From the NCBI GenBank assembly GCA_033344915.1, contig JAWPML010000001.1, positions 2,662,369 to 2,726,368 of the forward strand: a DNA stretch of 64,000 nt, given 5' to 3'. The notes beneath the pieces are model-generated. The model was given only the letters and a program-made list of their open reading frames with translations, did no database searches and was not told where the DNA came from. The DNA comes from Acidimicrobiales bacterium (lineage in GTDB: Bacteria > Actinomycetota > Acidimicrobiia > Acidimicrobiales > Aldehydirespiratoraceae). Both the position numbers and the translations under genes were made by a program. Below are positions 1 through 64,000 of this stretch, in pieces (position 1 is the first letter of the stretch; the number at the start of each line of letters is the position of its first letter).

Positions 1-1146
1 CCCGCATTCGACGAGCTCCGGGCGGAATTCGATCTCCGCGACGGATCCGGCGAGGTCTCGCTCGTCGTCACGACCTACTTCCTCGGCATGGGGTTCGGCC
101 AGCTGATCTGGGGCCTGTCGTCCGACCGGATCGGTCGCCAGAAGGCGATGCTGGCCGGGCTGCTTCTCTATGGCGTCGGCGCCGCCGGGGCGGCGCTTGC
201 CGGGAGCATGACGATGCTGTTGGTCGCCCGCGTCATCTGGGGACTCGGCGCCGCCGCCCCGAGCGTGCTGCGCAACTCCGTCGCCCGCGACCTCTACAGC
301 GGGGACAAGCTCGCCCAGATCACGTCCATGGCGATGGCCATCTTCCTGATGGGCCCCGCCGTCGCGCCGGCGGTCGGCGAGCTGATCCTGCTCGGCGACA
401 ACTGGCGGTGGGTCTTCGCCGCGGCGGTGCCCCTCGCGATCGGCGGCATGGTCTGGACGTTCCGGTTCGGCGAGACGCTCGATCCGGCGAACGTCCGGCC
501 GCTCGACCTCCGCAGCATCGCCGCCGGTGCCCGCACCTACTTCGGCAGCCGCGCCGCCTTCGGACATTCACTGGCCATCACGGCCGCCTCCGGTGCCTTC
601 TTCATCTTCCTCGGATCGAGCCAACCGATCGTCGACGAGATCTACGGCTACGGCGACTGGTTCGCCCTCATCTTCGCCGGGGTCGCCACCTGCATCGGCC
701 TGACCGTGTGGAACAGCGGGCGCTTCATCCGCGGTCATGGTGCGCCCACGGTCGCCCTCGTCTCGGTGATCGGGATGATCGCCGCCGCGTCGACGTTCGG
801 GGTCGTCGCCGTGGCCACGGACGGACGACCACCGTTCTGGTTCTGGCTCGGTGCCGTCGCGGTCTTCGCGTCGCTCGGCACGGTGTCGACACCGACGATG
901 ACCGCGATGGCAATGACGCCGATGGCTCGCGTGGCCGGTACCGCGAGCGCGCTCAACGGCGTGCTGACCGTGGCCGGAGCGTCGCTTCTCGCCGTGGTGT
1001 TCGATCGCCGGATCGACGACAGCGTCACACCCATGGCCGTCGGCTTCCTCGTCTATTCGCTGGTCGCGCTCGGCTTCCTGCTGTGGGCCCGCGGCGGCTC
1101 CGAGGAGATCGTGGAGCCGGCCGATCGGGCTACCGTGGCGCGATGA
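1..1146 (+). CDS. MFS transporter, Bcr/CflA-like (5' partial)
   Basis: The reading frame is open from the first base of the window, so the true start lies to the left. The visible 381 residues form a polytopic major facilitator protein of the drug/multidrug efflux type. The first loop carries the MFS motif A pattern (GQLIWGLSSDRIGRQKAML), followed by alternating hydrophobic segments such as GLLLYGVGAAGAALAGSMT, LVARVIWGLGAAAPSVLRN and IFLMGPAVAPAVGEL, the last resembling the antiporter motif C region. About 11 membrane spans remain. Substrate cannot be told from sequence. Its stop codon overlaps the ATG of the next gene (ATGA at 1143-1146), so the two are probably translated together. Confidence 0.85.
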   Translation, partial: PAFDELRAEFDLRDGSGEVSLVVTTYFLGMGFGQLIWGLSSDRIGRQKAMLAGLLLYGVGAAGAALAGSMTMLLVARVIWGLGAAAPSVLRNSVARDLYSGDKLAQITSMAMAIFLMGPAVAPAVGELILLGDNWRWVFAAAVPLAIGGMVWTFRFGETLDPANVRPLDLRSIAAGARTYFGSRAAFGHSLAITAASGAFFIFLGSSQPIVDEIYGYGDWFALIFAGVATCIGLTVWNSGRFIRGHGAPTVALVSVIGMIAAASTFGVVAVATDGRPPFWFWLGAVAVFASLGTVSTPTMTAMAMTPMARVAGTASALNGVLTVAGASLLAVVFDRRIDDSVTPMAVGFLVYSLVALGFLLWARGGSEEIVEPADRATVAR

Positions 1147-1448
1147 GCGACGAGTTCTGGGACGCGACCGCGCCACTGCTCGCGGAGGGACTGATCGAGG
1201 AGGGCACGATCATGGGCGGCCCCTGTGTGCGCAGCGCCGGCGAGTTCGTCGGCATGCCCCACCACAAGGGAGACGGCATCGTGGTCAAGCTTCCCCGCGA
1301 CGAGGTGGACGCGATGATCGCGGCCGGCGACGGCGCGTCGTTCGCCCCGGCCGGGAAGGTCTTCCGTGAGTGGGTACTCGTCGAGGAACACGACGAGACG
1401 CGGTGGACCGAGCTGCTCCGCCGGTCGGTCGCCTTCGTGAATCCGTGA
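1143..1448 (+). CDS. TfoX/Sxy N-terminal-domain-like small protein
   Basis: A 101-residue protein beginning at an ATG that overlaps the upstream stop by 4 nt. The pattern 'GTIMGGPCVRSAGEFVGMP', a middle 'GIVVKLPRDEVDAMIAAGDG' and a final 'GKVFREWVLVEE' match the layout of the TfoX N-terminal domain (glycine-rich first strand, a strand-loop carrying a basic residue, and a closing 'GRxMKxWVxV'-like strand). The domain is widespread as a stand-alone small protein of unknown function in Actinomycetota; a role in competence should not be assumed. A much longer open frame beginning at 408 overlaps the MFS gene and is rejected as a shadow; the overlap start fits the operon style of the region. Confidence 0.6.
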   Translation: MSDEFWDATAPLLAEGLIEEGTIMGGPCVRSAGEFVGMPHHKGDGIVVKLPRDEVDAMIAAGDGASFAPAGKVFREWVLVEEHDETRWTELLRRSVAFVNP

Positions 1449-1462
1449 ACGGCGGCCGCGAG

Positions 1463-1468
1463 TAACGT
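1463..1468 (+). promoter_or_regulatory. -10 box TAACGT, leaderless start of the FAH-family gene
   Basis: TAACGT lies 6 nt before the ATG at 1475, leaving no room for a Shine-Dalgarno in the transcript. The same spacing recurs at many starts in this window. Confidence 0.5.
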
Positions 1469-1474
1469 CCCCGG

Positions 1475-2293
1475 ATGCGCTTCACCACCGTCCGCACCGA
1501 CGGCACGACCCGAGCGGCCCGCGTCGAGGGCGACGAACTCGTCCTGCTCGATCATGCCGACGTCGGTGCGCTCCTGCGCAGCGGCGACGACGGCACCGGG
1601 ACCGGACCGACAGTGGCCGCGGCGACGGCTGACCGCGCACCGCTCGTCATCCACCCCGAGAAGATCGTCTGCGTCGGCGTGAACTATCGCGATCACATCG
1701 AGGAGATGGGCCGGGAGCCGCCCGCCGCGCCCACCTATTTCGCGAAGTACCGGCGGGCGCTCATCGGCGCCCGGGACGACATCGCCCTTCCCGACCCGGC
1801 CGTGTCCACGAGCATCGACTGGGAGGCGGAGCTCGCCGTCGTCATCGGCACCGAGGTCCGCGACGCGACGGCCACCGAGGCCCTCGAGGCGATCGCTGGC
1901 TACAGCGTGCTCAATGACGTGTCCGTGCGGGACTACCAGCGCCGCACCACCCAGTTCCTCGCCGGCAAGACCTGGGAGGGCATGACCCCGCTCGGGCCCG
2001 AGCTGGTGACCCGAGACGAGCTCGGCGACGGATCGGGGCTCGCCATCCGCTGTGAGGTCGACGGCGTCGTGAAGCAGGAGAGCACCACGAGCGAGCTCGT
2101 CTTCAACGCCGTCGACATCGTGGCGGACCTGAGTCGTGTCATCACGCTGGCTCCCGGCGACGTGATCGCCACCGGCACCCCCGGTGGCGTCGGCGCGGCC
2201 CGCACGCCCCCCGAGTTCATGACGGAGGGCACCGAGTTGCGTACGGTCATCGAGGGCATCGGCGAGTGTCTGAACGTCTGCCGCTTCCGATGA
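1475..2293 (+). CDS. Fumarylacetoacetate hydrolase family protein
   Basis: This 272-residue protein belongs to the FAH / 2-hydroxyhepta-2,4-diene-1,7-dioate isomerase family, which hydrolyses, isomerises or decarboxylates beta-dicarbonyl or dienol acids using a divalent metal. Family landmarks are in order: 'PEKIVCVGVNYRDHIEEMG' at about residue 62, 'DWEAELAVVIG' at 115-125 (acidic metal ligands), 'GYSVLNDVSVRDYQRR', 'GKTWEGMTPLGPELVT' and 'GDVIATGTPGGVG' near 230. The variable N-terminus and small size fit the single-domain bacterial enzymes of aromatic meta-cleavage and related pathways. The exact substrate is not visible. A TAACGT box 6 nt upstream suggests a leaderless transcript. The next gene follows after 15 nt. 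Confidence 0.88.
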   Translation: MRFTTVRTDGTTRAARVEGDELVLLDHADVGALLRSGDDGTGTGPTVAAATADRAPLVIHPEKIVCVGVNYRDHIEEMGREPPAAPTYFAKYRRALIGARDDIALPDPAVSTSIDWEAELAVVIGTEVRDATATEALEAIAGYSVLNDVSVRDYQRRTTQFLAGKTWEGMTPLGPELVTRDELGDGSGLAIRCEVDGVVKQESTTSELVFNAVDIVADLSRVITLAPGDVIATGTPGGVGAARTPPEFMTEGTELRTVIEGIGECLNVCRFR

Positions 2294-2308
2294 TGCGAGG
2301 ATGACGTG

Positions 2309-3370
2309 ATGGGACTCTTCAGCCGCAAGAAGCGTGAACCCGCCGACCTCGCGGCCATCGATGAGCCGGACGGCGCGGACGAGGCGACGCCCGCGCCCGA
2401 TGTCGCGGCCGAGGACGTGCGCGAAGCGTTCGAGCGACTGATGGGCCGGGAGTGGGAGCGGCTGTCGAGCCCCGGCACCTGGTGGACCGCCGGCGAGCGG
2501 ATCGCCATCGCGATCGACGCCCGCCTCGCGATGGCGGGCGAAGCGCCCAGCGGCGTACTGCCGCCACCGCTCGAGGAAGCGACCGCCCGCATCGCCGCGG
2601 CACCGGCCACGATCCGCGGCACGGACGTCGCCCGCTGGGAACTCGACGGCCTCGACTCGTTCGCCTATGTCGAGACCGTCGGCATCGTGAGCCGGCTGAT
2701 CGCGCTCGACACCGCCGCCTTCGGGCTCGGGATCAAGGCCCGCCGGCTCCCCGAGCCGCAACCAGGCGCCCCGTCCCGGATCCGGCCCGCCGACGCAGCC
2801 CTCACCACCGGCTGGTCGCCCACCGTCGGACCCGCCAGCGCGCCCTCGTCACTCACCGCGGTGCCCGACGAGGCCGAGGCGATGTTCGATTGCCATGGCG
2901 TGCTCTACGCAACGATGGAAGAGATGTTCGAGATGCAGCTCGAACGCGACGGGCTCACCCGCCCGCAGATCGAGCTCGTCGCCGCCCGCACGTCGACGCT
3001 CAACGAATGCTTCTATTGACTGCTCGGCCACGCCTCGATGCTCCGTGCGAGCATCGCCACCTTCGAGCTCGAGCTCACTCCCGGCCCGATCGTCTCCGGC
3101 ATCGGTGACACCGGTGTGCCCCACGGCGACGCGCTCATGGCGTTCGTGGACGCGGTCGTGCTCCGCGACGAGGACGAGCTCGAGCCGGCCCGAGCGACCC
3201 TCGAGGCCTTGATCGGCGCGGCCGCAACGGACCGCGCCGCGTTGGTCGCCGGCAACTTCTCGATGATGAACCGCGCCCTCGACGCCGTCGGCGCCCCCGT
3301 CGACCGCGGCCTCGAACCGTTGGCGGCCGAAATGGGCCTCACGATCCCGGATCACCTCAGCTCGTCGTGA
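2309..3370 (+). CDS. AhpD/CMD-like selenoprotein, Sec237 encoded by in-frame TGA (3017-3019)
   Basis: The frame from ATG 2309 (GAGGA 7 nt upstream; GTG 2306 is the alternative) is interrupted only by TGA at 3017-3019 and then runs on to 3370 (353 residues). Across the TGA it reads 'QIELVAARTSTLNECFY-U-LLGHASML', which is the AhpD/carboxymuconolactone decarboxylase redox motif N-x-C-x-x-C-x-x-x-H with the second Cys replaced by Sec. Both halves have normal coding composition and the continuation fits the family, so a nonsense mutation is unlikely. A perfect hairpin follows (3036-3056). The first half ('GTWWTAGERIAIAIDARLA') looks like a degenerate copy of the same helical fold, giving a two-domain alkylhydroperoxidase-like protein. 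Expected role is thiol-dependent peroxide or disulfide chemistry in the cytosol. The last 14 nt overlap the convergent aminotransferase gene. selA, selB, selC and selD are not in the window. Confidence 0.85.
3036..3056 (+). promoter_or_regulatory. Predicted bacterial SECIS hairpin for Sec237
   Basis: Arms CGATGCTC (3036-3043) and GAGCATCG (3049-3056) are perfectly complementary (8 bp) around the loop CGTGC. The loop begins 24 nt after the TGA and has G as its second base, matching the usual bacterial SECIS (short stem, small loop with an early G, about 16-37 nt from UGA). It lies inside the coding sequence, as bacterial SECIS elements do, and would recruit SelB. Confidence 0.75.
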
Positions 3371-4439
3371 GCACCTCGTCGAGCGTGGCGAGGAAGCGGT
3401 CGTTCTGCTCCGGTGTGCCGATCGTGACCCGGATGCCCTCGCCCGCGAACGGGCGGGTCACCACGCCACGGCGCTCGAGCTCGAGATGGATCGCGTCGGT
3501 CCGCTCGCCGAACGGCAACCAGACGAAGTTCGCGTTCGGCTGAGGGAAGTCGTGCCCGGCCGCGGCCAACGCCTCGCCGACCCGGTCACGTTCCGACCGC
3601 AGCAGGGCGACCCGTTCGGCGATGTCGGCCTGCGCCTCGATCGCGGCGATGCCGGCGGCCTGGGCGATGGCGTTCACCGCGAAGGGGAACAGCGTCTTGT
3701 CCACCGCTTCGACCACCGCTGGATCACCGACCATGTAGCCGAGGCGCAGACCCGCGAGGCCGTGCGCCTTCGAGAACGTCCGGAGCACGACGGCATGCGG
3801 GTGATGGGGCAGGACGTCGCGCACCGGGTCGCCGAGCGCCTCGTCGTTGAACTCGCGGTAGGCCTCGTCGATGACGACGATCGTGCCGTGGCCGACGCGT
3901 GAACAGAAGCGGCTGAGCTGCTCGCTCGACAGTGCCGTGCCGGTCGGGTTGTTGGGCGACGCCAGGAAGATCAGTTTCGTCCGATCGGTGACCGCCGCGG
4001 CGACCGCATCGAGGTCGAACGCGTGGTCGACGAGCGGCACGGTCACCGCCGTCCCCCCGACGAGCTGCGTGTAGACGGGGTACACCTCGAAGGACCGCCA
4101 CGGGTACACCACCTCGTCGCCCGGGTCGACATAGGTGAGGCACAGCTGCTGGAGGAGGCCCACCGAGCCGCAGCCGACCGCCACCCGGTCGTCGGCGACA
4201 CCGAGCCAACCGCCGAGCGCCGAACGCAGCGCGGTCGCCCGATGGTCGGCGTAGCGGTTGACGCCCGCCGCGGCCGCCTCGATCGCGGCGGCGACCGCGG
4301 GCACCGGCGGCCACGGGTTCTCGTTCGACGCGAGCTTGATCGCATCAGAGATCCCGTGCTCCTCCTCGGCCTGGGCGGCGTCCTTGCCGGGCCGGTAGGC
4401 CGGCAGGGCGTCGACGGCGGGGCGGGGGCGTCCGATCAT
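3357..4439 (-). CDS. Histidinol-phosphate aminotransferase-like PLP enzyme
   Basis: The 360-residue protein is a fold-type I class II aminotransferase of the HisC group, transferring an amino group between L-glutamate and an alpha-keto or phosphate-bearing substrate. Visible landmarks are 'KLASNENPWPP' at the N-terminus, 'GCGSVGLLQQLCLTYVDPGDEVVYPWRSFEVYP', 'IFLASPNNPTGT', 'VVIDEAYREF' and the PLP lysine motif 'TFSKAHGLAGLRLGYMVG' with Lys224. The start at 4439 is chosen because it overlaps the sulfatase stop (ATGA); the frame extends further upstream but only into sulfatase coding sequence. No other his genes are nearby, so the enzyme may instead act on aromatic or other amino acids. Its 3' end overlaps the convergent selenoprotein gene by 14 nt. 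Confidence 0.85.
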   Translation of the reverse strand: MIGRPRPAVDALPAYRPGKDAAQAEEEHGISDAIKLASNENPWPPVPAVAAAIEAAAAGVNRYADHRATALRSALGGWLGVADDRVAVGCGSVGLLQQLCLTYVDPGDEVVYPWRSFEVYPVYTQLVGGTAVTVPLVDHAFDLDAVAAAVTDRTKLIFLASPNNPTGTALSSEQLSRFCSRVGHGTIVVIDEAYREFNDEALGDPVRDVLPHHPHAVVLRTFSKAHGLAGLRLGYMVGDPAVVEAVDKTLFPFAVNAIAQAAGIAAIEAQADIAERVALLRSERDRVGEALAAAGHDFPQPNANFVWLPFGERTDAIHLELERRGVVTRPFAGEGIRVTIGTPEQNDRFLATLDEVLTTS

Positions 4440-6700
4440 TGGTGCTTCATCATCTCGCTCATGAGTTCGTCGAACTCGGGGATTCGGGGCGGACCGGCGT
4501 CGATCACGAGTTCGTCCAGCACGTCGAGCCGGAAGGGAGGACCGTACTCGTCGCTCACGGGGAAGTCGGTGGCGTAACCGGCCGTGAGCCATTCGCCGTT
4601 GGTCGTGATGATCCCCGGCACCGCGGCTTCCACCGGACCGCGGCCGATCTCCTCACCGTCACCGGACATCGCGACGACCAGCCCGCCCTCGGGCGATTCG
4701 GTGATGACGAGCCCGAGCACGCGGGCGCCGCTCGGTGCCGGAACCGCGAAGCGGAACCCGCCGCGCTCGGGCGCGTGCACGAAGAACACCAGTGATCCGT
4801 CGAGCACGACCCAGGACCAGCCGGCGATCCAGTCGCCCTGCTCGCAGATCGTGCCGGTGTTCTCGCCCAGCGGCGCGGTCAGGCGGGCGGCCGCGGTGAA
4901 GCCGCCACCGAGCAGCGGCCCCGAGTAGACGCTGATCCGTTCGCCGGCCCGCAGCTCGTAGCGCCGGCGGTAGCCGAGATAGGGCGTGTGCATGAACGGG
5001 AACCGGTTCTGCACCGCGTCGTCGAGGGGCAGCACATGGTTGCGCTCCGCCTCCTCCCACCAGCGGGCCACGAGCTCGTCGCGCTTGTCGGGATGCGTCG
5101 CCGAGAGGTCGTGGGCCTCCACGAAGTCCTCGGCGGTGTGGAAGAGCGCCCAGTGGTCGGCCTCGAAGTCGTCGCTGCCCTCCATCCGCTCGCGCTCGTA
5201 GGGATTGAGCTGGTTGACGTGGTCGGTCACGACCTTCCAACCGTCCTCGTACATCGCCCGGCTCCCCCAGCACTCGTAGTACTGCGACGTGCGGACATCG
5301 GCCGCCGCGGGATCCTCGATCGTCGGCGCGAGCGACACGCCGTCGAGGCTCATCTGCTCGTGACCACGCACGCTCGTCGGCATGTCGACCTCCAGGAGGT
5401 CGAGCACCGTCGGCAGCAGATCGATCGCGTGGCAGTACTGCGACCGCACTCCCCCGTCGTCGGTGATGCGCTTCGGGAAGTGCACGATCAACGGATCGCG
5501 GACCCCACCTTCGAACGTGTAGCGCTTCCACCGCCGCAGCGGCGTGTTGCCGGCGTGGGCCCACCCCCAGGGGTAGTGGTTGTAGCCGTGGTGGCCGCCG
5601 GCCCGGTCGACCTCGTCCTTGAGCTGCTCGAGATCCTCGCGATGGTTGTTGAGCTGACTCAGGTGGTTGACGGACCCGTGGGGGCCGCCCTCACCCGAGG
5701 CGCCGTTGTCGGACATCAGCACGACGACCGTGTTGTCGAACTCACCGGCGGCGTCGAGCGCGTCGATGATCCGGCCGATCTGGGCGTCGGTGTGGGTGAG
5801 GAAGGCGGCGAACACCTCCTGAAGTCGGGCGTAGAGCCGCTGCTCGTCGGCGGGCAGGTCGTCCCAGGCGTCGACCCAGGGCGGCCGGTCGGACAGCTCG
5901 ACGTCGGCGGGCACGATGCCGAGTTCTTTCTGGCGGGCCAGCGTGCGCTCGCGGAGCACGTCCCACCCGTCGTCGAAGCGTCCTTCGTAGGCCTCGATCC
6001 ACTCGGCCGGTACCTGATGGGGCGAGTGGGGCGCCCCCGTCGCCCAATACATCATGAACGGGCGGTCGGGCTGGTGCAGGCGCAGCTCCCGCATGTTGCC
6101 GATCGCTTCGTCGGCGATGTCCTCGGTGAAGTGGTAGCCCTCGTCGGGCGTGCGGGGCCGCTCGACATAGGACTGGTCGCGGACCATGTCCGGCGTCCAC
6201 TGGCTGTCCTCGCCACCGATGAAGCCGTAGTAGCGATCGAACCCCTGGCCCGTCGGCCACGTGTGGAACGGCCCGGCCGGCCCGCGATGATCGCGGGGAC
6301 TCAGGTGCCACTTGCCGATCGCCCACGTGACCCAGCCCTCCTCCCGCAGGATCGCGGGCAGGGTCGCGGCCTGGGGCGGGATGACCCCGTTGTAGGCCGG
6401 GAAGGGCAGCGGGATGTCCGGCAGCATGCCCATGCCGACCCGGTGGTGGTTCCGGCCGGTGAGCGCGCAGGCTCGGGTGGGCGAGCACACCGCGGTGGTG
6501 TGGAAGTTGGTGTAGCGCAGGCCACCGGCGGCGAGCCGGTCGATGTTCGGCGTGTCGATCAGGCCGCCGAAACAGCCGAGCTGCCCGAACCCGCAGTCGT
6601 CCAGCACCATCAGGATCACGTTCGGCGCACCCCGCCGATACGGATCCGGCGGCCGATCCGCTCGCGACTGCGGGAGGGTCAGGCCGATCTCGTGCGTCAC
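4436..6700 (-). CDS. Type I sulfatase (arylsulfatase, alkaline-phosphatase superfamily)
   Basis: A 754-residue sulfatase that hydrolyses sulfate esters. The formylglycine motif C-x-P-x-R is present as 'CSPTRACALTGRNHHRVGMG' with Cys72 as the residue to be converted by a formylglycine-generating enzyme. The N-terminal 'PNVILMVLDDCGFGQLG' supplies metal-binding aspartates, and 'WAIGKWHLSP' and 'VVVLMSDNGASGEGG' are further family blocks. The length and the long C-terminal beta-rich region match large AtsA-like arylsulfatases. No signal peptide is evident at the chosen start, so it is probably cytoplasmic. The GTG start at 6700 overlaps the stop of the upstream membrane protein (GTGA), and its own stop overlaps the aminotransferase start, making a coupled three-gene unit. 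Confidence 0.9.
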   Translation of the reverse strand: MTHEIGLTLPQSRADRPPDPYRRGAPNVILMVLDDCGFGQLGCFGGLIDTPNIDRLAAGGLRYTNFHTTAVCSPTRACALTGRNHHRVGMGMLPDIPLPFPAYNGVIPPQAATLPAILREEGWVTWAIGKWHLSPRDHRGPAGPFHTWPTGQGFDRYYGFIGGEDSQWTPDMVRDQSYVERPRTPDEGYHFTEDIADEAIGNMRELRLHQPDRPFMMYWATGAPHSPHQVPAEWIEAYEGRFDDGWDVLRERTLARQKELGIVPADVELSDRPPWVDAWDDLPADEQRLYARLQEVFAAFLTHTDAQIGRIIDALDAAGEFDNTVVVLMSDNGASGEGGPHGSVNHLSQLNNHREDLEQLKDEVDRAGGHHGYNHYPWGWAHAGNTPLRRWKRYTFEGGVRDPLIVHFPKRITDDGGVRSQYCHAIDLLPTVLDLLEVDMPTSVRGHEQMSLDGVSLAPTIEDPAAADVRTSQYYECWGSRAMYEDGWKVVTDHVNQLNPYERERMEGSDDFEADHWALFHTAEDFVEAHDLSATHPDKRDELVARWWEEAERNHVLPLDDAVQNRFPFMHTPYLGYRRRYELRAGERISVYSGPLLGGGFTAAARLTAPLGENTGTICEQGDWIAGWSWVVLDGSLVFFVHAPERGGFRFAVPAPSGARVLGLVITESPEGGLVVAMSGDGEEIGRGPVEAAVPGIITTNGEWLTAGYATDFPVSDEYGPPFRLDVLDELVIDAGPPRIPEFDELMSEMMKHQ

Positions 6701-8067
6701 CCGGGCAATCTGCCACCGATCGGACCGGGCTCGCCAGGCGACTCCGAGCCCGCGCTCGGGTCGTCGGGCGTCGGCCGTCGGGTCCCCACGAAGCCGATCA
6801 GCAACGGGATCAGCGAGATCACGCCGGCGATCGTGATCGACAGGAGCGTCGCGGCGCGATAGCCGGGCGAGTTCGTCGCGCTCCAGCGCAGGAGGGGAAT
6901 CGGGGGCAGGACCAACCCGGCCAGCAGGGCCGTCCCGAGCGCGATGCGGGCGCTCGGTACGAGGCTTCGCCACAGCCGGGTCGGCTCCATCAGGGCGAGG
7001 CCGCAGATGATCAGCAGGGCGAAGACGGGCACGGTGAGGAAGATCTCCAGCGGAAGGATGGCGACCGGCGCACGCATGGCCGCGAGCAGGATCACGAGGG
7101 ACAGCACCAGCGATCCGAGGGTGAGCACGCCGAGCAGCGGCCCGCCTCGGAGGTCGCGACGGATACGCACGGCGATCGCGGCGAACGCAGTGGCCACGAG
7201 GACCACGACGACCGCCAAGAGCCCGATCGCCGCTCGCGGGAGCGCCCGGAAGTCACGGGGCGTCGGCGTCCACGTCCCGTCGGCCTGCCGCTCGACGACG
7301 GTGTCCAGGCCGTCGAACGACGCCATGACCTGCGAGTCCGTCGCAACGATGTCGCGGGGACCGAACTCGTCTGCGTCGGTGGCGGACGTGTGCTCGGACC
7401 GCAGGGTCGCGGCGGCCTCGTGGTCCACCCGCCAGACGGTGGTCCAGGTCACTCCCCCGTCGCTCGACTCGTCGATGCGGAGATCCCGGATACGGAAGCA
7501 TTCGTCCGGCGACGACGGTCGACAGGCCGAGGCCGCGTAGACGGCGTCCGGGTCGTAGTCGAAGTCCGTCGCGACGATCCGACCGGACTCGATCGACAAA
7601 TCCGCGCCTTCCGTCGGCGGGTAGCTGGTGGCGACCGCCGCGCTCGCCGCGGCGAGGAGCCCGAGCACCCGGGCCGTGCGCGACGTCCACCACACGATCG
7701 GCCGCTCGACGATGGGCGCCACGACGAACAGGACCGGGAGCGCAAGGAGGTCCGTCGGGTCGGTGACGACGGCGTTCGACCACGGCAGGACGGCATCCGC
7801 GGCCCCCACGGCCAGCGCCGTGATCGCCGGGACCGTCTTCACCGCGGCGAACGCGGCCGCGAGCGCAAGGAGCGAGATGCGGCCGCGCCGGACATCGATC
7901 ACGGCCACCCGCAGCATCACGCCGACGACGAGCAGCCCCACGACGTCGCTGAGCTTGCCGGTGAACTCGTTTCCGTGAGCCGCCTTCCACCAGTGATCGT
8001 TGGCGGCCAGCAGCACGACCGCGAGCAGGAACCGGGGGTCCGCGAGCGCTCGTCGATCAGCCGCCAT
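6697..8067 (-). CDS. Multispanning membrane protein with an Asp-box-containing extracytoplasmic segment
   Basis: I do not recognise this 456-residue protein as a named family. It begins with a membrane domain ('FLLAVVLLAANDHWWKAAHGNEFTGKLSDVVGLLVVGVML' and three to four more spans), then has a soluble stretch of about 130 residues (roughly 165-290) containing 'SSDGGVTWTTVW', an Asp-box (S-x-D-x-G-x-T-W) as in BNR/sialidase-type beta-propellers, and ends with about six further spans. A short tail rich in Pro, Gly and Ser follows. It is the first gene of a unit with the sulfatase and the aminotransferase, linked by a 4-nt overlap, so a role in sensing or handling sulfated substrates is possible but unproven. 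Confidence 0.65.
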   Translation of the reverse strand: MAADRRALADPRFLLAVVLLAANDHWWKAAHGNEFTGKLSDVVGLLVVGVMLRVAVIDVRRGRISLLALAAAFAAVKTVPAITALAVGAADAVLPWSNAVVTDPTDLLALPVLFVVAPIVERPIVWWTSRTARVLGLLAAASAAVATSYPPTEGADLSIESGRIVATDFDYDPDAVYAASACRPSSPDECFRIRDLRIDESSDGGVTWTTVWRVDHEAAATLRSEHTSATDADEFGPRDIVATDSQVMASFDGLDTVVERQADGTWTPTPRDFRALPRAAIGLLAVVVVLVATAFAAIAVRIRRDLRGGPLLGVLTLGSLVLSLVILLAAMRAPVAILPLEIFLTVPVFALLIICGLALMEPTRLWRSLVPSARIALGTALLAGLVLPPIPLLRWSATNSPGYRAATLLSITIAGVISLIPLLIGFVGTRRPTPDDPSAGSESPGEPGPIGGRLPG

Positions 8068-8073
8068 CCCGCG

Positions 8074-8079
8074 AGCGTA
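8074..8079 (-). promoter_or_regulatory. -10 box TACGCT for the membrane protein / sulfatase unit
   Basis: On the minus strand TACGCT is followed after 6 nt by the ATG at 8067, giving a leaderless start. It separates this unit from the PhyH gene, whose stop codon is only 20 nt away from that ATG. Confidence 0.5.
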
Positions 8080-8087
8080 GACCGGGG

Positions 8088-8906
8088 TCAGGGGCCCCAG
8101 TCGATCGGCACGGGCGTGGGATCGACCGGAACCGGCACACCGTCACGCAGCACGGGGACCCAATCCTGGTTGAACGTCAGCTCGTGGGCGATCGTCGTGT
8201 CGGCCGGCGAGTAGTGGTACACCATCGCCGCCCGCATGCCCTCGCTCACATTGTCGGTCGACCGATGACGCAGGTGGCTGTCGAAGATGAGGACGTCGCC
8301 CGCGGTCATCAGCATCTGCTGCTCGGTCGACGTGTCGGCGCCCTGGATCTCGACATAGCCCAGGTTCGCGCCCTCACGGGGATCGTTGACGACCTCCTCG
8401 TGGACGCCCTCGCGGTGCGAACCGGGCACCACCCAGAGCGGCCCGTTGTCGGGCGTCGCGTCGGTGCAGGCGAGCCACACCCCGACCTGGGTCGGTGGGT
8501 CCATCCGGAAGTACCACTCGTCCTGGTGCCACGGCTGCCCGAGCGCCCCCGGGTGCTTGAAGATGAACTGCGAGAGGAAACAGTCGATGTCCGGGCCGAG
8601 CAGGTCGGCCAGCACGGCGAGCAGCTGCGGGTCGGTGGCGAACTCCCGGAAGACATCCTCGGAGCGCATCACCCGGAAGATCTTCGAGAGTCGCCCCTCC
8701 GGCGTCGGCTCGTCGGCCAGCAGGGTCTCGGGGCTGACCAGGAGGTCCGGACGTTCGTCGCCGGCGTCGAGCGTGCGGGCGAGCTCGACGATCCGGTCGA
8801 TCATCGCCTGGCGGACCGCGGCGGGAGCCCAGTCGGTCAACACCACGTAGCCGTCGTCCTCCCAGCTCCGCCGCTGCTCGTCGGTGAGGCCGGACGGCGC
8901 GGTCAT
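8088..8906 (-). CDS. Phytanoyl-CoA dioxygenase (PhyH) family protein
   Basis: This 272-residue protein is an Fe(II)/2-oxoglutarate oxygenase of the PhyH family. The metal-binding HxD pair is visible in 'GQPWHQDEWYF' (His127, Asp129), and the distal His lies in 'IFDSHLRHRSTDN' near residue 210. The block 'WLACTDATPDNGPLWVVPGSHREGVHEEV' is typical of the family. Members hydroxylate small molecules or fatty acyl groups; the substrate here is unknown. The gene is third in a minus-strand operon after a DUF1214-like protein and an acyl-CoA ligase, and its ATG overlaps the ligase stop by 4 nt. That context suggests hydroxylation of an acyl-CoA made by the ligase. Confidence 0.88.
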   Translation of the reverse strand: MTAPSGLTDEQRRSWEDDGYVVLTDWAPAAVRQAMIDRIVELARTLDAGDERPDLLVSPETLLADEPTPEGRLSKIFRVMRSEDVFREFATDPQLLAVLADLLGPDIDCFLSQFIFKHPGALGQPWHQDEWYFRMDPPTQVGVWLACTDATPDNGPLWVVPGSHREGVHEEVVNDPREGANLGYVEIQGADTSTEQQMLMTAGDVLIFDSHLRHRSTDNVSEGMRAAMVYHYSPADTTIAHELTFNQDWVPVLRDGVPVPVDPTPVPIDWGP

Positions 8907-10450
8907 CCGAACCGTTCCTGGAGTTCGCGCTTCAAGACCTTGCCTGCGGGGTTGCGGGGCAGCGCCTCGGCGACCTCCACGCGTTCGGGGAGCGCCTGGG
9001 TCCGCAGCCCCGCGTCGCGCAGATACTCGCCGAGGCGCTCGACGGTGAGCTCGGCCCCGGCGTCGGCGGCGACCACGACGGCGCAGACCCGTTCGCCCGT
9101 GCGGTCGTCGGGCACCCCGACCACCGCGACATCGGCCACGCCGTCGTGGGCGAAGAGGAGATCCTCCACCTCCTTCGCCGAGATGTTCTCGCCGTTGCGG
9201 ATGATCACGTCCTTGAGCCGGCCCGTGATCACCACATAGCCCTCCTCGTCGATGATCCCAAGGTCGCCGGTGCGGTAGTAGCCGTCGGCGTCGAACGCGT
9301 CGGCGTCGAGCGAGGCGTCGACATAGCCGAGCATCACCTGCGGTCCCTTGGCCCGCAGCTCACCCTCGACGCCGGGCGGGCAGACGCTCCCGTCCTCGGC
9401 CACGGTGATGAGGTCCACGCCGGGCATGGCACGGCCCTCGGTCGTCGCGAGCTTGTCGTCCGGATCACGGACGTCGCCGTTGGTGAGCACCGGCGTCTCC
9501 GTGAGTCCCCAGCCGGAGGCGACGCCCACACCACCGAGCTCGCGCACCAGCCGGTGGTGGATCGCCGGCGAGATCGGCGCGCCGCCGCCGGGGCACACCT
9601 TCAGGCTCGGGAACAGACGCTGCCCCTCGGGAAGCGCAGCCTGGGCGGCGAGGTACATCAGGTAGAAGGGCGTGCCGGTGCCGGCGTGGGTGCAGTCGTT
9701 CTCCGACAGGAAGCGCACCGTCTCCACCGGATCGACGGTTTCGTCCATCAGGTGGGTGCAGCCCGACTGGAGCGCCATGTAGAGCAGGGCGATGCCCCCG
9801 ATGTGGGGGAAGGGGAACGTGAGCGAGTAGCGGTCGCCGGCCTGCACGTCGAGGCGCTCGGCGAGAGCCACCGGAACCGCACCGACGGTCTGGTCCGTGT
9901 GGCGGGCCCCCTTGGGGTCGGCCGTGGTGCCCGACGTGTAGGTCAGCCAGCGCACGTCCGTCGGGCCGGGGTGGACCGGCGGTTCGAGCGTCGCCGGGTC
10001 GCCGTCGGGGAACTGGCCGGGTCCGACGACGAGATGGTCGAGGCCGTCGATCCCGCCCGCGACCCGCTCCCCCATCGCCGCGAAGTCGTAGCCGCCGAAC
10101 TCGCCGGGGGTGATGAGCAGCGACGAGCCCGCCTGCCCGCAGCAGAACCCCACCTCGCGGTCGCGATAGATGGCGATGATCGGGTTCTGCACGGCGCCGA
10201 GCCGGGCCAGGGCGGACGCCAGGACGACGGTGTCCACCCAGGTCGGCAAGATCCACGAGACCACGTCGCCCGCACCCACGCCGTGGGAGCGGAGCCCGGC
10301 CGCCATCCGTTCGGCACGGTCCTCGTACTCGGCGAACGTCGCGCCGTCGCCCTGCCGTGAGATGAGCATCGGTGCATCCGGCCAGGTCGCGGCACCGTGT
10401 TCGACGAGCGCCCAGAGGGTGTCCGGCAGATCGCCGCCGACCGGACTCAC
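8903..10450 (-). CDS. Acyl-CoA synthetase / AMP-dependent ligase
   Basis: The 515-residue protein is an ANL-superfamily ligase that activates a carboxylic acid with ATP and CoA. The phosphate-binding loop 'YTSGTTADPKG' is near residue 170, 'GWGLTETP' is the A5 motif, 'YYRTGDLGIIDEEGYVVITGRLKDVIIRNGENISAKEVE' covers the hinge (A8) region, and 'PRNPAGKVLKRELQ' carries the A10 catalytic lysine. The frame continues upstream, but the start at GTG 10450 is preferred because it overlaps the upstream stop (GTGA) and gives the normal family length. It lies between a DUF1214-like gene and a PhyH dioxygenase in one operon. The acid substrate is not predictable; fatty or cyclic acids are likely. Confidence 0.9.
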   Translation of the reverse strand: MSPVGGDLPDTLWALVEHGAATWPDAPMLISRQGDGATFAEYEDRAERMAAGLRSHGVGAGDVVSWILPTWVDTVVLASALARLGAVQNPIIAIYRDREVGFCCGQAGSSLLITPGEFGGYDFAAMGERVAGGIDGLDHLVVGPGQFPDGDPATLEPPVHPGPTDVRWLTYTSGTTADPKGARHTDQTVGAVPVALAERLDVQAGDRYSLTFPFPHIGGIALLYMALQSGCTHLMDETVDPVETVRFLSENDCTHAGTGTPFYLMYLAAQAALPEGQRLFPSLKVCPGGGAPISPAIHHRLVRELGGVGVASGWGLTETPVLTNGDVRDPDDKLATTEGRAMPGVDLITVAEDGSVCPPGVEGELRAKGPQVMLGYVDASLDADAFDADGYYRTGDLGIIDEEGYVVITGRLKDVIIRNGENISAKEVEDLLFAHDGVADVAVVGVPDDRTGERVCAVVVAADAGAELTVERLGEYLRDAGLRTQALPERVEVAEALPRNPAGKVLKRELQERFG

Positions 10451-11571
10451 AGGGAGACGACCTCGCTCGTCGGTTGCTCCGGATCCTCGTCGGGCAGCAG
10501 GAACCGCCAGAAGACCGAACCCCGCTGGTGCGAATCGGTGTCGAGCCAGTTCGGGTGGCCGGGGTCCTTCGCACTGACCCAGATCTCGAACGTGCCGTCG
10601 TCCTCCCGATGGATCTGGGCACCGTTGAGCGACGACTGGCGACCGCGGTATTCGAGCGTCTGCATGTGGGCGTTCCACAGCATCACGTTGACGAACGGCC
10701 CGGGCGGAAGCGTGCCCCGCATCACGAGCGCCTGGTCCGGCTCGAGCTCCCAGCGGCACATGGCGTAGTGGATGTCGGCCGCGCCCGGCACCGGCATCCC
10801 CGAGTCCCGGAAGCTGAACGGCTTGGGACACACGTTCGCCTCGTCGGACACGAAGGGCACACCGCTCGAACCGCCGAATCCACCCTGCCCGGTCGTGACC
10901 TGGCGGAGGAAGGCGATGCCTTCCGCCATCCGACCGGCGAGGAAGTCGTCCGCGAGCGACGGTGGCGCCTCGGTTGCATCGAGACGCGTGATGTCGATGT
11001 CGACGGCGATCGAGCTGTCGGTCTGGGCCGACACCTCGTTCTGGTAGTAGCTCCGCACGATCACGTTGATGGTGTCCGGCGGCAGCTCGATCCAGTCGCC
11101 GCCCTCGGCATCGGCTTCGTCCGCGCTGATCGTGAGCGAGTAGCGCCCGTCGGCGTCCACGGTGAGCGCCCGGTCGTTCACATCGCCCCGCAGCGGGCCG
11201 GCCATTCCCCCGTCGTCGGCCGGGGCGTGCAGGGTGAAGGACGTGTAGCACTCCTGGTCCATGCGGCCGGTCACGCGGTAGGCACCGGAACCGTCGATGC
11301 GGGCGTAGTGATAGATCGCATCCGGGTTGTCGCCCTGGAGCTTGCGGCCCGGGTCCACGATCGACACGAAGCGCGGGTGGGACGGCCGTGCCTCCCAGTA
11401 CATCTCGGACATCGCGGAGAGCATCTGGCCGACATAGCGCACCGCCTCGACCTGCTCGACGGGTTGTGACCAGCGTTTCGCGTCGAGGACGTAGCCGTCG
11501 CGGATCTCCGACAGCGCGGCGATGAGATCGTCGAGCTGGGTCAACGATTGGGGAATGTGGTTGTCCGGCAT
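10447..11571 (-). CDS. DUF1214-like protein
   Basis: A 374-residue protein whose C-terminal half resembles the DUF1214 domain: 'GTLPPGPFVNVMLWNAHMQTLEYRGRQ' followed by 'GTFEIWVSAKDPGHPNWLDTD' and 'VFWRFLLPD', the recurring N-W-L-x-T and W-R-x pattern of that family. The N-terminal part is helical and the middle is beta-rich. The biochemical function of such proteins is unknown; in Actinomycetota they commonly sit near acyl-CoA and steroid catabolic genes. It is the first gene of the operon with the acyl-CoA ligase and PhyH dioxygenase. The ATG is read from a promoter whose -10 box overlaps that of the divergent DUF35 gene. Confidence 0.65.
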   Translation of the reverse strand: MPDNHIPQSLTQLDDLIAALSEIRDGYVLDAKRWSQPVEQVEAVRYVGQMLSAMSEMYWEARPSHPRFVSIVDPGRKLQGDNPDAIYHYARIDGSGAYRVTGRMDQECYTSFTLHAPADDGGMAGPLRGDVNDRALTVDADGRYSLTISADEADAEGGDWIELPPDTINVIVRSYYQNEVSAQTDSSIAVDIDITRLDATEAPPSLADDFLAGRMAEGIAFLRQVTTGQGGFGGSSGVPFVSDEANVCPKPFSFRDSGMPVPGAADIHYAMCRWELEPDQALVMRGTLPPGPFVNVMLWNAHMQTLEYRGRQSSLNGAQIHREDDGTFEIWVSAKDPGHPNWLDTDSHQRGSVFWRFLLPDEDPEQPTSEVVSL

Positions 11572-11578
11572 GGGCGGA

Positions 11579-11585
11579 ATACTGT
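11579..11585. promoter_or_regulatory. Shared bidirectional -10 element (ATACTGT) between divergent leaderless genes
   Basis: On the plus strand TACTGT (11580-11585) lies 6 nt before the GTG at 11592. On the minus strand CAGTAT (11584-11579) lies 7 nt before the ATG at 11571. The same base pairs therefore appear to serve as the -10 box in both directions across a gap of only 20 bp. Confidence 0.5.
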
Positions 11586-11591
11586 CACGCG

Positions 11592-12074
11592 GTGCCCGCA
11601 GGTTTCGAAGACGACACAGCTCTGGACGACACAGCTCTGGACGACACAGCTCTGATTGCCGCGTTCGGCGGCCACGGGATCGACCGGGACAGTGCCGCGC
11701 ACTTCCGCGGGCGCCTCGAACGCCGCCTGCTCGTCCACCGCTGCGACGACTGCGGCCATTGGCACCATCCGCCCCGGCCCATGTGCCCGGCGTGCTGGTC
11801 GTGGAACATCACCCCCACCGAGGTCAGCGGGCGGGGCCGGATCCACCTGCTCATGACGCTGCACCAGGGCCCGCCCGCCGCCGGCGTCGACTACGCCGAC
11901 GGTCACCCGGTCGTCACCGTGGAACTCGCGGAGCAGCCGGCCCTTCGCTTCACGTCCACCGTCACAGCCGACTTCCCGGCCGATCGGCTCGAGATCGGCA
12001 CCCCGGTCACCCTCCAGTGGGTCGACCGTGACGGCACGCCGACGCCCGTCTTCGGCCTGCAGGAGGACCGATGA
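11592..12074 (+). CDS. DUF35 OB-fold/zinc-ribbon protein (thiolase partner)
   Basis: A 160-residue protein with a rubredoxin-like zinc ribbon, 'LLVHRCDDCGHWHHPPRPMCPACWSWN' (two CxxC knuckles at about 50-53 and 65-68), followed by an OB-fold beta barrel. DUF35 proteins form complexes with SCP-x/Ltp2-type thiolase-like enzymes, as in the mycobacterial steroid side-chain retro-aldolase Ltp2 with the ChsH2 DUF35 domain. Here the thiolase gene follows directly with an ATGA overlap. The N-terminus carries three copies of the pentapeptide DDTAL encoded by a perfect 15-bp tandem repeat, which is not part of the domain. A leaderless GTG start behind TACTGT is favoured. Confidence 0.85.
   Translation: MPAGFEDDTALDDTALDDTALIAAFGGHGIDRDSAAHFRGRLERRLLVHRCDDCGHWHHPPRPMCPACWSWNITPTEVSGRGRIHLLMTLHQGPPAAGVDYADGHPVVTVELAEQPALRFTSTVTADFPADRLEIGTPVTLQWVDRDGTPTPVFGLQEDR
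11603..11654 (+). repeat. Triple 15-bp tandem repeat in the DUF35 gene
   Basis: The unit GACGACACAGCTCTG occurs three times in a row without mismatch and encodes (DDTAL)3 near the protein N-terminus. It keeps the reading frame. Perfect conservation suggests recent slippage duplication. Confidence 0.9.
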
Positions 12075-13252
12075 CGAACCGGGATCCAATGAAGGACCAG
12101 GTGGCGATCGTCGGCCTCGGGTCGACCGGCTTCACCCGCGACGGCGACGAGTCGCCGCTCGCGATGGCACTGCGGGCGGCGACCGAGGCGATCACCGACG
12201 CCGGGCTGACCGCGGCCGACATCGACGGCGTCGTCGCCACGTCCGAGCCGGCCGCCAAGGGTCCCGAGGAGATCGCCGCGGCCCTCGGCATCACCGAGGC
12301 GACGCACCACACCAAGCCGTCGCCCGTCGCGATGTTCTCGTTGCTCGACGCGGCCCGCGCCGTCTTCTCGGGGGCCGCCGACAACGTCCTGGTCGTCACG
12401 CCCGTGGTGATGGGCCCGTGGAACTCCCGGCGCGCCGCGGCCGATCCGTGGCGGGCCGGCACCCGGTCGAGCATCCTGCCCATCCCCGAGGACGCCACCA
12501 AGGCCGCGGCCTACGCCGCGTGGGCCAGCCGCTACATCCACGAGTACGGCGCGACGAAGGACCCCTTCGCCCGGATCGCGATCAACTCCCGCACCAACGC
12601 GGCGGCCAATCCACTCGCCGCGATGACCGAGCCGCTGAGCTTCGGGATGTACGACGCCGGCCGCATGATCCGCGACCCACTCAACATCTACGACATGGAC
12701 CTGCCCGTGGACGGGGCCGACGCGTTCGTGCTCACGACCGCCGAGCGGGGCCGAGCGATCGCCGCGGCGCAGGGGCGCGAGCCCGTGGTGATCCATGCGG
12801 CCACGACCGGCATCGTCGGCAAGAACGACGAGGACCAGCTGGTCGGGCTCGAGCGCACCGGCCAGCACGTCGTCGTCGACCAGCTCCGGCGCACGAGCGA
12901 CATCTGGATCGACGACGTCGACCTCTTCTACCCCTACGAGGGCTTCACGATCATCACCCTCGCGTGGTTCGAGAACGTCGGCTTCTGCCCGCCCGGCGGC
13001 GCTGAGGACTTCCTGCGCGAGCACTGGAACGACGACGCCCAGCGCATCGAGATCAACGGTCGGGTGCTCGTCAACACCCACGGCGGGTCGCTCTCGGAGG
13101 GCGCCACGCGCGGCACCGGCCACATCCGCGAAGCTGTGCACCAGCTCCGGGGGACGGCCGGCGACCGTCAGGTCGCCGACGTGCAGAGCGCACTGGTCAC
13201 CCCCGGCGGATTCTTCTTCAACCCGCAGGGCGCGATCCTGCGACGGGGGTGA
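12071..13252 (+). CDS. Thiolase-like / SCP-x (Ltp2-type) acyltransferase or aldolase
   Basis: The 393-residue protein has the thiolase fold of the lipid-transfer-protein/SCP-x group: 'KDQVAIVGLGSTGFTRDGDESPLAMALRAATEAITDAGLTAADIDGVV' at the N-terminus and 'LVNTHGGSLSEGATRGTGHIREAVHQLRG' near the C-terminus, which corresponds to the GG-x-L-SEG...GHI-x-E-x-x-x-QLRG signature of Ltp-type proteins. Length matches Ltp2. These enzymes act with a DUF35 partner in beta-oxidation or in retro-aldol release of a short acyl-CoA from steroid-type substrates. The DUF35 gene immediately upstream overlaps by 4 nt. Whether this copy is a thiolase or an aldolase cannot be decided by eye, as the classical nucleophilic-Cys region is not obvious. 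Confidence 0.82.
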   Translation: MTNRDPMKDQVAIVGLGSTGFTRDGDESPLAMALRAATEAITDAGLTAADIDGVVATSEPAAKGPEEIAAALGITEATHHTKPSPVAMFSLLDAARAVFSGAADNVLVVTPVVMGPWNSRRAAADPWRAGTRSSILPIPEDATKAAAYAAWASRYIHEYGATKDPFARIAINSRTNAAANPLAAMTEPLSFGMYDAGRMIRDPLNIYDMDLPVDGADAFVLTTAERGRAIAAAQGREPVVIHAATTGIVGKNDEDQLVGLERTGQHVVVDQLRRTSDIWIDDVDLFYPYEGFTIITLAWFENVGFCPPGGAEDFLREHWNDDAQRIEINGRVLVNTHGGSLSEGATRGTGHIREAVHQLRGTAGDRQVADVQSALVTPGGFFFNPQGAILRRG

Positions 13253-14577
13253 CGGACATGAACGAGCCGAGTGTCAAGGCCGATGATCTGATCCTGATCA
13301 GCGTCGACGATCACATCTGTGAACCGGCCGACATGTTCGACGCGCACGTGCCGGCCGCGTACAAGGACCGCGCCCCGCGGGTCGACACCGACCCGAACGG
13401 CTTCCAGCAGTGGTGGTACGGCGATGCGATGGGTCGCAACCTCGGCCTCAACGCGGTCGCCGGCAAGCCGCCGGAGATGTTCAACGTCAACCCCAGCACC
13501 TACGAGGAGATGCGGCCCGGTTGCTACGACGTGCACGAGCGGGTGCGCGACATGTCCGCCGGCGGCCAGCTCGCCGGACTCAACTTCCCGAACTGGACGG
13601 GCTTCGCCGGCCAGGTCCTCAGCGAGGGCCCCGATCGCGACGTGAACCTCGTCATGATTCAGGCGTACAACGACTGGCACGTGGACGAATGGTGCGCGGC
13701 CTACCCGGAGCGCTTCATCCCCTGTGGGATCGTGCCACTGTGGGACGCCGACCTCGCGGCGGCCGAAGTGCGTCGACTCGCGGCAAAGGGCGCCCGGGCC
13801 ATCAGCTTCTCCGAGAACCCGGCCGCGCTCGGCGTGCCGTCGATGCACTCGGGGTTCTGGGATCCGCTGTTCGGGGCGTGCAGCGACGAAGGCGTGGTGC
13901 TGTGCTGCCACATCGGATCGTCGTCGAAGGGCATGAACACCTCGCTCGATGCTCCCCAGTCGGTCCCGATGACCCTCAGCCCGGTGAGCACGATGTACAC
14001 GCTCGCCGATCTGCTCTGGTCCGATCTCTGGCACCGATTCCCGGACCTGAAGTTCTCGCTCAGCGAGGGCGACATCGGTTGGATCCCCTACATGCTCCAG
14101 CGAGCCGACCATGTGCAGAACCGCCACCACGGCTGGACCGCCCACGAGTTCCCCGAGGGCATGGACCGGCCGAGCGACGTCTTCCGCAAGCACATCCTCT
14201 GCTGCTTCATCGAGGACCCCGTCGGTGTCGGCCTGCTCGATCAGCTCAACCTCGACAACATCATGTGGGAGTCGGACTTCCCCCACAGCGACAGCTCGTG
14301 GCCGCAAGCGCCCGAGTCACTCGCGCCGATGTTCGCCGGGCTCGACGCCGACACCGTCGAGCGCATCACCCATCGCAACGCGATGCATCACTTCGGCTTC
14401 GACCCGTTCGCCCATCGACCCCGCGAGGCGTGCGCCGCGAGTGCGTTGCGGGCCGAGGCAGCCGACGTCGACACGGTGACCCACGTGGGGCGGCTCGCCG
14501 ACGAGGCCGACCGGGAGGCGTTCCGGGAGATCTCCACCCGCGCCCTGCGCGGCGCGGCGGGCAAGGCCAGGTCGTGA
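13249..14577 (+). CDS. Amidohydrolase family 2 (PF04909-type) metal-dependent hydrolase
   Basis: A 442-residue TIM-barrel amidohydrolase of the ACMS decarboxylase-like class. 'LILISVDDHICEPADMFDAHVPAAYKDRAPRV' is the usual N-terminal signature (metal-binding Asp-x-His followed by EP), a central 'VVLCCHIGSS' supplies another histidine, and 'DNIMWESDFPHSDSSWPQAPESL' is the C-terminal 'SDFPH' block with the catalytic Asp. Members hydrolyse or decarboxylate ring-cleavage products and similar acids. The GTG at 13249 overlaps the upstream thiolase stop; ATG 13258 is the alternative. It ends the DUF35-thiolase operon, suggesting an acyl-CoA or ring-fission-type substrate. Confidence 0.85.
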   Translation: MTDMNEPSVKADDLILISVDDHICEPADMFDAHVPAAYKDRAPRVDTDPNGFQQWWYGDAMGRNLGLNAVAGKPPEMFNVNPSTYEEMRPGCYDVHERVRDMSAGGQLAGLNFPNWTGFAGQVLSEGPDRDVNLVMIQAYNDWHVDEWCAAYPERFIPCGIVPLWDADLAAAEVRRLAAKGARAISFSENPAALGVPSMHSGFWDPLFGACSDEGVVLCCHIGSSSKGMNTSLDAPQSVPMTLSPVSTMYTLADLLWSDLWHRFPDLKFSLSEGDIGWIPYMLQRADHVQNRHHGWTAHEFPEGMDRPSDVFRKHILCCFIEDPVGVGLLDQLNLDNIMWESDFPHSDSSWPQAPESLAPMFAGLDADTVERITHRNAMHHFGFDPFAHRPREACAASALRAEAADVDTVTHVGRLADEADREAFREISTRALRGAAGKARS

Positions 14578-14585
14578 TCGACGAC

Positions 14586-15209
14586 CTACTCGGCGGCTGA
14601 CTCGATCCAGGCGAGCGCTTCGCCGTAGTCACGCGACACCGGATAGTGGGGGAACCGTTCCGGGAGCCCTTCGGGTGCGTGGATGAAGCTCGCCACATCG
14701 GCCGCGTCGAACATGCCGATGTCGTTGAAGGAGTCACCCATCGCGGTGACGTGGTAGTTCAGCCCCTGGAACGCCTCGACGGCGCGCCGCTTCGGGTCGT
14801 CGATGCGGGGCGTGAACGAGAGGATCCGGTCGTCCTCGACATGAAGGCGATGACAGAGCAATTGGGGGCGCCCGAGTTGCTCCATGAACGGGTCGGCGAA
14901 CTGCTCGAACGTGTCGGACAACAGCACCACGGGATGGCGTCGCCGGAGCTCGTCGAGGAAGGCCCGGGCGCCGTCCAGCGGACGGAGCCCACCGATCACC
15001 CCCTGGATGAACGACAGGGTGATGTCGTGCTCCTTGCAGATGCCGATCCGCTCGTCCATCAGCTTCTGGTAGATCGGCTCGTCACGGGTGGTCCGGCGTA
15101 GCGCATCCACACCCGTCGCCTCGGCGACGGCGATCCAGATCTCGGGGGTGATCACACCCTCCATGTCGAGCGTGACGATGCGCTGGCGCGGGACCGCCGA
15201 GGAAGACAT
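14586..15209 (-). CDS. thrH: HAD phosphatase, ThrH-like (phosphoserine phosphatase/homoserine phosphotransferase)
   Basis: The 207-residue HAD-superfamily protein starts 'RIVTLDMEGVITPEIWIAVAEATGVDALRRTTRDEP', which is the ThrH form of motif I (DxE, Asp15 and Glu17, instead of DxD). 'VVLLSDTFEQFADPFMEQLG' is motif II and 'AMGDSFNDIGMFDAAD' is motif IV. ThrH of Pseudomonas has phosphoserine phosphatase and phosphoserine:homoserine phosphotransferase activities, and the length agrees. The start at 15209 is taken because CACAAT lies 7 nt upstream; ATG 15218 in the same frame is possible. The frame extends far upstream only as a shadow of the acyl-CoA dehydrogenase. Confidence 0.85.
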   Translation of the reverse strand: MSSSAVPRQRIVTLDMEGVITPEIWIAVAEATGVDALRRTTRDEPIYQKLMDERIGICKEHDITLSFIQGVIGGLRPLDGARAFLDELRRRHPVVLLSDTFEQFADPFMEQLGRPQLLCHRLHVEDDRILSFTPRIDDPKRRAVEAFQGLNYHVTAMGDSFNDIGMFDAADVASFIHAPEGLPERFPHYPVSRDYGEALAWIESAAE

Positions 15210-15225
15210 GCCGACCATTGTGCCG

Positions 15226-16215
15226 TCAGCGCGCCGGATTGCCCGCGAGATTGCGGACGAGATCGTCGGCCAGACGCTCGGCGAATTCCTCACCCTCACC
15301 GAATCCCAGGTCGTGAACCCACGCCCGCTTGAGGAAAAGGTGGGCGTCGACCTCCCACGTGTAGCCCATCCCGCCGTGGACCTGCACACAGTCCTTCCCG
15401 CATGCGGCAGCGGCATGGGAGGCGAGGATCTTGGCCACCGCGACGGTGCGCTCCGGCGCGTCGACCCCGTTGCCGTCGAGGGTGCAGCCGGCCGCGTAGA
15501 CCGCCGCCCGCAGCACCTCGACCCGGGTGACCATGTCGGCGCAACGGTGTTTGACCGCCTGGAACGCGCCGATCGGCTTGCCGAACTGCTCGCGTTCCTT
15601 CGCGTACGCCACGGCGAGTTCGGTGGCGCCGACCGCGATTCCCAACTGGAGCGCGGCGGTGAGCATCGCGCCGCGGGTGCGCCACGCCGCGGCCGCGGCG
15701 CCCTCGCCGACGCTCGTCCCCGCGGGGAGTTCGTCGATCGTCCACACCGGTGTGAGCGGGTCGAGCGGCTGCTCGCTGGGTCGGCCGTCGAGATCCGCCG
15801 TCGGGACCGTGGCAAGACCCTCGTCGTCCACGATCACGAGCACATCGGCCCAGCCGAGATGTTCGATCATCGTCGGTCCGGCCGTTCGCTCGACCGAGGC
15901 GACGACGACCGATCCGTCGGCCGCGCCGTCCACCACGCCGGCTGCGAGGGTGGTGGCGATCAGCGGCCCGGGCACCAACGCCTTGCCGAGCTGCTCGAAC
16001 ACGACCGCCGCCTCCGCCCATCCCAGGCCGACGCCGCCTTCGGCTTCCGGCACGCACAGGGAGAACACGCCCGTGTCGGCGAGTTCGGTCCAGCGGCTCC
16101 GGTCCAGACCGCCGTCGGCCATCGCCCGGACCGTCTCGATGTCGAAACGTCCTTCGCAGAGGGCGGCGACGCCCTCGGCCAATGCTTCCTGATCCTCGGT
16201 GAGTTCGAAGTCCAT
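15226..16215 (-). CDS. Acyl-CoA dehydrogenase, short subunit (ChsE2/FadE-beta-like)
   Basis: This 329-residue acyl-CoA dehydrogenase is short for the family and divergent in its middle. It keeps 'MDFELTEDQEALAEGVAALC' at the start, 'YAKEREQFGKPIGAFQAVKHRCADM' (FAD/CoA contact) near 210 and 'VQVHGGMGYTWEVDAHLFLKRAW' near 285. Such proteins pair with a full-length partner to form alpha2beta2 enzymes that share FAD sites, as in mycobacterial steroid side-chain ChsE1-ChsE2. The partner gene is immediately upstream on the same strand, 9 nt away. An obligate heteromer is therefore likely. The acyl substrate is probably branched or ring-bearing, by analogy. Confidence 0.85.
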   Translation of the reverse strand: MDFELTEDQEALAEGVAALCEGRFDIETVRAMADGGLDRSRWTELADTGVFSLCVPEAEGGVGLGWAEAAVVFEQLGKALVPGPLIATTLAAGVVDGAADGSVVVASVERTAGPTMIEHLGWADVLVIVDDEGLATVPTADLDGRPSEQPLDPLTPVWTIDELPAGTSVGEGAAAAAWRTRGAMLTAALQLGIAVGATELAVAYAKEREQFGKPIGAFQAVKHRCADMVTRVEVLRAAVYAAGCTLDGNGVDAPERTVAVAKILASHAAAACGKDCVQVHGGMGYTWEVDAHLFLKRAWVHDLGFGEGEEFAERLADDLVRNLAGNPAR

Positions 16216-16224
16216 GGGCTGCTC

Positions 16225-17415
16225 CTACCGCTCTCTCGGCAGGCCGAGCAGCCGCTCACCGATGATGTTGCGCTGGATCTCCGACGTACCCGCCGCGATC
16301 GTGAGGGTCAGCGTGTAGAGCCGCTCCCCCACATGGTCGAGGTCCGAGAGGTCCATCGTCTCGCCGATCGCCAGGCCGGCGCGGCCGAGGATCTGCTCCG
16401 CCAGATCGGCCATGCGCTTGCGCACGTCGGCGTAGGCCAGCTTGAAGACCGAGCCGCCCGGGCCGACCATCCCGGTGCGCTGGGCCTGCGACACGTTGCG
16501 CTTGGTCAGCGACCACAGGGCGTCGAGTTCGGCGTCGAGGCGACCCAACTCGCGGCGGATGCCGGCGTCGTCCCACGCGGTGCCGGACCGCCGTGTGACC
16601 TTCTGTGCCACCTGGGCGAGGTCGGCGAGCAGCCGCTGCGACGAGATCACCTCGGAGATGAACGCGGTGCCCCGCTCGAAGGAGAAGGTGACGTTGGTGA
16701 CCCGCCAGCCGTCGTTCTCGTCGCCGACGCGGTTCACCTTGGGGATCCGCACCTCGTCCAGGAACATCTCGGCGAACTCACCCGAGCCGAGGGCCGTGTC
16801 GATCGGACGGATCTCGATGCCGTCCAGGTCCATCGGCATGATCACCCAGGTGATGCCCTTGTGCTTGGGCGCCTCCGGGTCGGTGCGCACGAGCAGCTCG
16901 CAGTAGTCGGCGACCTGCGCGAAGGACGTCCAGATCTTCTGGCCGGTGACGACATAGTCGTCGCCGTCGTCGATCGCCCGCGTCGAGAGAGACGCGAGGT
17001 CGGAGCCGGAACCAGGCTCGGAGAACCCCTGGCACCACACGTGCTCGCCCTTCAGGATCGGCGCCAGGTGGGTCGCTCGTTGCTGGTCGGTCGCCTCTGC
17101 GATCAGCGTCGGACCGGCGTGGAGCTGACCGACGAAGTTGACCCCGACGTAGGGCGCACCGGCCCGCTCGGTCTCCTCGAGGAAGATGAGGTGCTCGGTC
17201 GGGGTGGACCCCCGGCCGCCGAACTCGGCCGGCCAGTGGATGCCGGCATAGCCGGCCTCGTGCAGCTGCGCCTGCCATGCCGTGTCGTAGGCGCGGCGAG
17301 CGACGAGATCGGTGTGGTCGGACGGCACCGGCGGCACGTCGGGCAGCACGGCGGCGAGCCAACCGCGCAACTCGTCGCGGAAGTGCTCTTCTTCCTCGGT
17401 GTAGCGGAGATCCAT
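16225..17415 (-). CDS. Acyl-CoA dehydrogenase, long subunit (ChsE1/FadE-alpha-like)
   Basis: A 396-residue flavoprotein that introduces a 2,3-double bond into an acyl-CoA. It shows 'YAGIHWPAEFGGRGSTPTEHLIFLEETERAGAPY' at the N-terminus, 'WCQGFSEPGSGSDLASLSTRAIDDGDDYVVTGQKIWTSFAQ' (substrate and FAD binding) at about 120-160, and the C-terminal 'IAAGTSEIQRNIIGERLLGLPRE', a highly conserved signature of the FadE-type enzymes. The ATG at 17415 gives 'MDLRYTEEEEHFR'; an upstream TTG/ATG-free extension is less likely. It precedes the short subunit by 9 nt and lies divergent to an APH-like kinase gene, with a -10-like TACGAT 9 nt before its start. Confidence 0.9.
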   Translation of the reverse strand: MDLRYTEEEEHFRDELRGWLAAVLPDVPPVPSDHTDLVARRAYDTAWQAQLHEAGYAGIHWPAEFGGRGSTPTEHLIFLEETERAGAPYVGVNFVGQLHAGPTLIAEATDQQRATHLAPILKGEHVWCQGFSEPGSGSDLASLSTRAIDDGDDYVVTGQKIWTSFAQVADYCELLVRTDPEAPKHKGITWVIMPMDLDGIEIRPIDTALGSGEFAEMFLDEVRIPKVNRVGDENDGWRVTNVTFSFERGTAFISEVISSQRLLADLAQVAQKVTRRSGTAWDDAGIRRELGRLDAELDALWSLTKRNVSQAQRTGMVGPGGSVFKLAYADVRKRMADLAEQILGRAGLAIGETMDLSDLDHVGERLYTLTLTIAAGTSEIQRNIIGERLLGLPRER

Positions 17416-17467
17416 CGGGCGCCGATCGTAGGCGAGCCGCACTTTTCGGACGAAGGCGGGAGCCGAC

Positions 17468-17473
17468 TACGTT
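17468..17473 (+). promoter_or_regulatory. -10 box TACGTT, leaderless start of the APH-like gene
   Basis: TACGTT is followed after exactly 6 nt by the ATG at 17480. There is no purine-rich Shine-Dalgarno in the short gap. Confidence 0.55.
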
Positions 17474-17479
17474 GCGCCC

Positions 17480-18619
17480 ATGGCCGATTCAGACCCGACG
17501 CGCGACGACGAGCTCAACGCGCCTCCCACCCGTTCGACCCGTGACCGCGACGAGCTCCGGCAACGCCTCACCGAGTGGCTCGCTGCCCGCGTCGGCACGG
17601 ACGTCACGCTCGGCGAGCTCAGCAGCCCGGACGGAAGCGGCATGTCGAGTGAGACCCTGCTCTTCGACGCCGCTTGGGACGACGGGAACGGGCCCACGGA
17701 GCACGCGCTGGTCGCCCGGGTCGAGCCCGCGGCGGTCGACGTCCCCGTGTTTCCCACCTACGACCTGGAGCTCCAGTACCGGGTGATGGAACTGGTCGGG
17801 GCGAAGAGTTCGGTCCCCGTCCCCGCCACCCGCTGGTTCGAGCCGGACCCGGCACCGCTCGGCGCGCCGTTCTTCGTGATGGACCGGATGTCCGGACGAG
17901 TGCCGAGCGACATCCCGCCCTACCTCATGGACGGCTGGCTCCTCGCCGCGTCCGCCGAACAGCAGCGGGAGCTCCAGGACGCGACGGTGCGCATGCTCGC
18001 GGACCTCCACAGCATCGACATCACCGGACTCGACGTCGACTTCCTCGAGACGCCGGCCCCCGGCGACACGCCGCTGCAGCGCCACGTCAACAACCAGCGG
18101 GCCTACTACGACTGGTCGCGGGGCGATCGCCGCCACCCCATCGTGGAGGCGAGCTTCGACTGGCTCGACGCGAACTGGCCGGACGACGAGGGCCCCACGG
18201 TGATCGGCTGGGGCGACGGCCGCATCGGCAACATCATGTACGCGGCCGACGGCTTCCAGCCCGTTGCCGTGCTCGACTGGGAGATGGCGGCGCTGGCCCC
18301 GCCGGAGATGGACATCGCGTGGATGATGTTCCTCCACACCTTCTTCCAGGAGATCGCCGAGGCGCTCGGGATGGAGGGCATGCCCGACTTCCTTCGGCGC
18401 GACGACGTCGTCGCCACGTACGAAGCCCACTCGGGCCACACCGTGCAGAACCTCGAGTTCTTCGAGGTCTATGCCGCGCTGCGCCACGCCATGATCATGA
18501 CCAAGGTGCGGGAGCGGTCGGTCCACTTCGGTGAAGCCGAGTGGTCCGACGACCTCGACGACTGCATCCCCCACCGCCACGTGATGGAGCAGATGATCGA
18601 CGGAAGCTGGTGGCGCTGA
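17480..18619 (+). CDS. APH-family phosphotransferase (FadE36-like, acyl-CoA context)
   Basis: The 379-residue protein has the aminoglycoside/choline kinase fold. The catalytic loop reads 'VIGWGDGRIGNIMY' (the usual HGD changed to WGD, with catalytic Asp and Asn kept), followed by the metal-binding 'VAVLDWEMAALAPPEMDIAWMMF'. An N-lobe with 'FFVMDRMSGRVPSDIPPYL' precedes it. In Actinomycetota such proteins are common beside acyl-CoA dehydrogenases and probably phosphorylate a small hydroxylated substrate; antibiotic resistance should not be assumed. Its stop overlaps the start of the next gene (TGATG), so they are co-translated. Confidence 0.82.
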   Translation: MADSDPTRDDELNAPPTRSTRDRDELRQRLTEWLAARVGTDVTLGELSSPDGSGMSSETLLFDAAWDDGNGPTEHALVARVEPAAVDVPVFPTYDLELQYRVMELVGAKSSVPVPATRWFEPDPAPLGAPFFVMDRMSGRVPSDIPPYLMDGWLLAASAEQQRELQDATVRMLADLHSIDITGLDVDFLETPAPGDTPLQRHVNNQRAYYDWSRGDRRHPIVEASFDWLDANWPDDEGPTVIGWGDGRIGNIMYAADGFQPVAVLDWEMAALAPPEMDIAWMMFLHTFFQEIAEALGMEGMPDFLRRDDVVATYEAHSGHTVQNLEFFEVYAALRHAMIMTKVRERSVHFGEAEWSDDLDDCIPHRHVMEQMIDGSWWR

Positions 18620-19776
18620 TGGTCAACCCCGTCGGCCCCATCCTCGCCGCGGACGAGGGCTTCACGCACCAGATCGCGGAGACGTTCGCCAACGTCGGGT
18701 CGAGCGATCCGTCATGGACCGAGAAGGTCTGTGCGATGGCGATGGCCCGCGACGGCAGCCTCCAGATCGGCTTCGGCCTCGGCAAGTACACGAACCGCAA
18801 CGTGATGGACGGCTACGCCGCCGTGAGCCGCGGGGTCGAACAGCGCACGGTGCGGGCCAGCCGACAGTTGGAGCCCGAGCCGACGCTCACGTCGATCGGG
18901 CCGATCCACTACGAGGTCGTCGAACCGCTGAAGCAGGTCCGGTTCCGCCTCGAGGCGAACGACACCCAGCCGATCGCGTTCGACTGGCTGTTCGAGGCGG
19001 TCGTGCCGCCGTTCGAGGAGGAACGGTCACACAGTCGCCGCCACTACCGGATCGCCACCGATCTCGTGCGCTACCACCAGACCGGTGTCTGCTCCGGCTG
19101 GATCGAGGTCGACGGCGAACGCACGGAGATGTCACCCGACACCTGGGTCAGCACCCGAGACCACTCGTGGGGCGTCCGCTACGACGTCGGCACGCCGCCG
19201 ACCGACGTCCAGCCCGGCCTCGGCATCCCGGCCGGGGTCGGCTTCCAGATGATCTGGTCGCCCCTGCTCATGGAGCGCCCGGACGGCTCGCAGTACGCCC
19301 TACACCTCCACTACGTGTGGCACCGGGCCGGCGAACACGGCCAGAAGATGGTCACCGCCCAGGTCGAGCACCCCGACGGGTCGAGCGACCAGATCGTCGA
19401 CATCGTCCCCGACCTCCGGTTCGACCCCGACAACCGACGGCTGCTCGGCGGTCGCCTCGACTGCCGGATGGCCGACGGGTCCGAGCGGCCCATCACCATC
19501 GACGTGCTGGGCGACACCGGTGTGCAGCTCGGCGCCGGCCTCTACTTCGGGTTCGACGGTCACCACCATGGCGAGTGGCGGGGTGCCCTCCACGTCGACG
19601 GCGAACACATCGAGGACTGCTCGACGCCGGAGAACGCCCGCCGGCTCCACCAGATCCGGGACACGACCATCCACGTCACCGACCCGGTGGGTGGCGCCGA
19701 GGGCTGGGGCAACTGCCAGCCCATCGCGTGCGGCCCGTGGCCCGAGTTGGGCCTCGCCGACGAGAACTGGATGTAG
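18619..19776 (+). CDS. Uncharacterised beta-rich protein coupled to APH kinase
   Basis: This 385-residue protein has no family I can name with certainty. It is rich in beta-strand sequence and contains 'DTWVSTRDHSWGVRYDVG', 'FDWLFEAVVPPFEEE', 'HYRIATDLVRYHQTGVCSGWIEVDGE' and 'GAGLYFGFDGHHHGEWRG'. The D-x-SWG-x-R block and the repeated W-containing strands are reminiscent of AttH/CrtC-type lipocalin-like hydratases, but this is a weak resemblance. No signal peptide or membrane span is visible. The ATG overlaps the APH-kinase stop, so the pair likely acts together on the same metabolite. Confidence 0.6.
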   Translation: MVNPVGPILAADEGFTHQIAETFANVGSSDPSWTEKVCAMAMARDGSLQIGFGLGKYTNRNVMDGYAAVSRGVEQRTVRASRQLEPEPTLTSIGPIHYEVVEPLKQVRFRLEANDTQPIAFDWLFEAVVPPFEEERSHSRRHYRIATDLVRYHQTGVCSGWIEVDGERTEMSPDTWVSTRDHSWGVRYDVGTPPTDVQPGLGIPAGVGFQMIWSPLLMERPDGSQYALHLHYVWHRAGEHGQKMVTAQVEHPDGSSDQIVDIVPDLRFDPDNRRLLGGRLDCRMADGSERPITIDVLGDTGVQLGAGLYFGFDGHHHGEWRGALHVDGEHIEDCSTPENARRLHQIRDTTIHVTDPVGGAEGWGNCQPIACGPWPELGLADENWM

Positions 19777-19797
19777 CCGACCCGCGCCGGCCCTGGC

Positions 19798-21228
19798 TCA
19801 GCGGAGCCGGGCCTTGGCCTCGCGCTTGAACGCGGCCAACTGCACCCGTTCCTCGCGCTCCTTGTAGAAGTCGTCGAGGGGATAACAGCCCGAGACCAGG
19901 CCACCCCGCGGCGCCGTCGTGCAATCCGAGAACGTGCGACACAGAAGGCGCCGGTCCAGCTCGCGGCCGGCGAGCACGTCGGCCGGCATGTGCGGGTAGG
20001 AGAGGATCATCCGGCCGAGACCGACCGCGTCGGCCACGCCGCCGGCGACCATCGCGTCCCCGGCGTTCGGCAGCCACTCCTGGAGGTAGGACAGCCCCGC
20101 GCCGACGATCCGCATCTCGGCGTGGTGGTTGGTGACCTCCGCGGTTGCCGCCATCAGTCGGGCGACACCGATGAGCGGGTCCTCCGGCGGCTGGTAGCCA
20201 TCGCTCGGCGGGAAGAACGCGGGCCGCTGGGCGTGGGGCACGTAGTAGGGCGATCCCGCAGTGGCACACACGAGGCCGACGCCCAGTCCGTGCAGCGCAT
20301 CGAGCAGCGCGTGGGTCTCCCGCAGGTCGAATCCGAGCCCGGTCCCGTCACCGCCGAACGCGAGGCCGTAGTCGCCCGGCTTCCCGGCCGAGACCTCCGG
20401 CACGCCCACCCCGCCCTCGCCCGCCACATAGGGCACGAGGTCGAACAACGACAGTCGGATCGCCACGCCGAGCCCGGGGGCACGGACCCGGATCCCCTCG
20501 GTGACGCTCCGCACGAAGTTGGTGCGCCCGACGAGGTCGCCGCCATAGCGGCCCTCACGATCGACGGCGCTGAGGAACTCGTGGCCGAGATAGCCGTGGC
20601 ACGCCTTCACGTCGACGAAATCGAAGCCGGCCTGCTGCGCCAGCACGGCGCGCTCGACGAACTGTTCGACCAGCTCGTCGAGCTCGTCGTCGGAGAACAC
20701 CTCGTCGTCGCCCGAACCGACCCGACCGTCGAGCAAGGGGTGCCGGTAGAGCGTGCGGGGCGCGGGGCCGTCGGCGCTCGGCCGGGCGTAGCGACCGGAG
20801 TGGGTCAGCTGGAGCACGGTGACCTGGCTCGGATCGAGCCGGGCCCGCAGCGCGGCGATGTCATCGACCGTGGACTCGTCGAGGACGAGCTGGTTCGGGT
20901 TGGCCTTACCGTCGGCGCGCACCGCGGTGGCCTCGCCCCACACCAACCCCGCGCCGGACGTGGCGAAGCGATCCCATCGCCGCCGGACGAGATCGGTCGG
21001 GCGACCGTCGGCGTCGCCGTCCCATCCCTCCATGGGGAGCACCGCCCACCGGTTCGGTGCGACCTTGGTGCCGGCGAAGCCGTCGGTGATCGTCATGGGC
21101 GCGGCGAGCACGCCGGCGGGGTCCACCTCGTCCGTGATCGGGATGTCGATCCCGAGCGACGCGCAATGGTCGCGGAAGGTCGCGGCGTCGGTGAGCTTCT
21201 TGACCTGGGTGTGACGGGGACCGGCCAT
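19798..21228 (-). CDS. NADH:flavin oxidoreductase, Old Yellow Enzyme family
   Basis: The 476-residue protein is an OYE-type FMN enzyme with a TIM barrel. 'FAGTKVAPNRWAVLPMEGWDGD' corresponds to the N-terminal FMN-binding strand, 'VLQLTHSGRYARPS' carries the substrate-anion-binding His pair region, and 'QQAGFDFVDVKACHGYLGHEFLSAVDREGRYGGDLVGRTNFV' is the central block in which the usual HAxHGYLL-x-xFLSP-x-x-N-x-R is recognisable. The C-terminus has 'LLCRTFSDCTTAPRGGLVSGCYPLDDFYK', with three Cys, but the separate flavodoxin-like domain of 2,4-dienoyl-CoA reductase is absent. It reduces an activated alkene with NAD(P)H. The start at 21228 is preferred over the long upstream extension, which overlaps the neighbouring hydrolase. 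Confidence 0.85.
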   Translation of the reverse strand: MAGPRHTQVKKLTDAATFRDHCASLGIDIPITDEVDPAGVLAAPMTITDGFAGTKVAPNRWAVLPMEGWDGDADGRPTDLVRRRWDRFATSGAGLVWGEATAVRADGKANPNQLVLDESTVDDIAALRARLDPSQVTVLQLTHSGRYARPSADGPAPRTLYRHPLLDGRVGSGDDEVFSDDELDELVEQFVERAVLAQQAGFDFVDVKACHGYLGHEFLSAVDREGRYGGDLVGRTNFVRSVTEGIRVRAPGLGVAIRLSLFDLVPYVAGEGGVGVPEVSAGKPGDYGLAFGGDGTGLGFDLRETHALLDALHGLGVGLVCATAGSPYYVPHAQRPAFFPPSDGYQPPEDPLIGVARLMAATAEVTNHHAEMRIVGAGLSYLQEWLPNAGDAMVAGGVADAVGLGRMILSYPHMPADVLAGRELDRRLLCRTFSDCTTAPRGGLVSGCYPLDDFYKEREERVQLAAFKREAKARLR

Positions 21229-21245
21229 CAGGGCAGGGCTGCGCC

Positions 21246-22553
21246 TCAGGCCGCGACGCCGCGGGCGGCGAGCAACTCGTTGACCTGGTCGACCCAGCCG
21301 GACTGCATGAAGAAGCTGACGTGGCCACTGTCGACTCCCACGAGTTCGGGCCGCCCGAAGTGGTGCCACAGGCGGCCCACCTGGAACACCGGGTCGGCGA
21401 GCCGGTCGGCGTGGGCGGACACGAGGGCGAGTCGTTCGGGCGGAAGCGTCGGCTGTAGGGCGAACGCGGTGACCGGGCGGGCCGCTCGGGACGCTTCGCC
21501 GTAGAGACGGGACAGGCGGGGTTGGTTCCGCAACTCGGGTCGGGTGTTGGCTCGCACCAGATCTACGAGATCGGCGGCCGGGCAACCCATGACGACCGCG
21601 TCCAGGTCGGTCTCCGTGCAGGCGAGCAGACTCGCCATGCACCCACCGAGTGAGAACCCGAACACGCCGATCGCCGTCGGGTCCTGCTCGCGCACCCAGG
21701 CGATGGTACGGCGGACGTCCCACAGGGCATGACTGAGACCGTGGATGTTGGCGACATGATCGTCGCTCGGGAAACCGGCACGCGTGCGGGACCCGTCGCC
21801 GCGGGGGCCGTGGAGCGGAAGCACCGGCATCGCGATGTTCACGCCGAGCTCGCGCGCCATGGTCTCGACGCGAAGCATGCGGGCGTCCCACGACCGGCCC
21901 ATGTCGGCGCCGTGGATGACCACGAGCCACGGCCGGGGACCATCGTCGTGGGTGAAGACGCGAATGACCCCTTCGTGGTTGTTCGAAGCGTCGAGCCACG
22001 CGGCGCGACCCGGAGCGGCCGCGTGTGGTTCCCATTCGCTGACGAAGCGGAGCTCCCGGCCGGCGACGCCGCCGAACGAGCCCGCCTCGTCCGAGACGAT
22101 CACCGGCGCCGCCGGGGTGGCATGCAGCGACGACGGGTCCGCGGCGACGCCGATGTCGTCCCACAATGCGTTGAGGCCGTCGATCTGCTGTTCGACCCGC
22201 AGGAAGACATCGGCCGGCATCGGGTCGGCGAACATCTCGAAATACACCATCACGAGCTCGTCGAGCGCCGCATGGGCGGTGCGCAGCGGGTTCCATCGAG
22301 GCACGGCGAGATCGTGGCGGGCGAAGCGGCGGGCGCGCTGGTGCAGCGCGGCGTTGAACCCGAACCGGCCGGTGCGGACCTGGGCTCGGCGCGCCGCGCT
22401 CGCGAACGACTGCACCCGTGATCGGGGCGCCCGGACGGGGATCGGACCACGGTTCGGCGTGGGGTCCACCAGATCGACCGTCGACCCGTCATCGAGGCGC
22501 CGCGCCGGTACCGGAGCGTGGTCGGTCGGGGCGGCGGCGGTCGGTGATCCCAT
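21246..22553 (-). CDS. Alpha/beta hydrolase
   Basis: A 435-residue alpha/beta hydrolase with a long, helical N-terminal extension of about 190 residues. The core starts near 'RPWLVVIHGADMGRSWD' (oxyanion region), has the nucleophile elbow 'GVFGFSLGGCMASLLA' with Ser in G-x-S-x-G, an acid candidate in 'LALVSAHADRLADP' and the final His in 'VGVDSGHVSFFM'. Substrate is unknown; the family hydrolyses esters or thioesters. It is separated by 17 nt from the downstream OYE gene and shares its strand. A leaderless promoter (TACCGT, 7 nt before the ATG) faces away from the divergent WS/DGAT gene. Confidence 0.82.
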   Translation of the reverse strand: MGSPTAAAPTDHAPVPARRLDDGSTVDLVDPTPNRGPIPVRAPRSRVQSFASAARRAQVRTGRFGFNAALHQRARRFARHDLAVPRWNPLRTAHAALDELVMVYFEMFADPMPADVFLRVEQQIDGLNALWDDIGVAADPSSLHATPAAPVIVSDEAGSFGGVAGRELRFVSEWEPHAAAPGRAAWLDASNNHEGVIRVFTHDDGPRPWLVVIHGADMGRSWDARMLRVETMARELGVNIAMPVLPLHGPRGDGSRTRAGFPSDDHVANIHGLSHALWDVRRTIAWVREQDPTAIGVFGFSLGGCMASLLACTETDLDAVVMGCPAADLVDLVRANTRPELRNQPRLSRLYGEASRAARPVTAFALQPTLPPERLALVSAHADRLADPVFQVGRLWHHFGRPELVGVDSGHVSFFMQSGWVDQVNELLAARGVAA

Positions 22554-22560
22554 TCGATCG

Positions 22561-22566
22561 ACGGTA
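22561..22566 (-). promoter_or_regulatory. -10 box TACCGT for the alpha/beta hydrolase / OYE unit
   Basis: On the minus strand TACCGT is followed after 7 nt by the ATG at 22553, giving a leaderless arrangement. Confidence 0.5.
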
Positions 22567-22587
22567 GCTCCTCGACGAACCCGACCC

Positions 22588-22593
22588 TATGCT
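22588..22593 (+). promoter_or_regulatory. -10-like TATGCT upstream of the WS/DGAT gene
   Basis: TATGCT lies 85 nt before the ATG at 22679, so this transcript would have a leader of about 80 nt, unlike most starts here. No strong secondary structure or riboswitch is evident in that leader. Confidence 0.35.
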
Positions 22594-22678
22594 CACGAAG
22601 TCGTTGCGTGCTGCATGCAACCAACACCGACGATCTCCCGACCCGCGAACCCACAACCAGACGAGACCCACAGGACCA

Positions 22679-24103
22679 ATGAAGCGCCTCTCCGGCAGTG
22701 ACCAGATCTTCCTCTCGTTGGAAACCCGCGACTGGCACCAGCACATCGCGGGGATGACGGTCCTCAAACCCGGGGCGGACGGGCCGCTGACCTTCGACCG
22801 CGCCATCGGACGCCTCGAAGAGCGACTGGACCTGGCTCCCAAATTCCGGTGGCGACTCAAGCATGTTCCGTTCGGCCTCGATCGGCCCGGTTGGGTCGAG
22901 GACGACCGCTTCGACATCCGACGCCATGTCCATCGCGTCGGCGTGCCCCGCCCGGGCGGCCGCGAAGAGGTCGCCGGCCTCCTCGGCCAGATCATGTCGA
23001 CCCAACTCAATCGCAAGATCCCGTTGTGGGAGTTCTGGTACATCGACGGGCTCGACAACGGCCGCCTCGCGTTCGTGCTGAAGTTCCACCACGCCCTGCT
23101 CGACGGCATGGCCGGAGCCAGTCTCGCCACGGTGATCTCGGATCTCAGCCCGGATGCGGAAAGCCCGCCCGTCCCCGACGACATCGAATCGGCGGGCCCG
23201 ACCCCGACGGATCAGGAGCTGATCCTTCGCAGCATCATCCCGAACGCCCGCACACCGTTCCGCATCGCCCGCTATCTCGGCGAGGCCGCCAACCGGGGTC
23301 TGGCGATGCTCGACTACCAGCGCAAGAGCGACAACCCGCCGAAGATGATCGGTGTCCCGAAGACGCCCTGGAACGAGAAGATCGGCCCGCGCCGCAACGT
23401 GGCGTTCGCCTCCGTCTCGCTGGATGACGCGAAGGCGATCCGCGCCGAACACGAGGTGAAGATCAACGACGTGGTGCTCGCCCTCGTCGCCGGCGCGTTC
23501 CGCGACTATCTCCTGGCCAAGGACGCGCTCCCCGATGAGAGCCTCGTCGTCGGTGTGCCGGTGTCGACTCGCGCCAAGGACGACAAGGAACTCGACAACA
23601 AGATCGCCAACATGTCGGTCACGCTGCCGACGGAAGTCGAGGACCCGATCGAACGGCTCGTCAAGATCCATGCGAACAGCCAGGCCTCGAAGGCGATGAC
23701 GGAGGCGATGCGGGCTCGGCGGATCCAGTCGCTGGGTGAGACCGCCCCGCCCCTGATGCTCAACCTCGCGGTCTCGGCGTTGCATCGCACGGGTGCAGTG
23801 GCCGCGATCCCGACCGCGATGAACGCAGTGGTGTCCAACGTTCCCGGCCCGCCGTTCCCCCTCTACTTCGCGGGCTCGGAGGTCACCGGCATGTTCCCCG
23901 GTTCGGTGATCATGGAGGGCATGGGCCTGAACGTCACCGTGCTCAGCTACATCGACCGCATCGACATCGGGCTCTCGGCCGACCCCGAGCTGGTGCCCGA
24001 TCTCTGGGACATGGCGGATCTGCTGCCCAAGGCGATGAACGATCTGATGGTCGGGTCCGGCCTCGGCGAAGCCACACCCGTCACGGACGCGTTCGGCTAC
24101 TAG
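22679..24103 (+). CDS. Wax ester synthase / diacylglycerol acyltransferase (WS/DGAT)
   Basis: The 474-residue enzyme belongs to the bifunctional WS/DGAT family that esterifies acyl-CoA with diacylglycerol or fatty alcohols to make storage lipid. The catalytic HHxxxDG motif is 'FHHALLDG' with His137, His138 and Asp142, and the C-terminal 'NAVVSNVPGPPFPLYFAGSEVTGMFPGSVIMEGMGLNVTVLSY' is the second conserved block. The frame is open from 22589, but ATG 22679 ('MKRLSGSDQIFLSLE') matches the family N-terminus. Storage of neutral lipids of this kind is common in Actinomycetota. Its TAG overlaps the convergent TAG of the DapA-like gene through the palindrome CTAG. Confidence 0.93.
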   Translation: MKRLSGSDQIFLSLETRDWHQHIAGMTVLKPGADGPLTFDRAIGRLEERLDLAPKFRWRLKHVPFGLDRPGWVEDDRFDIRRHVHRVGVPRPGGREEVAGLLGQIMSTQLNRKIPLWEFWYIDGLDNGRLAFVLKFHHALLDGMAGASLATVISDLSPDAESPPVPDDIESAGPTPTDQELILRSIIPNARTPFRIARYLGEAANRGLAMLDYQRKSDNPPKMIGVPKTPWNEKIGPRRNVAFASVSLDDAKAIRAEHEVKINDVVLALVAGAFRDYLLAKDALPDESLVVGVPVSTRAKDDKELDNKIANMSVTLPTEVEDPIERLVKIHANSQASKAMTEAMRARRIQSLGETAPPLMLNLAVSALHRTGAVAAIPTAMNAVVSNVPGPPFPLYFAGSEVTGMFPGSVIMEGMGLNVTVLSYIDRIDIGLSADPELVPDLWDMADLLPKAMNDLMVGSGLGEATPVTDAFGY

Positions 24104-25053
24104 TCCCGCGGTTCGACCACACCGAGCCGCACACCGATGTCGCGCAACACCTCGCGGTCCGCGTCGGGGCGACGGGGCGCGCCCGCCGGCACGTTGTCCG
24201 ATGCGGCCCAGCCCCGCAGCTCGAGGAACGTCGCCGCATTGTGGCGATAGCCGGGGACCGGCGGGCGGAACGTGAAGTGGCCCAGGTACTGGAGCATGTC
24301 GTTCAGCTCGTAGAACGCCGGGTCGCCCTCGGACCACATCCGGTCCCGCGCGGCGAACAGGTCGGGTGCGAACGTGGACAGACCGAGCAGGTAGTCGGAC
24401 CCGTACATGACCATGTCGATGCCGAGGTCGTTGCCGGTGAGCACCATGAAGTCCGGTCGCACCTCGTCGCGCAACGCGAGTCGGTCCCACTCGAGCTGCC
24501 GGCTCAGCGACGAGTGCTTCGCCCCGACACACTGCGGGATGTCGAGCAGCCCGCGGTAGGTGTCGAGCGAGAAGATGCGCCCGTAGGGCACGAACATGGC
24601 GCCGAGTTCGAACCCGAGGAACCGGTCGAGCTCCGCCCCGATCGCCGTGAGCGCGGCGATCCACTCGTCCTCGGTACCACCGTTGAGACCGTGGCTCGGG
24701 AAGATCACCGGCGTGCCACCCCGTGAGGCGATGTCCGTCGCCGCCCCGACGTAGGCGGCGTGGTCGAGCGGATCACCTTCGGCATCGGCGACGAACGCGC
24801 CGGCCACGAACGAGCCGCCGGTGATCTCGGCCGCGAGGTCGAGCACCCGCAGTTTCGTCTCTCGGTCGAGCAGCTGGACGTAGCCGGTGTCCATGTTGAC
24901 GCCGGGCAGCAGTCCGACCTCGTGGGTACGGGCGATGTGGGCTTCGGTCGCGCCCCAGTCGATTGCGCCGTCGGGCGTGTGGGGCAGGAGCACGGCCGAC
25001 ATGCCGGTGATCGACCGGCGAGGCCGGATTCGGGCGGGAATGTCTCCGGTCAT
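24100..25053 (-). CDS. Dihydrodipicolinate synthase (DapA)/N-acetylneuraminate lyase family aldolase
   Basis: A 317-residue class I aldolase-type TIM barrel. The N-terminal 'SITGMSAVLLPHTPDGAIDWGATEAHIARTHEVGLLPGVNMDTGY' corresponds to the family start, and the Schiff-base lysine is in 'IPQCVGAKHSSL' (Lys179). Active-site loops differ from true DapA, and the gene is far from lysine biosynthesis genes, so it is more likely an aldolase or dehydratase for another 2-oxo acid. The upstream TAGCGT box (25063-25068) is 9 nt from the ATG. It is convergent with the WS/DGAT gene, sharing 4 nt at the stops. Confidence 0.82.
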   Translation of the reverse strand: MTGDIPARIRPRRSITGMSAVLLPHTPDGAIDWGATEAHIARTHEVGLLPGVNMDTGYVQLLDRETKLRVLDLAAEITGGSFVAGAFVADAEGDPLDHAAYVGAATDIASRGGTPVIFPSHGLNGGTEDEWIAALTAIGAELDRFLGFELGAMFVPYGRIFSLDTYRGLLDIPQCVGAKHSSLSRQLEWDRLALRDEVRPDFMVLTGNDLGIDMVMYGSDYLLGLSTFAPDLFAARDRMWSEGDPAFYELNDMLQYLGHFTFRPPVPGYRHNAATFLELRGWAASDNVPAGAPRRPDADREVLRDIGVRLGVVEPRD

Positions 25054-25091
25054 CGCCGACCGACGCTATCGGTCCGGACGGGCGGCTCGGC

Positions 25092-25538
25092 TCAACCCTG
25101 GTCTCCCCAGCCCCCCGGGACGCGCCCGTCGACGGTGACCTTGCGCTCGGCGAACCGCCAGCGACCGTCGACCCGGCGATAGCGGTCGATGTAGCGGCCC
25201 CAGTGGTCGAGACCGCGGTCGGTCAGCACCTGGTAGTAGCAGCGGCTCGTCGCGGTGTGTTCGTCCCCGACGTCGATCTGGAGGGACGCGGTGAAGTGCC
25301 GGATGAACGCGGCGGCTGCTCCCGCGCCGTCGCCCGTCTTCGCCGCGGCGTTCGTGAACATGCCCTCGATGGCGTCGCGGCCGTGGTGCGAGCCCGACGG
25401 GATGTGCATCGTCGCATCCGGGGTGAAGAGCTCGAGCATCTCGGCGAACCGGCCGGCGTCGCCGTTCGCGTTGTAGCGGGCCACCAGGTCGCGAATCGCC
25501 TCTCTGGCCTCGAGTTCCCACAGCTCCATGAGGTCCAT
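25092..25538 (-). CDS. SnoaL/NTF2-like protein
   Basis: A 148-residue protein of the SnoaL-like polyketide cyclase/NTF2 fold: 'EAREAIRDLVARYNANGDAGRFAEMLELFTPDATMHIPSGSHHGRDAIEGMFTN' followed by 'SRCYYQVLTDRGLDHWGRYIDRYRRVDGRWRFAERKVTVDGR'. This is the usual helix-helix-strand then curved-sheet layout with the final W-R-F-x-x-R-x-V. Proteins of this class act as isomerases, dehydratases or binding subunits; the role here is unknown. Three in-frame ATGs (25565, 25538, 25529) are possible, and 25538 gives a typical N-terminus. It is divergent from the enoyl-CoA hydratase gene. Confidence 0.75.
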   Translation of the reverse strand: MDLMELWELEAREAIRDLVARYNANGDAGRFAEMLELFTPDATMHIPSGSHHGRDAIEGMFTNAAAKTGDGAGAAAAFIRHFTASLQIDVGDEHTATSRCYYQVLTDRGLDHWGRYIDRYRRVDGRWRFAERKVTVDGRVPGGWGDQG

Positions 25539-25566
25539 CTCTAGCAGGCGCGCTACCTCGAGCAAC

Positions 25567-25572
25567 TAGCGT
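25567..25572 (+). promoter_or_regulatory. -10 box TAGCGT, leaderless start of enoyl-CoA hydratase gene
   Basis: TAGCGT is followed by 7 nt and then the ATG at 25580. The same hexamer with the same spacing occurs at 30006 and, on the minus strand, at 60743-60748 with 6 nt spacing. Confidence 0.55.
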
Positions 25573-25579
25573 CGCGGCG

Positions 25580-26410
25580 ATGAGTGCACACCCGGCAAAG
25601 CCGTATCCGATCGACGTCGACGGTCTGGAGATCGTCACCCATCACGATCGCGGCGTGCTCGAGCTCACGATCGACCGACCGGATCGACGCAACGCCGTGA
25701 CCGACGACATCGTGCAGGCGCTCATCGGAGCCATCGAGGCAGCCGGGTCCGACGACGAGGTGCGGGTCGTCCGGCTCGACGGGCGCGGCGACCACTTCTG
25801 TTCGGGATTCGACCTCGCCGGCCGGGCCAAACCCGACGGCCCGCTCCGTGCCGGCGAGACACAACGCCGAATGCGCTGGCAGGTCGACGAGTTGATCCCG
25901 GCCATGCTGGAGACCCAGACCCCGATCGTCGCGTCGGTTCGCGGCACGGCGATGGGCCTCGGTCTCGCGATGGCGCTCGCCGCCGACTTCGCCATCGTGG
26001 CCGACGATGCTCGCCTCTCGTCGCCGTTCGTGCGCTCGGGGTTCACCCCCGACAGCGGCAGCTCCTGGCTCCTCCCCCGGCTCGTCGGGGTGGCCCGGGC
26101 GAAGGACATGCTCCTGCTCGGCACCACGATCGACGGGGCGACCGCCGCGGGGTGGGGAATGGTGCACACGGCCGTACCTGCGGGCGACGTCGGCGCCGCC
26201 ACCGACGCCCTGGTCGAACGACTCGCGACGAGTGCGACGGTCGCGGTCGGACTCGCCAAGTCACTCGTCCACCGGTCGCTGACGGCGGACCTCGATCGGC
26301 ATCTCGCGGACGAGGCGATGGCCATCGAGCTGTCGAGCCGCTCCGCCGACTTCGCCGAATGGAGCCGGGCCCGGCGCGAGAAGCGTGACCCGGAGTTCGA
26401 CGGGCGATGA
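25580..26410 (+). CDS. Enoyl-CoA hydratase/isomerase family protein
   Basis: The 276-residue crotonase-fold protein shows 'LELTIDRPDRRNAVTDDIVQALIGAIEAA', the oxyanion-hole segment 'VVRLDGRGDHFCSGFDLAGRAK', and the second block 'TPIVASVRGTAMGLGLAMALAADFAIVADDARLSSPFVRSGFTPDSGSSWLLPRLVG'. The canonical catalytic Glu positions are not both obvious, so isomerase or other acyl-CoA activity is possible. It probably acts in beta-oxidation of the acyl-CoA produced by the ligase two genes downstream. Its stop overlaps the ATG of the quinone reductase-like gene (ATGA). Confidence 0.88.
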   Translation: MSAHPAKPYPIDVDGLEIVTHHDRGVLELTIDRPDRRNAVTDDIVQALIGAIEAAGSDDEVRVVRLDGRGDHFCSGFDLAGRAKPDGPLRAGETQRRMRWQVDELIPAMLETQTPIVASVRGTAMGLGLAMALAADFAIVADDARLSSPFVRSGFTPDSGSSWLLPRLVGVARAKDMLLLGTTIDGATAAGWGMVHTAVPAGDVGAATDALVERLATSATVAVGLAKSLVHRSLTADLDRHLADEAMAIELSSRSADFAEWSRARREKRDPEFDGR

Positions 26411-27459
26411 CGTCCTCCATCGCCGCCTCCGCCGTCGTTCTCGACGAGACCGGTGGCCCCGACGTGATGTCCCTTCGCCCCGTCGAGATCGGACCGCCCG
26501 GGGCCGGTGAACTGCTCGTGGAGGTTCACGCGGCCGGCGTCAACTTCATCGACACCTACAACCGCTCCGGGCTGTATCCGGTCGCCCTGCCGTTCACGCC
26601 CGGCAGTGAGGGATCCGGCACGATCCTGGAGGTGGGCGACGCGATGGGCGACGCGATGGGCGACGCGGCTGGTGACCCGGCGTTCGCCGTGGGCGATCGC
26701 GTCGCGTGGGTCGGCGGCGGCCGTTCCTACGCAACCGACACCGTGATCCCCGCGGCCTCTGCGTTTCCCATACCCGAGGGCATGGATCTCGACATCGCCG
26801 CGGCGCTGCCGCTGCAAGGGCTCACCGCGCACTACCTCATCGATGCCGTGTACCCGCTCGGTCCCAGCGACACGTGCCTGGTGCACGCGGCGGCCGGCGG
26901 CACCGGTCGGTTGATCGTCCAGATGGCGAAGCTGCGGGGCGCCACGGTCATCGCGACCGTCGGATCCGAGGCGAAGGCCGAACTCGCCCACTCCGCCGGG
27001 GCGGACCACGTCATCGACTATCGGGCGCATCCGCCCACCGATGGCCTCGTCCGCGCCGTGGAGGCGATCGTCGGTCCCACTGCCGTCGACGTCGTCTACG
27101 ACGGCGTGGGCGCCGCCACGTTCGATGCCGGCATCGCTCTGCTGCGGACCCGCGGGACCATGGCCACGTTCGGCAACGCGTCGGGCCCGGTCGAGCCGAT
27201 CACACCGCTCACGCTCATGCCGAAGTCGCTGATCCTCACGCGGCCGAGGCTCTTCGACTTCATCGCCGCACCGGCGGAACGCGAACGGCGCTGGAGCGAG
27301 ACCCTCGCCTGGGTGCGCGACGGCGCCCTCGACGTCCACATCGGCATGCGGGCGCCGTTGGACGAGGCCGCCGATGTCCACCGGGCTCTCGAGAGTCGCG
27401 CCACGACCGGCAAGCTGCTGCTGCTCGCCGCTTCGGGGCCCGAGGGCGCGCAGGGCTAG
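26407..27459 (+). CDS. Zinc-independent quinone oxidoreductase-like MDR protein
   Basis: A 350-residue medium-chain dehydrogenase/reductase of the QOR group. 'VEVHAAGVNFIDTYNRSGLYPVALPFTPGSEGSGTILEVG' is the N-terminal catalytic domain, and the NADPH-binding motif is 'VHAAAGGTGRLIVQMAKLRGATVIATVGSEAKAELA'. No Cys/His zinc ligands are seen. It reduces quinones or enoyl-type ketones. A 12-bp tandem repeat at 26634-26669 inserts GDAMGDAMGDAAGD in a surface turn. The stop codon TAG (27457-27459) is also the first part of a -10 box for the ligase that follows 11 nt later. Confidence 0.86.
   Translation: MTSSIAASAVVLDETGGPDVMSLRPVEIGPPGAGELLVEVHAAGVNFIDTYNRSGLYPVALPFTPGSEGSGTILEVGDAMGDAMGDAAGDPAFAVGDRVAWVGGGRSYATDTVIPAASAFPIPEGMDLDIAAALPLQGLTAHYLIDAVYPLGPSDTCLVHAAAGGTGRLIVQMAKLRGATVIATVGSEAKAELAHSAGADHVIDYRAHPPTDGLVRAVEAIVGPTAVDVVYDGVGAATFDAGIALLRTRGTMATFGNASGPVEPITPLTLMPKSLILTRPRLFDFIAAPAERERRWSETLAWVRDGALDVHIGMRAPLDEAADVHRALESRATTGKLLLLAASGPEGAQG
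26634..26669 (+). repeat. 12-bp tandem repeat in the quinone reductase-like gene
   Basis: The unit GGGCGACGCGAT occurs twice perfectly and a third time with changes at the end, encoding a repeated GDAM/GDAA turn. The number of copies is a multiple of three bases, so the frame is kept. Confidence 0.85.
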
Positions 27460-27462
27460 ATT
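27457..27462 (+). promoter_or_regulatory. -10 box TAGATT overlapping the upstream stop codon
   Basis: TAGATT contains the TAG stop of the quinone reductase-like gene and lies 8 nt before the ATG of the ligase at 27471. The ligase could thus be expressed separately as a leaderless mRNA although it sits in an operon. Confidence 0.45.
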
Positions 27463-27470
27463 CGCGGATC

Positions 27471-29075
27471 ATGAGCAGCGCACCCTGGGCCACGATCCCC
27501 GAGCTGATCGACGATGCCGCGACCCGTTTCGCCGACAACGAGGCGATGGTCGACGGCGACGTGCGATGGACCTTCGCCGAGTTCCGCGACGAGATCCATC
27601 GCGGCGCTCGCGCTCTCATGGCGAGCGGCATCGAGGCCGGCGACCGCGTGGCCGTGTGGGCGCCCAACATCTGGGAGTGGGCCATCGCTGCGCTCGGCGT
27701 GCATGTCGCCGGCGGCGTCATCGTGCCGATCAACACCCGCTTCAAGGGCCGCGAGGCCAACTACGTCCTGACCAACAGCGGCGCCCGCATGCTGTTCACC
27801 GTCACGGACTTCCTCGACACCGACTATGTGGCCGCGTTGCGGGGTACGGGCGAGGACCTCCCCGGCACGCTCGAGGAGATCGTGGTGATGCGGGGGACCT
27901 GCCCGCCGGACACGACGCCGTTCGCCGACTTCATCGCCCGCGCCGACGACGTCCCCGACGACGACCGCGCCGCTCGCACCGCGGCGATCACCGGTGACGA
28001 CCTGTGCCACATCATGTTCACCTCGGGCACGACCGGTGACCCGAAGGGCGCCATGCTCATCCACTCGGCGATCTGTCGCGCGTACCTCGTGTGGGCCGAG
28101 GGCGTCGGGCTCGACCAGGACCGCTACCTCATCGTCAATCCGTTCTTCCACTCGTTCGGACTGAACGCCGGCATCCTCGCCTGTCTGATGACCGGCAGCA
28201 CGATCATCCCGCACCCCGTGTTCGACATCCCCTCCGTCATGCAACGCATCGCGGAGGAACGGGTCTCCGCCTTCCCCGGACCGCCGGCGATCTACCAGAC
28301 GATCCTCAACACGGAGAACCTCGACGACTTCGACCTGTCCAGCCTGCGGCTGGCGGTGACCGGCGCCGCGCCGGTGCCCGTGTCATTGATCGAGGAGATG
28401 CGGGCCCGCCTCGGCTTCGAGACCATCATCACGGCCTACGGCCTGACCGAGTCGTCCGGCATGGCCACGATGTGCCGGGTCGGCGACTCCGCCGAGGTCA
28501 TCTCGGGCAGCTCCGGACGGGCGATCGACGGCGTCGAGGTGCTCATCGTCGATCGCGACGGCAACGAGGTGCCGCGGGGCGAGCCGGGCGAGATCGTCGT
28601 CCGCGGCTACAACCTGATGAAGGGCTATCTCGGCGATCCGGAGAAGACGGCCGAGACCATCGACCGCGACGGATGGCTCCACACCGGCGACATCGGTGTG
28701 ATGGACGAAGCCGGCAACGTCGACATCACCGACCGGGTGAAGGACATGTTCATCAACGGCGGCTTCAACGCCTACCCGGCCGAGATCGAGAACCTCATGT
28801 TGAACCACCGGGAGGTCGGCCAGGTCGCCGTGGTGGGCGTTCCCGACCAACGGCTCGGTGAAGTCGGCTACGCCTTCGTGGTGCCGACCCCGGGCGCATC
28901 CGCCCGTACGGACCCGGACGCCGCGGCCGACGAGTTGTTGGCGTGGTGCAAGGCCGAGATGGCCAACTACAAGGCGCCCCGCCACATCACGTTCGTCGAC
29001 GAGTTCCCGCTCAATGCGAGCGGCAAGGTCCTCAAGTACGAACTGCGTGACCGGGCCGTCGCGTCGCTCTCCTGA
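27471..29075 (+). CDS. Acyl-CoA ligase, FadD3-like AMP-forming
   Basis: A 534-residue ANL-superfamily ligase. 'IMFTSGTTGDPKGAMLIHS' is the P-loop at about residue 182, 'ITAYGLTESSGMATMC' the A5 motif, 'GWLHTGDIGVMDEAGNVDITDRVKDMFINGGFNAYPAEIE' the hinge region and 'FPLNASGKVLKYELR' the C-terminal catalytic lysine segment. The overall sequence is close in style to FadD3, the ligase for the steroid ring-derived HIP acid in mycobacteria, but substrate specificity cannot be proven by eye. The frame is open further upstream inside the previous gene; ATG 27471 behind TAGATT is chosen. The gene completes a hydratase-reductase-ligase set. Confidence 0.9.
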   Translation: MSSAPWATIPELIDDAATRFADNEAMVDGDVRWTFAEFRDEIHRGARALMASGIEAGDRVAVWAPNIWEWAIAALGVHVAGGVIVPINTRFKGREANYVLTNSGARMLFTVTDFLDTDYVAALRGTGEDLPGTLEEIVVMRGTCPPDTTPFADFIARADDVPDDDRAARTAAITGDDLCHIMFTSGTTGDPKGAMLIHSAICRAYLVWAEGVGLDQDRYLIVNPFFHSFGLNAGILACLMTGSTIIPHPVFDIPSVMQRIAEERVSAFPGPPAIYQTILNTENLDDFDLSSLRLAVTGAAPVPVSLIEEMRARLGFETIITAYGLTESSGMATMCRVGDSAEVISGSSGRAIDGVEVLIVDRDGNEVPRGEPGEIVVRGYNLMKGYLGDPEKTAETIDRDGWLHTGDIGVMDEAGNVDITDRVKDMFINGGFNAYPAEIENLMLNHREVGQVAVVGVPDQRLGEVGYAFVVPTPGASARTDPDAAADELLAWCKAEMANYKAPRHITFVDEFPLNASGKVLKYELRDRAVASLS

Positions 29076-29084
29076 CCGGCCCGG

Positions 29085-29894
29085 TCAAACGAGGATCGCC
29101 ACGCCGCTCACCGCGATCCACGCGAGGCCGACTGCACCACCGGCCGGGAGGACCACGCGTCCCAGGCGCATCAGCGCCGGGGGTCGTGGATAGCGGATGG
29201 TCCTCGCGGCCACGACGACGGCGAGCGCGACCAACAGCGGCGGGATGAGGGCGAGCAACGCCAGGGGCGCAAGGCCGGCCAGACCGCGAATCGACGGACC
29301 GGGCGTCGGCCATAGGGGTACCCAACGGTCGACGAGGATCGCGATCGTGAGTGGACCGATCGCGATCACGGCAAGGCAGAGAACGACCGCGAGCCAGCGG
29401 GGCTCGAGGATCGCGAAGTCGTGGTTCTCCGGATCCAGGACGCCACTCGGCCGGGCGAGCAGTCCACCGGCGATCCCCACCCCGACGAGTCCGGCCGTCA
29501 GACTCCGCGCCGGCAGGAGCCGGCGGGCGCTCAGATAGCCGATCGCGCCGACGATGCCCATGAATGTGCCGGCCGCGAGGAGGAAGCCCGTTCCCCCGCC
29601 CGATACCTCGCCGACGATCTCGTCGGCGTCGGTGAGTCTGCCGTTCGCGTCCGGTGACGTCGCGGCGAGCACGCGCATCATGAGGCGGCCGCCCATCCCG
29701 ATCGAGAGCAGTCCACCGAGCGCTCCCGCGGCGATCGCGGCACACACCACACCCAGCTCGGATCGCGCCCGAGCGCGCCACGGGACGTCGTTGCCTCCGC
29801 GTTCGGTCGCCTCGACGTGGCGACCGGCGACGACCACGACGAACGAGGCGAGCACGCCGAGCGAACACAGGATGGTCACGACGGTCTTGGTCAC
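29085..29894 (-). CDS. Integral membrane protein, unknown function
   Basis: A 269-residue protein with about eight predicted membrane spans: 'TVVTILCSLGVLASFVVVVAG', 'LGVVCAAIAAGALGGLLSIGMGGRLMMRVL', 'GFLLAAGTFMGIVGAIGYLSA', 'LTAGLVGVGIAGGLLA', 'WLAVVLCLAVIAIGPLTIAILV' and others. I do not recognise the family. The block 'GGRLMMRVLAATSPDANGRLTDADEIVGEVSGGGT' looks like a structured loop between spans. Start is GTG 29894 with GAGGA 7 nt upstream, so this gene seems to use a Shine-Dalgarno. It is convergent with the ligase gene (9 nt apart) and divergent from the deiodinase-like gene. Confidence 0.65.
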   Translation of the reverse strand: MTKTVVTILCSLGVLASFVVVVAGRHVEATERGGNDVPWRARARSELGVVCAAIAAGALGGLLSIGMGGRLMMRVLAATSPDANGRLTDADEIVGEVSGGGTGFLLAAGTFMGIVGAIGYLSARRLLPARSLTAGLVGVGIAGGLLARPSGVLDPENHDFAILEPRWLAVVLCLAVIAIGPLTIAILVDRWVPLWPTPGPSIRGLAGLAPLALLALIPPLLVALAVVVAARTIRYPRPPALMRLGRVVLPAGGAVGLAWIAVSGVAILV

Positions 29895-30005
29895 GGGCAG
29901 GTCCTCGCCACGGCGCTCCTCGTCGAAGCGGCTTCAACTGGACAGACGAGCGACGTCGCCCCGCGGGTGACAGGCGTCGCGATTCGCCGACCGTCCGCCG
30001 TGTCC

Positions 30006-30011
30006 TAGCGT
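30006..30011 (+). promoter_or_regulatory. -10 box TAGCGT, leaderless start of the deiodinase-like gene
   Basis: TAGCGT is followed by 7 nt and the ATG at 30019. It supports ATG 30019 over GTG 30013, which would fall between the box and the expected transcript start. Confidence 0.55.
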
Positions 30012-30018
30012 CGTGTCG

Positions 30019-30729
30019 ATGGCGACGTACGAGCACCCCTATCCGGACCCTGAGCTCGCGGCAGCGCACCCGTTCACACCCTATGACGTGGCGGCGCGAT
30101 CGGACGACGAGATGCGGGCGAGGGCCGGGGAGTTCCACGAACTCATGGACGCCCGCCGCAGTGTCCGGATGTTCGACGACCGGCCGGTCCCCCGCGACCT
30201 GATCGAGACGGCGATCCGAACGGCGTCAACCGCGCCGTCCGGCGCCCACATGCAACCGTGGACGTTCGTCGCGGTGAGCGACCCGGACCTCAAGCGCCGG
30301 ATCCGCTCGGCCGCGGAGGAAGAGGAACGAACGAACTATCTCGAGAACCGCATGAACGCCGAGTGGCAGGCCGCGCTGGCGCCGCTCGGCACCGATCACC
30401 ACAAGGAGTTCCTCGAGATCGCGCCCTGGTTGGTGGTCCTGTTCGAGCAGCGGTTCGGCGAGCACGATGACGGGTCGAAGAAGACCCACTACTACGTCAA
30501 GGAGAGCGTCGGGATCGCAGCCGGCATGTTCGTCACCGCGATCCATCAGATGGGGCTGGCGACGCTCCCCCACACGCCGAGCCCGATGGCATTCCTACGC
30601 GCCGTCCTCGACCGGCCCGAGACGGAACGACCGTTCGTGCTGTTCCCCGTGGGCCACCCGCTGCCGGGTGTTCAGGTGCCCGACCTCGAACGGAAGCCCC
30701 TGGATCAGGTGGCGCTCTTCCGGGAGTAG
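30019..30729 (+). CDS. Nitroreductase-fold flavoprotein, iodotyrosine deiodinase (IYD)-like
   Basis: The 236-residue protein matches the IYD branch of the nitroreductase family better than general nitroreductases. It shows 'RRSVRMFDDRPVP' (46-58, FMN), 'TAPSGAHMQPWTFV' (71-84), then the active-site lid 'EEEERTNYLENRMNAEW' and 'HHKEFLEIAPWLVVLFEQRFGE'. The lid residues that clamp the halotyrosine zwitterion in characterised IYDs (Glu, Tyr and Lys) are present as Glu103, Tyr107 and Lys129. 'KTHYYVKESVGIAAGMFVTAIHQMGLATLPHTPSPM' and 'PFVLFPVGHPLPG' complete the pattern. Expected activity is reductive dehalogenation of halogenated tyrosine or a related phenol using FMN. Its last 25 nt overlap the convergent SnoaL gene. 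Confidence 0.8.
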   Translation: MATYEHPYPDPELAAAHPFTPYDVAARSDDEMRARAGEFHELMDARRSVRMFDDRPVPRDLIETAIRTASTAPSGAHMQPWTFVAVSDPDLKRRIRSAAEEEERTNYLENRMNAEWQAALAPLGTDHHKEFLEIAPWLVVLFEQRFGEHDDGSKKTHYYVKESVGIAAGMFVTAIHQMGLATLPHTPSPMAFLRAVLDRPETERPFVLFPVGHPLPGVQVPDLERKPLDQVALFRE

Positions 30730-31199
30730 TCGCGCACCGGGTTTCGCGGCGGCATGTTGAAATCACCCTTCGGTGTCCACTGCGCCGACTTCAGGTCCTC
30801 GTTGATGTGGGCCATGTTCATCAGGTCCATCTCGTAGGAGAACTTTCCGCCGCCCGCGTAGTAGAGGACGGAGATGCCGGCCTGCGTGTAGATCTCACCG
30901 TCCGCGCCGGGAATGCGCTGGTCGAACATCGTCACGACGCGGTCACCGTCGACCATCGTCCACTGTTCGGGGAACTCCCAGTCGCCGAGCCCCGCCATCG
31001 ACTCCTCCAGGAACGTGCGGATCGCATCGATGCCTTCGACCCGACCCCACGCCGGATCGATGAACACGGCATCATCGGTGAAGAACGCGCTCAGCGTCTC
31101 CCACGGCGCGTCGCCGGCGAGGATCTTCTCCCGTTGCCCGACATAGGCCTCGTAGGTGGCGAGGGCCTCGGCCTCCGCAGGCGTCAGGTGCTGTGACAT
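30705..31199 (-). CDS. SnoaL/NTF2-like protein
   Basis: A 164-residue NTF2-fold protein: 'LATYEAYVGQREKILAGDAPWETLSAFFTDDAVFIDPAWGRVEGIDAIRTFLEESMAGLGDWEFPEQWTMVDGDRVVTMFDQRIPG' followed by a long strand region. The D-x-W-x-x-L-x-x-FTDDA-x-x-x-D-P start is typical of SnoaL-like domains used as cyclases, dehydratases or hydrolases. No catalytic residues can be assigned safely. It overlaps the 3' end of the deiodinase-like gene by 25 nt and is divergent from the PAF-acetylhydrolase-like gene, with both promoters packed in 36 bp. Confidence 0.75.
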   Translation of the reverse strand: MSQHLTPAEAEALATYEAYVGQREKILAGDAPWETLSAFFTDDAVFIDPAWGRVEGIDAIRTFLEESMAGLGDWEFPEQWTMVDGDRVVTMFDQRIPGADGEIYTQAGISVLYYAGGGKFSYEMDLMNMAHINEDLKSAQWTPKGDFNMPPRNPVRDYSRKSAT

Positions 31200-31205
31200 G
31201 TGCGC

Positions 31206-31211
31206 ACACTA
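31206..31211 (-). promoter_or_regulatory. -10 box TAGTGT for the SnoaL-like gene
   Basis: On the minus strand TAGTGT is followed after 6 nt by the ATG at 31199. It is 11 bp from the plus-strand -10 box of the divergent gene. Confidence 0.5.
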
Positions 31212-31222
31212 CGCATCTGCGC

Positions 31223-31228
31223 TAGACG
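31223..31228 (+). promoter_or_regulatory. -10 box TAGACG for the PAF-acetylhydrolase-like gene
   Basis: TAGACG (final T replaced by G) is followed by 7 nt and the ATG at 31236. It identifies 31236 rather than the upstream in-frame codon at 31200 as the start. Confidence 0.45.
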
Positions 31229-31235
31229 GACGCAC

Positions 31236-32294
31236 ATGTCGTATGACCCCTTCGCCCGAGGACCCCATCCGGTCGGCGTTCGCAGCGCCACCGTGGACAG
31301 TGCCGGCCGTTCCGTCCCGGTCGAGATCTGGTACCCGACCCGCGACAGCAACGTCGGCAAGGACCTCGACCCGGCGACGCAGGACACCTACGTGCTCGGA
31401 CCCGGCCTACCGGCCGCTCCGCAAGCCGCGCTGCGGGACGGACTGCCCTCCGTCGAAGCCACCAGTGGGACCGCACCCACGATCGTGTTCAGCCACGGAT
31501 TCGGCGGGCACCGCCGCCAGACCACGCACCTCACCACCCATCTCGCCAGTCACGGCTATGTCGTCGCCGCGCCGGACCACATGGGCAACACCGCGACGGA
31601 GGTCATGGGTTGGATGCTCGGCGTCGGGGCACCGGCCGACATGGCGGCCTACACGCGAGAGACGGCAACGAACCGCGTCGCCGATGCCACACGGACGCTC
31701 GACGGTCTCCTGTCGGGCGAGTTCGGGGTCACGGGTGCGACTGCGTCGTGCGGCATCACCGGACACAGCTTCGGTGGCTGGACCACCCTCGCGACGACCG
31801 CCGCCGATCCACGCATCCGCGCCGCCCTCCCGCTCGCGCCCGCCGGCGGCGATGGCGGCGTCCTCGCCGGACCCGACGATCCCCGGATCGCGATGCGCGA
31901 CATGCTCGAGCTGGACTGGGACCGGCCGGTGGACGTCCTCACGCTCGTTGCCGACGGCGACACGGTCCTCCCCTATCCGATGATGGCGGATCTTCTCGCT
32001 CGGGCGACCGGCATCGACCGCCTGGTCGTGCTCGCCAACGCGGACCACTACCACTTCTGCGACAACGTCGAAGCGGTGCACGATCTCATGTCGATGACCA
32101 TGGGCGAAGGAGCGAAGCCGTCGAGCGAACTGGTGCCCGGCGACCACGCCTACGCCATGACCACCGCGCTGGGGCTCGCCCACTTCGACGCGTCGTTGCG
32201 GGGCAGCCCTCCGGCCGCCGCCTTCCTGGCCCAGGACCTGCGCGCCGTTCTCGCCGAGCGCGGAGTCGACATCACTGTCGTCACCCGAAACTGA
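31236..32294 (+). CDS. Alpha/beta hydrolase, platelet-activating factor acetylhydrolase/dienelactone hydrolase-like
   Basis: A 352-residue alpha/beta hydrolase. 'RSVPVEIWYPT' near residue 25 and 'APTIVFSHGFGGHRRQTTHLTTHLASHGYVVAAPDHMGNT' (oxyanion turn) are typical of bacterial PAF-AH-like esterases, and the nucleophile elbow is 'GITGHSFGGWTTLA'. The acid is probably in 'LTLVADGDTVLPY' and the His in 'LANADHYHFCD'. It hydrolyses esters of unknown nature. No signal peptide is seen at this start. The sulfatase gene follows after 19 nt on the same strand. Confidence 0.85.
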   Translation: MSYDPFARGPHPVGVRSATVDSAGRSVPVEIWYPTRDSNVGKDLDPATQDTYVLGPGLPAAPQAALRDGLPSVEATSGTAPTIVFSHGFGGHRRQTTHLTTHLASHGYVVAAPDHMGNTATEVMGWMLGVGAPADMAAYTRETATNRVADATRTLDGLLSGEFGVTGATASCGITGHSFGGWTTLATTAADPRIRAALPLAPAGGDGGVLAGPDDPRIAMRDMLELDWDRPVDVLTLVADGDTVLPYPMMADLLARATGIDRLVVLANADHYHFCDNVEAVHDLMSMTMGEGAKPSSELVPGDHAYAMTTALGLAHFDASLRGSPPAAAFLAQDLRAVLAERGVDITVVTRN

Positions 32295-32313
32295 GCAGAG
32301 GCGCAAACGTCCC

Positions 32314-33780
32314 ATGAACCAGCCCAACGTCATCCTCATCAACTGCGACGATCTCGGCTACGGCGACCTGGCCTGCTACGGATCGAACCTCAACCGCACG
32401 CCCCACCTCGACCGCCTCGCCGCGGAGGGCGTGCGCTTCACCGACTTCTACGCGTCGTCACCGGTGTGTTCGCCATCGCGGGCGGCGCTGATGACCGGGT
32501 CCTACCCGCTTCGAGTGGGATTCGGCGGCAAGGCGTCCGGCGGGCTCGGCGGCGTGCTGTTCCCCGGCTGGTCCGTCGGGCTCAACCCGAGCGAGATCAC
32601 GATCGCGCGGGCGCTGAAGGACGCGGGATACGCCACGAAGCTCGTCGGCAAGTGGCATCTGGGCGACCAGCCCGAGTTCCTTCCGACCAACCACGGGTTC
32701 GACGAGTACTACGGGATCCCGTACTCGAACGACATGGGTCGACAGATCGAGGGCGACCGCGTGCACGGGCTGACCCCCGAGGAGCTCGAGGACATGCTCC
32801 GCCAGATGGGGTTGACGGAGCCGTGGGTCCGACCGCCGCTCCCGCTGGTGGACGCGAACGAAGACGTCATCGACGTCATCGAGGCCCAGCCGGACCAGGC
32901 GAGCCTCACCAACCGGTATCTCGAACAGGCCCTCCGGTTCATCCGCCGGGAGACCTCGGCCCAGACCCCCTTCTTCCTGTACCTCGCGCACATGTACGTC
33001 CACCTGCCGATCTATGTGCAGGAACGGTTCAAGAAGGCCTCGCAGAACGGTGACTATGGCGCGGCGGTCGAGTGCGTCGACTGGGTGACCGGCGTGATCC
33101 TCGCCGAACTCGAGCGGCTCGGGATCGACGACGACACGGTCGTGGTGTTCACCAGCGACAACGGCGCGCTCGCCGTCGAGAGCGGTGGGTCCGGCTCGAA
33201 CGCGCCCCTCCGCGGGTCGAAGGGGTCCACGTGGGAGGGCGGGCAGCGCGTGCCCGGGATCATCCGTTGGCCCGGCACGATCGCACCCGGCGAAGCGCAC
33301 GAAGTCGCCAGCCAGATGGACCTCTACCCCACGCTCGCGAACATCTGCGGTGCCACCGTTCCCGCCGACCGCATCATCGACGGTCACGACCTGTCTCCGC
33401 GGCTCGGCCTCCGTTCCGGTGAGGACGAGCCCGATGACGAGCGGCCGTTCTTCTACTTCGCCGGTCCGTCGATCGAGGCGGTTCGGCAGGGACGCTGGAA
33501 GCTCCACGTGCGCAAGCAGGGCGACGACACGATCCAGCTCTACGACCTCGAGTCCGACATCGCCGAGGCAACGGACGTCGCCGACGACCACCCGGACGTG
33601 GTGGCGGAGCTCACGACGCTCATCGACGAGGCCCGCGCCGATCTCGGCCACGAGATTGCCGGGATTGCGGGCCCCGGGCTCCGGCCGATCGGCAAGGTCG
33701 ACAACCCGGTCACGCTGACCGAGTTCGATCCGGACCACCCCTACTTCATGGCCGAGTACGACCTCGCCGATCGCGGCTGA
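32314..33780 (+). CDS. Type I sulfatase
   Basis: The 488-residue sulfatase has the formylglycine motif 'VCSPSRAALMTGSYPLRVG' with Cys52, N-terminal metal ligands in 'NVILINCDDLGYGDLACYGS', 'TKLVGKWHLGDQPEF' and 'VVVFTSDNGALAVESGG'. The C-terminal 'GSKGSTWEGGQRVPGIIRWPG' and 'YDLESDIAEATDVADDHP' are standard for arylsulfatase A-like enzymes. It has no signal peptide and is much shorter than the sulfatase at 4436-6700, so the two are not recent duplicates. It requires a formylglycine-generating enzyme that is not in the window. It follows the PAF-AH-like gene by 19 nt. Confidence 0.92.
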   Translation: MNQPNVILINCDDLGYGDLACYGSNLNRTPHLDRLAAEGVRFTDFYASSPVCSPSRAALMTGSYPLRVGFGGKASGGLGGVLFPGWSVGLNPSEITIARALKDAGYATKLVGKWHLGDQPEFLPTNHGFDEYYGIPYSNDMGRQIEGDRVHGLTPEELEDMLRQMGLTEPWVRPPLPLVDANEDVIDVIEAQPDQASLTNRYLEQALRFIRRETSAQTPFFLYLAHMYVHLPIYVQERFKKASQNGDYGAAVECVDWVTGVILAELERLGIDDDTVVVFTSDNGALAVESGGSGSNAPLRGSKGSTWEGGQRVPGIIRWPGTIAPGEAHEVASQMDLYPTLANICGATVPADRIIDGHDLSPRLGLRSGEDEPDDERPFFYFAGPSIEAVRQGRWKLHVRKQGDDTIQLYDLESDIAEATDVADDHPDVVAELTTLIDEARADLGHEIAGIAGPGLRPIGKVDNPVTLTEFDPDHPYFMAEYDLADRG

Positions 33781-33816
33781 CCTCTCGTCCCCGCGGCGCC
33801 GGCGCGCACGATGAAT

Positions 33817-33822
33817 TAGACC
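33817..33822 (+). promoter_or_regulatory. -10-like TAGACC before the Cys-rich reading frame
   Basis: TAGACC is followed by 7 nt and an ATG at 33830. The last position is C instead of T, so it is a weak match, but the spacing equals that of other leaderless starts here. Confidence 0.35.
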
Positions 33823-33829
33823 GGTGCCC

Positions 33830-34111
33830 ATGACGTGTGAGCACTGTGAGTCGCGAAACACGTGTGCGTGCCCGGCCGGGCGGGAGGTGTGCTCGGTGGG
33901 AGGCGCATGTCCCTGCGGACCGGGATGCCCCTGCCCGACGCCCGAAGCGGAGCTCCCCGAGCCGAAGTGCCGCAGGTGCCCGGCGCCGGTGTTCTGCGGT
34001 CCCGGGGCATCCTCCTCGGCGCGGTGGTCTGGCTGGGCCTGTTCTTCCTGGTCTTCTGGTGGTGGGAGAAGACACCGCTCGTCTCCGTGGCGCTGCTGCT
34101 CTCGGTCCTGA
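33830..34111 (+). CDS. Possible small Cys-rich protein (metallothionein-like N-terminus), overlapping the next gene
   Basis: From ATG 33830 the first 56 residues contain 12 cysteines, arranged as CxxC, CxC, CxC, CxxxCxC and CxxC, interspersed with Gly and Pro: for example 'MTCEHCESRNTCAC', 'GGACPCGPGCPCP' and 'CRRCPAPVFC'. This looks like a metal-binding or metallothionein-type domain. After about residue 59 the frame overlaps the strongly supported membrane protein in another frame and is probably not meaningful. The candidate is either a small real gene ending at 34111, or the N-terminus of the membrane protein joined by a frameshift. I do not recognise a family. Confidence 0.35.
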   Translation: MTCEHCESRNTCACPAGREVCSVGGACPCGPGCPCPTPEAELPEPKCRRCPAPVFCGPGASSSARWSGWACSSWSSGGGRRHRSSPWRCCSRS

Positions 34112-35166
34112 TCCTCGTCTTCTGGATCGTCCTCATGCTCGGCTACTTCGGCCGCTGGGGGCGCCGGGCGGTCGTGATGATCAATGCCCCGCCCTGGCTG
34201 TGGTGGCTCTGGCTGCTGCTGGCACTCGCCCTCTTCGGCCTGGGTGTCGTCGCGCTCCTCGACGGCGGGGAGTCGCGTGCCGGTGTCGTGCTCGTGCTGC
34301 TGGCGGCGATCTTCGCGATCGGCGGGTGGGCGCGGATGCTCCCGATCCTCTACCGGATGCTGCCCCCCATCGTCATGGCTCCAATCGTGGCCGTGATCGT
34401 CGCGGGCGCGGTGCTCGGCGTGCTCGGTCTGCGGGCGGACGACGAGACGTTCGGCGCGATCGCCGCGCTCGTCGCGACCCTCTGGCTGGCGGTGATGGTG
34501 CTCGCACCCTGGCTGCTGCTCTGGCGACGAGGCGTGCGGCACCAGCGCGTGCCGACCGGCATCCCGATCCTGATGCTCCTTGCACCGATCGTGATCCTGG
34601 TCGTCGGCACGCTGATGTTGATCGCGAACGGCTACACCCGGGACAAGCCCGACGGTGAGCGCGCGACCGCGACGAACGAGCAGGGCACGACCGACGTCAC
34701 GAGCACGACGACCACGACCACAACCACGACCACGACCACGACCACGACGACCACCGAGGCGCCCGAGGACGCAAGCCCGCCTCAACAGCAACCCACCTAC
34801 CGAGTGGCGATGTCGGACGGCCGGATGTTTCCCATCTACCGGTTCGACGACGGCAACCAGCAGAGCCTCGGCATCGTGCTCCCCCGCCCCGAGGACGACT
34901 GTTGGCTGCTCCAGTACGACGAGGGAATCGCCGATCACGTGGGCACGTGCAGGTTGTCGTTCGTGAACGACGTGGAGCCCGTGCCGGCGTCGATCATCTT
35001 CGAGTCCGAAGATCGTGTCGTTGCGTTGCTGCAAGGCACGAACGTGGTCGTCTCGGACGCCCTGACGGCCCAGGGGTTCGCTTTCGACCTCGACGACGAG
35101 TTCTTCGTGGAGCTCGACGCCTCCGGCGACACGGTCGAGATCGACGGCGAAACGTTCCGGCGCTGA
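33907..35166 (+). CDS. Membrane protein with poly-Thr linker and C-terminal extracytoplasmic domain
   Basis: A 419-residue protein, unrecognised. It has about eight spans in the first 245 residues ('GILLGAVVWLGLFFLVFWWW', 'LVSVALLLSVLILVFWIVLML', 'WLWWLWLLLALALFGLGVVALL' and others), then a charged segment and a run of 17 threonines (codons 34705-34755), then a soluble domain of about 135 residues with 'DGRMFPIYRFDDGNQQSLG' and 'DDCWLLQYDEGIADHVGTCRLSFV' (two Cys that could pair). The linker resembles mucin-like Thr linkers of secreted actinobacterial proteins. The start at 33907 has GGGAGG only 3 nt upstream; in-frame codons at 33862 and 33967 are alternatives. It ends 16 nt before the selenoprotein gene. 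Confidence 0.7.
   Translation: MSLRTGMPLPDARSGAPRAEVPQVPGAGVLRSRGILLGAVVWLGLFFLVFWWWEKTPLVSVALLLSVLILVFWIVLMLGYFGRWGRRAVVMINAPPWLWWLWLLLALALFGLGVVALLDGGESRAGVVLVLLAAIFAIGGWARMLPILYRMLPPIVMAPIVAVIVAGAVLGVLGLRADDETFGAIAALVATLWLAVMVLAPWLLLWRRGVRHQRVPTGIPILMLLAPIVILVVGTLMLIANGYTRDKPDGERATATNEQGTTDVTSTTTTTTTTTTTTTTTTTEAPEDASPPQQQPTYRVAMSDGRMFPIYRFDDGNQQSLGIVLPRPEDDCWLLQYDEGIADHVGTCRLSFVNDVEPVPASIIFESEDRVVALLQGTNVVVSDALTAQGFAFDLDDEFFVELDASGDTVEIDGETFRR
34705..34755 (+). repeat. Poly-threonine microsatellite (ACGACC-type)
   Basis: Seventeen consecutive Thr codons, mostly alternating ACG and ACC, form an imperfect 6-bp microsatellite. It codes for the linker between the membrane and extracytoplasmic parts of the protein. 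Confidence 0.9.
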
Positions 35167-35170
35167 GCAG

Positions 35171-35176
35171 TAGGGT
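35171..35176 (+). promoter_or_regulatory. -10 box TAGGGT, leaderless start of the TlpA-like selenoprotein gene
   Basis: TAGGGT is followed by 6 nt and the ATG at 35183. It starts 5 nt after the stop of the upstream membrane protein, so the selenoprotein gene has its own promoter. Confidence 0.55.
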
Positions 35177-35182
35177 GCGCCC

Positions 35183-36259
35183 ATGATCCTCGAATCGCTC
35201 GCCGTCGACCCTGCAACGTTCGCCGACGCGACCGGCTGGGAGTCGAAACCGGAAGGTCTGTGCAAGGGCGATCAGTGTGTGCCCGCGCCCGAGGCCGTCA
35301 CCGCCGACGGCGGCCTCGACGTCACCGTCGTCGCCGATCGGCTCGGAATGGCGATCGTGGAGGACCCCGAGCACGGCCTCGTCGCGCTCGGTCCCGAGAG
35401 CGGCGGGCGGGCCCTCACCACCGCGACGGTGCCCGAACTGCCGTTCACCGACGCGGACGGCAACCCGTTCTCGCTCGGTTCGCTCCACGGCCGCAAGGTG
35501 CTGCTCGTCGCTTGGGCCTCGTGGTGAGGTTGTCGCCACAGCCTGCCCGGGTGGCAGGCACTCCACGCTGAACTCGAGCCCCGGGGCCTCTCCGTTGTCA
35601 CGGTCGCCCTCGACCTCGACCCCTCCAAGACCACCGAGTGGATCGCCGCGGCGGCCCCGACGCATCCGTCGCTGCTCGACCCGCACCACCTCGTCGACCA
35701 GCACCTCGGCATCAACAACGTGCCGATGGCCGTGTGGATCGACGAGACCGGCACCCTCGTGCGACCGCCCGAGTCGGCGTCGATCGAGCCGTCGCCGTTG
35801 CGCGACATGGAGATCACCGACGATCTGCCGGAGCGGATGCAGATGATGCTCGCCGAGGTGAAGAAGCTGCCCGACCTCGCCGAGGACTATCGCGCCGCGA
35901 TCGTCGACTGGGTCGAGAAGGGCGCCGACAGCCGCTTCGCAATGGCGCCCCACGAGGTGATCGACGCCTCGCAGCCCCGGCCGATCGAACACAGCCGCGC
36001 CGCCGCACTCTTCGAGCTCGGCTGCCACCTCCACGACACCGTCGGCAAGGACGCCGCCGTTCCGTTCTGGAAGCAGGCCCACGCCGCGAACCCGGAGAAC
36101 TGGACCTACAAGCGCCAGGCGTGGACCCTCGAGTCCACGCCGCCCGGCGAGGCGAGCGACATGGCCCAGGAGGTATCGGACACCTACGGCACCACCTGGC
36201 TCGACGACGTCATCGCCAACGGCGGCGGCGAGGCGTACGGCATCACCCCGGCGCTCTAG
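35183..36259 (+). CDS. TlpA/thioredoxin-like selenoprotein, Sec115 encoded by in-frame TGA (35525-35527)
   Basis: The frame from ATG 35183 is broken only by TGA at 35525-35527 and continues to 36259 (358 residues). Across it the protein reads '[29 protein letters not shown]', which is the strand and redox helix of a TlpA/ResA-like thioredoxin fold in which the nucleophilic Cys is replaced by Sec, with Cys117 two residues later. The region after it has 'LSVVTVALDLDPSK', 'HPSLLDPHHLVDQHLGINNVPMAVWIDETG' (cis-Pro loop VP) and a TPR-like C-terminus ('AHAANPENWTYKRQAW'). A perfect hairpin follows the TGA. Residues 27 and 32 are Cys in 'GLCKGDQC'. No signal peptide is seen, so it is probably cytosolic, reducing disulfides or peroxides. 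The conserved continuation argues against a pseudogene. Confidence 0.87.
35541..35559 (+). promoter_or_regulatory. Predicted bacterial SECIS hairpin for Sec115
   Basis: GCCTGCC (35541-35547) pairs perfectly with GGCAGGC (35553-35559) around the loop CGGGT. The loop starts 20 nt after the TGA and its second base is G. Geometry is close to that of the hairpin at 3036-3056, although the sequences are unrelated. Confidence 0.75.
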
Positions 36260-36278
36260 CCCGGCACGGCTGCAGACG

Positions 36279-36794
36279 TCAGTCGACGGTGACCTCGTCG
36301 AGCCGTCCGTTCCCCACGTCGTAGACGAAGCCCCGGATGTGGTCCTTGTGGGCGATGAACGGCGAGTTCAGGAGTCGCTGGATCGACTGCTTCGTGTCCG
36401 CGTAGGGGTCCGTGAACGCTTCCACCCGCCAGGGCGGACGGACCCCGATGTCGGACTCGATGTCCGCGGTGAATCCGTCCTCGGTCACTTTCTGCAGACC
36501 GCAGTCGGTGTGGTGCACGAGGATGATCTCGCGGGTGCCGAGCGCCCGCTGCGACAGCGTCAGCGAGCGGATGACGTCATCTGTCACGACCCCACCGGCG
36601 TTGCGGATCAGGTGGGCGTCGCCGCGGTCGAGACCGAGGATGGGGAACAACGGCATACGCGAGTCCATACAGGCCACGATCGCGACACGACGACCGGGTG
36701 ACACCGGGAGCCCACGGGGCTCGAACTCCGCAACCCATTCGGCGTTCCGGGCGAGGAAATGGTCGGCGCTCGGTGTGAAGTCGTCGTCGTGCAT
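36279..36794 (-). CDS. Beta-carbonic anhydrase
   Basis: A 171-residue beta-class carbonic anhydrase that interconverts CO2 and bicarbonate with zinc. Zinc ligands are Cys42 in 'IVACMDSRMPLF' (the C-x-D-x-R dyad with Asp44 and Arg46), and His95 and Cys98 in 'ILVHHTDCGL'. 'HLIRNAGGVVTDDVIRSLTLSQRALGTREI' is also conserved. Its length and sequence resemble the small mycobacterial enzyme Rv1284. Cytoplasmic. A minus-strand TAAAGC box lies 8 nt before the ATG. The frame extends upstream only as a shadow of the CoA transferase gene. It is divergent from that gene with 45 bp between starts. Confidence 0.93.
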   Translation of the reverse strand: MHDDDFTPSADHFLARNAEWVAEFEPRGLPVSPGRRVAIVACMDSRMPLFPILGLDRGDAHLIRNAGGVVTDDVIRSLTLSQRALGTREIILVHHTDCGLQKVTEDGFTADIESDIGVRPPWRVEAFTDPYADTKQSIQRLLNSPFIAHKDHIRGFVYDVGNGRLDEVTVD

Positions 36795-36802
36795 GGGCGA
36801 CA

Positions 36803-36808
36803 GCTTTA
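36803..36808 (-). promoter_or_regulatory. -10-like TAAAGC for the carbonic anhydrase gene
   Basis: On the minus strand TAAAGC precedes the ATG at 36794 by 8 nt. Final base is C, so the match is imperfect. Confidence 0.35.
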
Positions 36809-36839
36809 CCGGACGCACGACCGCGAACGAACATGGGCC

Positions 36840-38075
36840 ATGAACTCTCCCGCGAACACCGGCGTGATGGACGGCATCCGCATCCTCGAAGTGGCCGACC
36901 ACACGTTCGTTCCCGCTGCCACCGCGATCCTCAGCGACTGGGGCGCGGACGTCATCAAGATCGAACACGCGGTTCGCGGCGACGCCGCCCGCGGCCTCGG
37001 ACAGAGCGGCGCCGTCGACCTGAGCGGCGACGTGCACGCGATCATGGAGCACGCCAATCGTGGTAAGCGCAGCCTCGGCCTCGACCTGCAGACCGAGGAG
37101 GGGCTCGCGGTCCTGCATCGCCTCATCGCCATCAGCGACGTCTTCCTCGTGAACAAGCCGCCGATCGTGCGCGAGAAGCTGAAGATCACGGAAGCGGAGG
37201 TACGCGAGCACAACCCGTCGATCGTCTACGCGGCCGGCACCGCCTGGGGACCGAAAGGGCCCGAAGGCGATCGGGGCGGCTACGACATGACGTCGTTCTG
37301 GTGCCGGTCGGGCGCCGCGATGGGCGCGTGGTACGTCGACGACGAGCGCATGCCGAGCCAGCCCGGGCCGGCGTTCGGCGACTCGATGGGCGCGATGACG
37401 ATCGCGGGCGGCATCGCCGCGGCGTTGCTCAAGCGGGAACGGGGTGGCGGGCCGCAGTCGTTGGAGGTGTCGTTGCTCGGCACCGGCATGTGGGCGATGG
37501 CCTCCGGGATCGCGATGAGCCATGTCAGCCAGACCCCGTGGCGGCCGTTCGACCTGTCCGGCTTCGTCTTCAATCCCCTGCTCGGCACGTTCCCCACGAG
37601 CGACGGCCGCATGGTCAACATCACCTGCCTCCAACCGCTGAAGTACTGGCAGGAGTTCTGCACCGTCATCGGACGCCCCGAGCTGATCGAGGACGAGCGC
37701 TTCGCCGATCACGAGTCACTCACGGCGAACGGGGCGGAGGCGAAGGCAGTCGTCGACGAGTTCATCGCGGCCCGCACGCTCGACGAGGTGCGCCGTGACC
37801 TCGCCGACTTCACCGGCCAGTGGACGCCGGTGCTCGACTCGCTCGAGATCATCGACGATCCCCAGACGGTGGCGAACGACTACGTCCAGGACCTCGTGAA
37901 CGAGGCGGGCGTGCCGTTCAAGCTCGTGACCACGCCGGTGCAGTTCAACGGCGCGCCGAGCCCGATCGGCCGCGCCCCCGGGTTCAACGAGCACGGCGAC
38001 GAGATCCTGACCGGCGACCTCGGTATGGACATGGACGAGATCATGGAACTGAAGGTGAAGGGCGCCGTGACATGA
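36840..38075 (+). CDS. Family III CoA transferase (CaiB/BaiF-like)
   Basis: The 411-residue protein has the interlocked-ring fold signature of family III CoA transferases: 'GIRILEVADHTFVPAATAILSDWGADVIKIEH' at the N-terminus, 'NRGKRSLGLDLQTEEGLAVLHRLIAISDVFLVNKPP', then 'PSIVYAAGTAWGPKGPEGDRGGYDMTSFW' with 'GGYDMTSFW' near the expected catalytic-Asp position. The family moves CoA between acyl-CoA and a free acid, or racemises 2-methylacyl-CoA. Substrate is unknown. The long upstream extension of the frame is rejected, since ATG 36840 gives the family N-terminus. Its stop overlaps the ATG of a lipoprotein gene by 4 nt. Confidence 0.88.
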   Translation: MNSPANTGVMDGIRILEVADHTFVPAATAILSDWGADVIKIEHAVRGDAARGLGQSGAVDLSGDVHAIMEHANRGKRSLGLDLQTEEGLAVLHRLIAISDVFLVNKPPIVREKLKITEAEVREHNPSIVYAAGTAWGPKGPEGDRGGYDMTSFWCRSGAAMGAWYVDDERMPSQPGPAFGDSMGAMTIAGGIAAALLKRERGGGPQSLEVSLLGTGMWAMASGIAMSHVSQTPWRPFDLSGFVFNPLLGTFPTSDGRMVNITCLQPLKYWQEFCTVIGRPELIEDERFADHESLTANGAEAKAVVDEFIAARTLDEVRRDLADFTGQWTPVLDSLEIIDDPQTVANDYVQDLVNEAGVPFKLVTTPVQFNGAPSPIGRAPGFNEHGDEILTGDLGMDMDEIMELKVKGAVT

Positions 38076-39553
38076 CGATCACAGTGACACCGTTGACAGC
38101 GAGCGTTCGCCGGCTGACCGTCGTCCTGGCGGTGCTCGCAATCGTGGCGGCGTCGTGCGGGGACGATACGAACGACGACCCGAGTGCGGAGCCCACGACG
38201 ACCACGACACCACCGACGACCGTCGCCGACACGCCGGAGGACGAACCGGAGCCGACCACCGAACCCGAGCCGGTCGACGTCGAGCCGACGCCGTGGCCGG
38301 GCAACGACCTGGCCGCCTCCGTGGCGTCAGGGGACGCCTGGATCGAGACACCAGCCGCGACCGCGTTCGAAGGATTGACGATCACGGCGACGGAGCCGGA
38401 AGGCGGTTCGATCGACGGTGCGGAGTCCGACGAGGTCGGGGCGTTCGCCGCGTTCGAGCTCGGGCCCGACGGCGCCGTCTTCGACGAAGCGGTCGTCGTG
38501 TCCGTCGTCGTGCCGCGGTCGCTGCTCGGTGACGACGGTGCGATTCCGGTCGTTCGCGCCGCAGTCAGCCACGGGGACGGGCCGTACGAACCCGTCGAGG
38601 TGACCGTGAGTCGGGACGGCGAGCAGGTCGTCGCTCGCGCTGCGGTCACCGGCTTCAGCATCGTCGAATTCGCCTACGACAACGCAAAGCCGATCCTACT
38701 CAGCGGAGACCACGCCGAACCGCTGTCGCTCTTCTGGGCATCCGAGAGCAGGACGTTCGAGATCTCCGCCACCTCCGGCGGGGAGGATCTCGTTTTCGGA
38801 TCGTTCGCCGACGCCGTGCTGCTTGGGCGGGATGGGGCTGCATGGGACTGGCGCCCGGTGCCGGACGGCAGCCTGGATCTCGTCGGCCGCTGCACCGCGC
38901 TGGGCAACGGAACCTACGCGGTGGGTATCCACCTCGGCGGGGGGACGATGATGGTGAACAGCGGGCCGAGCGGCCCCTGGGCGCCGATCGAGTGCAAGCG
39001 ACTCATCGCGCCGCTCGACCCGCCCGAGGGGTTCTCGGTCGTCTACGCCACGTGCGGCGGTCGATTCGAGGAGTTGACCAACCTCGACCCGGACGCCCTG
39101 GCCGATGCCGCGAGCGGCCTCGACGTCACGTTCGAGCATCGCCACTTCAGCGAAGCCGACTGCGACAGCCACAACGCGGGGCCGGCGGCCGAACTCGCCG
39201 CCCTGGACGCAGACGTCTACATCACACACTTCGGTCTCGAGTCGGCGCTCCGCGGGGACCTCGGCGGCGAAGCCGGTCAGGACGGCAAGTTCTATCCCGA
39301 GCCGCTCGAGGACTTCTCGAGTCTGTTCATCCCGATCGCCCCCAACGCCGCGGACTGGGCGATGCAGCGGACACTCACACCGTTCGAGACGTGGCTCGTC
39401 TTCCACGCGGCCGTGCGGGATCGCCTGGACCCGGACGTTCAGCAGGGCGGGTCGATCCACTGGGAAGTCCATCCCGTCATCGGACCGGAACCGCTCGATG
39501 TCGGCGGTTTCGAGCCGGCTTTCCAGGAGCAGTGGAGACTTCCCCTCGACTGA
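38072..39553 (+). CDS. Putative lipoprotein, unknown function
   Basis: A 493-residue protein with a signal peptide and lipobox: a basic N-region, hydrophobic 'LTVVLAVLAIVAASC' and Cys followed by an acidic, Thr/Pro-rich linker to about residue 75. The remainder is beta-rich with several cysteines ('LVGRCTALG', 'IECKRL', 'YATCGG', 'EADCDSHN'), and ends with 'VYITHFGLESALRGDLGGEAGQDGKFYPEPLEDF' and 'GSIHWEVHPVIGPEP'. I do not recognise a domain. It should be exported and anchored in the membrane. Its start overlaps the CoA transferase stop by 4 nt, an unusual coupling of a surface protein to a CoA enzyme. Confidence 0.7.
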   Translation: MTITVTPLTASVRRLTVVLAVLAIVAASCGDDTNDDPSAEPTTTTTPPTTVADTPEDEPEPTTEPEPVDVEPTPWPGNDLAASVASGDAWIETPAATAFEGLTITATEPEGGSIDGAESDEVGAFAAFELGPDGAVFDEAVVVSVVVPRSLLGDDGAIPVVRAAVSHGDGPYEPVEVTVSRDGEQVVARAAVTGFSIVEFAYDNAKPILLSGDHAEPLSLFWASESRTFEISATSGGEDLVFGSFADAVLLGRDGAAWDWRPVPDGSLDLVGRCTALGNGTYAVGIHLGGGTMMVNSGPSGPWAPIECKRLIAPLDPPEGFSVVYATCGGRFEELTNLDPDALADAASGLDVTFEHRHFSEADCDSHNAGPAAELAALDADVYITHFGLESALRGDLGGEAGQDGKFYPEPLEDFSSLFIPIAPNAADWAMQRTLTPFETWLVFHAAVRDRLDPDVQQGGSIHWEVHPVIGPEPLDVGGFEPAFQEQWRLPLD

Positions 39554-39556
39554 CGA

Positions 39557-40417
39557 TCACGCGAGCCCGAGGATGCGAGCGGCGTTGCCTCGCAGGAACG
39601 GCGCCCAGACGTGGTCCCGGAACGGCACGTCGTCCATCTCGTCGAAGATCCGGTCGAGCTCCAGCGCGTACGGGTGATAGCCGCCGTAGAGGACCTTCTC
39701 GACGCCGCGCGTGTTGGCGTAGTCGACGATGGCCGCCGGGTAGTGCTTCGGCGCGAAGGCCGAGGTCGAGTAGTGCAGGCCCGGCCACTTGAGCATCAGC
39801 TTCACGGCAAGGTCCTCCCACGGCTCGCCGCCGTGGCGCATGACGAAGACGAGCTCGGGGAAGTCGTACATGACCCGGTCGATGGCCTCGACGTGTTGCG
39901 AGTCCATCGGCACACGCGGCCCGGGCACGCCGGCGGTCGCGAAGAAGGGCAGGCCGAGTTCCACACACGTCGCGTAGACCGGGTACCAGTGGGCGTCGTC
40001 GAGCCGGATCGGCGGTGTCGTCCCCGCGGGGAAGGCGCTCACGGCGCGGATGTCGTGCTCGGCGTGGTCGGCTCGGACCTGACGCACGGCGCCCATGACG
40101 TCGTTGCCGTCGACCTGGGTGGCGAGCACGAACCGATCGGGGAACGCCCGGGCTGCGGGCGCCGCGGCCGGGTGTCCGAGCTGCACGAGCCCGATGCCGA
40201 CGCCGTTCGCGTCCATCGCCCCGAGCGTGTCCGCGATCATCGTGGCGTCGTCATCGTCGGGACGAGCCGTCGCGGGGATGTCACGAAACATGTAGTCCGC
40301 CGGATGCTTGTCGCCCCGTTGTGACGCATGGACGTTCGCGGGGTTGCGGTCGACGTCGGCGGGCGAACGAAACCCGATCAACGTGTCGATCGCGGCGATG
40401 TCACGGGGGCGGGCCAC
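39557..40417 (-). CDS. Amidohydrolase family 2 protein
   Basis: A 286-residue TIM-barrel amidohydrolase related to the ACMS decarboxylase group. 'DIAAIDTLIGFRSPADV' is an atypical N-terminus in which the Asp-x-His metal pair is not clear. 'VSAFPAGTTPPIRLDDAHWYPVYATCVELGLPFFATAGVPGP' and 'LVFVMRHGGEPWEDLAVKLMLKWPGLHYSTSAFAPKHYP' with 'VEKVLYGGYHPYALELDRI' match later family blocks, with GGYHP in the place of SDFPH. The GTG at 40417 behind TACCAT is chosen as start. Because N-terminal metal ligands differ, activity may differ from classical members. Confidence 0.78.
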   Translation of the reverse strand: MARPRDIAAIDTLIGFRSPADVDRNPANVHASQRGDKHPADYMFRDIPATARPDDDDATMIADTLGAMDANGVGIGLVQLGHPAAAPAARAFPDRFVLATQVDGNDVMGAVRQVRADHAEHDIRAVSAFPAGTTPPIRLDDAHWYPVYATCVELGLPFFATAGVPGPRVPMDSQHVEAIDRVMYDFPELVFVMRHGGEPWEDLAVKLMLKWPGLHYSTSAFAPKHYPAAIVDYANTRGVEKVLYGGYHPYALELDRIFDEMDDVPFRDHVWAPFLRGNAARILGLA

Positions 40418-40423
40418 GCCGAG

Positions 40424-40429
40424 ATGGTA
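40424..40429 (-). promoter_or_regulatory. -10 box TACCAT, leaderless GTG start of the amidohydrolase gene
   Basis: On the minus strand TACCAT is followed after 6 nt by the GTG at 40417. This decides the start against longer in-frame alternatives. Confidence 0.5.
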
Positions 40430-40464
40430 CGTCCGTGTCCGCCGGATACCGGGTGAGACCCCTG

Positions 40465-40474
40465 TCTCGCGAGA
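40465..40474. promoter_or_regulatory. Palindrome TCTCGCGAGA in the divergent promoter region
   Basis: A perfect 10-bp palindrome, part of a longer imperfect dyad (GTCTC-GCGA-GAGAC), lies 10 nt before the ATG of the small membrane protein and 47 nt from the divergent amidohydrolase start. It could be an operator half-site pair, but no regulator is identified. Confidence 0.3.
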
Positions 40475-40484
40475 GACTGCTCTC

Positions 40485-40886
40485 ATGGAAACAGCACAAG
40501 AGGTCCTCATCGCCGGCGGCATGCTCATGCTCGTGCTCGGCGTCGTCACCGGCAACATCATGGCGATGATCCGCATGAACGAACCGACGGTTCCCCGCTA
40601 TCTGTCGCTCGCCCACGAGGGTTGCTACCTGCAGGGCGCGATGCTCCTCGGGCTCGCGGTCGCCGCCGGGCTGAGCGATCTGTCGTCCGGCTGGGAGAAC
40701 GCGGCGGCCTGGATGCTCGTCGTCGGCGCCGTCCTGTTGTTCACGAAGGACTTCCTCAACTGGCGTCTCGGCGTCGAGGACGAGTTCGCGAGCAAGGGCA
40801 TCGGCCTCACCCTGGGCTTCCTCATGGGCCCGCTGCACACGATCGGGATCATCATCCTGACCGTCGGCGTCCTCGGCGCCCTCTAG
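40485..40886 (+). CDS. Small membrane protein, unknown function
   Basis: A 133-residue protein with four predicted spans: 'VLIAGGMLMLVLGVVTGNIMAMI', 'GAMLLGLAVAAGLSDL', 'AAWMLVVGAVLLFTKDFLNW' and 'LGFLMGPLHTIGIIILTVGVLGAL'. The segment 'YLSLAHEGCYLQGAMLLGL' between spans 1 and 2 contains His and Cys in a membrane-edge position. I do not recognise the family, although the four-helix layout with 'LAHE' recalls small integral proteins of the DoxX or cytochrome-b561 size class. The start at ATG 40485 is preferred, since it begins right before the first span. It is followed by the 18-bp repeat array. Confidence 0.55.
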   Translation: METAQEVLIAGGMLMLVLGVVTGNIMAMIRMNEPTVPRYLSLAHEGCYLQGAMLLGLAVAAGLSDLSSGWENAAAWMLVVGAVLLFTKDFLNWRLGVEDEFASKGIGLTLGFLMGPLHTIGIIILTVGVLGAL

Positions 40887-40895
40887 CCCCGCACG

Positions 40896-40964
40896 AACCC
40901 GCGATCCGCGCCAAACCCGCGATCCGCGCCAAACCCGCGATCCGCGCCAAACCCGCGATCCGCG
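40896..40964 (+). repeat. 18-bp tandem repeat array (3.8 copies)
   Basis: The unit AACCCGCGATCCGCGCCA occurs at 40896, 40914 and 40932 without mismatch, and as a partial copy at 40950. Each unit contains the small dyad CGCG-ATC-CGCG. It begins 10 nt after the membrane-protein stop and ends just before a hairpin. The array is noncoding in the annotated frames. Confidence 0.9.
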
Positions 40965-40966
40965 TT

Positions 40967-40995
40967 GAGTTGTGGTCGTCCTACGACCAAAACTC
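40967..40995. terminator. Hairpin between convergent genes, possible bidirectional terminator
   Basis: GAGTTGTGGTCG (40967-40978) pairs with CGACCAAAACTC (40984-40995) with one mismatch around the loop TCCTA. The stem has A/T runs near its base on both sides, and it sits between the membrane-protein gene (plus) and the alpha/beta hydrolase gene (minus), whose stop is at 40998. Confidence 0.5.
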
Positions 40996-40997
40996 GG

Positions 40998-41825
40998 TTA
41001 AGAAGCCCGGGAGAGGTGGGTGCGGACGGCGGTGAGCCACTCGGCGGGGTGGGTGAGTTGGGGTGAGTGGTAGGCGCCGTCGATGATGACGCACTCGCCG
41101 TTCACCACGCCGTCGGCGAGTGCCGGTGCGTGGTCGACGAAGGGATGATCGTGCTCGCCCGCGATCACGGTGACCGGCGCGTCGATGTCGCCGAGGAGAT
41201 GGTCGACGGGCTGGAGCCGGTTGTCGAACAGCGCGAGTCCGAGCGCCTTGCACGCCATCGGGTCGAAGGCGGCGCTCAGCTCGGCCTTGCGGGCCCGCCA
41301 ATCCGCAGGCGTGGCCGCCTCGATCAGCGGATCCTCCGGGGTCGCCGGGGGCTGCCCCATCGGTGAGTCGACCGTGAGCGACCCGAAGTAGCCGGTGATC
41401 AGCTCGGCGACCGCCGGATCCTCGATGCCGAACGTCCACGCGGTCGTATCCATCAGGATCAGCGAGTGCACGAGGTCGCGTCGAGCCAGTGCGAAGCGCA
41501 GCGCGACGCGGCCCCCCATCGAGTGGCCGAGCATGTCGACCGGCCCGTCGACCGTGTGGGTGAGCCAGTCGATGACGTCGTCGACGATGTGGTCGACGGT
41601 GTACGTCTCCTCGTCGAAGGAGTTGGACGACCGGCCGTGGCCCCGATGGTCGATGGCCAGCACCCGCCGGTCCGCGGCGAGCGCATCGATGTGGAGATCG
41701 AAGTCGTGCGCCGACCCGGAGAACCCGTGCACGAGGACGAGCGGTGGGCCGTCACCACGACCCCACTCGTCCCAGGCGAGCGAGAACCCCTCGACCTCGT
41801 AGGACCTGGTCAGCTCGTGCGTCAT
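40998..41825 (-). CDS. Alpha/beta hydrolase
   Basis: A 275-residue alpha/beta hydrolase of the common MhpC/haloperoxidase-like type. 'PPLVLVHGFSGSAHDFDLHIDALAADRRVLAIDHRGHGRS' holds the oxyanion turn HG, 'VDMLGHSMGGRVALRFAL' the nucleophile Ser in G-x-S-x-G, the acid is likely in 'VIAGEHDHPFVDH', and the final His in 'IDGAYHSPQLTHP'. C-C bond or ester hydrolysis is possible. It is the last gene of the minus-strand operon headed by the Lrp-type regulator and follows the LLM oxidoreductase by 18 nt, so it probably cleaves a product made by that oxidoreductase. Confidence 0.86.
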   Translation of the reverse strand: MTHELTRSYEVEGFSLAWDEWGRGDGPPLVLVHGFSGSAHDFDLHIDALAADRRVLAIDHRGHGRSSNSFDEETYTVDHIVDDVIDWLTHTVDGPVDMLGHSMGGRVALRFALARRDLVHSLILMDTTAWTFGIEDPAVAELITGYFGSLTVDSPMGQPPATPEDPLIEAATPADWRARKAELSAAFDPMACKALGLALFDNRLQPVDHLLGDIDAPVTVIAGEHDHPFVDHAPALADGVVNGECVIIDGAYHSPQLTHPAEWLTAVRTHLSRAS

Positions 41826-41843
41826 GTCGGCAGTGTCGCGGAC

Positions 41844-42791
41844 TCAGGCCTCGTTGACGAGCGGGACGACCTGCTCGACGAACGCGTCGACCTGGTCGAG
41901 GTACTCCGCGATGTCGCGGGAGCGGAACTTGAGGTGGATCGTGTTGGCGCCGACGGCGCGGGCCGCCCGGATGTCCTCGACCAGGGGTTCGACCCCGCCG
42001 GACAACGCCATCACGCCCTCGGGCACGTCGCCGAGCAGGTAGGTCCACGGCGGCATGTAGCCGATGTCGAACGTCGCGTCGCCGCGACCGGCGGCCTCCG
42101 CCGCGGCGCCGATCGTGTCGAGGATCTCGGGGTACTGGTCCTTGCCGTTGCCCATCGGGATGTAGCCGTCACCGATCCGACCGGTCCGGCGCCACGCGGC
42201 CTTACCCATGCCGCCGATCCAGATCGGCAGTTCGTTCGCGGGCTGAGGCGCGACCCCGACATCGGCGTAGGAATAGAAGTCGCCGTCGTGGGACACATAG
42301 GTGTCGGTGAACGCGCCCCGCACCGCGTCGAGCGTCTCGTCGAGTCGCTTGCCCCGGGTGCTGAAGTCCACCCCGAGCGCGTCGAACTCTGCTTCGACAT
42401 GACCCGCGCCGACCCCGAGGATCGCCCGCCCGCCGGACAGATGGTCGAGCGTGCCGAAGGACTTGGCGGTCTGCAGTGGGTGCCGGTAGCCGGCGATCCA
42501 CACGACCGAGAGGAGCCGGATGTTCCGGGTCCTCGCCGCGAGGAATGCGAGCGTCGCGATCGTGTCGTACCACGTGGTCGTCATCCGCGACGCGTACTCG
42601 TTGTCCGGAATGGCGACGTGGTCGCACACGCCGACGAAGTCGTAGCCCCGCTCGTCGCAGCGGGTCGCGATCGTGACGAGGTCGTCGACGGTGGCGTCGT
42701 CCTCCCAGGGATCGACGAGCGTGCGGGTCAGGGTCTGGATCGGGAGTTGGAGCCCGAACGACCAGTCGTTGCCCGTGTTGATCGCAGCCAT
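41844..42791 (-). CDS. LLM-class, probably F420-dependent, oxidoreductase
   Basis: The 315-residue protein is a luciferase-like TIM-barrel flavin or F420 enzyme: 'CDERGYDFVGVCDHVAIP', 'WYDTIATLAFLAARTRNIRLLSVVW' and 'LDHLSGGRAILGVGAGHVEAEFDALGVDFSTRGKRLDETLDAVRGAF' are hallmarks, with 'LPIWIGGMGKAAWRRTGRIGDGYIPMG' following. In Actinomycetota most members of this sequence style use F420, but FMN cannot be excluded by eye. The ATG overlaps the stop of the upstream CMD-family gene by 4 nt. It likely oxidises or reduces an intermediate in a small catabolic operon. Confidence 0.88.
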   Translation of the reverse strand: MAAINTGNDWSFGLQLPIQTLTRTLVDPWEDDATVDDLVTIATRCDERGYDFVGVCDHVAIPDNEYASRMTTTWYDTIATLAFLAARTRNIRLLSVVWIAGYRHPLQTAKSFGTLDHLSGGRAILGVGAGHVEAEFDALGVDFSTRGKRLDETLDAVRGAFTDTYVSHDGDFYSYADVGVAPQPANELPIWIGGMGKAAWRRTGRIGDGYIPMGNGKDQYPEILDTIGAAAEAAGRGDATFDIGYMPPWTYLLGDVPEGVMALSGGVEPLVEDIRAARAVGANTIHLKFRSRDIAEYLDQVDAFVEQVVPLVNEA

Positions 42792-43219
42792 CAGCCCGCG
42801 TCTCCCTCGTCGTCGGCCTCGGTCTGTTCTTTTTCGAGCTGTTCCTTCTCGAACCATGCGATCGCGCCCTCGGTCACGCCGGTGAACTCGGCGGCGCGCG
42901 GGTAGCCGACATAGGGCGTCGCCTGAATCAGTACTTCACGCAACTGCTCCGCAGTGAAGTCGCCCCGCTTCAGGCCGGCCTTGCACTGGATCTCCCAGGT
43001 CGTGGTGCCCCCGATCGCGGCGATCACGCCCATGATGATCAGCCGCCGGTCGCGCACGTCGAGCGCGTCACGACTCCACACCGCACCGAAGAGGTCCTCG
43101 GTCATGATGTCGGCGAAGTCCATGAACCCCTGGGGGACGACCGGCACGATGCCCTGGTAGACGTCCTCGAGCTTCGCCGCGCCCCGTTCCCACTTCGCCT
43201 GGTCGACTTCGTGTGCCAT
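42791..43219 (-). CDS. Carboxymuconolactone decarboxylase family protein
   Basis: A 142-residue all-helical protein of the CMD/AhpD-like superfamily: 'FMDFADIMTEDLFGAVWSRDALDVRDRRLIIMGVIAAIGGTTTWEIQCKAGLKRGDFTAEQLREVLIQATPYVGYPRAAEF'. This is the gamma-carboxymuconolactone decarboxylase style (family motif RDRRLI...EIQ) and lacks the CxxC redox pair of AhpD, having one Cys in 'QCKAG'. It probably catalyses decarboxylation or isomerisation of a ring-cleavage acid. It is separated by one base from the upstream dehydrogenase and overlaps the LLM gene downstream. It is not related in function to the AhpD-like selenoprotein at 2309. Confidence 0.85.
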   Translation of the reverse strand: MAHEVDQAKWERGAAKLEDVYQGIVPVVPQGFMDFADIMTEDLFGAVWSRDALDVRDRRLIIMGVIAAIGGTTTWEIQCKAGLKRGDFTAEQLREVLIQATPYVGYPRAAEFTGVTEGAIAWFEKEQLEKEQTEADDEGDAG

Positions 43220-43220
43220 C

Positions 43221-44096
43221 TCAGGTCTCCTTCGCCTGGTCACCCGCGCCCGGCATCGCGTACACGAGGTTCATCGAGTCACGCACCGTCTCGACGACCG
43301 GCATCGGCCGCCCGGACTCGCGGCCGAGACTCGCCGCGATGTCGAGATCCTTCTCCGCGAGATAGATCGGGCCCTTCAGATAGTCGCCGAACGGGCCCGC
43401 CTTGTCGTCGGCCGACATGTCGAGGATCGACCAGAACATCTCGGTGAGGGCGCCGAGCTGGCCGACATGGCGCCACCCGTCGAGCAGGAGGGACGGATCC
43501 GCACCCTCGCCCACCATGATCTGATGCGCCGCGCTCGCGGCCGCCTGCTGGAAGTACGTCATCACGTTGAACGCGACCTTCATGGCCGCTCCCGCACCGA
43601 CCGGCCCGGCCTCGAACACGATGCCGCCGCACGACTCGATCACCGCCCGTGCCGTCGCCGGCAGACCGCCGTCCGGCACCCCGACCATGATCGACAGATT
43701 GCCCTTCTCGGCATTGGCGGTTCCGCCGCCGACCGACGCGTCGAAGACGATGACCTGGCGCTCCGCGGCCAACGCCGCGGCATCCCGCACCGTGTCGGGG
43801 TGCACGGTCGAGTGGATCGCGATCGTGGTGCCAGGGGCGCAGGAGTCGAGGATGCCGTTCTCGCCGGCGATGACGTCCATCACGATCTCGTCGTTCGGCA
43901 CGCAGATGGAGATGTGATCACATGATGCCGCGAGCGCCGCGCCGGAGTCGGCCGCGCGGCCCCCCTTGTCGACGACCGCTGCCACGGCCGCAGCGTCGAG
44001 GTCGAACACCTGGAGGTCGAAGTCCTGTGTCGCGAGCCAGCCGGCCATGGCCCCACCCATGTCGCCGACTCCGATGTACCCGATCGAGCTCGTCAC
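43221..44096 (-). CDS. NAD(P)-dependent 3-hydroxyisobutyrate dehydrogenase-like protein
   Basis: A 291-residue beta-hydroxyacid dehydrogenase. 'IGYIGVGDMGGAMAGWLATQDFDLQVFDLD' is the N-terminal NAD(P)-binding Rossmann motif GxGxMGxxM, 'VIVFDASVGGGTANAEKGNLSIMVG' is the substrate-binding block (DAPVSGG-type), and 'GAGAAMKVAFNVM' contains the catalytic Lys region (usually G-x-G-x-x-x-K-x-x-N). It oxidises a 3-hydroxy acid or the reverse. GTG 44096 with AGGGAG 6 nt upstream is chosen; the longer frame would need a TTG at 44132. It is the second gene after the Lrp regulator. Confidence 0.88.
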   Translation of the reverse strand: MTSSIGYIGVGDMGGAMAGWLATQDFDLQVFDLDAAAVAAVVDKGGRAADSGAALAASCDHISICVPNDEIVMDVIAGENGILDSCAPGTTIAIHSTVHPDTVRDAAALAAERQVIVFDASVGGGTANAEKGNLSIMVGVPDGGLPATARAVIESCGGIVFEAGPVGAGAAMKVAFNVMTYFQQAAASAAHQIMVGEGADPSLLLDGWRHVGQLGALTEMFWSILDMSADDKAGPFGDYLKGPIYLAEKDLDIAASLGRESGRPMPVVETVRDSMNLVYAMPGAGDQAKET

Positions 44097-44162
44097 GATG
44101 ATCTCCCTGTCGCGGTGCGAGGCGAGGGACAAACGTACCCGCCGACCCCGACCCGCCGGGAA

Positions 44163-44621
44163 TCAGAGGTAGTCGAGCGGGAGCGCGGTCGTCTGCTTCA
44201 TCTGCTCCATCACGAAGACCGTGCGCACGTCGTAGAGATCCACCCGCGCGATCAGTCGTTTGTAGAAGCCGTCGTACGCCTCGATCGAGGGAACGACCAC
44301 CTTGAGCGTGTAGTCGATCTCGCCGGAGGTGCGAAACGCCTCGACGATCTCGGGCAGGTCGGCGATGGCGGCACAGAACCGGTCGAGCCACGCCGCGCTG
44401 TGGTCGTTGGTCCGGATGTGCACGAGCGCGGTGACGTCGAGATTCAAGGCCGCGGGATCGACGAGCGCGACGCGGCCCGTGATCACGCCGGCCTTCTCGA
44501 GGTTCTGCACGCGCCGCCAGACCGGCGTCGGGGTGAGTCCGACCTGCTCCGCCAGTTCCCGCGCGGTCAGATCGCCCTGCTCCTGCAGCAAACGCAGTAT
44601 TTCCCGATCAACTTCGTCCAC
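44163..44621 (-). CDS. Lrp/AsnC family transcriptional regulator
   Basis: A 152-residue feast/famine regulator. The N-terminal winged HTH is 'VDREILRLLQEQGDLTARELAEQVGLTPTPVWRRVQNLEKAGVITGRVALVD' (residues 4-55), followed by the RAM/AsnC ligand-binding domain with 'EIVEAFRTSGEIDYTLKVVVPSIEAYDGFYKRLIARVDLYDVRTVFVMEQMK'. It likely senses an amino acid or related metabolite and controls the downstream dehydrogenase-CMD-LLM-hydrolase genes. GTG start; a TAGAAT box is 8 nt upstream and a dyad (44624-44635) overlaps it, so negative autoregulation is likely. The gap to the next gene is 66 nt. Confidence 0.93.
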   Translation of the reverse strand: MDEVDREILRLLQEQGDLTARELAEQVGLTPTPVWRRVQNLEKAGVITGRVALVDPAALNLDVTALVHIRTNDHSAAWLDRFCAAIADLPEIVEAFRTSGEIDYTLKVVVPSIEAYDGFYKRLIARVDLYDVRTVFVMEQMKQTTALPLDYL

Positions 44622-44623
44622 AA

Positions 44624-44635
44624 TAGAAGATTCTA
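44624..44635. promoter_or_regulatory. Lrp-type operator dyad TAGAA-GA-TTCTA overlapping the -10 box
   Basis: The 12-bp inverted repeat TAGAAGATTCTA lies 3 bp upstream of the regulator's GTG and contains the minus-strand -10 box TAGAAT (44630-44635, 8 nt before the GTG). It is AT-rich in otherwise GC-rich DNA. The position is right for autoregulation. Confidence 0.5.
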
Positions 44636-44722
44636 CTACTCCAAATGGAGCCGAGAGTTACGGCGGCTGCTCTTTCGGCGAATCGTGCATGAACTTGCAC
44701 GGATCTTCTGCGCGGGAATCCG

Positions 44723-44728
44723 TAGCCT
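44723..44728 (+). promoter_or_regulatory. -10 box TAGCCT, leaderless start of the DUF6356-like gene
   Basis: TAGCCT is followed by 6 nt and the ATG at 44735. The promoter is about 90 bp from the Lrp dyad, so co-regulation is possible. Confidence 0.5.
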
Positions 44729-44734
44729 GGACGC

Positions 44735-44989
44735 ATGGCTGCCAACCCCTTCACCGACCATTGCCACGAAGCTGGCGAGACGTACCGCGAGCACATGGCG
44801 GTCGCGCTCGGTGTCAGCCGCCAGTTGGCCGGCGCAGCGACGGCCGCGTTCGTCCACGCCCTCGTCCCCCGGTTCCACGAGACCACCGCGAGCGACAAGA
44901 TCCGCGCCCTCGCCGATTGTCTCGAGCGCAAGGACCGCGGCGGCCTGCGCGGCCACGCCACGATCACCGCCGTCGACGGCGCCGCCTGA
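44735..44989 (+). CDS. Small DUF6356-like protein
   Basis: An 84-residue protein: 'NPFTDHCHEAGETYREHMAVALGVSRQLAGAATAAFVHALVPRFHETTASDKIRAL'. The pattern N-P-F-T-x-H-x-x-x-x-x-E-x-Y-x-E-H-M, a hydrophobic helix with H-A-L-V-P and a following T-x-S-x-x-I-R-x-L is that of the DUF6356 family of small bacterial proteins with one membrane-like helix. Function unknown. It is divergent from the Lrp-type regulator and has its own leaderless promoter. The overlapping longer frame at 44329 is rejected as a shadow of the regulator. Confidence 0.65.
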   Translation: MAANPFTDHCHEAGETYREHMAVALGVSRQLAGAATAAFVHALVPRFHETTASDKIRALADCLERKDRGGLRGHATITAVDGAA

Positions 44990-45018
44990 CCACCTCCCCG
45001 TTCTGCCCCCCCCTTACC

Positions 45019-45069
45019 CGTTCTGGGTGAACATAGGGTCGGAATCCGCGCCTCCGTTCACCCAGAACG
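45019..45069. terminator. Perfect 14-bp inverted repeat between convergent genes
   Basis: CGTTCTGGGTGAAC (45019-45032) and GTTCACCCAGAACG (45056-45069) are perfect complements separated by 23 nt. They lie between the DUF6356-like gene and the convergent TauD-family gene. It could form a stem-loop terminator serving both strands, although there is no clear U-tract, and a factor-binding dyad is the alternative. Confidence 0.45.
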
Positions 45070-45083
45070 AAGGAAGTGGGGGT

Positions 45084-46166
45084 TCACCACTTGGTGGGGT
45101 GGGTGCCGACGCGGTCGAACCTGGGGCCGAGGATGACGCCGAGCTGACGTTCCTCGCCGTCGGCGAGTGCGATGCCGGGGCGACCGTGGGCGAAACGGAA
45201 GTTGTCGAACACGGCGATCTCGCCGGGTCGCCAGTCGACCTTGATCCCGAAGCGGTCGTACTGACGCACCATCAGCTGGAGTTCGTCGCGGCTGAACTCG
45301 GTGTCGTCACCAAAGGTCATGTGCAACGGACGCTCGTGGTGGGGCAGGTGCATGACCAGCGGCCAGGTGTCGAACCACATGCCGTGGTCCGCGACCGAGC
45401 AGTAGAAGAGGTTCCGATCCGTCACCGGGTCGTACTCGAAGGCCTCGCAGTAGTAGCGCGTCCTGAGCAGGCGGTCGGGCCCCCACTCGGTGACGAGGCC
45501 ACGTTCCTGTGCGTAGGCCTCGGCCTCGGCGGGATCGTCGGTGCCCATCGAGAGCTGCCAATGGTTGTACACGCCGACCTCGAGTTTGTCGGCGAAGGCC
45601 TCGCGGTCGGTCAGGTTGCGGTGGTAGCAGACGCCGAGTTCGCGCAGCTTCTGACCCAGCTCGGTGGCCAACATGAAGTCGGTGCTGGCGAGCCCGTCGG
45701 AGAAGTAGGTCGCCCCGCGGTCCGGCAGCGCCTTCTTGCACAGGAAGGCGAGCGCCCGCGTGCTCTTCGACACGTAGGCCATCTCGTGGTGATAGTGGAG
45801 ATGGGCCGACAGCGGCGCACCGACCTCGAAGACGTTGGCTTCCAGCGGCTCGCGTGGGTTGCTCCCGCCCTCGTACTGCATCTCGCCGGGCAGGCAGTGC
45901 CGGGCGAGCGTCCGCATGTCCGCGAGCTCGGTGAGGCCGGTGTTGCGGACGTGGACGAGGCCGACGTCGTCGTAGACGCGACGCATCTCGGCGGCGAGGG
46001 CGCCGGCCGGGTCGAGGTCGGCGCGGCCGCCGGCGTCGACCTCGTAGCGGTCGGCTGCGATCGCGGGCGTGCCGTTCCACCACTCGGGCAGGATGAGGTC
46101 GTCGAGACGTCGATCGAGTTCCGGTGGTGCCTGCAGGAAGTCGATCGAACCCGCTGCTGTGTTCAT
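45084..46166 (-). CDS. TauD/TfdA family Fe(II)/2-oxoglutarate dioxygenase
   Basis: A 360-residue member of the TauD/TfdA (CAS-like) group. 'EMRRVYDDVGLVHVRNTGLTELADMRTLARHCLPGEMQYEGGSNPR' corresponds to the N-terminal core, the HxE/D metal pair is in 'AHLHYHHEMAYVSKSTRALAFLC' (His126, Glu128), and 'GEIAVFDNFRFAHGRPGI' near the C-terminus holds the distal His and is followed by the Arg that binds 2-oxoglutarate. Using Glu rather than Asp links it to clavaminate-synthase-like or gamma-butyrobetaine-like members. It hydroxylates or desulfonates an unknown substrate. ATG 46166 is chosen. Divergent from the amidohydrolase operon. Confidence 0.87.
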   Translation of the reverse strand: MNTAAGSIDFLQAPPELDRRLDDLILPEWWNGTPAIAADRYEVDAGGRADLDPAGALAAEMRRVYDDVGLVHVRNTGLTELADMRTLARHCLPGEMQYEGGSNPREPLEANVFEVGAPLSAHLHYHHEMAYVSKSTRALAFLCKKALPDRGATYFSDGLASTDFMLATELGQKLRELGVCYHRNLTDREAFADKLEVGVYNHWQLSMGTDDPAEAEAYAQERGLVTEWGPDRLLRTRYYCEAFEYDPVTDRNLFYCSVADHGMWFDTWPLVMHLPHHERPLHMTFGDDTEFSRDELQLMVRQYDRFGIKVDWRPGEIAVFDNFRFAHGRPGIALADGEERQLGVILGPRFDRVGTHPTKW

Positions 46167-46335
46167 GTGCCTGCTCCGCATTCCGCTCGGTGGGCAAATC
46201 CCGATGAGACGGACCCGACTGGTCAATCCCGACGTATGTGGTCAGGAATCGTACCTCACACTTAGCCGAATGCCCACCGCGAATTTCCTCACTGCCAGTT
46301 CGCCCTCGTCGCGCCCGCCCGACAGACTGCGAGGT

Positions 46336-47631
46336 ATGAGCGAGACGCATCACATCGTCATCAGCGCCGACACCCATTGCGGCGCCGATCTCCTCGACTA
46401 TCGGCCCTACCTCGAGTCGAAGTACCACGAGGAGTTCGACAGCTGGGCCGCCTACATGCAGCAGGAAGCCGAGGAACGCAAGAAGATGTTCGCCGGCATG
46501 GAACGCACGCCGCTCGAGGTCGGCGTCGACGGCGATCCCGACGTCTTCGGCTACCGCAACCACTCGTCCGAGCAGCGCCTGCGCGAGCAGGAGGAGGACG
46601 GCGTCGTCGCGGCCGTGCTCTTCCCGAACACCACGCCGCCGTTCGCGCCCCCCGCCTCGTCGTCGTTCGAAGCGCCGCCCTACTCCGACAACTTCGAACA
46701 CCGCTGGGCCGGGCTGCGGGCCCACAACCGCTGGCTCGCCGACTTCGTCAGCCAAGCGCCCGAACGCCGCGCCGGCATCTTCCAGATCTTCCTCGGCGAC
46801 GTCGAGGGTTCCGTCAAGGAGATCGAGTGGGCGGCCGAACAGGGCCTGCGGGGCGGCGTCCTCGTGCCCGGCGCCCCGCCGGACTCCCCGTTCGAGCCGC
46901 TGTACGCCGCGTCGTACGAGCCGATCTGGGCGGCCGCCGCGGCGCACGGCATGCCGCTCAACCACCACGCCGGCGGCGCCACGCCGAACTTCGGCAACCA
47001 CTTCCCGTCGTCGCTCGCCATGTTCATGCTCGAGGTGCAGTGGTGGACCCAGCGGGCCCTCTGGCACCTGATGTTCTCCGGCGTGTTCGAGCGTCACCCC
47101 GACATGCCCTACGTGATCACCGAGACCGGCACCGCGTGGGTCCCCGACACGCTGGCCAAGCTCGACAGCTTCCACCATCGGATGAAGTACTCGAAGTACG
47201 GCAGCGAATCGATCTTCGGCGGCCAGGCAGTCGCCCAGATGTCGCTCACCCCGACGGAGTACTTCGAACGTCAGTGCTACATCGGCGCATCGTTCCTGCG
47301 GCCGGCCGAGGCCGACATCGCTCGCAGCGTCGGTGTCGAGCGCGTGATGTGGGGATCGGACTATCCCCACATCGAGGGCTCGTACCCGCACACCCATGAG
47401 CACCTGCGGCTCACGTTCGCGCAGATGACGCGCCAGGAGACGACGACGATGCTCACCGACAACGCGGCGAAGGTCTACAAGTTCGACCTCGACGCGCTGC
47501 GCCCCCTCGCCGAACAGTTCTGTCCGACCAAGGAGTTCGTCGAGACGCCCATCGACTACGCCGACATCCCCGAACGGGCCAAGGGCTGCCCCGGGATGAA
47601 TCCACTCAACCAGGTGAAGGAGGTCGCGTGA
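46336..47631 (+). CDS. Amidohydrolase family 2 (PF04909-type) protein
   Basis: A 431-residue amidohydrolase. 'HHIVISADTHCGADLLDYRPYL' gives the metal pair Asp-x-His, 'HGMPLNHHAGGA' a further His, and 'VERVMWGSDYPHIEGSYPHTHEHLRLTF' the SD(F/Y)PH block with catalytic Asp. Related to the protein at 13249 but from a different sub-group (long insertion near residues 90-130). Substrate unknown, possibly an aromatic ring-fission acid. The frame extends to 46069 but ATG 46336, preceded by CAGACT 7 nt upstream, matches the conserved N-terminus. The SDR gene follows with its ATG at the last base of the stop. Confidence 0.87.
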   Translation: MSETHHIVISADTHCGADLLDYRPYLESKYHEEFDSWAAYMQQEAEERKKMFAGMERTPLEVGVDGDPDVFGYRNHSSEQRLREQEEDGVVAAVLFPNTTPPFAPPASSSFEAPPYSDNFEHRWAGLRAHNRWLADFVSQAPERRAGIFQIFLGDVEGSVKEIEWAAEQGLRGGVLVPGAPPDSPFEPLYAASYEPIWAAAAAHGMPLNHHAGGATPNFGNHFPSSLAMFMLEVQWWTQRALWHLMFSGVFERHPDMPYVITETGTAWVPDTLAKLDSFHHRMKYSKYGSESIFGGQAVAQMSLTPTEYFERQCYIGASFLRPAEADIARSVGVERVMWGSDYPHIEGSYPHTHEHLRLTFAQMTRQETTTMLTDNAAKVYKFDLDALRPLAEQFCPTKEFVETPIDYADIPERAKGCPGMNPLNQVKEVA

Positions 47632-48542
47632 TGAGCGACGGAACAGCCACGGATGCGATCGCCGACATTGAGATCGCCGGCACGGTCGCCGTCGTCACCG
47701 GTGGCGCGAGCGGCATCGGCAAGGGCATCGTCGGAGGCCTCCTGCGGGCCGGCTCGTCCGTCGTCATCGCCGACATCGAAAAGGACGCCATCGACGCGAC
47801 CGTCGAGGAGTTCGCCGACCTCGGCGATGTGTCCGGGGTCCAGACCGACATCACCGACGAGGCGTCGGTCAAGGCGCTCGCCGACGAGACCTACGACCGC
47901 CACGGCAAGGTGAACCTGCTCTACAACAACGCCGGCGTCACATCCGGCGGCGGCGGCAAGCCCTGGCAGCAGGAGCCGAACGACTGGCGCTGGTGCTTCG
48001 GCGTCAACGTGTTCGGCACCGCCATCTGCACATCGGAGTTCGTCCCCCGCATGCTCGAAGGCGACGAACCCGGCCAGGTGGTCAACACGTCGTCGGGCGA
48101 CGGGGGCTTCGCGCCCGTGCCGACGGCGTCGGTCTACGCCGCATCCAAGGCCGCTGTCAGCTGCTTCACCGAGGCGCTGCACCACAACCTCGTCATGGAG
48201 GACACGTTGCTGCGCGCGTCGGTGTTCTATCCCGCCGGCGGGCTTCAGCGAACCGGGCTGTTCACGGCCCAGCGCAACCGGCCCGAGCATCTCCAGCGGG
48301 TCGGGGCCGGCACCGGACGCAAGAGCATGACCTTCGACGAGATGAAGGCGATGCTCGAGAAGGGCGGGCGCGAGGTGGTCGAAGCGGATCTCGACGCCCA
48401 GGGCGACTTCGTGGTCAGCGAGACCGCTGCGAGGCGCTACATCATCACGCTGAACCTCGGCGACACCGTGGCGCTGCTCCATCGCCGCGCCGATGCCATC
48501 GGCGCCCTCGACGTGCCGCCCCATCACGGCATGCCCATCTGA
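47631..48542 (+). CDS. Short-chain dehydrogenase/reductase
   Basis: A 303-residue SDR with 'VAVVTGGASGIGKGIVGGLLRAGSSVVIADIEKDAI' (NAD(P)-binding TGxxxGIG; Asp in 'IADIE' suggests NAD preference), 'VNLLYNNAGVTSGGGG' (NNAG) and catalytic 'VVNTSSGDGGFAPVPTASVYAASKAAVSCF' (Ser-Tyr-Lys). It oxidises an alcohol or reduces a ketone. The C-terminal 60 residues beyond the core are unusual and end 'DVPPHHGMPI'. ATG 47631 shares its first base with the upstream stop; GTG 47628 is possible. It lies in an operon with the amidohydrolase and a SnoaL-like protein. Confidence 0.9.
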   Translation: MSDGTATDAIADIEIAGTVAVVTGGASGIGKGIVGGLLRAGSSVVIADIEKDAIDATVEEFADLGDVSGVQTDITDEASVKALADETYDRHGKVNLLYNNAGVTSGGGGKPWQQEPNDWRWCFGVNVFGTAICTSEFVPRMLEGDEPGQVVNTSSGDGGFAPVPTASVYAASKAAVSCFTEALHHNLVMEDTLLRASVFYPAGGLQRTGLFTAQRNRPEHLQRVGAGTGRKSMTFDEMKAMLEKGGREVVEADLDAQGDFVVSETAARRYIITLNLGDTVALLHRRADAIGALDVPPHHGMPI

Positions 48543-48552
48543 TCGGGGCCTG

Positions 48553-49074
48553 GTGACGGCGAGCGACGAGAACGCAGGCGAGCTCGCGGCTTACACCGCG
48601 GTGCGCCGGACGCAGGACCGCTACGCCGACATCGTGACCCGTCGGGCGTGGCCCGAGCTCCACGAGATCATGCGGGCCGACTGCGTCATCACGGTGGACC
48701 TCGTCGACCGCGCCATCGACTTCAACGGGCCCCAGGCGATCGGAGACTTCATCGCGGGGCAGCTCGAGCAATTCGACTTCTTCGAGTTCGTCATCCTCAA
48801 CACGGTGATCGAGATCGACGCCACTGCCGGTCGAGCCGGCGCTCGGATGTACATGCAAGAGGCGCGCCAGGAAATCGCGACCGGGCGCCGGACGGACACC
48901 TACGGCGTGTACCACGACCGATTCGAACGCGGCGACGACGGCCGTTGGTGGTTCGCCCGGCGCCACTACCGCTCCTACGCCCGCACCACCCCGGCGGGCG
49001 ACGACGCTGATCTGGTCGTCTTCGAGCTTCCGTCGTTCGACCTCGGCGCCCTCGCCCGCGGCGAGCACGGCTGA
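48553..49074 (+). CDS. SnoaL/NTF2-like protein
   Basis: A 173-residue NTF2-fold protein of the SnoaL/aromatic-ring-hydroxylase-beta style: 'AAYTAVRRTQDRYADIVTRRAWPELHEIMRADCVITVDLVDRAIDFNGPQAIGDFIAGQLEQFDFFEFVILNTVIEI' and the C-terminal 'DTYGVYHDRFERGDDGRWWFARRHYRSYART'. The Y-x-D-x-F-x-R-x-x-D-G-R-W-W-F-x-x-R pattern is characteristic. Role is unknown; in this operon it may act after the SDR. GTG 48553 follows the SDR stop by 10 nt. It is convergent with the APH-like gene. Confidence 0.78.
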   Translation: MTASDENAGELAAYTAVRRTQDRYADIVTRRAWPELHEIMRADCVITVDLVDRAIDFNGPQAIGDFIAGQLEQFDFFEFVILNTVIEIDATAGRAGARMYMQEARQEIATGRRTDTYGVYHDRFERGDDGRWWFARRHYRSYARTTPAGDDADLVVFELPSFDLGALARGEHG

Positions 49075-49091
49075 CCGTCAGGACGAGCCAA

Positions 49092-50261
49092 TCACCAATC
49101 GTGGGCGAGACCGGCGACGATCCGGGGCATCCACAGGTCGTCCATCGAGTCGCCGTCGTAGCTGTCGCTCTGCAGCACCGCGATGCTCATCAGGATCTGC
49201 ACCGCCTGGCCGCGGTACGTCGCGGCGATCGCCGCCCGCAGGTCGGCGCGGTCGACGTCCACCCCTCGCTCGACCAGTGCCCGTTCGTAGCCGGCGACGA
49301 GATCGTTCGCGCTGGACAGGCGATCCTCGGAGAGGCAGCTGCTGAGCAGGTAGCCGACGTCGTAGCCGGGATGGGCGAAGGCCGCCAGCGCCCAGTCGAG
49401 CAGGACGACCTGGCCGTCGTCGCGGTAGAGGATGTTGTCCGAGCGGGGATCGCCATGGATCAGCGTGATCGGTTCGTTGACCAGGGCGACGTCGGACCCG
49501 AAACGATCCAACGCGTCGTGCAACAGCCGCTCGTGCTCGTCGGTGAACCAGTCCGACCAGCGCTCCCGCGCGAGCGGGAGGCAACGACGACGGCCGACCG
49601 TCTGGTAGAGTCGCGGCGTGCGCGTGAGGATGGTGCGGAAGACGTCGTTGCCGGCCAGCGAACGATCGTTCCAGAACGCGGCGTGGACCGACGCGAGCAC
49701 GTCGAGGGCCGCGGCGAGCTGGTCGTCGTCCGGCGGATCGATGAGATCGTGCACGGTCGTGTCGCCGCCGAGATCCTCGATCAGGAGGGCGTAGCGCCGC
49801 TTGCTCGCTCGCATGAACCGGGTGACGTCCCTCGTGACCGCGAGCTGCACGGGTGCGGGCAGCGCATCGACGATGCGGGATGCCAGCGGACTGCCGGTGA
49901 ACGACGAGCCTTCGTCGAACGCCCCGCCGAGGTACGTCGGCGTGGGGCACGGCATCCGGTGCGCGAACTCGCGATAGAAGCGGATCTCGCGCGCGTAGGC
50001 GTCGAAGTTCTCGAGCATGCCGCGGTTCTGGCGATCGCGGGTCGGGAACTTGGCGATCAGCGTTTCCGGCGCACCCTCCGCGCCCTCGGTCGTGAGCGTG
50101 ACCCTGACCGTCTCGCCGGTGAAGCCAGTCCCGCCATCCGAGATCGACTCGATCCGGATCTCCCGCACGCGGCCGTGCGGAAGCGCACCGGCGTCTCGCA
50201 TCGCGTGCGTGACCCAGTCGGGAGTGAGGTCGCCGGGAGAACCGGGAATGAAGCCGGACAC
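49092..50261 (-). CDS. APH-family phosphotransferase (ecdysteroid kinase/acyl-CoA dehydrogenase-associated type)
   Basis: A 389-residue kinase-like protein. 'LIAKFPTRDRQNRGMLENFDAYAREIRFYREFAHRMPCPTPTYLGGAF' is the N-lobe with a candidate ATP-binding Lys, 'YALLIEDLGGDTTVHDLID' the hinge, 'ITLIHGDPRSDNILYRDDGQVVLLDWALAAFAHPGYDVGYLLSS' the catalytic loop (HGDxxxDN) and metal-binding Asp. It keeps the canonical HGD, unlike the APH-like protein at 17480. Small-molecule phosphorylation is likely, possibly of a hydroxylated steroid- or sugar-like compound. It is convergent with the SnoaL gene and divergent from a nitroreductase. Confidence 0.85.
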   Translation of the reverse strand: MSGFIPGSPGDLTPDWVTHAMRDAGALPHGRVREIRIESISDGGTGFTGETVRVTLTTEGAEGAPETLIAKFPTRDRQNRGMLENFDAYAREIRFYREFAHRMPCPTPTYLGGAFDEGSSFTGSPLASRIVDALPAPVQLAVTRDVTRFMRASKRRYALLIEDLGGDTTVHDLIDPPDDDQLAAALDVLASVHAAFWNDRSLAGNDVFRTILTRTPRLYQTVGRRRCLPLARERWSDWFTDEHERLLHDALDRFGSDVALVNEPITLIHGDPRSDNILYRDDGQVVLLDWALAAFAHPGYDVGYLLSSCLSEDRLSSANDLVAGYERALVERGVDVDRADLRAAIAATYRGQAVQILMSIAVLQSDSYDGDSMDDLWMPRIVAGLAHDW

Positions 50262-50337
50262 GAGGGGCCAGAGTAGTGGCGCGCACCCCGAGTGCCGGAG
50301 GCACGTGTCTCATGACACACGGAGGGTGAGACCGACC

Positions 50338-50343
50338 TACGGT
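50338..50343 (+). promoter_or_regulatory. -10 box TACGGT, leaderless GTG start of the nitroreductase gene
   Basis: TACGGT is followed by 7 nt and a GTG at 50351, which is preferred over the GTG at 50342 that overlaps the box. Confidence 0.5.
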
Positions 50344-50350
50344 GCTCTCC

Positions 50351-51076
50351 GTGAGCCTCGACGAACGTCCGATCGCCGCAGACACCGTCGGCCTGCTCGA
50401 AGGGCTGACCACGACGCGAGCGATCCGCCGCTACCGCGACGAACCCATTCCGCCCGAGGTGCTGCGCGACATGCTGTTCGCCGCAACCCGCGCGCCCTCG
50501 GGTTCGAACCGTCAGAACTTCCGTTTCATCGTCCTGACCGACGGCGACATCGCCGACCGGGCGAAGGCGCTCGTGGCTCGAGCCGCCCAGACCATGTGGG
50601 ACACGAAACGGCGGGACGAGGGCTACGACGAGGGGTCCGGCGCCGTCGACGACTCGCCGAAGGCCCGCATGGCACGATCCATGGCGCACTATGTCGACAA
50701 CATGGCGACCGTGCCGGCGCTGGTCCTCCCTTGCCTCATCCGACACCGGCCGGCGAACGCGACCGAGGGTGCGTCCGTCTACCCGGCCTGCCAGAACCTG
50801 CTGCTCGCGGCCCGCGCCCTCGGCTACGGCGGCGTCCTCACGATCTTCCACGTGTTCGTCGAGGACGAACTGCGGGCCCTCCTCGAGCTGCCCGACGAGG
50901 TCGCGATCGCCGCGACGATCACCCTCGGCAAGCCGGCAGGCAACCACGGCCCGGTGCGGCGGGTCCCGCTCGCGGACCTCGTCTACGACGGTGTGTGGGG
51001 CGACACCGCCGACTGGGCCGTCGACCCGCCCGGCACCAGCCACACGCGTGCCGGCCCGCCGCGGCCGAGCCGCTGA
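50351..51076 (+). CDS. Nitroreductase family protein
   Basis: The 241-residue FMN protein carries 'GLLEGLTTTRAIRRYRDEPIPPEVLRDMLFAATRAPSGSNRQNFRFIVLTD' (FMN-binding R-x-x-RR and APSGSN), a long helical insertion at 80-120, and 'SVYPACQNLLLAARALGYGGVLTIFHVFVEDELRALLELPDEVAIAATITLGKPAG'. It reduces a nitroaromatic, quinone or enone with NAD(P)H. The active-site lid of the iodotyrosine deiodinase type seen at 30019 is absent, so the two are functionally distinct. Start GTG 50351. It is convergent with the SDR gene, with one base between the stops. Confidence 0.87.
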   Translation: MSLDERPIAADTVGLLEGLTTTRAIRRYRDEPIPPEVLRDMLFAATRAPSGSNRQNFRFIVLTDGDIADRAKALVARAAQTMWDTKRRDEGYDEGSGAVDDSPKARMARSMAHYVDNMATVPALVLPCLIRHRPANATEGASVYPACQNLLLAARALGYGGVLTIFHVFVEDELRALLELPDEVAIAATITLGKPAGNHGPVRRVPLADLVYDGVWGDTADWAVDPPGTSHTRAGPPRPSR

Positions 51077-51077
51077 C

Positions 51078-51995
51078 TCAGCCGAACGTCTCGCCGACGA
51101 AGGCCTCCGACATCGCCCACAGGCGCGCCGCGGCATCGACGTCGACGGCATAGGGGGCCGGCGTGCTGACCGAGGCGTCCTCGCAGTACTGCCCGCCGAC
51201 GTCCGCCATCTCGTCGGACACGGCGACCCACACCGATGTGGCGGCGCCCTGCTCGACCGACTTGAAGTCGGGCAGCCCGGGACCCGTCCGCTTGGAGGCC
51301 CGGTCCCGGAGCTCCGTCATGTCGTCGGGCCCCATGTGGCGCGCGAGGTCCGTCATGATCATCCCCGGATGCACGGCGTTCGCCCGTACCCCGCTCGCCG
51401 CGTGGCGGCGATCGAGTTCGACGGAGAAGAGGATGTTGGCCGTCTTGGACTGGCCGTACGCGTTGAACTTGTCGTAGGGCGTCGTCTCGAAGTTCGGGTC
51501 GTCCCAGATCACGTCGCTGGTGAAGTGACCTGCGCTCGACAGGTTCACGATGCGGCTGGGCGCGGCGGCGACGAGCGCCGGCAGGAGCCGGTTCGTCAGC
51601 ACGAAGTGACCGAGATGGTTGGTGCCGAACTGGGTCTCGAATCCGTCGACCGTGGTGCCGGGCGGGGTGAACATCACACCCGCGTTGTTGATCAGGAGGT
51701 CGATGCGATCGTGGCGGGCCAACAGCGCATCGGCCCCGGCCCGGACCGTCGCGAGATCGGCGAGATCGAACGTCTGCGCCTCGAGGCTCGCGTCGGGCGC
51801 TGCCTCACGGATCGCCGCCATCGCCGCCTCGCACTTCTCGGCGGTGCGTCCGCAGACCACGACGTGGGCGCCCGTCTCGGCCAGCGCCCGGGCGGTTTCG
51901 CGTCCGAGGCCGGTCGTCGCGCCGGTGACCACCGCGGTGTGCCCGCCGAGGTCCACACCCTGGATCACGTCCTGCGTCGTTGTTTCGAAAGCCAT
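51078..51995 (-). CDS. Short-chain dehydrogenase (retinol dehydrogenase/protochlorophyllide reductase-like)
   Basis: A 305-residue SDR: 'HTAVVTGATTGLGRETARALAETGAHVVVCGRTAEKCEAAM' (NADP-type Rossmann, TGxxxGLG), 'IDLLINNAGVMFTPPGTTVDGFETQFGTNHLGHFVLTNRLLPAL', catalytic 'IVNLSSAGHFTSDVIWDDPNFETTPYDKFNAYGQSKTANILFSVEL' with Ser, Tyr and Lys. The NAGV-x-x-P...G-F-E...N-H-L-G-H-F pattern is that of the retinol dehydrogenase/WW-oxidoreductase-like group. Substrate unknown. ATG 51995 is chosen; the frame is open to 52133 but overlaps the divergent promoter. The divergent gene encodes the MFS-LivF fusion. Confidence 0.89.
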   Translation of the reverse strand: MAFETTTQDVIQGVDLGGHTAVVTGATTGLGRETARALAETGAHVVVCGRTAEKCEAAMAAIREAAPDASLEAQTFDLADLATVRAGADALLARHDRIDLLINNAGVMFTPPGTTVDGFETQFGTNHLGHFVLTNRLLPALVAAAPSRIVNLSSAGHFTSDVIWDDPNFETTPYDKFNAYGQSKTANILFSVELDRRHAASGVRANAVHPGMIMTDLARHMGPDDMTELRDRASKRTGPGLPDFKSVEQGAATSVWVAVSDEMADVGGQYCEDASVSTPAPYAVDVDAAARLWAMSEAFVGETFG

Positions 51996-52003
51996 GGGCG
52001 GAG

Positions 52004-52042
52004 CTTCGCACAAGTGGTCGCCCGCGCGCGCTCCGTGCGAAG
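52004..52042. promoter_or_regulatory. 8-bp inverted repeat in the SDR / transporter divergent region
   Basis: CTTCGCAC (52004-52011) and GTGCGAAG (52035-52042) are perfect complements separated by 23 bp in the 116-bp divergent region. They could form an operator acting on both units. Confidence 0.3.
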
Positions 52043-52072
52043 TCGGGCTAGTCCTACCGAACAACGTCCGGC

Positions 52073-52078
52073 TAATGT
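52073..52078 (+). promoter_or_regulatory. -10 box TAATGT of the transporter operon
   Basis: TAATGT lies 33 nt before the GTG at 52112. A strong Shine-Dalgarno (GGGGGGAG, 52099-52106) sits 5 nt before that GTG, so this operon has a leadered transcript, unlike many genes here. Confidence 0.45.
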
Positions 52079-52111
52079 CAGGCCCTCGCAGAGTGGCTGG
52101 GGGGAGTCCGG

Positions 52112-54319
52112 GTGAGCGACAGCGACGGAGCAACGCGGTCTGCAGCCTCCTTGACCGCGACGGTCCTGGACGAGGAGGCGGCGCGCCAGGAGGCGCAGGC
52201 CGCCCGGTCGAAGGAAGTCCTGTTCGCCGACGATCTGCTTCCCGGAGTCGGCAGCGAAGAGATGAGCCTTCGGGACGGGTTCGCCAAGGGTGGCGCCTAC
52301 ACCTTCGTCGTGTTGCTCCTCCTCAACTCGATGGACGAGCTCGAGGGCGCGGCGATCAACATCCTCGGCCCCGACATCGGCGAGACCTTCGGTGTCAGCG
52401 ACGGCCTCATCACGTTCATCTCGGTCGCCTCGGTCGCCTTCTTCGTGCTCGGGGCCGGCCCCATGGGCTACCTCGCCGATCGCATGCGCCGCGGCCCCAT
52501 CGTGGGGGTCGCCAGCGTCGCCTTCGCCGCGTTCGCCTTCCTCAGTGGTCTGGCCGTCAACGCGTTCATGTTCTTCTGGACGCGGTTCTTCACCGGCATC
52601 TCCAAGGCCAACACGATCACGGTCCATTCGACGCTCCTCGCCGACGCCTACCCGATCGCGATCCGCGGCCGCATGTATTCGATCAACGCGGCGATCGGGC
52701 GGGTGTTCAACGCCATGAGTCCGATCCTCGTCGGCGGCATCGCCGTGTGGGTCGGCGGTACCGAGGGCTGGCGCTGGGCGTACCTCCTGCTCACCCTGCC
52801 GGTGGCCGTCCTCGCCGTCCTCGCCTTCGCGATTCCCGAGCCCGAGCGGGGCCAATGGGAGAAGAAGGACGTCCTCGGTCACAGCTTCGGCGCTGACGGC
52901 GAGGAGATCCCGATCTCGATCGGCGCCGCGTTCAACCGCATCTGGCGGATCGACACGGTGCGGTCGATGACGATCGGCCTCGCCGCGATCGGTTTCGCCC
53001 TCTTCCCCGCGGGCTCGATCACGAGCTTCTTCCTCGAGGAGGAGTTCGGTCTCGACGCGCTCGAGCGGGGCTTCGCCGTCGCCCCGTCGGGTGTGCTGAT
53101 CATCATCCTCTTGCCGATCATCGGGAAGCGGTTCGACCAGACGTTCCGCCAGGCGCCCGATCGGGCGCTGCGCATCATCGGCACCTTGCTCATCCCGGTT
53201 GGCATCCTCATCCCGATCCAGTTCTCGATGCCCAACGTGTGGCTCTTCATCATCTTCGCCACGCTGACGAGCACCTTCCTCGGCGCCGCGTTCTCGATGA
53301 TCCAGCCGTCGATCCAGGGCGTGGTCCCCTACCGACTCCGCGGCATGGGCACGGCGATCATCACCTTCTTCATGTTCGCGATCGGCGGCATCGGCGGCGG
53401 CCTGCTGTCGGGCTTCATGCAGAACGAGTGGGGTGAGCGATTCGCCATCACCTTCCTGACGCTGATCTTCATGCCGCTCGGCGGCTGGAACATCATCAAG
53501 GGCAGCCGCGCCATCCGCCGCGACCTCTCGCTGGTCGTCGAGGAGCTCCAGGAGGAGCAGGCCTACTTCGACCTGGTCGCGGCCGGCACCGACATCCCGG
53601 TGATGCAGGTCAACCACATCGACTTCAGCTACGGCCAGGTGCAGGTGCTGTTCGACGTGTCGTTCGACGTGGCGCAGGGCGAATGTCTCGCCCTGCTCGG
53701 CACCAACGGTGCGGGCAAGTCCACGATCCTCAAGGTGATCGCGGGACTCGAGACACCCGAGCGCGGCGTCGTGAGATACCACGGTCGAACCGCCACCTTC
53801 GCGAGCCCGGAGATCCGCGGATCGCTCGGCATCCAGATGCTCCCGGGCGGCAAGGGTGTGTGGCCGAACCTCACGATCGGCGACAACCTCGACGTCGGCG
53901 CGTACAACTACCGCAAAGATCCCCAGGACGTACAGCGGCGCAAGGACCGGGTGCTCGAGATGTTCCCCGCGCTCCAGGACCGCCTCGACGAGCGGGCCGG
54001 CGACCTGTCCGGCGGTCAGCAACAGATGCTGGCCCTCGCTCGCGTCATGCTGCACGAGCCCGACCTGCTGATCATCGACGAGTTGAGCCTCGGCCTCGCT
54101 CCCACCGTCGTGCAGGACCTGCTCGGCCACATCGACACGCTGCGGGCCGCGGGCCAGACGATGATCATCGTGGAGCAGTCGCTCAACGTCGCCCTCGCGA
54201 TCTCCGACCGGGCGATCTTCCTCGAGAAGGGGCAGGTCCGCTTCGAGGGGTCGGCGCAGGAGCTCACCGAACGGGACGACCTCGCGCGAGCCGTCTTCCT
54301 CGGGAAGGAAGGCGGTTGA
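52112..54319 (+). CDS. MFS transporter - LivF-type ABC ATPase fusion protein
   Basis: One uninterrupted 735-residue frame joins two transporter classes. Residues about 50-470 form a 12-span MFS domain, with the loop motif 'GYLADRMRRGPIVG' and spans such as 'FTFVVLL'-like 'TFVVLLLLNSMDELEGAAI', 'LITFISVASVAFFVLGAGPM' and 'NVWLFIIFATLTSTFLGAAFSMI'. Residues about 495-735 are an ABC ATPase closest to LivF, the branched-chain amino acid type: Walker A 'GTNGAGKST' (530-538), signature LSGGQQQ (632-638), Walker B 'LLIIDELSLGLAP' (about 652-664) and 'VEQSLNVALAISDRA'. Function is probably to power the LivHMG fusion encoded next (4-base TGATG-type overlap); what the MFS half does is unclear. Start is GTG with a strong Shine-Dalgarno. 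Confidence 0.9.
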   Translation: MSDSDGATRSAASLTATVLDEEAARQEAQAARSKEVLFADDLLPGVGSEEMSLRDGFAKGGAYTFVVLLLLNSMDELEGAAINILGPDIGETFGVSDGLITFISVASVAFFVLGAGPMGYLADRMRRGPIVGVASVAFAAFAFLSGLAVNAFMFFWTRFFTGISKANTITVHSTLLADAYPIAIRGRMYSINAAIGRVFNAMSPILVGGIAVWVGGTEGWRWAYLLLTLPVAVLAVLAFAIPEPERGQWEKKDVLGHSFGADGEEIPISIGAAFNRIWRIDTVRSMTIGLAAIGFALFPAGSITSFFLEEEFGLDALERGFAVAPSGVLIIILLPIIGKRFDQTFRQAPDRALRIIGTLLIPVGILIPIQFSMPNVWLFIIFATLTSTFLGAAFSMIQPSIQGVVPYRLRGMGTAIITFFMFAIGGIGGGLLSGFMQNEWGERFAITFLTLIFMPLGGWNIIKGSRAIRRDLSLVVEELQEEQAYFDLVAAGTDIPVMQVNHIDFSYGQVQVLFDVSFDVAQGECLALLGTNGAGKSTILKVIAGLETPERGVVRYHGRTATFASPEIRGSLGIQMLPGGKGVWPNLTIGDNLDVGAYNYRKDPQDVQRRKDRVLEMFPALQDRLDERAGDLSGGQQQMLALARVMLHEPDLLIIDELSLGLAPTVVQDLLGHIDTLRAAGQTMIIVEQSLNVALAISDRAIFLEKGQVRFEGSAQELTERDDLARAVFLGKEGG

Positions 54320-57300
54320 TGGAGTCCGGGCTCCTGCTCGGCGCGTGGATCACGCGCCAGATCCTGTTCTGGACGCTGGTCCAGGGCCTCGTGTTCGGCC
54401 TCCTCGCGATGGGCATCGTGCTCATCTACCGGAGCACGAGGGTCATCAACTTCGCGGTCGGCAACATGGGCCTGCCCGGCGCCACGCTGATGGCCCTGCT
54501 CGTCATCAACTGGCACTTCCCGTTCTGGCTCGCGTTCGTGATCTCGCTCACCGTCGGCGCCCTGCTCGGTCTCGTCACCGAGATCATCGTCGTCAAACGG
54601 CTGTTCCACAGACCGCGCATCGTCCTGCTCATCGCGACGGTGGCGATCGCCGACTTCTGGCGCGCCGTCGTGCTGCTCAGTTTCCCGAAGGTCGAGGGCG
54701 CGCAGACCACCTACCCCGCGGCGATCGGGCGCAACTACGAGGGAGTCGGCGGAGACTTCTCGGCTCTCGACGGGATCGGTGTCGGCACCGACGAGGGCAT
54801 CCTCATCAAGGGCTCGGACATCCAGATCCTGATCGTCGTCCCGCTCATCGCCATCCTGCTCGGCCTGATGATGAGCCGCACGACGTTCGGCAAGTCCATC
54901 ACCGCATCGGCCGACAACCCCGATCTCAGCCGCCTGTCGGGCGTGAACCCCCATGTCGTCTCGTCGGTCGTCTGGACGATCGGCGGCTTCCTCGCCACCC
55001 TCTCGATGATCCTGCTCAGCAGCGGCCGCGCCGCGACGGGCATCGACAACCTCGGCCCGTTCACGCTCACCAACGCGCTCGCCGCCGCCGTCATCGCGGG
55101 CATGCGCTCCTTCCCGCGCGCCATGGCCGGCGGCATCCTGATCGCCTTCGGCGACAACCTCTTCGGCTTCAACTTCACCTCCGACCCGGGGCTGTCGACC
55201 CTGCTCGTTTTCGTCGCCGTCATCGTCGCCCTCCTCTGGCAGAGCCGGAGCAACAACGACGAATCCCCGCTCAGCTTCGCCACGAAGGTGCGGCCCCTCC
55301 CCCTCCACATCGCGAAGATCTGGTGGGTGCGCTGGATGCCGCGGATCGTGCTCGGTGTCCTGCTCATCGCGGTGTGGCAGGTGTCAATCCACCACGAGAC
55401 GCTCTTCGACTGGGCCGACCGCTTCCTGTGGTTCTGGGACGCCCCGCCCGAGAGGATCGTGCCGTCGAAGTGGTTCCTCTACAGCTCGGTCGTGGCGTTC
55501 GCGATCATCACCGCGTCGCTGACGGTCATCACCGGTTGGTCCGGCCAGGTCTCCCTGGCCCAGGCCGCCTACGCCGGCATCGGCGCCCTCAGTGCGGCCG
55601 CGTTCAACCGCGGCATCGAGCTCGACATCGGCTGGGGAAGCAACCGCCTGCTGGACGTGGAGTGGTCCGGCATCCCGACGTTGCCGTCGATCGTCGCCGC
55701 GGTGTTCCTCACCGCGGCCATCGCCGCCATCACCGGTATCGGCGCGCTCCGAGTGCGGGGGATCATGCTCGCGATCTCCACCTTCGCGTTCGCGATCGCG
55801 GCCGAGAAGTACATCTACCAGCGCCCGTTCTTCTCGAACGGTGACAGCTCCGTCGTGTTCGAGCGGGGCCACTTCTTCGGCATCAACCTGCGCCAGCAGG
55901 AAAACTTCTTCCGCTTCAGCCTCGTGTGTCTCGTGGTCACGATCCTCGTCATCGGTCGACTCCGCCGCAGCGGGATCGGCCGTTCGATCATCGCCGTCCG
56001 AGACAACACGGACACGGCGTCGGCCTACACGGTCTCCCCGGTGCGGATGAAACTCACGGCGTTCGCGATCGCCGGCGGCATCGCCGGACTCGGCGGCGCC
56101 CTCTTCGGCAACGCCGCCCGTCAGATCCGCTTCGGCGAGGCCCACTTCCAGATCGCGGATTCGCTCCAGGTCGTCAACATGGCGGTTATCGGCGGGCTCG
56201 GCTCCGTCATCGGGCCGGTCCTCGGTGCGTTCTGGGTCCGCGGCCTGCCGTCGTTCTTCTCCGACAACCCCATCATCAGTCTCGCCACGTCGTCCATCGG
56301 CTTCCTGGTGATGCTGATGTACTTCCCGGGCGGTTTCGTCCAGATCGCCTACAAGGTGCGCGACGGGATCGTCGAGCGGCTCGAGCGCAGCTACGGAGCG
56401 GCCGAGATCTCCAGCACGACCGCCACGCCCGACGCGATCCGCCGCGGCAGCGACGGATCCATCATCGTCGACGACACCGGACGCTCGTCGCTGCTCGACT
56501 GGCTCGTGAGCGGGATCGCGCTCGTCGCGAAGGTGATCACCTTCCTCTATGTGGCCCGGCTCGCGGTCGATCACCTCTTCGGCGACGGCACCCGCGGCAT
56601 CCGCGGCTTCCCGATCGAGAGCACCTGGTTCGACTACTACCTGGTCGGGGCCGTGATCTCCGGCGTCATCGCGTTCGCCATGCTGCTGCAGCTCGCCCAG
56701 ATCCGCAGCGAGCGGATCGGCGCGATCGGCACCAAGGCGGGCTACAGCTTCTATCTCGTCTTCGAGCCCTTGATCCCGTTCCTGTGGCCGCTCGTGATCG
56801 GGCGCTGGCTCCGCCGGGACCTCGCCGCCAACGACCCCCGGCCGGCGCGGGTCTACGAGAACCTGCCGCAGAACGCCGAGGGTCGCGACATCACCCTCAA
56901 GACGAGCGGCGTGACCGTCCGCTTCGGTGGCAACGTCGCGGTGAGCGACGTGAGCATCGACGTCGGCCGCGACGAGATCGTGGGGCTTATCGGCACGAAC
57001 GGTGCAGGCAAGTCCACCCTGATGAACGCGATCGGCGGCTACGTCCCCGCGGAGGGCAGGGTCACCCTGCTCGGCAAGAACATCGAGTCGCTCGCGTCGC
57101 CGGTGCGTTCCTCGATGGGGCTCGGCCGCACCTTCCAGGCGGCGACGCTGTTCCCCGAGCTGACGGTGCGCGAATGCGTGCAGGTGGCGCTCGAGGCGCG
57201 GCACCCGTCGTCGTTCGCCCGCAGCGTCCTGTTCCTCGACATGGCGTCCGAACGGCGTATGCGCAGCGAGGCCGACGAGCTCATCGACTTCCTCGGTCTG

Positions 57301-57666
57301 GGCCGCTACGCCGACGCCTTCGTCTCGGACCTCTCGACCGGCACCCGCCGCATCGTCGAGTTGAGCGGCCTGCTCGCCCTCGACGCCGACGTCCTGTGCC
57401 TCGACGAGCCGACGGCCGGTGTCGCCCAACGCGAGACCGAGGCCTTCGGCCCGCTGATCACCGAAATCCGTCGCGAGATGGGCGCCTCGATGCTGATCAT
57501 CGAGCACGACATGCCGCTCATCATGAGCATCAGCGACCGGGTGTACTGCCTGGAGGCGGGTTCGGTCATCGCCGAAGGCTCGCCGGACGCCGTGCGCAGC
57601 GATCCCCTCGTCGTGGCCAGCTATCTGGGCACCGACGAACGCGCCATCGACCGCAGCGACTCCTGA
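54319..57666 (+). CDS. LivH-LivM-LivG fusion, branched-chain amino acid-type ABC transporter
   Basis: A single 1115-residue protein. Residues about 1-310 are LivH-like ('VQGLVFGLLAMGIVLIYRSTRVINFAVGNMGLPGA'), about 340-690 LivM-like ('VITGWSGQVSLAQAAYAGIGALSAAAF' and 'GVVGLGS'-type 'GGLGSVIGPVLGAFWV'), then about 150 residues with three extra spans ('FDYYLVGAVISGVIAFAMLLQL', 'FYLVFEPLIPFLWPLVIGRWL'), and finally LivG from about 855 to 1115 with Walker A 'GTNGAGKST' (892-900), signature LSTGTRR (1005-1011, a non-canonical but known LivG variant) and Walker B 'VLCLDEPTAG'. Together with the preceding MFS-LivF protein it supplies both permeases and both ATPases. No LivK-type binding protein is in the window. 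ATG overlaps the previous stop. Confidence 0.92.
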   Translation: MESGLLLGAWITRQILFWTLVQGLVFGLLAMGIVLIYRSTRVINFAVGNMGLPGATLMALLVINWHFPFWLAFVISLTVGALLGLVTEIIVVKRLFHRPRIVLLIATVAIADFWRAVVLLSFPKVEGAQTTYPAAIGRNYEGVGGDFSALDGIGVGTDEGILIKGSDIQILIVVPLIAILLGLMMSRTTFGKSITASADNPDLSRLSGVNPHVVSSVVWTIGGFLATLSMILLSSGRAATGIDNLGPFTLTNALAAAVIAGMRSFPRAMAGGILIAFGDNLFGFNFTSDPGLSTLLVFVAVIVALLWQSRSNNDESPLSFATKVRPLPLHIAKIWWVRWMPRIVLGVLLIAVWQVSIHHETLFDWADRFLWFWDAPPERIVPSKWFLYSSVVAFAIITASLTVITGWSGQVSLAQAAYAGIGALSAAAFNRGIELDIGWGSNRLLDVEWSGIPTLPSIVAAVFLTAAIAAITGIGALRVRGIMLAISTFAFAIAAEKYIYQRPFFSNGDSSVVFERGHFFGINLRQQENFFRFSLVCLVVTILVIGRLRRSGIGRSIIAVRDNTDTASAYTVSPVRMKLTAFAIAGGIAGLGGALFGNAARQIRFGEAHFQIADSLQVVNMAVIGGLGSVIGPVLGAFWVRGLPSFFSDNPIISLATSSIGFLVMLMYFPGGFVQIAYKVRDGIVERLERSYGAAEISSTTATPDAIRRGSDGSIIVDDTGRSSLLDWLVSGIALVAKVITFLYVARLAVDHLFGDGTRGIRGFPIESTWFDYYLVGAVISGVIAFAMLLQLAQIRSERIGAIGTKAGYSFYLVFEPLIPFLWPLVIGRWLRRDLAANDPRPARVYENLPQNAEGRDITLKTSGVTVRFGGNVAVSDVSIDVGRDEIVGLIGTNGAGKSTLMNAIGGYVPAEGRVTLLGKNIESLASPVRSSMGLGRTFQAATLFPELTVRECVQVALEARHPSSFARSVLFLDMASERRMRSEADELIDFLGLGRYADAFVSDLSTGTRRIVELSGLLALDADVLCLDEPTAGVAQRETEAFGPLITEIRREMGASMLIIEHDMPLIMSISDRVYCLEAGSVIAEGSPDAVRSDPLVVASYLGTDERAIDRSDS

Positions 57667-57672
57667 ACGACG

Positions 57673-58926
57673 ATGGCGGTCCTCGGCTCGCTCCGGTCCG
57701 TTGTCCGCTTCCGCCGCTTCGAACGCGACGGCGACCTTCGCCGCCTCCGGTCCGTCGCCGACGTGGCCGATCTGCGGCGGCTGGCCGAACGCCGCCTCCC
57801 CGGCGGCGTCTTCGACTACATCGACGGCGGAGCCGAGGACGAGCAGACGATGGCGGACAACGCCGCCGCGTACCGGCACATCGGGTTCCACCCGCGGGTC
57901 CTGCGCGACGTGAGCAATGTCGACACCTCCACCTCGCTCCTGGGCCGCGTCATGCCGATGCCGTTGGTGCTCGCCCCGACGGGGTTCACCCGCATCGCCG
58001 ATCCGCAGGGCGAGCTCGCAGTCGCCCGTGCCTGCGCGCGGGTCGGCATCCCCTACACCCTGTCGACGATGGGCACTCGCTCGATCGAGGAGATGGCCGC
58101 CGCCAGCGACAGTGTGCCCTGGGCCGGCGAGGGCGAGCGGCGACTCTGGTTCCAGGTCTACGTCTGGCGCGATCGCGGACTGGTGCAGGAGATGGTCGAA
58201 CGGGCCGCGGCGGCGCGCTACGAGGCGCTGGTCCTCACCGTCGACACCGCCTATCTCGGCCGGCGGGAGCGCGACGTCCGCCGAGGGATGGAGCTGCCGC
58301 CGAAGCTCGGACCGGGCACGATCGTCGATGGCCTCCGGCACCCGGGCTGGACCCGCCGGTTCCTCACGAACGAACCGATCGTGTTCGCCAACGTCGCGAC
58401 CAGCACCAGGGCGCAGTCCGTCCCCGACGGCAGTTCGGCGGTCGATCTCGCGCAGCAGATCAACACCCAGTTCGACCCGTCGCTGAACTGGGACGAGATC
58501 GCGTGGCTTCGTTCGATCTGGGACGGCAAGATCGTCGTGAAAGGCATCCAGACCGTTGCCGACGCCGAGTTGTGTGTCGAACACGGCGTGGACGCGGCGT
58601 GCCTCTCGAACCACGGCGGACGCCAGCTCGACGGCTCGCCGGCGACGATCTCCCTCGTCGCTCCCACCCGCGACGCCGTCGGCGACGCGATCGAGATCAT
58701 CGTGGACGGCGGTTGCCGGCGGGGCAGCGATCTGGTGAAGGCCCGGGCCCTGGGAGCCGACGCTGTCATGGCCGGTCGGCCCTACCTCTACGCCCTCGGC
58801 GCCGCGGGCGAGGCCGGCGTCGATTGGCTGCTCGACTTCTACGCGTCCGGCATGCGCCGAACGATGGCGTTGTGCGGTGAGACCGCGACGACCGGACTGT
58901 CGCCGGCGATGCTGTCCGGCGTGTGA
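57673..58926 (+). CDS. FMN-dependent alpha-hydroxy-acid oxidase/dehydrogenase
   Basis: The 417-residue protein belongs to the lactate oxidase/glycolate oxidase/MftD-like family. 'LAERRLPGGVFDYIDGGAEDEQTMADNAAAYRHIGFHPRVLRDVSNVDTSTSLLG' is the N-terminal signature (FDYIDGGA), 'PLVLAPTGFTRIADPQGELAVARACARVGIPYTLST' the FMN region, and 'AACLSNHGGRQLDGSPATISLV' near residue 312 carries the catalytic His-Gly-Gly-Arg. 'IIVDGGCRRGSDLVKARALGADAVMAGRPYLYAL' closes the barrel. It oxidises a 2-hydroxy acid such as lactate or mandelate. It is 6 nt after the transporter gene, so the substrate may be a product of the imported compound. Confidence 0.92.
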   Translation: MAVLGSLRSVVRFRRFERDGDLRRLRSVADVADLRRLAERRLPGGVFDYIDGGAEDEQTMADNAAAYRHIGFHPRVLRDVSNVDTSTSLLGRVMPMPLVLAPTGFTRIADPQGELAVARACARVGIPYTLSTMGTRSIEEMAAASDSVPWAGEGERRLWFQVYVWRDRGLVQEMVERAAAARYEALVLTVDTAYLGRRERDVRRGMELPPKLGPGTIVDGLRHPGWTRRFLTNEPIVFANVATSTRAQSVPDGSSAVDLAQQINTQFDPSLNWDEIAWLRSIWDGKIVVKGIQTVADAELCVEHGVDAACLSNHGGRQLDGSPATISLVAPTRDAVGDAIEIIVDGGCRRGSDLVKARALGADAVMAGRPYLYALGAAGEAGVDWLLDFYASGMRRTMALCGETATTGLSPAMLSGV

Positions 58927-58946
58927 CATCACCCGGCCCCGTTCCC

Positions 58947-58952
58947 TACGGT
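58947..58952 (+). promoter_or_regulatory. -10 box TACGGT upstream of the O-methyltransferase gene
   Basis: TACGGT lies 26 nt before the ATG at 58979. GGAGG (58968-58972) provides a Shine-Dalgarno 6 nt before the ATG, so the transcript would have a short leader. Confidence 0.4.
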
Positions 58953-58978
58953 GGGCCGCCGACACCCGGAGGTGACCC

Positions 58979-59638
58979 ATGGCCCGACGATCCATCGCCG
59001 CAGCCGACATCGCAGACTACGCAACGGCGCACAGCACACCGCCGGACGACGTGCAGCGCGCCCTGCAGACCGCCACCACCGAGATCGCCGGGCCGTTCGC
59101 CGGCATGCAGATCGGCGCGGACCAGGGTGCGTTCATGTCCGTGCTGGTCTCGATCCTGCAGCCGGCCTTCGCGGTCGAGGTGGGCACGTTCACCGGCTAC
59201 TCGTCGCTGGCGATCGCGAAGGCGCTCCCGCCCGGCGGGCGCCTCCTGTGCTGCGACATCAGCGAGGAGTGGACCGACGTCGCCCGGGAGCACTGGGCGA
59301 AGGCCGGGGTCGACGACCGGATCGACCTCGTGATCGCCCCCGCGGTCGAGACACTGGCCGCGCTTCCCGCCGACCAGCAGATCGACTTCGCGTTCATCGA
59401 CGCGGACAAGACCGGCTACCGCAGCTACTACGAGGAGATCCTGCAGCGGCTCGCGCCGCAGGGTGTGATCCTGATCGACAACACCCTGTGGGGCGCGCAG
59501 GTCCTGGCCGATTCCGGTGCCGACGACGACGACACCGAGGCGATCCGGGCGCTGAACGACTTCCTGGTGAACGACGACCGAGTCGAGGTCGCCCAACTGA
59601 CGGTGGGCGACGGCGTGACGATGGTGCGCCGCCGCTAG
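58979..59638 (+). CDS. Class I O-methyltransferase (caffeoyl-CoA O-methyltransferase-like)
   Basis: A 219-residue SAM-dependent O-methyltransferase. 'FAVEVGTFTGYSSLAIAKALPPGGRLLCCDISEEWTDVAREHW' is motif I with the following acidic strand (Asp binding SAM ribose), 'IDFAFIDADKTGYRSYYEEILQRLAPQGVILIDNTLWGAQV' is the DADK metal/substrate motif and the DN pair. The family methylates catechols and related hydroxyls with a divalent metal. The 53-nt gap and its own Shine-Dalgarno suggest expression with or apart from the hydroxyacid oxidase gene. Convergent with the MscS gene (3 nt apart). Confidence 0.92.
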   Translation: MARRSIAAADIADYATAHSTPPDDVQRALQTATTEIAGPFAGMQIGADQGAFMSVLVSILQPAFAVEVGTFTGYSSLAIAKALPPGGRLLCCDISEEWTDVAREHWAKAGVDDRIDLVIAPAVETLAALPADQQIDFAFIDADKTGYRSYYEEILQRLAPQGVILIDNTLWGAQVLADSGADDDDTEAIRALNDFLVNDDRVEVAQLTVGDGVTMVRRR

Positions 59639-59641
59639 GCG

Positions 59642-60736
59642 CTAGACCGACGCCTCGTCGTCGTGGGCCTGGGCGAGGTCCGCGACGGGAATGGTGGACG
59701 GGTCCGGCGGTGGCGGGATCGGGTGCTCCCCCTGATGGCGGAACCACACGGTCTGCTGGGGGAACGGGATCTCGATGCCGGCGGCGTCGAGCGCGTTCTT
59801 CAGCCGGAGTCGCAGCTCGCGCTCCACGGCCCACTGCTGCGAGGGTTCGGTCTTCACGACGAGACGGATCGCCACGGCCGACGACCCGAGGCTCTGGACG
59901 CCCCAGACCTCGGGACGTTCCATGAGTTCGTCGCCGCCCCAGGCCGGGTCCTCCCACAGGTCGTCGGCGACCTTCTGGATGACCCCCTGGGCAAGCTCGA
60001 GGTCCGTGTCGTAGGCGACCTCGACGTCGAGAAGCGCCCGACTCCACAGCTGGCTGTAGTTGCCCACCCGACTGATCTCGCCGTTGGGGATGTGCCACAC
60101 CGTGCCGTAGACGTCGCGCACGGTCGTCGACCGCAACGAGACCTTCTCGACCGTGCCGGTCGCCTCGCCGACGTCGATGATGTCGCCGACGCCGTACTGG
60201 TCCTCGATGAGCATGAAGAGGCCGGCCAGGAAGTCCTTCACGATGGACTGTGCACCGAAGCCGAGGGCGATGCCGCCGATGCCGGCGCCGGCGATCAGCG
60301 GGGCGAGGTCGATCTCGAGCTGACCGAGCACCAGCAACGCGGCGATGCTCCAGACGACCGCGACGACGATGCTCTTCAGCACGAGCCCGATCGTCTCGGC
60401 TCGGGCCTCGGCGCGCTTTCGCTCCGATTCCTCGATCAGCAGGCGACCCGGGCCTCGCTCCCGCAGCGCCTGGAACCGTTCGTCGGTCGGCGACGCCGCG
60501 ATCGTGTTCACGAACCGGACGACGACCCGCTGGAGGATGCGCGAGATGATCCAGGCGGCGACGAGGACGAAGACGATCCGGATCGGTCGGTCGAGCATCC
60601 ACTCGGCGGCGTTGGCGAGGAACTTGCTGTCCGTCCACTCGAACACCTGCTCGCAGGTGTAGGAGACGTCGGTGATGCCGCACGCGTCGGCGAGGGCTTC
60701 GGCATCGGTGTCCTGGACAAGCGGGATCTGGGCCAT
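59642..60736 (-). CDS. MscS-family mechanosensitive channel
   Basis: The 364-residue protein has an N-terminal membrane part ('IRIVFVLVAAWIISRILQRVVVRFVNTI', 'IGLVLKSIVVAVVWSIAALLVLGQLEIDLAPLIAGAGIGGIALGFGAQSIVKDFLAGLFMLIEDQYGVGDII') and the MscS cytoplasmic beta and alpha-beta domains ('GTVEKVSLRSTTVRDVYGTVWHIPNGEISRVGNYSQLWSRALLDVEVAYDTDL'). The pore-lining helix TM3 with 'GAGIGGIALGFGAQSIVKDF' is intact, the classical Gly/Ala packing motif. It releases osmolytes on hypo-osmotic shock. A leaderless promoter (TAGCGT, 6 nt) precedes it, divergent from the molybdate operon. Confidence 0.93.
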   Translation of the reverse strand: MAQIPLVQDTDAEALADACGITDVSYTCEQVFEWTDSKFLANAAEWMLDRPIRIVFVLVAAWIISRILQRVVVRFVNTIAASPTDERFQALRERGPGRLLIEESERKRAEARAETIGLVLKSIVVAVVWSIAALLVLGQLEIDLAPLIAGAGIGGIALGFGAQSIVKDFLAGLFMLIEDQYGVGDIIDVGEATGTVEKVSLRSTTVRDVYGTVWHIPNGEISRVGNYSQLWSRALLDVEVAYDTDLELAQGVIQKVADDLWEDPAWGGDELMERPEVWGVQSLGSSAVAIRLVVKTEPSQQWAVERELRLRLKNALDAAGIEIPFPQQTVWFRHQGEHPIPPPPDPSTIPVADLAQAHDDEASV

Positions 60737-60742
60737 GCCGAG

Positions 60743-60748
60743 ACGCTA
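60743..60748 (-). promoter_or_regulatory. -10 box TAGCGT for the MscS gene
   Basis: On the minus strand TAGCGT is followed after 6 nt by the ATG at 60736. Confidence 0.55.
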
Positions 60749-60780
60749 CGAGAGTGCCGCAATCCGTCGGTGGATCAACC

Positions 60781-60806
60781 AAATATCCCGCAGGTGCAAG
60801 ATATTT
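60781..60806. promoter_or_regulatory. Inverted repeat AAATATC-N12-GATATTT, likely operator of the molybdate operon
   Basis: Arms AAATATC (60781-60787) and GATATTT (60800-60806) are perfect complements around 12 bp. The AT-rich dyad lies just before the -10-like TACCCT (60809-60814) of the regulator gene. It is a plausible site for the MerR/TOBE protein encoded next, which would repress when molybdate is bound. Confidence 0.5.
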
Positions 60807-60822
60807 TGTACCCTTTGACCGC

Positions 60823-61212
60823 ATGCACCAGTTTCGGATGGGTGAGGCGGCGCGGCTGCTCGGCGTGAGCGTGGACACGGTCCGCCGCTGGGCCGACCAG
60901 GGACGGCTCGAGACCAGCCGCACCGAAGGCGGCCATCGCGAGGTGGCGGGCCCGGAGTTGGCCCGGTTGGCGCTCGAGCTCGGCGATCAGCCGACCGAGG
61001 CCGATCGCACCGTTTCGGCCCGGAATCGCTTCCCCGGCCTCGTCACCCGGGTGGTCAAGGACACGGTGATGGCCCAGGTCGAGATCCAGGCGGGGCCCCA
61101 CCGGATCGTGTCGCTCATCTCCGCCGAGGCGGTCGACGCCCTCGGCCTCGAACCGGGCGCACCCGCCGTTGCGTCGATCAAGTCCACCAACGTCGTGATC
61201 GAGGCCACGTGA
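60823..61212 (+). CDS. Molybdenum-responsive regulator: MerR-type HTH plus TOBE (Mop) domain
   Basis: A 129-residue protein. Residues 2-55 are a MerR/excisionase-type winged helix 'FRMGEAARLLGVSVDTVRRWADQGRLETSRTEGGHREVAGPEL', and 65-129 a molybdate-binding TOBE/Mop domain 'SARNRFPGLVTRVVKDTVMAQVEIQAGPHRIVSLISAEAVDALGLEPGAPAVASIKSTNVVIEAT'. The closing 'A-x-IKSTNV-x-IEA' is the standard molybdopterin/molybdate-binding repeat. This two-domain architecture acts as a one-component molybdate sensor and is distinct from E. coli ModE. ATG 60823 (TACCCT 8 nt upstream) is chosen. Its stop overlaps the modA start (GTGA), so it is the first gene of the modABC operon. Confidence 0.87.
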   Translation: MHQFRMGEAARLLGVSVDTVRRWADQGRLETSRTEGGHREVAGPELARLALELGDQPTEADRTVSARNRFPGLVTRVVKDTVMAQVEIQAGPHRIVSLISAEAVDALGLEPGAPAVASIKSTNVVIEAT

Positions 61213-61913
61213 TCCGTCGGCTCTCGATCGTCGTCGTCGCGATCGTCGCCACCGCGGGACTGTGCGGCGAGAGCGACGACCCGGACATCGCCATGGTCCC
61301 GAGTTCGTTCACCGATCTCACGGCCGAGATCGACCGCGCCCTCGACGACGACCCGGTCTGGGTCATCGCCGGCAGCAGCCGACTCGTGCGCCAACTCGCG
61401 GACGGCGCCGCCGCGGACCTGTTGATCACCGCCGACGCGGCGACCATGGAGCAGGCGCTCGCCGACGGCCTCGTCGACACCACGCTCGGCGTCGTGGCCC
61501 GCAACCGGCTCGTGTTCGCCGTCGCGCCGGACAACCCCGGTGGGATCACGTCGGTCGAGGACCTCGGCGATGGCGACCGCTTTCTCGGCGTCTGCGCACC
61601 GGAGGTGCCGTGCGGTCGACTGGCCGCCGCCGCGCTCGACGAGCTCGGCATCGAGGTTGCCGCGGACACGGAGGAGCCGAACGTGCGCGCCCTCGCGTTG
61701 AAGATCGCCCGCGGCGAGCTCGACGGCGGACTGATCTACGCCACCGACGCGCGGGCCTTCTCGCTCGACACCGTCGACGACGTGCGGCTCGAAGCCTTCG
61801 TCACCGACTATGTGGCCGCGTCGGTGCACGGAGGCACGACCGGGATCCCTGCCTTCCTGCGCAGCGACGAGGGGCGAGCGCTTCTCGAATCCCGCGGGTT
61901 CCTCGTGCCGTGA
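61209..61913 (+). CDS. modA: Molybdate ABC transporter substrate-binding protein ModA-like
   Basis: The 234-residue protein starts with a hydrophobic signal-like segment 'RRLSIVVVAIVATAGLC' with Cys18; the lipobox ends AGLC, which is not canonical, so lipidation is uncertain. The core matches ModA: 'SSFTDLTAEIDRAL', 'VWVIAGSSRLVRQLADGAAADLLITADAATMEQALADGLV', 'RNRLVFAVAPDNPGGITSVEDLG', and 'GELDGGLIYATDARAF' (Ser/Asp ligand loops of an oxyanion-binding protein). It would capture molybdate or tungstate in the cell envelope. Start is GTG 61209 overlapping the regulator's stop; downstream it overlaps modB. Confidence 0.86.
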   Translation: MIRRLSIVVVAIVATAGLCGESDDPDIAMVPSSFTDLTAEIDRALDDDPVWVIAGSSRLVRQLADGAAADLLITADAATMEQALADGLVDTTLGVVARNRLVFAVAPDNPGGITSVEDLGDGDRFLGVCAPEVPCGRLAAAALDELGIEVAADTEEPNVRALALKIARGELDGGLIYATDARAFSLDTVDDVRLEAFVTDYVAASVHGGTTGIPAFLRSDEGRALLESRGFLVP

Positions 61914-62698
61914 GTGCTCCGCCCCGGCACACGCCGCGTCCGCTGATCGCGCCGGCCGGCGTGGCGGTCGCGATCCTCACGGTCCCGCTCATCGGGCTGC
62001 TCCAACGGGCGCCCTGGTCCTCGATCGTCGAACGCCTCACCACCGACGCGGTCCTCGACGCGTTCCGCGTGAGCCTGATCGTCAGCGTGTCCGCCGCACT
62101 GGCGTGCGTGGTCGTCGGCCTGCCCCTCGCGTGGGTCATGGCCCGATCCTCCCGCCGGGGCATCGCCGCGTTGCGGGTGATCGTGCTGCTGCCGATGGTG
62201 CTGCCGCCCGTCGTCGGCGGCACGGCGTTGCTCTTCGCGCTCGGTCGGCGCGGCCTGTTCGGCGAGTGGCTCGATCGCTGGTTCGGCATCACGCTGCCGT
62301 TCACGACGGCCGGCGCCGTGGTCGCCGCGACCTTCGTCGCGATGCCGTTCTTCGTCACCACCGTCGAGTCCGCGCTACGCGACGCGGGACCCGACCTGGA
62401 CGAGGCCGCGGCCACGCTCGGGGCCGGGCCGTGGGCGACGTTCGTGCACGTCACCGTACCCACCGTGCGACCCGCCATCGGCGCCGGCCTCGCGCTGTCG
62501 TGGGCCCGCGCCCTCGGCGAGTTCGGCGCGACCATCACCTTCGCAGGCAGCCTGGGCGGCCGGACGCGGACCCTCCCGGTCGAGACCTTCCTCGCGCTGG
62601 AGACCGACCCCGAGTCGGCGATCGCGATCAGCGTCCTGCTGTTGGCGATCAGCCTCGCCGTGCTCGTCCTGCTCCGTGGACGGTGGCTCCGGCGATGA
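61910..62698 (+). CDS. modB: Molybdate ABC transporter permease ModB
   Basis: A 262-residue inner-membrane permease with about six spans: 'LIAPAGVAVAILTVPLIGLLQ', 'FRVSLIVSVSAALACVVVGLPLAWVMA', 'VIVLLPMVLPPVVGGTALLFALG', 'TAGAVVAATFVAMPFFVTTVESAL'. The EAA loop that docks the ATPase is 'DLDEAAATLGAGPWATFVHVTVPTVRPAIGAGLAL', followed by 'ALGEFGATITFAGSLGGRTRTLPVETFL', which is characteristic of ModB/CysT permeases. The GTG start overlaps the modA stop by 4 nt and the stop overlaps modC by 4 nt. Long upstream extension of the frame is discarded. Confidence 0.92.
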   Translation: MSAPPRHTPRPLIAPAGVAVAILTVPLIGLLQRAPWSSIVERLTTDAVLDAFRVSLIVSVSAALACVVVGLPLAWVMARSSRRGIAALRVIVLLPMVLPPVVGGTALLFALGRRGLFGEWLDRWFGITLPFTTAGAVVAATFVAMPFFVTTVESALRDAGPDLDEAAATLGAGPWATFVHVTVPTVRPAIGAGLALSWARALGEFGATITFAGSLGGRTRTLPVETFLALETDPESAIAISVLLLAISLAVLVLLRGRWLRR

Positions 62699-63342
62699 CG
62701 ATCGAACTGCACGGCCACGTCCGCCGCGGTGACCTCGCGCTCGACATCGACCTGTCGCTCGAACCCGGCCTCACCACGGTCGCCGGCGGCAACGGCGCAG
62801 GGAAGACCACACTGCTACGCACGCTCGCCGGATTGGAGGCGCTCGACGGCGGCTCGCTCGTGATCGACGGCCGCGTGCTCGACGACGCGTCACGATCGGG
62901 GTTCGTGGCGGCCCACGACCGCGACGTCGCCCTGCTCTTCCAGGATCACCGGCTCTTCCCCCATCTCGACGCCCTCGACAATGTGGCGTTCGCCGCCCGC
63001 CGGCGCGGCGTCGCCCGCGCCACGGCGCGACGCGCGGCGCGCGACGCCCTCGCCGCGGTCGAGATGGCGGACTTCGGGTCACGTCGACCCGACTCGCTCT
63101 CGCTCGGTCAGCGACAACGGGTGGCGATCGCCCGCACCCTCGCGGCCGGGGCAGGGACCGTCCTGCTGGACGAGCCCCTCGCCGCGGTCGACGACGCGGG
63201 ACGGACGACCCTGCGCGACGCGTTGCGCTCCTTCGACGCCACCAACATCGTCTGGGTCACCCACGACCCGGTCGACGCGGCCGGTGCCCCACAACGCGTG
63301 TCGGCGGGGAACGGCACGGTGCGCAAGACTTCCGACTCGTGA
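62695..63342 (+). CDS. modC: Molybdate ABC transporter ATPase ModC (short, no Mop domain)
   Basis: A 215-residue ABC ATPase. Walker A is 'GGNGAGKTT' (about 31-39), the Q-loop is in 'VALLFQDHRLFPHLDALDNVAFAARRRG', the signature is 'LSLGQRQRVAIARTL' (LSLGQ instead of LSGGQ), Walker B 'GTVLLDEPLAAVD' and the switch His in 'VWVTHDPVDA'. It ends after the core domain, lacking the C-terminal TOBE/Mop domain of classical ModC; molybdate sensing in this system may instead be done by the MerR/TOBE regulator. It drives import through ModB. The next gene, an SDR, overlaps its stop (GTGA). Confidence 0.9.
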   Translation: MTIELHGHVRRGDLALDIDLSLEPGLTTVAGGNGAGKTTLLRTLAGLEALDGGSLVIDGRVLDDASRSGFVAAHDRDVALLFQDHRLFPHLDALDNVAFAARRRGVARATARRAARDALAAVEMADFGSRRPDSLSLGQRQRVAIARTLAAGAGTVLLDEPLAAVDDAGRTTLRDALRSFDATNIVWVTHDPVDAAGAPQRVSAGNGTVRKTSDS

Positions 63343-64000
63343 CCACTCCCGACCCGCTCTCCGCCTTCCGCCTCGACGACCGCGTCGCGATCGTCACCGG
63401 GGCCAGCTCCGGCCTCGGTGCCCGGTTCGCCCGCACCCTCGCGGGCGTCGGCGCCAAGGTCGTCCTCGCCGCCCGGCGGGCGGACCGCCTGGAGGCCCTG
63501 GCGGCTGAACTCCCCGACGCACTCGCCGTCGCCGTCGACCTGACGGAGGCGGGCGCAGCGGCCGACCTCGTCAACCGGACGGTCGAGCACTACGGCCGGA
63601 TCGACGTGCTGGTGAACAACGCAGGCGTGAGCACCGCCATCCCCGCGCTGGACTTCGACGAGGACGACTTCCGGCGCGAGGTCGAGATCGACCTCGTCGC
63701 GCCCTACGCGCTCGCCCGGGCCACCGGCGCGTGGGCGATCGAGAACGCGCACCCGCTGAGCATCGTCAACATCGGGTCGGTGCTCGGCTTCGTCGGCGGC
63801 GGCAAGCTCCGGGTGCCGGGCTATGCCGCGGCGAAGGGCGGCCTCCACAACCTCACGCGTGAGCTGGCGTCCCAGTGGGCCCGCAAGGGCGTGCGGGTGA
63901 ACGCGATCGCTCCGGGCTGGTTCGAGACCGAGATGAACACGGAGATGTTCGAGGACGACCGGTCGTTCGCCTACATGGCGGACGGCGCGCCCATGGGTCG
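63339..64000 (+). CDS. Short-chain dehydrogenase/reductase (3' partial)
   Basis: At least 220 residues are visible before the right edge. 'DDRVAIVTGASSGLGARFARTLAGVGAKVVLAARRADRLEALA' is the NADP-type Rossmann motif (the Arg-Arg after the strand favours NADP), 'IDVLVNNAGVSTAIPALDFDEDDF' the NNAG block and 'SIVNIGSVLGFVGGGKLRVPGYAAAKGGLHNLTRELASQWARKGVRVNAIAPGWFETEMN' the Ser-Tyr-Lys region and the PG motif. It is translationally coupled to modC by a GTGA overlap, although an SDR has no obvious link to molybdate; read-through co-expression may be incidental. Confidence 0.88.
   Translation, partial: MTTPDPLSAFRLDDRVAIVTGASSGLGARFARTLAGVGAKVVLAARRADRLEALAAELPDALAVAVDLTEAGAAADLVNRTVEHYGRIDVLVNNAGVSTAIPALDFDEDDFRREVEIDLVAPYALARATGAWAIENAHPLSIVNIGSVLGFVGGGKLRVPGYAAAKGGLHNLTRELASQWARKGVRVNAIAPGWFETEMNTEMFEDDRSFAYMADGAPMG

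Follow-up and report, generated by a model that had tools for sequence, protein, structure and literature searches.

Does the in-frame TGA in a TlpA/redoxin-like gene of the window (the whole 64,000-nucleotide stretch of Acidimicrobiales DNA analysed here) specify selenocysteine (Sec), and if so, what kind of protein does the gene encode? The frame opens at ATG 35183 and closes at TAG 36257-36259, with TGA 35525-35527 as its one interruption and 243 further codons beyond it; under the standard code (table 11) it stops at the TGA, and the gene falls into separate open frames. The nearest in-frame stop upstream of the ATG is only three codons away, and no promoter-like site was found in 35000-36500. 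The initial annotation had placed the TGA inside the motif WASW-U-GCR, and re-reading of the sequence confirms both motif and position: the active-site codons are TGA GGT TGT (35525-35533), giving U-G-C (U115, C117). Nearby, an upstream ORF (33862-35166; it encodes 434 residues, among them a long run of threonines, and its only two Pfam matches fall under cut-off) ends 16 nt before the start of the gene, and a carbonic-anhydrase family gene (Pro_CA, 2.4e-13; 36279-36794, minus strand) lies tail to tail with it.

Table 1. Features of the predicted selenoprotein gene, in window coordinates.
Feature	Position	Strand	Remarks
Predicted selenoprotein gene, NF041054 (WAxxUGC_long) member	35183..36259	+	358 residues with TGA read as Sec
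N-terminal domain, about residues 1-77	35183..35413	+	motif TGW..KPEG.C....CVP
Invariant C-X4-C pair, codons C27 to C32	35261..35278	+	each in 87/87 aligned proteins
Redoxin / AhpC-TSA (TlpA/ResA-like) domain, residues 82-193	35426..35761	+	Pfam PF08534 2.8e-13, structure matches
In-frame TGA, predicted Sec115	35525..35527	+	
C117 codon, likely resolving Cys of U-G-C	35531..35533	+	
Predicted bacterial SECIS hairpin	35541..35559	+	7 bp stem, loop CGGGT, 20 nt from UGA to loop
C-terminal helix pair, about residues 268-302	35984..36088	+	helices 268-286 and 289-302 in predicted model

The NCBIfam model NF041054.1 (“ResA-like WAxxUGC motif-containing protein,” an equivalog) matches the protein at 489.6 bits (cut-off 300; 5.8e-147), with residues 1-354 on model positions 1-350; in a genome search with this model the gene scores 482.9 bits. 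In each of five pairings of the window gene with a relative, dN falls far short of dS both before and after the TGA: against the closest relative among the best 80 of 566 homologous loci (L057, from an Acidimicrobiales MAG, 93% identity), dN/dS is 0.024/0.62 upstream and 0.035/0.47 downstream. Judged by the full-length match that spans it and by dN below dS on either side, the in-frame TGA is more than a chance interruption, and the earlier suggestion of about 240 coherent residues beyond it stands. One alternative is that the TGA is an ordinary stop, as the standard code would have it, in which case the gene makes a protein of 114 residues or is a pseudogene disrupted by a nonsense mutation. 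Such a product would end just ahead of the active site, dN remains well below dS beyond the TGA, and the TGA recurs at the same codon in 74 of 79 homologous loci (from the best 80 of 566) in several phyla; this reading is very improbable.

These homologues, from named genomes, are the best 80 of 566 confirmed loci, a set skewed to close relatives; one of the two search patterns spelled the motif with Cys, and is taken to favour Cys forms. Codon 115 is TGA in 74 and TGY in five of the 79 motif-keeping loci among the best 80 of 566. The one locus without the motif (L124, 432-1340) was left out of the motif counts: it is a close relative in which the redox-motif stretch is missing and the frame continues, reflecting either a real deletion or an assembly fault. 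Within the same 79 of the best 80 of 566, no homologous frame has a stop before the TGA/TGY codon and all remain open for at least 210 codons beyond it, the two shortest ending at contig ends. TGA loci in this best-80 set include Actinomycetota, Chloroflexota, Myxococcota and Binatota records; the five Cys-codon loci (three Frankia, one Verrucomicrobiaceae record and one Actinomycetota record) all keep the one-residue spacing. An alignment and tree of 87 rows combined 80 long forms (the window gene and 79 loci of the best 80 of 566) with seven short ones. The initial annotation had proposed looking for Cys at columns 115 and 117 in non-Sec forms: in these 87 rows, with the long loci so chosen, column 115 is TGA in 80 and a Cys codon in seven (two of the seven short rows have Cys, the others TGA), while C117, C27 and C32 are each present in 87/87. 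On the 87-row tree, Sec and Cys have been exchanged at least four times. A related redoxin (L046, genome G248) has U-T-C in place of U-G-C; its aligned part sets in only at the redoxin domain, the N-terminal C-X4-C stretch being absent from it.

Another possibility is a reassignment of TGA throughout the genome to some amino acid, Trp or Gly for instance. No support was found for this, and several observations speak against it: 36 of the 74 homologous TGA genes (best 80 of 566 loci) also terminate with TGA, as does the adjoining upstream ORF 33862-35166, and the matched stretches of selA and selB have no in-frame TGA, so the code does not look reassigned; moreover, orthologues carry Cys rather than Trp or Gly at column 115, and a tRNA-Sec with anticodon tca is present. 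Reassignment is even less credible than an ordinary stop. Sec decoding, in turn, finds its machinery in the host genome (one contig of 4,481,363 bases): selA (320.4 bits) and selB (275.7 bits, model positions 2-338 of 581), both over cut-off; selD (359.8 bits, one in-frame TGA); and tRNA-Sec (64 bits, anticodon UCA). The TGA of selD (L055, G000:C1:1225971-1226897) lies in HGAG-U-GCK and is accompanied by a hairpin of -10.9 kcal/mol, so selD is itself probably a selenoprotein.

Other TGA-containing frames occur in the host genome. A second, shorter UGC relative (L003, G000:C1:3024907-3025542, minus strand) has its TGA in WUGCR, scores 205.7 bits, under the NF041054 cut-off, and has the hairpin core CTGCC-CGGGT-GGCAG, which at -6.0 kcal/mol misses a limit of -7.5. 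In two TlpA/ResA-like loci, L006 (G000:C1:4271647-4272000) and L009 (4260195-4260566), TGA takes the first place of the active site (U-V-A-C and U-P-T-C). Two TlpA-like genes with an ordinary C-A-P-C (L004, L005) lie no more than about 13 kb from these loci; a simple rule found no hairpin at or below -7.5 kcal/mol for either L006 or L009.

Does the TGA form go with the capacity to make Sec in other genomes? NF041054 scores over its cut-off in 13 of 396 sampled genomes of the phylum. Eighteen TGA-form genomes, the U-T-C genome G248 among them, were chosen by eye from rows that score above about 80 bits and whose match takes in the motif; the motif was read in 17 of the genomes, G237, split over several frames, being taken from the search table. 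General TlpA rows with TGA under about 80 bits were left out (for example G242, 64.6 bits, which is absent from the selA list). A selA match is found in 17 of these 18 genomes against 236 of 396 overall (Fisher p 0.0011, ignoring relatedness); the exception, G036, has a TGA form of the short type in a 94% complete genome. No selA match was obtained for G166 or G374, the two genomes whose short form has Cys. A second test used 27 genomes chosen from the 80 named loci (best 80 of 566): selA matches occur in 21/21 TGA-form genomes, 19 over cut-off and two as fragments (77.4 and 26.9 bits) starting within 4 bases of a contig end, and in the remaining genome, that of L124. They also occur in two of the five Cys-form genomes, both Frankia, so that Cys forms are found where selA is present as well.

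Is there also an RNA signal for Sec insertion? The bacterial SECIS model given in Figure 2A of a 2026 review (PMC13188914, seen in part) has a loop of 3-9 nt with a G within its first two bases, a stem of 4-16 bp, a distance of 16-37 nt from the UGA and an energy of -7.5 kcal/mol or lower, and these constraints were coded for the present analysis. The perfect 7-bp hairpin that the initial annotation had noticed 13 nt past the TGA is indeed there (GCCTGCC-CGGGT-GGCAGGC, with a 5-nt loop), and the proposed search for a bacterial SECIS yields a fit to the constraints as coded: -12.7 kcal/mol at 20 nt, equalled by 4% of shuffles. Folding of 35520-35575 sets it beside a second hairpin that holds the UGA, and an Rfam search of 35480-35620 gave two matches, both below gathering score, and no named SECIS family. 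Support for the predicted SECIS is comparative, the 56-nt fold alone being only mildly unusual (z -1.75).

The comparison covered 80 genes (the window gene and 79 loci from the best 80 of 566; 75 TGA, 5 Cys), with a null in which downstream codons were swapped for synonymous codons of the same gene. A hairpin passing the model is present in 67 of the 75 TGA genes (21.9 expected), the other eight missing the -7.5 kcal/mol limit, and in none of the five Cys genes (0.5 expected). Because each gene was scored by its best hairpin wherever this lay within the permitted distances, a few genes owe their pass to a hairpin other than the shared one (for instance L121 and L123, at 28 nt). Folding energy over the whole segment shows no advantage over synonymous shuffles (mean z -0.08). 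Selection on the hairpin is visible codon by codon in the 75 TGA genes: codon +6 is CTG in 68 (24.0 expected), codon +7 is CCC in 71 (30.7 expected), and codon +8, in the loop, is GGG or GTG in 71 (GGG 45, 5.5 expected; GTG 26, 10.7 expected), whereas at other positions of these genes a final G is found in only 1044 of 3825 Gly/Val codons. TTG at +6 accompanies CAA at +10 in four loci (L060, L068, L069 and L090, of which L068 and L069 are near copies), so that both sides change synonymously and the stem is preserved. TTG is combined with CAG in two loci and CTG with CAA in one; four of five CAA codons thus go with TTG (Fisher p 6e-5, ignoring relatedness). For the seven stem pairs taken together, 481 of 525 cells are paired, against 470.1 in 2000 shuffles that ignore relatedness and never exceed 476; cells changed on both sides number five, against 0.97 in the same shuffles, which reach 4 at the highest. 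Only 33 of 75 genes form the outermost of the window's seven pairs, which leaves a shared stem of 6 bp or less. Part of the hairpin is dictated by the conserved residues LP[GV]WQ; a short Cys form (L045) keeps LPGWQ, and these residues are therefore not kept only for RNA reasons.

With all of this in view, the gene very probably encodes a selenoprotein of the known UGC (WAxxUGC, NF041054) family, with Sec predicted at residue 115. The NCBIfam match alone means that this kind of protein was already known: it is full-length, the UGC motif is the same, and no difference from the model was found that would set the window protein apart from other members. “Prx-like (UGC-containing)” is one of 51 families that a 2008 Global Ocean Sampling survey treats as previously described, and Table 2 of that survey gives for it 46 selenoproteins in 15 samples and 855 Cys homologues, which may cover a wider class (PMC2398784, available portion). 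The 2026 review, in the part seen, lists a “UGC-containing TlpA disulfide reductase family protein” with motif UGC (PMC13188914). Both share the motif and the redoxin class with NF041054, and are equated with it here by motif and class name only, since the text available from these sources gives no sequence. A literature search by the family name WAxxUGC found no paper, though the UGC group is in print; searches on actinobacterial TlpA selenoproteins found none, and on Acidimicrobiia selenoproteins nothing related.

The fold points the same way as the family name. Pfam places Redoxin at residues 82-193 (2.8e-13) and AhpC-TSA at 83-192 (9.3e-12; 45.4 bits, cut-off 26), the latter a broad model that also matches 20/20 members of a 20-member family alignment. 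In an AlphaFold2 model built from that alignment with Cys substituted for Sec (mean pLDDT 89.3), residues 79-245 match ResA (1st9_A) with Z 13.2, rmsd 2.6 and 18% identity over 136 aligned residues, and residues 77-245 match a DsbE-like protein (3gl3_A) with Z 14.5 and rmsd 2.1 over 139. The ResA/TlpA-like fold proposed at the outset is thus borne out for residues 77-245 of the predicted model, and the reading as a TlpA/redoxin-like selenoprotein with a U-G-C motif is supported by NF041054, Pfam, the Cys of non-Sec forms at column 115, the hairpin, the fold and the Sec machinery. TlpA/ResA thiol-disulfide oxidoreductases have a C-x-x-C active site, and TlpA and ResA carry a membrane anchor or export signal. 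The window protein shares their redoxin fold and differs from TlpA, ResA and DsbE in three respects. Its active site is U-x-C instead of C-x-x-C: the one-residue spacing, singled out early as unusual, is real, and is a family trait common to the Cys orthologues (CGC). It lacks a hydrophobic N-terminal segment: by a crude 19-residue hydropathy mean, none was found (highest value in the first 60 residues 1.02; above 1.6 in 2 of 87 family rows), which suggests a cytoplasmic location, and the protein is probably cytoplasmic. Finally, it has an extra N-terminal C-X4-C domain and a C-terminal helical region.

The N-terminal domain is modelled with a pLDDT of 86.7. Searched alone against the PDB it has no match at E <= 0.001 (26 at E <= 10); in Pfam nothing exceeds cut-off in the window protein (best 12.9 bits, cut-off 27), and no family appears in more than 2 of 33 members at E <= 1. 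This is no proof of a new fold. The C-terminal region looks helical, and TPR-like in relatives: Pfam TPR_2 matches 11 of 20 relatives roughly at the helix pair, with no TPR family listed by Pfam for the window protein itself. As for possible partners, flanking ORFs of 120 residues or more, taken from 80 loci (the window gene and 79 named loci of the best 80 of 566), were clustered. The largest of the 14 neighbour clusters listed covers 23 loci, those shown (the first 12 per cluster) all falling in the range L070-L110, Actinomycetota or bacterial records; no family-wide partner gene was seen among these clusters, from flanks of at most 4 kb, with some loci at contig ends and raw ORFs that include spurious ones.

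Assuming that Sec is inserted, which chemistry would it serve? The product would be a thiol-disulfide or a peroxide reductase. A role as a peroxidase (peroxiredoxin-like, with one Sec or of the U-x-C type) in place of disulfide reduction is possible, if on balance doubtful: AhpC-TSA and Redoxin both match, GSHPx matches weakly (5.2e-5, below its cut-off), and the 2008 survey calls its group “Prx-like” (PMC2398784, available portion), while the NCBIfam name is ResA-like and the top structural matches are of ResA/TlpA/DsbE types rather than peroxiredoxins, an alkyl hydroperoxide reductase and a peroxiredoxin fusion also being listed. Disulfide over peroxide chemistry is only somewhat favoured.

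A working model can be put together for the preferred reading, a UGC-family selenoprotein. At the UGA, the downstream hairpin would recruit SelB with Sec-tRNA(UCA) for insertion of Sec115, giving a product of three parts: N-terminal C-X4-C domain, ResA/TlpA-like redoxin domain and helical C-terminal region. By analogy with thioredoxin folds, U115 occupies the position of the attacking Cys and would most likely be the attacking residue; C117 could resolve the intermediate as a selenenylsulfide, in a ring that the one-residue spacing should strain. For comparison, a CGC disulfide was reported to have a redox potential of -167 mV, near that of protein disulfide isomerase, PDI (Woycechowsky and Raines 2003, as cited in the part of PMC4316792 seen); the spacing in those CXC/CGC mimics of PDI is alike, but they have two Cys, the first of which is here replaced by Sec. 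A reactive, easily opened selenenylsulfide would fit a reductase, an isomerase or a peroxidase; its reductant might then be a thiol system or the C27/C32 pair.

The N-terminal domain may reduce the active site, or may bind a partner or a metal. A more specific and rather speculative idea, unlikely as matters stand, is that it is a built-in reducing partner, forming a self-contained cytoplasmic selenium relay from C-X4-C to C117/U115; that layout is not described in the portions of the UGC literature examined.

The family, its Sec residue and its unusual spacing are already known, and the initial annotation was right on the identity of the gene. The additions made here are modest: codon-level evidence for the SECIS hairpin, switching between Sec and Cys, and the invariant N-terminal Cys pair. 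For an Acidimicrobiia-type actinobacterium, the gene is a clean and readily checked example of predicted Sec decoding, the comparative evidence for its SECIS reaching down to synonymous co-variation. For a family to which the sections of the literature examined assign no substrate, the invariant N-terminal C-X4-C pair offers a specific, testable hypothesis.
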